A stretch of 5,517 nucleotides of DNA, from the NCBI GenBank assembly GCA_024762625.1, contig JANTHA010000151.1, forward strand, positions 1 to 5,517, read 5' to 3'. Position numbers and translations under genes: made by a program. The notes beneath the pieces are model-generated. The model made no database searches. It saw only the letters and a program-made list of their open reading frames with translations, and had not been told where the DNA came from. Of this stretch, positions 1 through 5,517 are shown piece after piece (position 1 is the first letter of the stretch; every line of letters starts with the position of its first letter). Source of the DNA: Thiotrichaceae bacterium (GTDB lineage: Bacteria > Pseudomonadota > Gammaproteobacteria > Thiotrichales > Thiotrichaceae).

Positions 1-1
1 T

Positions 2-49
2 ATGATGGCGTTGGTTAACAAACTGTATGAAGAAGTAATTGAAAAATAG
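2..49 (+). CDS. C-terminal end of an unidentified protein (partial)
   Basis: An open frame enters from the left edge and ends at TAG (47-49). It gives the tail MMALVNKLYEEVIEK, an amphipathic, charged, probably helical C-terminus. The stretch is too short for family assignment. The first ATG need not be a start, because the frame is open to the window edge. The T10 tail of a minus-strand terminator begins two bases after the stop, which supports this being a real gene end facing a convergent neighbour. In beta-proteobacteria a prolyl-tRNA synthetase gene often sits beside an SLT transglycosylase, so proS is one candidate. That is recollection of gene order, not something the 15 residues show. 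Confidence 0.5.
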   Translation: MMALVNKLYEEVIEK

Positions 50-50
50 T

Positions 51-81
51 AAAAAAAAAAGGGATCGTCATGGACGATCCC
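51..81 (-). terminator. Rho-independent terminator for minus-strand transcription
   Basis: A perfect 9-bp stem (GGGATCGTC at 61-69 with GACGATCCC at 73-81) closes a 3-base loop. On the minus strand it is followed directly by ten U residues (A51-A60 on the plus strand). There is no T tract on its plus-strand side, so it works in the minus direction. It is the first strong terminator downstream of the transglycosylase gene and would leave that mRNA a 3' UTR of about 230 nt. Confidence 0.88.
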
Positions 82-122
82 TGATATGCAAATATCAAAT
101 CCTTATGAGTATCTGCAAGGAC

Positions 123-152
123 ATGTACTGGAAAGGGGGGAAACCAGTACAT
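123..152. repeat. Inverted repeat / stem-loop with homopolymer G6/C6 loop
   Basis: ATGTACTGG (123-131) and CCAGTACAT (144-152) are exact reverse complements, giving a 9-bp stem. The loop is AAAGGGGGGAAA on the plus strand and UUUCCCCCCUUU on the minus strand. Neither strand has a T tract right after it, so it is not a terminator. It lies in the non-coding region between two convergent genes, where it would form in either transcript. Confidence 0.75.
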
Positions 153-183
153 ATGTAAAGATATTAATGCCTGCCTTTCTATT

Positions 184-216
184 GCGCCAACAGTTCCGGA
201 AGTATGGCGCCTTTTT
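184..216 (+). terminator. Rho-independent terminator for plus-strand transcription
   Basis: GCGCCA (184-189) pairs with TGGCGC (205-210) around a 15-base loop that contains the self-complementary TTCCGGAA. A C and five T residues follow on the plus strand. It would end transcripts of the partial gene at 2-49, about 165 nt past its stop codon. It lies beyond the minus-strand terminator, so the two convergent transcripts should overlap. Confidence 0.65.
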
Positions 217-220
217 AGTG

Positions 221-276
221 ATAACAGGTTAATGATAACAGCTTGCTGTTAACAGATTGATATAAACAGGGGTTGC
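221..276. repeat. Degenerate 14-bp tandem array, four units
   Basis: AACAG starts at 223, 237, 251 and 265, an exact 14-base step. The units are ATAACAGGTTAATG, ATAACAGCTTGCTG, TTAACAGATTGATA and TAAACAGGGGTTGC. The AACAG core is constant, the two bases before it are A/T, and the rest is loosely T/G-rich. Units 2 and 3 also form a small hairpin (TAACAG 236-241 with CTGTTA 246-251) and the palindrome CTGTTAACAG (246-255). The array lies just after the stop codon of the minus-strand transglycosylase. Its function is unknown; it could be a decayed repeat or a protein-binding array. Confidence 0.5.
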
Positions 277-284
277 CTAGTATT

Positions 285-1211
285 TTAATTACTCAGAAGG
301 TCATTCTGTGAACCAGATAAAGAAGCCAGTTTGATGCGTACTGGTTTGACAATGCCAACCGCCTTTAAGCGTTTGTATTCCCCATAAACCTTTTTCACAT
401 AGTGACGGGTTTCAGCAAAAGGTGGAATCCCGCGGTATTTATTAACGTTTCCTGGTCCTGCATTATAAGCGGCAATTGCGAGCTTTGGGTTGCCTTCAAA
501 CATCTCCAGCATTTGAGCAATATATTTAATGCCGCCCTGAATATTATGTTCCGGATTCCAGGGGTCTGTGATTCTGAGTTCAAGCGCTGTCTGTGGCATC
601 AGCTGCATTAAACCGATAGCGCCTACGCGAGAATGCGCGCCTTCATTAAAACACGATTCCTGGCGAACAATCGCATGGATCAGTTCGGCGTCAACGCCAT
701 AGATTTGTGAATAAATTTCGATTGTTTTACGATATTTACGCGCCTGGCTAGCCAAGTGGGCATTGCTGTTACAGCCCTTTATAATGCCATTGTCCCGACC
801 ATTGGCTTTAACAAGCCTCTTATAAACACGTCGCTTTGCGGAATATTTTTTATGACGGGTGTTTTTTTTATATTTCCTTTTTTTCCAGAACCTTGCATGC
901 TTTTTAGCGTATTGTTTTTTCTTTGGACTGGATTTATAGGCTCCAGTTTTTTTCATTCGGTAAATCTTGACCAAACGGTATCCCTTGCGGTGCATTTTTT
1001 TATCTGAAAGCAAGGTGCCGCCATCGTTTTTAACATACTTATACATATCGGCATGCGCGAAAGAGCCAGGAAACACAGGAAACAATAACATGGCGCAAAT
1101 CATCCATGCGCCAAAAACTGTCAGGCGCATTTTGTTTATTGGGAAAGCATTTGCGCGGCTTGTGGTTTCACGGCTTGCGTCTGTAGAGGAAAGGAAATTT
1201 ATAATTTTCAT
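285..1211 (-). CDS. Secreted SLT-type lytic transglycosylase with Lys/Arg-rich linker
   Basis: This is a predicted peptidoglycan lytic transglycosylase that cleaves MurNAc-GlcNAc bonds in the periplasm. Residues count from the ATG at 1211 (308 aa). About 28-55 form a signal peptide or anchor ending SFAHA. About 56-75 (MYKYVKNDGGTLLSDKK) resemble the short DUF4124 module. About 86-135 are an extremely basic linker, roughly half Lys/Arg with no acidic residue. The SLT domain spans about 155-285, with catalytic Glu185 in RQES, GLMQLMP at 200-206 and AIAAYNAGPGNV near 245-256. The start is uncertain. An in-frame TTG lies at 1220, ATG at 1211, and ATG at 1130 begins a more typical signal peptide (MRLTVFGAWMICAMLL). 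None has a clear Shine-Dalgarno. I kept 1211 as the longest ATG form. The domain call is secure; the particular Mlt family is not. Confidence 0.88.
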   Translation of the reverse strand: MKIINFLSSTDASRETTSRANAFPINKMRLTVFGAWMICAMLLFPVFPGSFAHADMYKYVKNDGGTLLSDKKMHRKGYRLVKIYRMKKTGAYKSSPKKKQYAKKHARFWKKRKYKKNTRHKKYSAKRRVYKRLVKANGRDNGIIKGCNSNAHLASQARKYRKTIEIYSQIYGVDAELIHAIVRQESCFNEGAHSRVGAIGLMQLMPQTALELRITDPWNPEHNIQGGIKYIAQMLEMFEGNPKLAIAAYNAGPGNVNKYRGIPPFAETRHYVKKVYGEYKRLKAVGIVKPVRIKLASLSGSQNDLLSN

Positions 1212-1224
1212 TATGGTCAAGTCT

Positions 1225-1252
1225 ATTATTTTTTATTTATGACTTTTTTCAA
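1225..1252 (-). promoter_or_regulatory. Predicted sigma-70-type promoter of the transglycosylase gene
   Basis: On the minus strand, TTGAAA (1252-1247; five of six matches to the -35 consensus) and AATAAT (1230-1225; five of six to the -10) are 16 bases apart. The start of transcription would fall near 1218. That leaves only about 7 nt before the ATG at 1211, so the mRNA is almost leaderless, or about 88 nt before the ATG at 1130. The region is AT-rich, so chance matches are likely. Confidence 0.45.
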
Positions 1253-1348
1253 AGGGTTGCGGCTAGTTTAGTTTGCCAGCAAGCCGTTGTCTATCTGTAT
1301 AAGACGAATGGTTGTCTCCGGAAGGAGATTCGCAAATTAATAATCAGA

Positions 1349-2155
1349 TCAGTTATTAGCAGAATATTTAAACGGCAACATAAACAGTTTATCAATGCGG
1401 CTATCTGATGGTTTTCTATAGCGTTCAAGTCCCAGCTTCATTTTGGGTATTTCGTCATAAGGCAGCCGCGTCGCTGTCCTGAAAATATAGTCAAATAGCG
1501 GTATAACCACACTATAATTACTGTCCGTGTAGCGTTGTTCACTGGAATGGTGCATACGATGAAAATCAGGCGTGACAATAAACAAGCGTAAAACATTATC
1601 CAGCCAGCGAGGCAAACTAATGTTGCCATGACTGAATAAACTGATTGCGGTGCGCAAAAAATTATACAACGCAATTAAAATGAACGGCGCTCCCAGAGCC
1701 AATAACAATGGAAGCATCAGAATAGCAGAGATAAGTGGTTCAAAAGGATGGTGTCGGTTAGACGTAGTGACATCCATCTCGGTGTCTGTATGGTGGACAG
1801 CATGGATTCGCCACAACAGGGGAATTTGATGAAAAGCCCGGTGAATCCAGTAAGTAACAAATTCTGCGCTTATCAATAACAGAATAAATGCGGGTATGTC
1901 AGACAGCTGGAAATATGTTATCAGTGGCGATTCCGGTTCTAGTCTGGCAACCACCAAAACCAGCGCAAGCGAAAAAAACAGAACCAAAAAATGGTTGAAT
2001 AGCGCCAGTCCGATATTACTCAACCAACGGCCTGTCTGGTTATCTTTTGTATCGCGTCGTGGAATCAGACCCTCAATAATAAACAATACAAGCATACCGC
2101 CAAAAAGAGCGGTAAATTGTATTTCATAGTAATGATTCTGAACAAAGGCGGTCAT
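1349..2155 (-). CDS. Sterol desaturase / fatty acid hydroxylase family membrane protein
   Basis: This is an integral-membrane di-iron oxidoreductase of the fatty acid hydroxylase superfamily, 268 aa. The three histidine boxes that bind the two irons are all present: HRAFH (105-109), HAVHH (118-122) and HRMHH (199-203). Accessory motifs NRHHPFE (133-139) and SHGN (175-178) also fit. Hydrophobic segments lie near 14-31, 46-70, 88-104 and 142-172, leaving the histidines on the cytoplasmic face as usual for the family. Members hydroxylate or desaturate sterols, fatty acids or other lipids; the bacterial substrate cannot be read from sequence. The ATG at 2155 has only a weak ribosome site. It is separated by 128 bp or more from both neighbours, so it is probably transcribed alone. 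The length is normal and nothing is broken. Confidence 0.9.
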   Translation of the reverse strand: MTAFVQNHYYEIQFTALFGGMLVLFIIEGLIPRRDTKDNQTGRWLSNIGLALFNHFLVLFFSLALVLVVARLEPESPLITYFQLSDIPAFILLLISAEFVTYWIHRAFHQIPLLWRIHAVHHTDTEMDVTTSNRHHPFEPLISAILMLPLLLALGAPFILIALYNFLRTAISLFSHGNISLPRWLDNVLRLFIVTPDFHRMHHSSEQRYTDSNYSVVIPLFDYIFRTATRLPYDEIPKMKLGLERYRKPSDSRIDKLFMLPFKYSANN

Positions 2156-2312
2156 TAACTGTATTTTCTATTTCACTACTGTTTTATCATTTTTTTAAGA
2201 ATAACGATGTAATTCATGGTTATTCAAAAAACTTAAAACAAACATGATTTCATGCGCAGAGGTAACTTACTCCATAGAATGAGGCGCACTAGAAACTACC
2301 GATTTAATGTCC

Positions 2313-2328
2313 AAAAACCTGTAACAGG
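2313..2328 (-). terminator. Weak possible terminator after the midcut-type gene
   Basis: Read on the minus strand, CCTG-TTA-CAGG (2328-2318) is followed at once by five U residues (A2313-A2317 on the plus strand), 10 bases after the stop codon of the gene at 2338. The position and U run are right, but a 4-bp stem is short for an intrinsic terminator. Confidence 0.35.
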
Positions 2329-2337
2329 AATCGTTTA

Positions 2338-2919
2338 TTAATTTTCATCTGGAGAATACGTACAATCAATAACACAGTTTTCGCCATGTTGAACTGTCAT
2401 TCCTTCTTTACATCTTATGGCAGGAGCTTGAGGTGGGTTATCAGGACATAGAGACGGCGTTACAATTACCACTGCCGAGGCAGTGCTACTAGTATCCGTT
2501 GGTAAGGTAATTTTGCTTATTTTTTGCGCTACATTACTGTTATTATTATAAATATTCAAATCAAGCGGAGCAACAGGTAATTGACCTCCTGCAGCTTTCA
2601 TTTCATAACTCATGGCTGCGTAGGCGTCAGAAAATAGTTTCACACTGCCACTCGCAGAAATCAAAGCGCCAACACCCAAGATGGTTATGACAAAATGTTT
2701 TGCTCCAGAGTCTTTTTGTTTAGCGATTCGAAAACTTACCGCCACCAGCAATAAACTCAGGATGATTAACATTGTGCCGCTCAAGGTAGGAATATTCGAC
2801 GCAACAGGCGCATAAACCAGTACGCCGCTTGTTCCTGCAAATACTGATGAAAAAGGCAATAAAGCAAGCAAGAAGGCTAATGGGTACAATAATGATTTTC
2901 GGGAGAAGTATGTTTTCAT
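2338..2919 (-). CDS. Midcut-by-XrtH-type membrane protein with internal IPTL sorting signal
   Basis: This small membrane protein of 193 aa looks like a substrate of exosortase H. Residues 1-28 form a clear signal peptide (basic MKTYFSRK, hydrophobic core, SSVFA cleavage site). A 14-residue linker follows, then IPTLS at 43-47, a hydrophobic helix at about 50-63 and basic RIAKQK at 64-69. That is the tripartite layout of an IPTL-CTERM signal, but it sits in the middle of the protein. A second hydrophobic segment (about 76-92) follows, then about 100 residues of soluble tail with four cysteines (158, 170, 182, 186). This matches what I recall of the NCBI family called midcut-by-XrtH. The usual Trp after IPTL is missing (IPTLSGTM). 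The start at 2919 is chosen over an upstream ATG (2958) because AAGGA lies 7 bases before it. No exosortase gene is in the window. The function is unknown. Confidence 0.8.
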   Translation of the reverse strand: MKTYFSRKSLLYPLAFLLALLPFSSVFAGTSGVLVYAPVASNIPTLSGTMLIILSLLLVAVSFRIAKQKDSGAKHFVITILGVGALISASGSVKLFSDAYAAMSYEMKAAGGQLPVAPLDLNIYNNNSNVAQKISKITLPTDTSSTASAVVIVTPSLCPDNPPQAPAIRCKEGMTVQHGENCVIDCTYSPDEN

Positions 2920-3208
2920 GTTAAAGTCCTTTTTCTTAATAATTTCAAGCAATATCATATAAAAACAAGCGTATTATTTTTACCACAAAAAATGCTCTTT
3001 AGCCAATTATGTGAGTTAATAGGTCACAAATATAATACTTATCTAATACGAGGCTATTCAACATAATGAATCCCATTTAACAACAACAGTCTGGAATACC
3101 CATATATTCGATCCAAGAAATATATAAACTATCTTCAAGCTGTAGTATTCTTCATACCCTATCTAAATTGATACAATCTGTTAAACGCTTTTTTGAGGAT
3201 TTATGACA
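2920..3208. other. Divergent intergenic region between the midcut-type gene and ilvE
   Basis: About 290 AT-rich bases separate the two divergent starts, and both promoters must lie here. The ilvE promoter can be placed; no convincing -35/-10 pair was found for the minus-strand gene beyond a lone TATGAT (2959-2954). A 7-bp AT-only inverted repeat (ATATATT at 3102-3108 with AATATAT at 3119-3125) might be an operator, but this composition makes it weak evidence. I see no leader peptide rich in Ile, Leu or Val, no tRNA and no recognisable riboswitch. Confidence 0.5.
3169..3177 (+). promoter_or_regulatory. Predicted extended -10 promoter for the ilvE operon
   Basis: TG-A-TACAAT (3169-3177) is an extended -10 element with five of six matches to the -10 consensus. 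The -35 region at the usual distance (near 3149-3154, TCTTCA) is poor, as is common for extended -10 promoters. Transcription would begin near 3184 and give a leader of about 25 nt, too short for an attenuator. Confidence 0.5.
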
Positions 3209-4135
3209 ATGTCGATGTCTGACCGCGATGGCCTTATCTGGTTTGATGGTGAAATGGTTCCCTGGCGCGAGGCCAATGTGCATGTTTTGACCCATACGCT
3301 GCACTATGGGATGGGGGTCTTTGAAGGTGTGCGCGCCTACAAAACGGATGCAGGCGCGGCGATTTTTCGCCTCAATGCGCACACCCGGCGTCTGCTCGAT
3401 TCCGCCAAAATCATGAAAATGCCCGTACCCTATTCCCTGGAAGAATTGAACGAGGCGCAAAAAGCGGCGATTCGCGATAACAACCTGGAATCAGGTTACC
3501 TGCGTCCGATGTGTTTTTATGGATCAGAAGGCATGGGGCTGCGCGCCGATAATCTCAAGGTGCATACGATTGTCGCCGCATGGGAATGGGGATCCTATCT
3601 GGGCGCCGACAATATGGAAAAAGGCATCCGCATCAAAACATCCTCTTTTACCCGTCATCATGTCAATATCAGCATGTGCAAGGCCAAGGCCAATGGCCAT
3701 TACATCAATTCGATGCTGGCCTTGCAGGAGGCGCTGACCGATGGTTACGACGAAGCGCTGTTGCTTGATGTCGAGGGCTTTGTCGCCGAAGGCAGTGGCG
3801 AAAATATTTTTGTGGTTCGCGATGGCGTCATTTACACGCCAGATCTGACCTCGGCATTAAATGGCATTACGCGCAACACCATCATGACCCTGGCGGCTGA
3901 TCTTGGCTACAAACTGGTTGAAAAGCGCATCACGCGCGATGAAGTGTATATCGCCGATGAAGCGTTCTTTAGCGGCACCGCCGCCGAAGTTACGCCTATC
4001 CGGGAACTGGATAACCGGCCGATTGGCGCCGGCGAGCGTGGCCCAATCACAAAAGAACTGCAATCCCTTTACTTCGATGTTGTTCACGGTAAAGTCGAAA
4101 AGTACCGTGAATGGCTAACGCCGGTTGCAAATTAA
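3209..4135 (+). CDS. ilvE: Branched-chain-amino-acid aminotransferase
   Basis: This is a PLP-dependent aminotransferase of fold type IV. It performs the last step of valine, leucine and isoleucine synthesis by moving an amino group from glutamate to the 2-keto acid, in the cytoplasm. The protein is 308 aa, close to the roughly 309 of E. coli IlvE. The N-terminus (MSMSDRDGLIWFDGEMVPW), the HTLHYGMGVFEGVRAY segment (about 29-44) and the RPMCFYG segment are typical. The PLP-binding lysine is predicted at 160 in KAKANGHYINSML, and EGSGENIF (about 194-201) carries the family glutamate. Three in-frame ATGs occur at 3203, 3209 and 3215. GAGGA at 3195-3199 is only 3 bases from the first but 9 from the second, and the second gives the usual MSM start. 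It is the first gene of the likely operon and has visibly higher GC than the minus-strand genes. Confidence 0.95.
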   Translation: MSMSDRDGLIWFDGEMVPWREANVHVLTHTLHYGMGVFEGVRAYKTDAGAAIFRLNAHTRRLLDSAKIMKMPVPYSLEELNEAQKAAIRDNNLESGYLRPMCFYGSEGMGLRADNLKVHTIVAAWEWGSYLGADNMEKGIRIKTSSFTRHHVNISMCKAKANGHYINSMLALQEALTDGYDEALLLDVEGFVAEGSGENIFVVRDGVIYTPDLTSALNGITRNTIMTLAADLGYKLVEKRITRDEVYIADEAFFSGTAAEVTPIRELDNRPIGAGERGPITKELQSLYFDVVHGKVEKYREWLTPVAN

Positions 4136-4166
4136 CAAGTTTGAATTCATTTATCAGGATCGCGAT

Positions 4167-4403
4167 ATGGCAAACGATAGTAAACTAACCCAGATCAACA
4201 ACAACGACAAAGAATCGGATTATAAAAAACTCAACATCACCAATGAGGTGGCTATCACCCGAAGTGATCTGCCTTTGCATTGCCCAACCAATGTGAGCGC
4301 TTTATGGTGCGCGCATCCTAAAGTTTATCTCCCCATTGAGGATTCCAAAAACGGTACGGTTCGCTGCCCATATTGCGGAACGCTTTATCGCTTGAAGGGT
4401 TAA
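4167..4403 (+). CDS. zf-CHCC zinc-finger domain protein
   Basis: This is a small 78-aa protein whose C-terminal half is a zf-CHCC domain. The probable zinc ligands are Cys39, His50, Cys67 and Cys70, in LHCP, CAHPKVYLP and RCPYCGTLYRL. The same fold occurs in the NDUFS6 subunit of mitochondrial complex I, but the role of the free-standing bacterial protein is not established. The first 30 or so residues are polar, Asn/Asp/Lys-rich and probably disordered. The ATG at 4167 has CAGGA seven bases upstream. An upstream in-frame ATG at 4125 lies inside the end of ilvE and has no family support. An extra Cys48 (LWCAHP) sits next to the ligand His. It starts 31 bp after ilvE and ends 29 bp before lpxL with no terminator visible, so it is probably co-transcribed with both. 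Confidence 0.9.
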   Translation: MANDSKLTQINNNDKESDYKKLNITNEVAITRSDLPLHCPTNVSALWCAHPKVYLPIEDSKNGTVRCPYCGTLYRLKG

Positions 4404-4432
4404 GCCGATTATTTGTTAACAAGGCTCACACC

Positions 4433-5377
4433 ATGCCTCGCAAATTTTATCATCCGCGCTATTGGCCCACCTGGTTCGGCATTGCAATATTGCGTTTGAT
4501 TGTGTTGCTCCCCTGGCGCTGGCAAATGGCGATTGGCAAAGGGCTTGGCGAGCTATTATATATCTCCCTGCCCAAACGTCGTAAAATCAGCGACATCAAC
4601 CTGCGCATCGCCTTTCCGGAATTGAATGAAAAACAGCGCCGTGAACTCAACCACAAGCACTTTGTTTCGCTCGGAAGGGGCTTGATAGAAGCAGCACTCG
4701 GATGGTGGGGTTCCGAAGATAAAATCAAACGTCTATCCCATGTTGAAAATCTTCATTACCTTGAAGACGCCTTAAAGGAAGGCCCTGTGATTCTGCTAGG
4801 CGCGCATTTTTCCAGTCTTGAAGTGGGCGGCCGGATGCTGGCGCAACATATGCCCCTGCATGTGGTTTATCGTCCACACCAGAATGAATTAATCGAATAC
4901 CTGGTGGCGCTTGGCCGCGATAAACGCTATGGCAAGGCGATACCCAAAACCCGCATGCGCGATATGATCAAAAGCATCAAGGCTGGCTTTCCAACCTGGT
5001 ATGCGACGGATCAGAATTACCGCGGCAAAGGCAGTATTCCGGCGCTTTTTTTTGGCGTAGAAGCGCCAACCAATCCGGGTACGGCAAGGCTGGCGAAAAT
5101 GACAAGGGCCAAAGTTCTGCCCTGCATTACAGTGCGCCTGCTGGATGACCAGGAAGAACGCAAAGGTTATCTGATCCGGGCGCTGCCGCCGCTGGATAAC
5201 TTCCCCAGCGATGATGCCGCAAAAGACACCCTTCGCCTCAACCGGATCCTCGAAGATCTGATTCGTGAGTTTCCCGATCAGTATCTCTGGACGCACAAAC
5301 GATACAAACGATACGATTCAGAGAAAGGCGATTTCTATCGCGATTTTGCAATCAAGGAACAACCGGGCCGCTCATGA
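4433..5377 (+). CDS. lpxL: LpxL/HtrB-type lipid A biosynthesis acyltransferase
   Basis: This inner-membrane enzyme adds a secondary acyl chain to Kdo-lipid A on the cytoplasmic face, using acyl-ACP. The protein has 314 aa (E. coli LpxL 306). It opens with HPRYWPTWFGIAILRL, typical of LpxL, and has one membrane segment at about 14-29. The catalytic HX4E pair is His125 and Glu130 in GAHFSSLE. YRPHQN follows at about 146-151, and DQNYRGKGSIPALFFG starts at Asp193. The end motif PDQYLWTHKRYK (about 281-292) is also family-typical. The ATG at 4433 has AAGG eight bases upstream. An earlier in-frame ATG at 4373 would overlap the zinc-finger gene and add residues the family lacks. It overlaps lptF by 4 bp (ATGA), which points to translational coupling of lipid A acylation with LPS export. 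Whether it adds laurate or another acyl chain cannot be seen. Confidence 0.92.
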   Translation: MPRKFYHPRYWPTWFGIAILRLIVLLPWRWQMAIGKGLGELLYISLPKRRKISDINLRIAFPELNEKQRRELNHKHFVSLGRGLIEAALGWWGSEDKIKRLSHVENLHYLEDALKEGPVILLGAHFSSLEVGGRMLAQHMPLHVVYRPHQNELIEYLVALGRDKRYGKAIPKTRMRDMIKSIKAGFPTWYATDQNYRGKGSIPALFFGVEAPTNPGTARLAKMTRAKVLPCITVRLLDDQEERKGYLIRALPPLDNFPSDDAAKDTLRLNRILEDLIREFPDQYLWTHKRYKRYDSEKGDFYRDFAIKEQPGRS

Positions 5378-5517
5378 TTATCCAGCGTTATCTGTTTCGT
5401 GAAATCATGTCATCCTTCTTGGCCACGCTATTCGTATTGTTGCTGATTATCGTCGGCAATACCTTTGTACGCCTGCTGGCTTCCGTCAGCAACGGAAGTC
5501 TTCCGGTTGATGTGCTG
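5374..5517 (+). CDS. lptF: LPS export ABC transporter permease LptF, N-terminal part (truncated by window end)
   Basis: The first 48 codons are present and run in frame off the window. The product begins MIIQRYLFREIMSSFLATLF, then VLLLIIVGNTFVRLLASVSNG and LPVDVL. That is the usual LptF opening: a short amphipathic start with RYLxRE, the first transmembrane helix (about 12-33), and the loop leading to helix 2. LptF pairs with LptG and the LptB ATPase to extract LPS from the inner membrane and pass it to LptC. LptG is similar in outline, but the RYL-RE start and the position as first of the pair favour LptF. The start codon overlaps the lpxL stop as ATGA. No strong Shine-Dalgarno lies at ideal distance (AAGGA is about 15 bases upstream), so coupled translation is likely. 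Confidence 0.88.
   Translation, partial: MIIQRYLFREIMSSFLATLFVLLLIIVGNTFVRLLASVSNGSLPVDVL

Follow-up and report, generated by a model that had tools for sequence, protein, structure and literature searches.

The window analysed here is a whole contig of 5,517 bases, taken from a genome of 2.16 Mb (85.8% complete) which is placed by kinship in the genus Cocleimonas. On its reverse strand, positions 2338..2919 encode a protein of 193 amino acids, for which an AGGA stands 7 bases ahead of the start codon at 2919; an alternative upstream ATG would give an open reading frame of 206 amino acids. A sequence-only reading of this DNA had pointed, for a protein with such a layout, to an NCBI family named midcut-by-XrtH, and this assignment proved correct: the protein matches the family profile (NF033207) nearly over its full length, with residues 15-186 on profile positions 7-174 of 175 and a score of 72.5 bits for a cut-off of 45 (E = 4.3e-20). 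The window protein thus adds a member to an already named family, for which our literature search returned no mechanism. On the same strand, 182 bp downstream, a second gene (1349..2155) encodes a protein of the fatty-acid-hydroxylase family (PF04116, 104.8 bits, cut-off 31).

Several elements can be delineated along the midcut protein, all on the reverse strand. From the sequence, an N-terminal Sec signal peptide is predicted at residues 1-28 (2836..2919), likely cut after VFA, and residue 28 is Ala in 19 of the 22 alignment rows filled at this position. The 17 residues that follow, GTSGVLVYAPVASNIPT (residues 29-45; 2785..2835), referred to hereafter as the N-peptide, contain a beta strand predicted at residues 32-38 by an AF2 model. 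The XrtH-type sorting signal, defined by profile and alignment, covers residues 43-69 (2713..2793) and reads as the sequence-only reading had described it, IPTLS with a hydrophobic helix and a basic cluster (I43-P44-T45-L46, hydrophobic residues 46-63 and R64-I-A-K-Q-K69). The second hydrophobic segment (residues about 76-93; 2641..2694) and the tail up to residue 193, equally part of that description, are also found in the alignment. Between them lies KLFSDAYA (residues 94-101; 2617..2640), which holds a signal-peptidase-I-like site with cleavage predicted from the alignment after A-Y-A and before a further A. The tail itself (residues 102-193; 2341..2616) carries four cysteines and, according to alignment and AF2, predicted beta strands, and is predicted to lie outside the membrane. 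The A-x-A site behind the second helix, the N-terminal product of about 17 residues and the recurrent downstream partner gene had not been mentioned in the earlier reading.

The sorting signal has the same tripartite organization as those of the IPTL-CTERM/exosortase H system (TIGR04174, TIGR04177), whose exosortase is present in the genome of the window. It differs from them by its internal position (43-69 of 193), IPTL-CTERM requiring the extreme C-terminus, and by SGTM in place of xEWG, as seen in IPTLGEWG and IPTLSEWG of the two ordinary IPTL-CTERM proteins over cut-off that were found in this genome. The IPTL-CTERM profile gives 15.8 bits for a cut-off of 20.5, which bears out the divergence claimed for the signal; of the matches to both families that had been envisaged, the one to midcut-by-XrtH stands and the one to IPTL-CTERM does not. 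The exosortase H anticipated in the genome was located at C40:5162-5611 (TIGR04177, 173.4 bits, cut-off 86), followed by the gene for a membrane protein associated with exosortase H (NF041730, 129.7 bits, cut-off 35).

Among 57 genomes, consisting of the window's own genome and its relatives, midcut proteins over cut-off occur in 7, the window's genome included, and XrtH over cut-off in 21, all 7 lying within the 21. A sample of 369 genomes of the class contains midcut (E <= 1e-10) in 2 and XrtH over cut-off in 14, and both midcut genomes, which also belong to the set of 57, are among the 14. Since five of the seven midcut genomes belong to one genus, these counts are not independent. Overall, midcut is carried by 6 of 63 genomes in the window's family and by 2 of 398 in a sample of the phylum; no midcut without XrtH was seen among the genomes tested for both (G607, discussed below, lay outside the XrtH search), and XrtH without midcut is frequent. 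As a separate observation, a genome that is 97% complete (G001, locus L011) encodes an ordinary IPTL-CTERM protein and gives no XrtH match, xrtH being maybe missing from the assembly.

In total, 24 midcut-type genes from seven genomes were collected (nine in Cocleimonas flava DSM 24830, eight in the Chromatiales genome G050, two each in G007 and G008, and one each in G000, G029 and G004), 18 of them over and 6 under the family cut-off; the nine of C. flava comprise four over the cut-off and include three PF04116 pairs. The alignment used throughout (24 rows) holds 22 of these genes and two further proteins, and leaves out the two G007 genes, which are near copies of C. flava genes, as well as the later-found homologue of G607. 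Because the family profile, which spans the A-x-A region, was used to find 22 of the rows, part of the conservation described below is selected for. The first Met aside, invariance is confined to four columns: P44 in the cut motif, L54, A101 and N126. A loss of the IPTL motif in homologues, which would have spoken against the sequence-only reading, is not seen, with Pro and a preceding I or V in 24/24 rows and Thr in 18/24. The second residue after IPTL (position 48) is Gly in 23/24, so that the divergence of the sorting signal, which lacks EWG, is a trait of the family. Five midcut genes stand in a row in G050 (L034, G050:C40:124000-137000, 5297-8831), and downstream of them (849-2543) a protein ends in a VPT-type signal like theirs. 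The cut motif (VPT, not IPT) may consequently vary together with the genome.

Signal peptidase I follows a rule of small residues at positions -3 and -1, with no Pro at +1. At the internal site, position -3 (column 99) is Ala in 18 rows, Leu in 3 and Val in 3, position -2 (column 100) is nearly random (3.52 bits), position -1 (column 101) is Ala in 24/24 and Pro is found at +1 (column 102) in 0/24, so that all 24 rows fit the rule. When the site was slid from -20 to +20 residues in each row (41 offsets), 24/24 rows fitted at shift 0 only, the next best value being 21 at -19. The loop between the two helices (residues 64-75) bears a net charge of +2 to +5 in 24/24 rows, which would fit an N-out, C-out topology. 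The basic loop, helix 2 and A-x-A thus together resemble a second, internal signal peptide. A101 closes a conserved stretch, K-L-I/V-S-D-A-x-A, and in the model helix 2 ends at residue 89, 12 residues away; the region corresponding to a c-region, of about 10-12 residues, holds the conserved K-L-x-S-D. Residues of about 90-101 are long for the c-region of a signal peptide, and K-L-I/V-S-D is not needed by signal peptidase I; because of this length and this conservation, another protease or a purely structural role for the A101 region is possible. In the more distant member from G607, the automatic alignment places no Ala at column 101, and V-Q-A occurs four residues earlier.

The distance from the N-terminal signal-peptidase site to IPT (columns 29-45) amounts to 17-22 residues in all 22 rows with a signal peptide. 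Within the N-peptide, column 34 is mostly hydrophobic, column 36 is Y/H/F in 23/24 rows and column 38 is Pro in 16/24. Two tandem midcut-type paralogues of C. flava (L039:4811-5871), both under the family cut-off, have no signal peptide and begin at the N-peptide itself (M-F-S/N-Y-S-L-L...AAAVPTLSG) after a GGGAG ribosome site. AF2 models were obtained for the window protein and for a homologue from G050 (30% identical), with a mean pLDDT of 68 and 63 and input alignments that were partly shared. Both place a strand in the N-peptide, at residues 32-38 (pLDDT 80 for 31-40) and 31-37 (pLDDT 77), respectively. Because all remaining predicted strands of both models sit in the tail, the partner of the N-peptide strand should, on the models, be found there. 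Fold searches with both models gave weak matches, none convincing.

The tails vary in size and content. Downstream of A101, four cysteines are found in 21/24 rows, eight in two and two in one. Pfam searches on five long-tailed midcut proteins revealed S74 in three, DUF11 and SpaA-like domains in one and CAP in one, the CAP-bearing protein being below the family cut-off (40.1 bits). The 905-aa member of G607 (L137:8708-11425) has a midcut region scoring 78.0-83 bits, followed by Ig/cadherin repeats, RTX repeats and a type I secretion C-terminal target domain. These passenger domains are of extracellular type. We note that the G607 protein combines a Sec-type signal peptide with a type I secretion target, and hence two export routes, in one polypeptide.

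The order midcut followed by PF04116 recurs at seven loci, in the window, three times in C. flava, twice in G007 and once in G008, with gaps of 182, 133, 27, 41, 174, 34 and 208 bp; both loci of G007 are near-duplicates of loci in C. flava. A PF04116 neighbour is absent at 17/24 midcut genes of the seven genomes, including all 8 of G050. In G029, which belongs to another, related genus, XrtH begins 13 bp after the end of a PF04116 gene and overlaps the XrtH-associated gene, the three sharing one strand. No further relative of the window's partner was found in the genome of the window. Among 14 genomes, 32 PF04116 relatives were identified, of which 29 were included in a tree and three short or distant matches left out. 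One branch (support 98/95) sets apart 11 rows, comprising all seven midcut-linked rows, the XrtH-linked one, two mini-linked ones (see below) and one at a contig edge, and 0/13 unlinked rows fall on that side. Of the other five mini-linked rows, four lack a resolved placement and one is grouped with unlinked rows, several of these rows having long branches. When 11 unlinked loci from genomes other than G050, together with two loci at contig edges, were scanned for the motif, no midcut or mini protein was detected; the sole match, within a 710-aa protein encoded ahead of the L138 gene, was judged by eye to be neither. The PF04116 gene likely works with the midcut protein.

The mini proteins were searched by script as proteins of 45-90 aa in which only a few residues stand between a signal peptide and a sorting-type C-terminus. 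G050 has nine PF04116 genes, and 14 minis of 49-69 aa were found at eight of these nine loci (L074, L075, L076, L077, L079, L080, L081 and L082). At seven loci, the PF04116 gene is immediately preceded on its own strand by minis, 11 in total and with as many as four in tandem, so that 7/9 PF04116 genes directly follow minis; at the eighth, three minis are on the opposite strand and more than 1 kb from the PF04116 gene. Applied to 400 kb of other G050 sequence, hand-picked away from PF04116 genes, the same scan returned 2 matches, by eye pieces of ordinary membrane proteins, and none in 132 kb of Cocleimonas loci. Ten of the 14 minis were tested against profiles, all staying under the cut-offs: for seven, the match falls within the first third of the midcut profile (positions within 8-64; E from 2.4e-6 to 0.0074) and the remaining three match IPTL- or PEP-CTERM models. 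Because G050 also encodes an EpsH-type exosortase, this enzyme may be the one to which some of the minis belong. The minis at L080 are of VPEP/SEP type.

From sequence comparison, a midcut protein looks like a mini-type XrtH substrate (signal peptide, peptide of 17-22 residues, IPTL signal) to which a second export signal and a tail have been joined. For archaeosortase A, PssA and PssD are needed for lipid attachment in Haloferax, and their homologues lie with artA in Methanosarcina (PMC7157517); the likeness to the present case is a sortase-like enzyme tied by gene order to lipid enzymes. Here, the neighbour is of the PF04116 class and not PssA/PssD, and lipid attachment by XrtH is putative. 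The partner also bears a distant likeness to the ornithine lipid hydroxylase OlsE (NF052566, likewise PF04116; 81.7 bits over residues 17-229), far below the equivalog cut-off of 475. The present analysis extends the description of NF033207 by the A-x-A site, the passengers, the mini relatives and the PF04116 partner. A search of part of the literature, without bioRxiv, brought up no publication on the second site, on the strand, on the passengers or on a link with a lipid enzyme.

The family membership, the XrtH in the genome, the conserved layout with its A-x-A, the varied passengers and the recurrent gene pair are observed. Their simplest account is a tentative model, to which we give somewhat less than an even chance, and in which a precursor of two export units is cut thrice, loses its hairpin and has its tail held by the anchored N-peptide, with PF04116 tailoring the acceptor; in it we infer every cleavage, the nature of the acceptor, the pairing of strands once the protein is mature and the substrate of the PF04116 enzyme. 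One cut would remove the N-terminal signal peptide. XrtH would cleave between IPT and L, reducing unit 1 to the 17-residue peptide, and would likely join the new C-terminus to a membrane acceptor in the manner of sortase-like enzymes, conceivably an amine-bearing lipid as proposed for archaeosortase A. A third cut by a signal-peptidase-I-type enzyme after Ala101 would remove the hairpin (residues 46-101) and free the tail outside the membrane, unit 2 representing a second export signal with its passenger. Pairing of the N-peptide strand with the tail would maybe keep the latter, and in relatives the passenger, non-covalently on the cell surface, and the adjoining PF04116 protein would likely make or modify the lipid acceptor, as proposed for PssA and PssD with archaeosortase A. 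XrtH may cut the midcut signal poorly, since it lacks the EWG of ordinary IPTL signals. With a conserved second processing-type site, the puzzle of a mid-protein signal takes on a layout that experiments can address, and the association with PF04116 directs the search towards a lipid and its chemistry; C. flava DSM 24830, a collection strain with midcut-type genes and PF04116 pairs, is suited to such tests. A bolder extension, which we regard as improbable, is a two-chain surface display in which XrtH ties a strand of 17-22 residues to a PF04116-tailored lipid, the hairpin is excised and the strand holds tail or passenger, the stand-alone minis being its primitive form, namely gene-encoded lipopeptides made by an exosortase.

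Other explanations were weighed against the three-cut model. The family name given by NCBI implies a single cut by XrtH at IPT-L, after which the hairpin would anchor the tail in the membrane and the N-peptide would be a by-product or a signal; the stretch before A101, long for signal peptidase I, and the conservation of K-L-I/V-S-D agree with this. An Ala101 kept in 24/24 rows beside variable neighbours, with A/V/L at -3, is however hard to explain as plain linker, and we consider this alternative rather unlikely, yet the strongest of the rivals. The absence of EWG from midcut signals, the Gly at position 48 in 23/24 rows, minis that amount to a signal plus few variable residues, and the provision of an own small protein for each PF04116 gene at linked loci would all be understandable if midcut proteins and minis were uncut decoys or regulators, occupying XrtH or serving as small membrane subunits that dock on the PF04116 enzyme; a direct role as enzyme subunits is possible because small substrates of their own accompany the linked PF04116 genes. 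The presence of XrtH in 7/7 midcut genomes tested and the retention of Pro and the preceding I or V in 24/24 rows nevertheless argue against such a role, which is also ill-suited to large passengers like the RTX adhesin-like tail, and we hold it to be distinctly doubtful. Finally, a weak Pfam match to PF04956 (E = 0.0022) could hint at a two-helix subunit related to TrbC/VirB2 pilins, but the score of 18.6 bits is below the gathering cut-off of 27.9, so that membership was rejected. The conserved, cysteine-bearing tail of some 90 residues and 0 conjugation genes among the six window proteins scanned further count against a pilin, making this origin very remote.

Three further genes may be mentioned. 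An open reading frame adjoining XrtH in the window's genome (L049:4086-5081) resembles by eye a lipid A acyltransferase, and an LpxL/HtrB-type acyltransferase (PF03279) is encoded near midcut at positions 4433-5377 of the window; the occurrence of acyltransferase-like genes near both is probably due to chance. At positions 285-1220, the window encodes an SLT-domain transglycosylase with a stretch very rich in Lys/Arg between its signal peptide and its catalytic domain.
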